From positions 1 through 11,449 of the forward strand of contig JADIIU010000223.1 of assembly GCA_027603945.1 (NCBI GenBank): 11,449 nt of DNA, read 5' to 3'. The stretch is from Terramyces sp. JEL0728. Lineage: Eukaryota > Chytridiomycota > Chytridiomycetes > Rhizophydiales > Terramycetaceae. A program made the position numbers and the translations under genes. Below the pieces are notes generated by a model. It worked only from the letters and a program-made list of their open reading frames with translations. It made no database searches and had not been told where the DNA came from. Positions 1-11,449 of the stretch are shown here, piece by piece (positions within the stretch are counted from its first letter, which is position 1; each line of letters opens with the position of its first letter).

Positions 1-55
1 AAAGCACCTTTAATTCGCAATCCGCATTCACTAGTAGATTTCCAGGCTTCAAATC
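1..55 (-). repeat. Inverted near-identical tract, arm 1 (pairs with 1273..1327)
   Basis: These 55 bases, including the first 7 bases of an intron, differ from the reverse complement of 1273..1327 at one position. The adjoining 126 coding bases of the two paralogues differ at 25 positions. The arm runs to the window edge, so its full extent is unknown. Confidence 0.85.
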
Positions 56-511
56 CCTATGCAAGACGTTTGCGGAATGGATGTATTTCAAACCGCGACA
101 AATTTGATATATGAAATATTGATAGTGCGCATCACTTAATGGTTGCTCTGAACGAATGATTTGGTGCAAATCGGCTTCCATCAATTCCTGACTAATATAA
201 ATTTCATTAAAATTTATATTATCTGCAGTCTCCATATCTAAAATACTAGTGATATTTTCGTGTCCAGCGAAATGTCTCAACAATTTGATTTCACGCAGAG
301 CTCTTTTTGCAAGAATTGGCTTTTGGAATACGTTGTGTACCTTTTTAATCGCTACATCTGTTCCAGACTTCTTATCTCTGGCGGCACTGAGTTAGCAAGA
401 CAATTACGAGACGATTCCGTATGCCCCTTGTCCCAATTCACGTAGCAGGGTGTATCTGGCGTTTAGAAAGTCTGGATATACTAATTTTGGTTTTTCTGCT
501 GACGAGGACAT
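1..511 (-). CDS. SLT2: Slt2/Mpk1-type MAP kinase, copy A (3' part off the window)
   Basis: Serine/threonine MAP kinase of the cell-wall-integrity type; the N-terminal 161 residues are in the window. Exons are 511..408 and 386..8, with a 21-nt intron at 387..407. The sequence at 7..1 (gtgcttt on the minus strand) is the start of a further intron, at the position where copy B also has one. Visible elements are the Gly-rich loop GQGAYGIV (about residues 27-34), the VAIKK lysine (K49), the helix-C glutamate in LREIKLL, and HRDLKPGN with catalytic D146. The activation loop and TEY lie beyond the edge. The start is the ATG at 511..509, which gives a short MSSSAEKP leader before [12 protein letters not shown], as expected for Slt2 proteins. 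The gene is head-to-head with copy B. Assignment to the Slt2 group rests on family resemblance and on copy B, which is complete. There is no sign of decay in the visible part. Confidence 0.92.
387..407 (-). other. 21-nt intron in MAPK copy A
   Basis: It begins GTAATT and ends CTAACTCAG. It sits after GIV and splits the next serine codon (phase 2), the same place as the 20-nt intron 902..921 of copy B. It is the only intron in the window whose length is a multiple of three, and retention would read an in-frame TAA at once. Confidence 0.9.
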
Positions 512-809
512 GGTTTAGAAGAAATTTCTCAACTAGTTTTTGAAGGCAAACGAGAAGTGGCGTGTTCATTGATGTACAATGGGATGGGTGATTTGGTCTA
601 TCCAGCGAATGCGATTTGAAGGAATGGGCCGCATCTGAATGCGCAACTGTATTTGACAGAGCCAATCGCCCTTTTGCTCGTGAGGAAGGTACTCTCATTA
701 GACCTTGCGTTTTCATAATTACAAAACGATATAGTGATTGCCTTTGTCGAGCAAAGCGAATTCCCAAGCTCAAGATACAAGCGTTTTTTCTCGAAAAACA
801 ATCGCGAAA
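512..809. promoter_or_regulatory. Bidirectional intergenic region between the two MAPK genes
   Basis: 298 bp with no supported gene; the open frames here lack ATG starts or family resemblance. It must hold both divergent promoters. Near each start lies a two-unit heat-shock-like half site: GAAatTTC at 521..528 by copy A and TTCtcGAA at 788..795 by copy B. TCGCGA lies at 802..807, two bases before the copy B ATG. No tRNA-like or repeat structure was seen. Confidence 0.6.
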
Positions 810-2090
<1,281 letters not shown>

Positions 2091-2092
<2 letters not shown>

Positions 2093-2096
2093 TAAA
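2091..2096 (+). terminator. AATAAA poly(A)-signal-like hexamer overlapping the MAPK B stop
   Basis: AATAAA overlaps the TAA stop at 2090..2092. Only 70 bp separate this stop from the ARMC2 stop on the other strand. Function as a poly(A) signal is inferred from the consensus. Confidence 0.5.
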
Positions 2097-2134
2097 TACT
2101 TGTGCATTACATGATTTTGAAATACCGCCTTAGC

Positions 2135-2140
2135 TTTATT
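2135..2140 (-). terminator. AATAAA poly(A)-signal-like hexamer for ARMC2
   Basis: Minus-strand AATAAA starting 23 nt after the ARMC2 stop, within the 70-bp convergent gap. The AATAAG that overlaps the stop itself is a weaker variant. Confidence 0.5.
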
Positions 2141-2162
2141 ATCTTTTACTACATATACGGTC

Positions 2163-4010
2163 TTATTCTACTATGGTTTCGTTTAATTTATCGCAGATTT
2201 TCAGAATGTTTTCTGGGATTTCAGACAAACCACCGACGATTTCCCGTACATCAATCGTAACGTTAGAATGGCACTTTAATTTGTACAGTCCCTCCACCGA
2301 TAGCCTTGCCAATTTCCAATTTGATTCACAAGTAGCATATTCGAAAACATCGATGAATTTTTCTGAACCTGCAAGCGAGTTTACCAAATCTGCATATTTA
2401 GTGGACAATAAATTGACTAGCACTCCGCATGAATAGTACAGGACATGCACATCCGTGTGATCCAACAACAGAATCAAAATCTGCACCAGATGATTCATTA
2501 TTGAGTTTGGAATATTGACATTATACCTGAAAATATTGGCGATAATTTTGCAAGTTTCCACAATAAATTCCAAATTTCCATTCATCAAGAACGGCAGCAG
2601 CTTGCCAAAAGTTTCAATGGTATGTGAAAACAGCCGGCGGTTTGGTTTAAAGTAGAAGCTTATGTTGGAAATGAATCCAATATAATTCAGTAATAGTTCT
2701 TCTTTTTGGAAGAATATTGGATTGTCGATGTTGTCCATAAAGAATTCTAGCTCGCTCATTCCTACCATGAGTTTGCCGGCATTTTGGTCCAACGATACAT
2801 TAGATAGGAGCCTGGTCATTTTTAGCACTAGATCAGAATCTGTTTCATCAAATAGGCTTGCTTCTGTGATTGATCCAAATAGGGCTACTACATCTTCAAG
2901 CACTTTGAGTATTTGCTCATGTATCTCGCCAACATTCGAAGCCAGGTTGGACAAAAAGTAGCACACTCTAGTTTGGATTTCCTTGTTATCCTATTGTTAA
3001 ATTATATTACCGATGAATATATAAGGCAATTTAGCGACTCTTGAATAATTTCCTGTTTCGAGAGTGGTTCATTGTACTTTTCATTTTCAGACAGGTTGCA
3101 AAATATCTTTAAAATCAGCACCAGTATCTTTTCAGAGTCTTCAAATTTCTTTTTGACAAAGGCATCGCATAGCAATCCCAATATTTCCGTTTCGCATTCT
3201 CCGTTGCTGGTTGCTTCCCTAAAACATCCAATTACTTGTGCAATGAGTCTAATTGCTTGATTCCGCTCATCAATATTGTTGTTTTCCTCGTATTTCTATA
3301 TTAGCAGCAATTACTTTGATGAATTCCTTGTACAGATCCAACATTTGGTCAATATTATATTCACCAATAGAACGAACGATGCTGATTGCATTAATAAGCA
3401 GTTCGCAACGTGCCCCCATTATATTACTGCAGTTCTTCAAGTTTAATCCAATAAACGTATTAATGCTGCTGCAAGCTTGCTGATCAGTTTGCTCCAAATT
3501 ATCTGAAAACCACAAGAAGCATTTTGATATAGCCTGGGATTCTCTGGTCAAATACAGCAATAATGTGTATGGTGTTGCGTTTAGTATCCCTCCATCTGCG
3601 AATATCAATAGTTGTTTGACTATGGATTTGCGGTACTGTTTATCTTTTTCGTTCCTTCTTAGCCAATGCAAATTAGCCAAGCACCGCAATAAAGTGTCTA
3701 CATCCTGGGTCTCTGGCAGTCTATTCACCAAATTCAACACCTCCGTGTATTCATTGTCCAGAGGTAGCTGCAATTGGGATTCAGCCATCGTTGGACGAGC
3801 TGTTTCAGTTAGCATATCACTGACCGGTTGGATTGGATTAGGGACTTTTTTGAATATGTTGCGTTTAAAGTGTGGAGTGAACGGACGTGTTGGTGCAAGC
3901 AAAGAAGCCTTTTGTAGGGATTTTTTCGCTTCGGATATTACCTGTGCTGCTGTTGGTCTTGATAAATCCAATTCATAGAAGGGCTTTGATTTAGCTTTTG
4001 TTTCCATCAT
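2163..4010 (-). CDS. ARMC2: ARMC2-like armadillo-repeat protein (radial-spoke transport adapter)
   Basis: 602 residues. Exons are 4010..3315, 3295..3011 and 2990..2163, with introns of 19 nt (3296..3314) and 20 nt (2991..3010), both phase 0. The N-terminus carries the ARMC2 signature: KPFYELDLSRPTAAQVISEA (about 9-28), followed by LAPTRPFTP (38-46), matching the PFY...IINEAR...RPFTP block of animal ARMC2. The rest is helical armadillo/HEAT-like repeats, for example TRVCYFLSNLAS, LTRLLSNVSLDQNAG-type and VLYYSCGVLVNLL segments, in the order seen in ARMC2. Known role: ARMC2 carries radial spokes on intraflagellar transport and is needed for motile axonemes. It is shorter than the animal protein (roughly 870 residues), mainly for lack of the long disordered N-terminal stretch. 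The start chosen is the ATG at 4010; the upstream open frame (to 4172) has no ATG and no resemblance. The gene is divergent from STI1. Confidence 0.9.
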
Positions 4011-4040
4011 CGAGACGCGTAAAGTTTTCAGCAGTCCAAG

Positions 4041-4052
4041 ATTACCCGTTAC
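4041..4052 (-). promoter_or_regulatory. X-box-like inverted repeat upstream of ARMC2
   Basis: On the ARMC2 strand this reads GTAACG-GGTAAT. It matches the two RFX half-sites GTNRCC and RGYAAC at five of six positions each, with no spacer (1-3 bases is more usual). It starts about 30 bp before the ATG. RFX control of ciliary genes is well known in animals; its use here is speculative. Confidence 0.2.
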
Positions 4053-4254
4053 GAGCTTAAAACTGAGTCGAAGGCTACTCTTGACATTACTAGCAACCCC
4101 AGTTTCGACCTTAAAGCCATTCTTTAGACCAGGTTGGACATCAAGCAAGCAGCCAGTTGAAAACTGTCTCAAGAAGTATAATGATTCTCCTTCCGCTGTA
4201 TCATTACTAAAGCAGTATCCTGGTATCTCTTGAGAGAGCTTTGCTGGTTTCTCC

Positions 4255-4267
4255 TTCGAGAAAATTC
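4255..4267. promoter_or_regulatory. Heat-shock element upstream of STI1
   Basis: TTC-ga-GAA-aa-TTC is three perfectly alternating units with 2-base gaps, ending 40 bp before the STI1 ATG. STI1 is a classic Hsf1 target, so motif and gene agree. The element sits in the promoter shared with ARMC2 and could act on both. Confidence 0.65.
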
Positions 4268-4307
4268 CACACCATTTTTTCTGCAGCTGATCAAAAACTT
4301 GACAAAA

Positions 4308-6092
4308 ATGACTGTGGGTGAATTTTTGACATTAGGCTGAAGAATATAAAGCTCAAGGAAACAAGGCATTCTCTACTGGCGACTACGACTCTGCGATTTC
4401 ATTCTTTTCGAAAGCGATCGAGTTGGATCCAAGCAACCATGTTTTATATTCTAATCGGTAAATACCACTGACTATAGTTCCGCTGCGTACTCTTCTCTAA
4501 AAGACTATGATAGTGCAGCAAAAGATGGAGACAAGACTGTAACACTCAAACCAGACTGGGCAAAGGTAATTTCTGGTTTGATCTAAGGGCTACTCCCGAA
4601 AAGGTGCTGCATTACATGGACTAGGACAATTACCAGAGGCAGCTGAAGTTTACAAAGCTGGTTTGAAAATCGAACCTGAAAATGCACAGTTGAAAAAAGC
4701 TTTGGGAGATGTCGAACGTGCAATCGAATCGGATGCATTAGGTGGAATTGGAAATATTTTCAATGCAGATATGTGGCAAAAGATTGCGTCGAACCCAAGA
4801 CTATCCCATTATTTGGCTCAACCAGATATTGTAGCGAAATTGCAAGAATGCCAACAAGACCCAAAGGCAATGTCGAAACACATGAATGACCAGAGAATGA
4901 TGCAAATTATGCTCGGATTAATGGGTCTTGATGGTGCCATGGCTACAAATGATGAAGAATTGGATACGGCAAAGGCAGAAGCACAAGAAAACTTGGATCG
5001 TCGTGCAGAAGAAAAGAAAAGGGCTGCAGCACAACCAGCACCAGCACCAGAACCAGAACCAGTTGAAGAGCCAAAGGAAAAAACTGCTCGCGAGTCAAGT
5101 GATGAGGAAAAAGCCCTCGGAAACACCTTTTACAAGAAGCGCGAATTCGATCAAGCCTTGGAACACTATGACGCAGCATGGGAATTGGATAACACTAATG
5201 TCGCAGTTCTCACCAACAAAGCCGCTGTGTTGTTTGAAATGGAGAGGTTCCAGGAATGCATTGAAGTATGCCAAAATGCTGTAGAAACTGGACGCGAACA
5301 CCGCACTGATTTCAAATTAATCGGAAGGGCACTTGGACGCATTGGAACTTCATATTTGAAATTGGACGACCTTGACAATGCCATCAAATACTTTGAAAAG
5401 TCTTTGGCTGAAAACCGCACAGCTGATATTCTCACCAAACTCCGCGAAACTGAAACTATAAAGAGAAACAGAGAAAAGCAAGCGTATATCAACCCAGAAT
5501 TGTCTGATCAAGAACGTGAAAAAGGAAATGCATTCTTCAAGAACAATCAATATCCAGAAGCAGTGAAATGCTATACTGAAGCCATTAAACGCAACCCAGA
5601 AGATCCACGCAACTATTCAAACAGAGCAGCTTGCTACACAAAGTTAATGGCGCTTCCTGAAGCAGAAAAGGATTGTGACGAAGCAATCAAGTTGGATGAA
5701 GGATTTATCAAAGCATATATCCGCAAAGCTGCCGTTCAATTTGCCAAGAAGGAATATGCTAAATGTATTTCCACCTCTCAATTGGCTCTTACAAGAGACA
5801 CTGATGGAAAACACACTGGAGAAATCAATGGACAAGTAACCAATTACTAAAATAGATCCAAAAAGCACACTTTGCTCAAAATGGGGGCAACGAGTCTGAG
5901 GAAGAAAAGCGTAAAAGAGCAATGAGTGATCCAGAAGTGCAAAAGGTTTTAGGAGACCCTGTCATGCAATCTATCTTGCAACAAATGCAACAAGATCCTA
6001 AAGCTGCCCAAGATCACTTGAAGAATCCTGTCATTGCTCAAAAGATTCAAACGTTGGTTAACGCTGGAATTATTTCTTTTGGTCGTCATTAA
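4308..6092 (+). CDS. STI1: STI1/HOP Hsp70-Hsp90 co-chaperone
   Basis: 566 residues. Exons are 4308..4313, 4336..4457, 4478..4565, 4588..5835 and 5856..6092, with introns of 22, 20, 22 and 20 nt. Domain order is that of HOP/STI1. TPR1 (about 1-110) has the full carboxylate clamp K7, N11, N42, K72 and R76, each one residue below human HOP numbering. DP1 (about 125-185) is followed by a Pro-Glu linker (about 220-237). TPR2A starts near 243, TPR2B near 374 ([13 protein letters not shown]), and DP2 is the C-terminus ([20 protein letters not shown] onward). The role is cytosolic hand-over of clients from Hsp70 to Hsp90. The clamp spacing confirms the two-codon first exon (M-T) and its 22-nt GTGGGT intron. 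The alternative 18-nt intron from the next GT gives a stop. Neighbours are flagellar genes on both sides. The stop is TAA with overlapping ATTAAA. Confidence 0.97.
4314..4335 (+). other. 22-nt first intron of STI1 after a two-codon exon
   Basis: Starts GTGGGT and ends TTGAC-ATTAG. The coding part of exon 1 is only ATG ACT. Joining it to GCTGAAGAA gives [11 protein letters not shown], matching the STI1 start in other species (MSLTADEYKQQGN in yeast). Confidence 0.85.
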
Positions 6093-6093
6093 A
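6088..6093 (+). terminator. ATTAAA poly(A)-signal variant overlapping the STI1 stop
   Basis: ATTAAA, the common variant of AATAAA, overlaps the TAA at 6090..6092. The gap to the DNAAF5 ATG is 124 bp. Confidence 0.35.
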
Positions 6094-6216
6094 CATTTTA
6101 ATTGAGTTTTTGAAGATGTTTCTCATGTGTCTGTTATCGCTCCATGAGTTTGTAGCTAATATCTGTTTAATAAGCGCGCTAATCACATGACTTTTAACTG
6201 AAAAATCTTTGCAAAA
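6093..6216 (+). promoter_or_regulatory. STI1-DNAAF5 intergenic spacer
   Basis: A 124-bp tandem spacer that must hold the STI1 3' end and the DNAAF5 promoter. The only distinctive element is the palindrome AGCGCGCT at 6173..6180, 36 bp before the DNAAF5 start. The start context is cAAAAATG. Confidence 0.45.
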
Positions 6217-8768
6217 ATGCTGGAAAGAGAGGTTAATATTATTTCAGAACCATCATCAGATAGAAACTCGAAACGCCAAGCTCTAAATTCAATATTAAAT
6301 TCTAAAACAATAAACTCTCCAATAGTCAAAGCAGTCGCAAAAACGATTTCAGATCCAATTGAAAAATGCAGAGAAATCTCCATTTCTATAGTTAACCAGG
6401 TTACAGACAAGGAGCTGTTGGGTAATCTGTATTAATCTAGTTGAAATTATCCCTGTATTTGTGTTGCAGATTCAAAAAGAACCTTCAGAAGAAATTAGGC
6501 TGCAAATAATGAAAACTTTGACGAAATTAACTAATGTATTTGGACGTGATATCTTTCCGTTTGTTGGGGATTATTTAGAAATCTTGTATTTCAGTTTGGT
6601 TGATGCGTTCCCGGAAATACGAAAGGAGAGTTTGAATCTGGGCAAAAAGCTGTGTTTAACCTGTCCGCAACAAGTTTCGCTGTGTGGGGATAAACTAGTC
6701 AAGCAGATCTTGCCCAGTTTGGCCCATCGTCACTCTAGTGTGCGCGTTATTGCTGTCAAAGCGCTGCTGGAAGCTGTGGTGATTGATTACTCTGCTTTAG
6801 ATGACTGTGTAACTGTTTTAATGGATCTTGTCAGGGATAAAGTACTATTTGTTAATACAGGCTTCGCAAGTACGACAAGAAGTTTACTTTTTGTCCAAAG
6901 AATGGCTGACTAGATTGATAGATAGACACATTTACAGACACAAGATTTTACCACTGCTTTACGCCGGCTACACGGATGAATTACCAAAATTGGTTGAATA
7001 TGCAAAGGGCATGATGGAGGAAGTTGGTGTCCACTTTGAAAAAGAAAATGAAAAGGAAATTAAGGATGAATTGGATTATAGTGATGGAATTGCTAGGCCA
7101 AGTAAGTATTCATTAACCAGACCGTCCAAGAGTGGGCTGCAGACGCGCAGCTAGAGATAACATTCAAAAAATTACAAAGAAGCTCACTGAAATGTTGGGT
7201 GATTGGAATGTGGAAACAAGATTTAAAGCGGCTCAAATACTCTACGTATTCATTGAGTTTTGTGAAACTGAAATTACTGGATACACTGCTACAATTATCC
7301 AACCATTGTACAAGATTTTGGCAGAAGATGAAGTACATTTAATGGATTTGTGTATTAAATTGATGAACAGACTGGGATATTTTGTCGCACCAGATACGAC
7401 TCTATCCCTGATACTCCCAGCATTGCTTGGCGGAAATGTTGGATCGTTTAGATTGGGCTGTCTCCGGGCACTGCAGGGAGTTTTGGCTGGTAATTATTAT
7501 TAATAGTAGGATCTAAAAAGGAGCTATTAGCACCCCAATTGAGCTACATTCTCGAATCACTTGGGGACAAAGATTTGGTTCAAAATGAAAACTTTGTTGT
7601 TTTGCTGGAGCTTTCTAAGTGTCTCGTTCAGTTAGTAGAAAAGCTACCAACAGATAGTGAAACCACTTTTAAATTCTTTTATCTATTGGTACAAATACAA
7701 AGTATTCCTGGCAATCCAAAAGTTGTTGGCTACACAGACGTAAAGAATACGGTAATTTATGTTGATATAGACCGAGCATACAATGACGACTTTTGCAGCC
7801 AGGCACTCTTTGAATTTGGCGGAAATGTACAATTCACAGTTGGCTACAGTAATTTCAACGTTCAATTATCAAAAGTGGACTCAGTACTCTGTGGAGCCTA
7901 ATATGCTTGAAATTATGTTGTTCAAGAGTGTTCCAAACTTTGCAGCCCATTTCGATATTATATTGCCAATATTAGTTAGTACATGTGACTTGGAAAAGGA
8001 GATTGAATTGAGAGATAAAATAATGCCAATAATTCACCATTTGTTCCAGCAACCATTCCCTTGCAGCCAATTAGAACCATTCTTGGGTGAATTATTGGAA
8101 AAAGTTGTTTTAAAAAACTGTGTTTGGAAAGGAGGTAGAAAACACGAATCGCTTCGAAGTCTATCTACAAAAGTTTGGAAACTAATCACAGAGATGTCTA
8201 TTGATCATGAAGTTTGGCTCCAAACCACCATCGCTCTTTTCGAGCCAGCAATCCTACCAATCCTGCTAACAAACCTTGACGACGATATTATTGAAACTAG
8301 ATCGAATGTACTCTCTATTCTTGACTGTTACTTGAAACTTCCGGTCTGGAAAAGTAAAACTTTTTAACTCTAGTCGAAAATATCAAAAAGATCTACCAGG
8401 AAACATTAAAACGCCTTGATGATGCCAGAGACGAAATTCGCATCAAAGGTGCGCTGTTATTTATTTCAATCTATCAAGCAATCGATAACTTTAAACAAGC
8501 AAATGCCCACCTGAAAAATGAAGATAAATTGACTGCAATAGTGGATAATGATGTAATTGAAATTGATCTTGATCAGGTTCATTACGAAACTATACTAGAC
8601 TGTATGTTGATCCACCTTGATGATACAAACATTAAAATCCAAGAAGCTGTACACAAATCGCTCGTGGGTTTAAAGCCATTTGTTGAACTCAAGACATGGA
8701 ACGATAAATTAATTGATGCCAAAGACAAGCACAAGTCTACTTTTTATCTTGAAAAGTTGCTTGAATAA
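6217..8768 (+). CDS. DNAAF5: DNAAF5/HEATR2 axonemal dynein assembly factor
   Basis: 811 residues of HEAT-repeat protein. Exons are 6217..6421, 6441..6841, 6861..7101, 7121..7489, 7510..7751, 7771..8353 and 8374..8768, with introns of 19, 19, 19, 20, 19 and 20 nt. The identity rests on blocks shared with animal DNAAF5. One is EKENEKEIKDELDY near 261-275 (KENEEDLKDKLDF in human), then RPRVGCRRAARDNIQKI with the GCR block. Near the end are LKRLDDARDEIRI and the C-terminal LIHLDDTNIKIQEAV...LLE. Length is close to the human protein (about 855). Known role: cytoplasmic preassembly of inner and outer dynein arms with Hsp90-linked factors. It follows STI1 in tandem at 124 bp. The gene otherwise looks like six or seven unrelated fragments because introns shift the frame. 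Stop is TAA with overlapping AATAAA. Confidence 0.92.
7490..7509 (+). other. DNAAF5 intron with tandem TAGTAG acceptor
   Basis: The intron ends attaatagtag, so AG occurs at 7506 and at 7509. Both keep frame: the 20-nt form codes G-S-K-K and the 17-nt form V-G-S-K-K. The 20-nt form fits the spacing of the branch motif in the other introns and is taken here. Confidence 0.75.
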
Positions 8769-8769
8769 A
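8764..8769 (+). terminator. AATAAA overlapping the DNAAF5 stop
   Basis: AATAAA overlaps the TAA stop 8766..8768. Cleavage at the usual distance would fall inside the convergent 7TM gene. Confidence 0.5.
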
Positions 8770-8777
8770 GTTGGAGA

Positions 8778-8783
8778 TTTATT
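8778..8783 (-). terminator. AATAAA overlapping the 7TM gene stop
   Basis: Minus-strand AATAAA overlaps the TAA at 8781..8779. The mirror arrangement with DNAAF5 implies overlapping antisense 3' UTRs. Confidence 0.5.
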
Positions 8784-10197
8784 TCTTGTTTTTGATTGTT
8801 TTTGAAGGGGGTCTTTGTGGTTTTTTGTCTCTAATCTCCACCATCATCTTTACCAGCATGCTGTATATCACTACCACGAATAATGAATTTAATGCTTGTA
8901 AGCAATAAAAGATTCCGTTCATTGCCGAGTTTGCTCTATCACTACCAAGTATAATTGTGTAATTCACAACAATATTCAAGATTTCAAAAGCCAAAACAGT
9001 ACAAATCTGCATCACCAACAATAACCCCATTAGATAAATACTGGTCTTTTGTGAATACACTTTTTTCTGGCTGAAGTTGGTAAATACTTTGAATAGAATT
9101 ACAATTGACGGTGACATTTCAACTACAATGTAGATTGTTTTCCAAACAAACACTGTTTTTGATTGCAGTTTTACTAGTTTGAAATACACTTGATCTTGGC
9201 TTGCAAACAGTCCGTATATATCCGCTAATAGGAACCAGTACATTGTAAATATGTGCAGCAGAGTTAAAGTTGCATAAACCGCTTTTTCAACCACGGATTG
9301 ATGATATTGGCCATAAATTGTAAATAATATATACAGACTGATATAAACTGTGAATAAAGAGTAGACATTTGTCAGTTGATTGATAATATCAAATAAGTAG
9401 AATGAGATGTCGCTAAGAAAAGCAGTCATGGTAACGGTAACTTGGAGAATAATGTTTGCCAACAACAAGAATTGTGCGATTGAAAAGAACAAGTCTTTGT
9501 GCTTGTTGAACCTGCAGTATCGATAAAAGTAAAACCCGCAAGTTGCTGCTGGTGTCAGTATGGCAACACCATAGCAAAACGCAGAGAATCGTTCAATTGG
9601 TATATTAAATAGTGGTACTGATTCCGCATGCGGCACTGCTGCTTCCCAAATATAATTTACTGATCCCGAAGCAATCTCTGTTCCTACTTTAATATTTCCA
9701 AATATCTGTGACTGCTGCACTTGCGTATTGGTAGTGCTTGACGTATTGCTATTGCCGGAGCATCCGGATTGATCAAACAATGTAATTGTGTTTGCTTTGG
9801 TATCACACTTGATGAATTCGTCAATGCATTGATTATTTCCGAGATAAAATGACTTGATATATCCTTCCAACGAATCACTATTATTTGTCGTTGATGTAAT
9901 TGTACAATAGCTATAGTTATTTGCTGCTGCGGGTCCGTAATAATTGTCTATTTGACTTATATGTTGGCGAGTTAATGACTGGTAATTGTATGTGAATTTC
10001 AAATCAACTGAAGAGATGCAGCACCCAACGGGGATGAGGCGATTTGCGCTTCCACATATTGGAATCGGTGAATCTATTTGCAATTTGACAAAAACCGGTG
10101 TAGGATTGGCTTCATTGAATATCACCATTGACGTTGGGGGTCCTGTACAATCATTCGAATTAAGCCATCCTGCTTGAAATACTATGCCGGTTGACAT
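8779..10197 (-). CDS. Seven-transmembrane receptor-like protein with Cys-containing ectodomain
   Basis: 472 residues with no intron. A region of about 200 residues precedes the membrane part and holds eight cysteines (17, 48, 59, 60, 98, 124, 131, 146) and three N-glycosylation sequons, as in an extracellular disulfide-bonded domain. Seven hydrophobic segments follow at about 204-226, 236-258, 270-295, 305-331, 349-371, 386-408 and 426-452, then a short basic tail (RDKKPQRPPSK). The layout is that of a GPCR-like receptor, but I recognise no named family; lineage-expanded 7TM proteins of this layout in chytrids are the nearest thing I can recall. The start is the first in-frame ATG. It gives no signal peptide, so an upstream coding exon with a signal sequence may have been missed; I could not find a convincing one. 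The TAA lies 10 bp from the DNAAF5 stop, convergent. Confidence 0.82.
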   Translation of the reverse strand: MSTGIVFQAGWLNSNDCTGPPTSMVIFNEANPTPVFVKLQIDSPIPICGSANRLIPVGCCISSVDLKFTYNYQSLTRQHISQIDNYYGPAAANNYSYCTITSTTNNSDSLEGYIKSFYLGNNQCIDEFIKCDTKANTITLFDQSGCSGNSNTSSTTNTQVQQSQIFGNIKVGTEIASGSVNYIWEAAVPHAESVPLFNIPIERFSAFCYGVAILTPAATCGFYFYRYCRFNKHKDLFFSIAQFLLLANIILQVTVTMTAFLSDISFYLFDIINQLTNVYSLFTVYISLYILFTIYGQYHQSVVEKAVYATLTLLHIFTMYWFLLADIYGLFASQDQVYFKLVKLQSKTVFVWKTIYIVVEMSPSIVILFKVFTNFSQKKVYSQKTSIYLMGLLLVMQICTVLAFEILNIVVNYTIILGSDRANSAMNGIFYCLQALNSLFVVVIYSMLVKMMVEIRDKKPQRPPSKTIKNKK

Positions 10198-10297
10198 GTA
10201 AAAATGACGCGTAAGACAGCTAAAGTTTATCACTCGTAACCGTTGGATATCATCAATGCGTGTAACGACAGAAAACTACCAATACTGAAAGAATATA
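10198..10297 (-). promoter_or_regulatory. Spacer upstream of the 7TM gene
   Basis: 100 bp between two minus-strand genes. It contains ACGCGT at 10207..10212, 9 bp before the ATG. It may also hide a missing 5' exon of the 7TM gene. Confidence 0.4.
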
Positions 10298-11350
10298 TTA
10301 ACAATTCAACAGCTTTCGCAACTTTGAAATTTGAAGTTTCACGATACACTTGAAGAGAGCAACTAAGGATGGAACAACTACATCTTGGCTTTTGAAAATA
10401 GAGATTTGATATTCTAAATGCTCGGGTGTTGCATCAAAATAAATTTGGTCTGTTAGATTCAATCCAAGATTGTTTTCGTTTTTGAAATTATGTTCCATAA
10501 TTGTCATTCGATCCCATTCGGTTTGGTCGTGCAAGTCTTGTGGTTTGGCTTTAGGAATCAGCTGGTAATCTAGGTTATCAGCAGGGATATTCTTCAGCAA
10601 AGGGGTATTTGGCGTGGTATAAATTGGTGTGATCGGTTCTGTATCTTTGGCGGTATCTTTAGCGGTATCTTTGGTGTTATTAGCAGCGTAGTCTTTTAGA
10701 AATTGGTTTATATGGTCGCTTAACAGCCTTGCATCTGTATTAGGATCAATCTGGAATGCACTGGCTTTCGATCTTTCTTTTGGAGGAGCAACCTTTTCTT
10801 TTGCAGTGCTTTGAACGTGATTTTGATTGCCATTTGATTCAGGTGTCAGAGCAAATACTGTTGCAGCATCGTGCATAGACTCGAGTCGTTTCCTGTTTGT
10901 GTTTGTTGGATCGGACACAGCTGCTTCTGGCGTGGGTTGGGTAATGGATATCTTTGGATTGTTGGTATTAGCGCTGGACTCTTTACGCTGACAGCAATGC
11001 TCTGGCAGTCTCCCTTTTGGATCAATAAACGGTGGCACAGTGTCTGTATCCCTGTCCTTGTGCTTCCATTCGAGCTGCTTGCTCTTGTGTTTAATTTCCT
11101 CCTTGTCTCCAACAAATTCCAGATCTTTGTCCTTCTGTTTCTTTGCTAGCCGCTGATTCTCGCCAAGCGCAAGATGGTTCTCCAAATAAGCTATGTGTTC
11201 CTCTTGCTTGCAGATCTTTGATTCGAATTGAGCTCTTGTTTGCTCGACAAGTTCCTGCAGTTTCCGCATTTCCCATTCTTTGGTTTTCAACTTGCAGATC
11301 AGGTCTTCATACTCGATTTCCAGGTGTTCCAGTTTTGACTTTTTTTTCAT
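10298..11350 (-). CDS. Coiled-coil protein of unknown function
   Basis: 350 residues, no intron needed, no recognised family. Residues 1 to about 95 are highly charged and rich in Leu, Glu and Lys with heptad-like spacing (KLEHLEIEYEDLICKLKTKE onward), predicting a coiled coil. The middle is Ser/Thr/Asn/Pro-rich and likely disordered. It includes a triple KDTA-type repeat near residues 225-237 encoded by three 12-bp units. The C-terminus is more hydrophobic (VVVPSLVALFKCIVKLQISK). The start is the first in-frame ATG at 11350..11348. The open frame extends upstream to about 11425 without an ATG, so a 5' exon cannot be excluded. A scaffold or cytoskeletal role is possible but not supported by a named domain. 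Confidence 0.7.
   Translation of the reverse strand: MKKKSKLEHLEIEYEDLICKLKTKEWEMRKLQELVEQTRAQFESKICKQEEHIAYLENHLALGENQRLAKKQKDKDLEFVGDKEEIKHKSKQLEWKHKDRDTDTVPPFIDPKGRLPEHCCQRKESSANTNNPKISITQPTPEAAVSDPTNTNRKRLESMHDAATVFALTPESNGNQNHVQSTAKEKVAPPKERSKASAFQIDPNTDARLLSDHINQFLKDYAANNTKDTAKDTAKDTEPITPIYTTPNTPLLKNIPADNLDYQLIPKAKPQDLHDQTEWDRMTIMEHNFKNENNLGLNLTDQIYFDATPEHLEYQISIFKSQDVVVPSLVALFKCIVKLQISKLRKLLNC
10641..10676 (-). repeat. Three tandem 12-bp units in the coiled-coil gene
   Basis: The units gtatctttggcg, gtatctttagcg and gtatctttggtg differ at one base each from the first. In frame on the minus strand they encode repeated KDTA, so copy number can change without a frameshift. Confidence 0.85.
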
Positions 11351-11449
11351 TTGGTAAGTTTTGGCAAATGATACCGCGTATTTTGAAGATCTGCTGAAAC
11401 CCTTGTAAATGGTAAATGCAAACAATTAATCTGGCACTTCATTCTAGGT
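11351..11449. other. Right-edge flank, upstream of the coiled-coil gene
   Basis: 99 bp with no supported gene. The minus-strand element ACGCGG (11374..11379) lies 23 bp before the ATG of the coiled-coil gene. Nothing else was seen. Confidence 0.4.

Follow-up and report, generated by a model that had tools for sequence, protein, structure and literature searches.

The window, that is, the whole 11,449-base contig of Terramyces sp. JEL0728 that was analysed, contains five genes:

1..511, minus strand: MAPK A gene, 5′ part; runs past the window edge
810..2092, plus strand: MAPK B gene; closest solved relative, the MAP kinase MPS1
2163..4010, minus strand: ARMC2-like armadillo-repeat gene; family matches all below the curated cut-off
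4308..6092, plus strand: STI1 (Hsp90 cochaperone) gene; spliced protein match
6217..8768, plus strand: DNAAF5 / HEATR2 gene; spliced protein match

The spliced STI1 and DNAAF5 proteins match deposited gene-model proteins of Terramyces sp. JEL0728 at 100% identity, which identifies the host as a true fungus of the Chytridiomycota and corrects the initial annotation, where it had been called fungus-like. The name ARMC2 came from the same annotation; all matches of this gene fall below the cut-off.

Within these genes 18 complete introns were located in the sequence, each at the site and with the length first claimed for it: seven of 19 nt, eight of 20 nt, one of 21 nt and two of 22 nt. MAPK B introns 2–5 are supported by frame, motif and the MPS1 alignment; the STI1 introns and DNAAF5 introns 1–3, 5 and 6 are supported by frame, motif, deposited protein and homologue alignment.

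387..407, minus strand: MAPK A intron, 21 nt; branch CTAAC; read-through gives stops
1..7, minus strand: start of a truncated MAPK A intron, by our reading of the sequence (GTGCTTT... after ELK); cut by the window edge
902..921, plus strand: MAPK B intron 1, 20 nt; junction within the gapless MPS1 alignment
1108..1127, plus strand: MAPK B intron 2, 20 nt
1321..1339, plus strand: MAPK B intron 3, 19 nt
1548..1567, plus strand: MAPK B intron 4, 20 nt
1921..1939, plus strand: MAPK B intron 5, 19 nt
3296..3314, minus strand: ARMC2-like gene intron 1, 19 nt; placed by frame and motif only
2991..3010, minus strand: ARMC2-like gene intron 2, 20 nt; placed by frame and motif only
4314..4335, plus strand: STI1 intron 1, 22 nt
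4458..4477, plus strand: STI1 intron 2, 20 nt
4566..4587, plus strand: STI1 intron 3, 22 nt
5836..5855, plus strand: STI1 intron 4, 20 nt
6422..6440, plus strand: DNAAF5 intron 1, 19 nt
6842..6860, plus strand: DNAAF5 intron 2, 19 nt
7102..7120, plus strand: DNAAF5 intron 3, 19 nt
7490..7509, plus strand: DNAAF5 intron 4, 20 nt; alternative acceptor at 7506 (17 nt)
7752..7770, plus strand: DNAAF5 intron 5, 19 nt
8354..8373, plus strand: DNAAF5 intron 6, 20 nt

GT-AG ends were found in 18/18 of the complete introns, as was a branch-like YTRAH motif with 4–6 intron nucleotides after its A. In 17 of the 18 the length is not divisible by three, so that the reading frame is broken, and the sole exception, the 21-nt intron of MAPK A, contains in-frame stops. 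Removal of the introns turned MAPK B, the ARMC2-like gene, STI1 and DNAAF5 into continuous proteins and did the same for MAPK A as far as the window edge, restoring the frames of all five genes as had been proposed. The end of DNAAF5 intron 4 is ambiguous, as the acceptors at 7506 and 7509 both preserve the frame; the latter matches the deposited protein. A further MAPK B segment (1955–1974) fits the motif but was rejected as an intron, its removal causing loss of the frame. An alternative genetic code with TAA and TAG as sense codons was also rejected: by our reading, standard stops end the genes and the stops inside the kinase matches fit read-through introns.

All five MAPK B junctions lie within a 338-residue alignment to MPS1 (8h59) without gaps, and the four STI1 junctions are free of gaps in 53, 55, 58 and 60 of 60 aligned sequences, a number that counts the query's own record. 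The 21-nt intron of MAPK A and MAPK B intron 1 share both position and phase (2), and we read the edge-truncated nineteenth intron, in MAPK A, as coinciding with the site of MAPK B intron 3.

Intron sites in Boothiomyces protein models

One Boothiomyces model of DNAAF5 lacks residues 69–79 and 666–686, and the other lacks residues 69–110; these gaps take in the Terramyces DNAAF5 intron sites at residue 69 (intron 1) and residue 681 (intron 6). The Boothiomyces STI1 model skips from site 1 to site 3. Because these models are gapped at some Terramyces intron sites, the comparison suggests that tiny introns may be common to the family Terramycetaceae. The shrinkage might instead be recent and restricted to this strain. 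The models are intact at DNAAF5 sites 2–5 and STI1 site 4, where a gap-free model is uninformative on intron length, and the comparison is one of protein models and not of DNA; with both STI1 and DNAAF5 models broken at Terramyces sites, we regard a strain-only origin as rather unlikely. In these fungi, prediction programs set for longer introns may split genes, and the Boothiomyces records are an apparent example.

Intron lengths and geometry across the assembly

The genome was sampled at one 10-kb locus on each of 20 other contigs (~200 kb of 15.0 Mb), together with one gene family followed genome-wide. When the 20 loci were pooled, the spacing from GTA to branch/AG peaked at 19 nt (51 pairs) and 20 nt (28 pairs) above a background of 2.23 ± 1.5 per length, and no second peak was found up to 600 nt in these 200 kb. 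Because other loci of the assembly give the same spacing peak, the pattern in the window is not a product of chance. A gene finder supplied only with GT/AG and a flat length prior placed 78 of 181 introns at 19–22 nt, the modal class; equipped with learnt signals it placed 193 of 322 there, compared with 16–39 for six decoy signal models. Predicted introns of 19–22 nt numbered 176 in the 20 other loci, with 3–17 in each. Under the strictest penalty 62/82 predicted introns remained at 19–22 nt and 17/82 were longer than 25 nt. Frame-changing breaks in kinase domains gave the same estimate in every case (10/10 at 19–23 nt); they comprise ten exon pairs on nine contigs, and two of the pairs lie on one contig in apparent duplicate loci, leaving nine independent cases.

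The window might nevertheless be atypical, with tiny introns standing beside a substantial ordinary class of more than 50 nt. Such a class could be sought among the 119 of 322 learnt-signal introns longer than 25 nt, but the decoys yield more of these (140–179) and the long calls are scattered over the lengths, about one at each, and form no mode; against the decoys, we judge them to be noise. The 13/82 introns above 60 nt that remain under the strictest penalty also speak for a second class, against which stand the spacing curve, without a peak up to 600 nt, and the kinase domains, where 0/10 breaks are long. In addition, we read both of the long calls in the SF1 gene as containing exon sequence beside intron-like segments of 15–20 nt. 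We therefore consider a substantial long class very unlikely. No intron in the window exceeds 22 nt, as the initial annotation had it, and in the other loci, where long predictions are not in excess over decoys, some real ones are possible. The same annotation had named a distribution centred at 50 nt or more as evidence against its reading; this DNA-based check of ~200 kb and the kinase family returned a single peak, at 19–22 nt. The uniform 19–22-nt introns predicted in this way are genome-wide as far as sampled and not confined to one locus.

The modelled introns have a fixed internal arrangement. The assigned branch A, of a YTRAY-type motif, lies 13–15 nt from the intron start in 182/197 and 5–6 nt from the intron end in 179/197, where the score was restricted to the region near the 3′ end and the introns were those of a model already trained on the acceptor. 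The donor has A at +3 in 92% of 200 modelled introns, the GT/AG ends being imposed by the model.

It is highly improbable that indels introduced in sequencing or assembly, or programmed frameshifts, explain the segments in place of introns. One intron in the SF1 gene does not fit the others: by our reading GT-AG and frame allow only 15 nt, so that it is either below the usual length or an assembly indel, possibly a 1–2 base error. Errors would not account for GT-AG ends and a consistently positioned branch motif in 18/18 window introns, for the 176 predicted introns elsewhere with a spacing peak independent of the window, or for the conserved residues recovered on removal in MAPK B, STI1 and DNAAF5.

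Splicing machinery in the genome

Matches above the cut-off were obtained for U2 RNA (140.2 bits), which carries GTAGTA, and for U5 RNA (85.9 bits). Prp8 (PROCN domain, 774 bits), SF1 (SF1-HH domain, 66 bits) and U1-C (zinc finger, 52 bits) were also identified. The YTRAY-type branch is the complementary partner of GUAGUA in U2, and both were found. Judging from these genes for U2, U5, Prp8, SF1 and U1-C, the Terramyces introns are likely to be removed by U2-type splicing.

U1 RNA was not found at E 0.001 or at E 10 (41 of 233 first-look candidates scored). The U6 covariance model gave two matches only, both under the gathering score (48 of 1328 candidates scored), which were rejected as the DNA appears, on our reading, to be coding; scans for two patterns of the U6 core, allowing 2 mismatches at most, found none either. 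A RED_N search returned 0 candidates, and its controls were equally empty. Non-spliceosomal excision, by ciliate-like DNA elimination or as euglenozoan-like unconventional introns, could draw on the undetected U1 and U6 RNAs but is scarcely credible beside canonical GT-AG ends, YTRAY branch sites and a genome encoding U2, U5, Prp8, SF1 and U1-C, and ciliate eliminated sequences have TA-bounded ends, unlike the GT-AG of the Terramyces introns.

Interpretation and comparison with known systems

The best explanation, to which we assign a probability of about 0.93, is that these are nuclear U2-type introns of a chytrid, shrunk genome-wide to a near-minimal fixed geometry: a GTA donor, 13–15 nt, a YTRAY branch adenosine, 5–6 nt and a YAG end, with a total of 19–22 nt. 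The segments would be spliced out of RNA in life, and their length may be set by the footprint of 5′ splice site pairing, the U2-branch helix and the shortest step from branch to AG, with no space left 3′ of the branch for a polypyrimidine tract. Existing introns would have become shorter where they stood rather than being lost en masse, and this would probably predate the divergence of Terramyces and Boothiomyces.

A stronger version, that the Terramycetaceae spliceosome is a fixed ruler that no longer has the capacity, or the factors, for introns much above ~25 nt, with U1 and/or U6 altered past the standard models and length rather than sequence defining introns, is speculative and in our view doubtful. 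The alteration it posits could take the form of divergent RNAs, or of a U6 itself interrupted by tiny introns.

At 19–22 nt, introns reduced to a near-minimal geometry are close to the shortest known to be handled by splicing machinery, and extreme intron shrinkage seems to occur also in an ordinary fungal nucleus, beyond ciliates, reduced parasites and relic nuclei. If this is correct, a fungus that retains many introns carries near-minimal, uniform ones in its nucleus; introns can then shrink without intron loss, parasitism or genome collapse, and tiny introns have one more independent origin. Terramyces would then be a system in which to ask what physically keeps introns from becoming any shorter, and one from the kingdom to which the best-studied splicing models belong.

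The chlorarachniophyte nucleomorph is a relic endosymbiont nucleus of <1 Mb, whereas the Terramyces introns belong to a fungal nucleus with a 15-Mb assembly. Nucleomorph introns, at 18–21 nt (PMC10245619), are near-equal in length and equally narrow in range. The free-living heterotrich ciliate Stentor coeruleus, according to the source excerpts, has shorter introns (15–16 nt) and, like Terramyces, combines uniform tiny introns with a retained U2 GUAGUA and a stringent GUA donor. However, its branch region is described there as U-rich, in contrast to the clear YTRAY motif of Terramyces, and all five major snRNAs were found (excerpt of PMC9505925), whereas in Terramyces a search for U1, U2, U5 and U6 left U1 and U6 undetected. 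The initial annotation had offered nucleomorphs, Stentor and Paramecium as precedents and had omitted the mikrocytids. Mikrocytos mackini, as summarized in PMC10245619, has introns of 16–17 nt and shares with Terramyces a narrow length, conserved sequence and a nuclear genome outside the ciliates; it is, however, an obligate intracellular parasite with a reduced spliceosome, and its introns number 224 in total, whereas 176 are predicted in 200 kb here. Paramecium and Nyctotherus likewise have ultra-short introns across the whole genome, but these are longer, at about 25 bp (extract of PMC5014332), and the organisms are ciliates. Cryptococcus is fungal and intron-rich like Terramyces, but its introns are three times as long (mean 63 bp in the excerpt of PMC8476143).

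Among the matches listed from the open-licence literature, as far as their extracts go, there was no report of introns of ~20 nt in chytrids or any other fungi. Terramyces fits the ultra-short uniform intron genomes, with a range of a few nucleotides within ~15–25 nt, genome-wide in the sample. Tiny uniform introns are already known as a kind, and the fungal case appears to be new.

Reading frames and introns in the window

Intron calls were based on six-frame translation of the window together with a listing of GT-AG candidates. The 18 complete introns of 19-22 nt described in the initial annotation were recovered (seven of 19 nt, eight of 20, one of 21 and two of 22), and their removal restored the frame of all five genes, as proposed: unbroken proteins were obtained for MAPK B (394 aa), the ARMC2-like gene (602 aa), STI1 (566 aa) and DNAAF5 (811 aa), while the MAPK A frame was open as far as the window edge. 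From end to end, the spliced STI1 and DNAAF5 products matched database proteins of Terramyces sp. JEL0728 at 100% identity. NCBI taxonomy places this organism in Chytridiomycota, Rhizophydiales, Terramycetaceae; its assembly comprises 15,016,339 bases in 231 contigs, the window being contig 223.

Homologs were compared across the junctions. MAPK B aligned with its closest solved relative, MPS1 (8h59), without gaps over query residues 13-350, a range containing all five junctions. For STI1, the stretches surrounding junctions 1-4 were ungapped in 53, 55, 58 and 60 of 60 aligned sequences (60 of the 120 among the matches listed, Terramyces record included). The DNAAF5 junctions cross conserved sequence in an alignment of 10 of the 25 proteins among the matches listed, except for gaps in Boothiomyces and, in some relatives, short insertions or deletions close to sites 1, 3, 4 and 6 (Terramyces intron positions, numbered along the gene). 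The two putative introns of the ARMC2-like gene are supported by frame, motif and gene finder. Three further features of the window were recorded:

7504-7509, DNAAF5 intron 4: tandem acceptor TAGTAG, making possible two protein forms that differ by one residue.
~8782-10197, reverse strand: one uninterrupted frame, ~470 codons long, containing several hydrophobic segments and resembling a 7TM receptor by eye, with no Pfam family at E 0.01.
~10298-11350, reverse strand: one uninterrupted frame that by eye resembles a coiled coil, its sole Pfam match being a weak one to ADIP, below the cut-off.

Intron lengths across the genome

Lengths were surveyed in bases 20,001-30,000 of each of contigs 1-20. 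Spacing measured from GTA through the last base of YTRAYNYAG (both strands pooled, window excluded) was 19 nt in 51 pairs, 20 nt in 28 and 21 nt in 5; for spacings of 30 to 600 nt, the background was 2.23 +/- 1.5 pairs per length (maximum 8). With one extra base between branch and YAG, 29 pairs measured 20 nt, 20 measured 21 nt, 10 measured 22 nt and 7 measured 23 nt, over a background of 2.26 per length (maximum 10). The same motif-spacing count on the reversed sequence of the sample produced no peak.

Because the motif was derived from the window introns, a gene finder was run without splice signals beyond GT and AG (flat length prior 14-300 nt, window included); 78 of its 181 introns measured 19-22 nt and the remainder were spread at about one per length. 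A version that learned donor and acceptor profiles over six rounds (flat prior 14-400 nt) called 322 introns, with 193 at 19-22 nt, 200 at 17-25, 3 below 17 and 119 above 25. Six decoy profiles yielded 16-39 introns at 19-22 nt and 140-179 above 25 nt, indicating that the long calls are not above noise. Within the window, part of its training set, the gene finder recovered 17 of the 18 introns and placed no further intron of 17-25 nt. As expected from the window, the length distribution in this DNA sample (~200 kb) peaks at 19-22 nt and not at 50 nt or more.

Estimates independent of both the motif count and the gene finder came from a genome-wide kinase family search, which returned 22 pairs of adjacent same-strand matches in profile order, at most 450 bases apart. 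Ten pairs changed frame, with estimated inserts of 19 nt (one), 20 nt (six), 22 nt (one) and 23 nt (two), values that depend on the end points of the profile matches; two of the ten sit in apparent duplicate loci on contig C42. The other 12 kept frame, as expected of domain inserts. On contigs C18, C42, C3, C26 and C44, kinase loci come in twos, ~29-62 kb apart within a contig, whose scores are equal or similar. On C199 and C111, two loci of ~3 kb (L022, L023) look near-identical in the stretch compared; these pairs look like recent segmental duplications or assembly effects.

Intron architecture and splicing machinery

A branch A was assigned in 197 of the 200 modelled introns of 17-25 nt, lying 13-15 nt behind the intron start in 182 and followed by 5-6 nt in 179. 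The most frequent branch sequences were TTAAT, CTAAT, TTAAC and CTAAC, the most frequent donor was GTAATT, and the acceptor was TAG in 128 versus CAG in 51 of 200. There cannot be room for a polypyrimidine tract behind the branch. Such an intron would hold hardly anything beyond the stretch that pairs at the 5' splice site, a short linker, the helix between U2 and the branch, and a minimal distance to AG. In the SF1 gene (locus L025, reverse strand, ~1980-1995 in reversed-locus numbering), the sole GT-AG reading of one intron that, judged by eye, keeps the frame is 15 nt, and a 17-nt reading shifts the frame; this is either a still shorter intron or an assembly error of 1-2 bases.

The assembly contains a complete U2 RNA (140.2 bits, carrying GTAGTA), a U5 RNA (85.9 bits), genes for SF1 and U1-C, and a Prp8 gene (PROCN match 774 bits) near whose start the gene finder places introns of 20 and 19 nt. 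Neither U1 nor U6 RNA was detected in the whole assembly, though U2 and U5 were clear; this is the main loose end of the case, and may reflect assembly gaps, divergence, the first-look limit of the search or interrupted genes. A search of the genome for RED, a factor on which the splicing of short introns in humans is reported to depend (PMC6692369), gave no candidate, which is no proof of absence.

Relatives and known ultra-short introns

MAPK A and MAPK B have one intron position and phase in common; MAPK B intron 2, read by eye, has no counterpart in MAPK A. In the related genus Boothiomyces, the B. macroporosus STI1 model reads MT-GYSRKGA, a jump from site 1 to site 3, one DNAAF5 model lacks residues 69-79 and 666-686 (sites 1 and 6), and another lacks residues 69-110 (site 1); at the remaining sites in these two genes the models have no gaps. 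The gaps are taken as gene-model failure on tiny introns, as if predictors had skipped adjoining exons, so that tiny introns are probably shared within Terramycetaceae. Other proteins in Boothiomyces and family records (compare P0002, P0122 and P0123, from Boothiomyces) may carry like damage.

The data support interpretation of the Terramyces introns as genome-wide ultra-short introns. Since the database STI1 and DNAAF5 proteins already imply them, these introns are deposited, yet as far as seen undiscussed in the literature, and none of the open-literature matches listed describes fungal introns of ~20 nt. Terramyces is probably the first fungal case of uniform ultra-short introns. Intron density in the window genes is ~2.4 per kb of coding DNA, below the 3.9 per kb given for two chytrids yet far from loss; the survey that gives the chytrid value states that extremes of length seen elsewhere are not reached in fungi, with long introns as its example, and calls Cryptococcus introns (mean 63 bp) relatively short (PMC8476143). 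Other publications give 18-21 nt for chlorarachniophyte nucleomorphs, 15-16 nt for heterotrich ciliates and 16-17 nt for mikrocytids (PMC10245619), and about 25 for Paramecium and Nyctotherus (PMC5014332).
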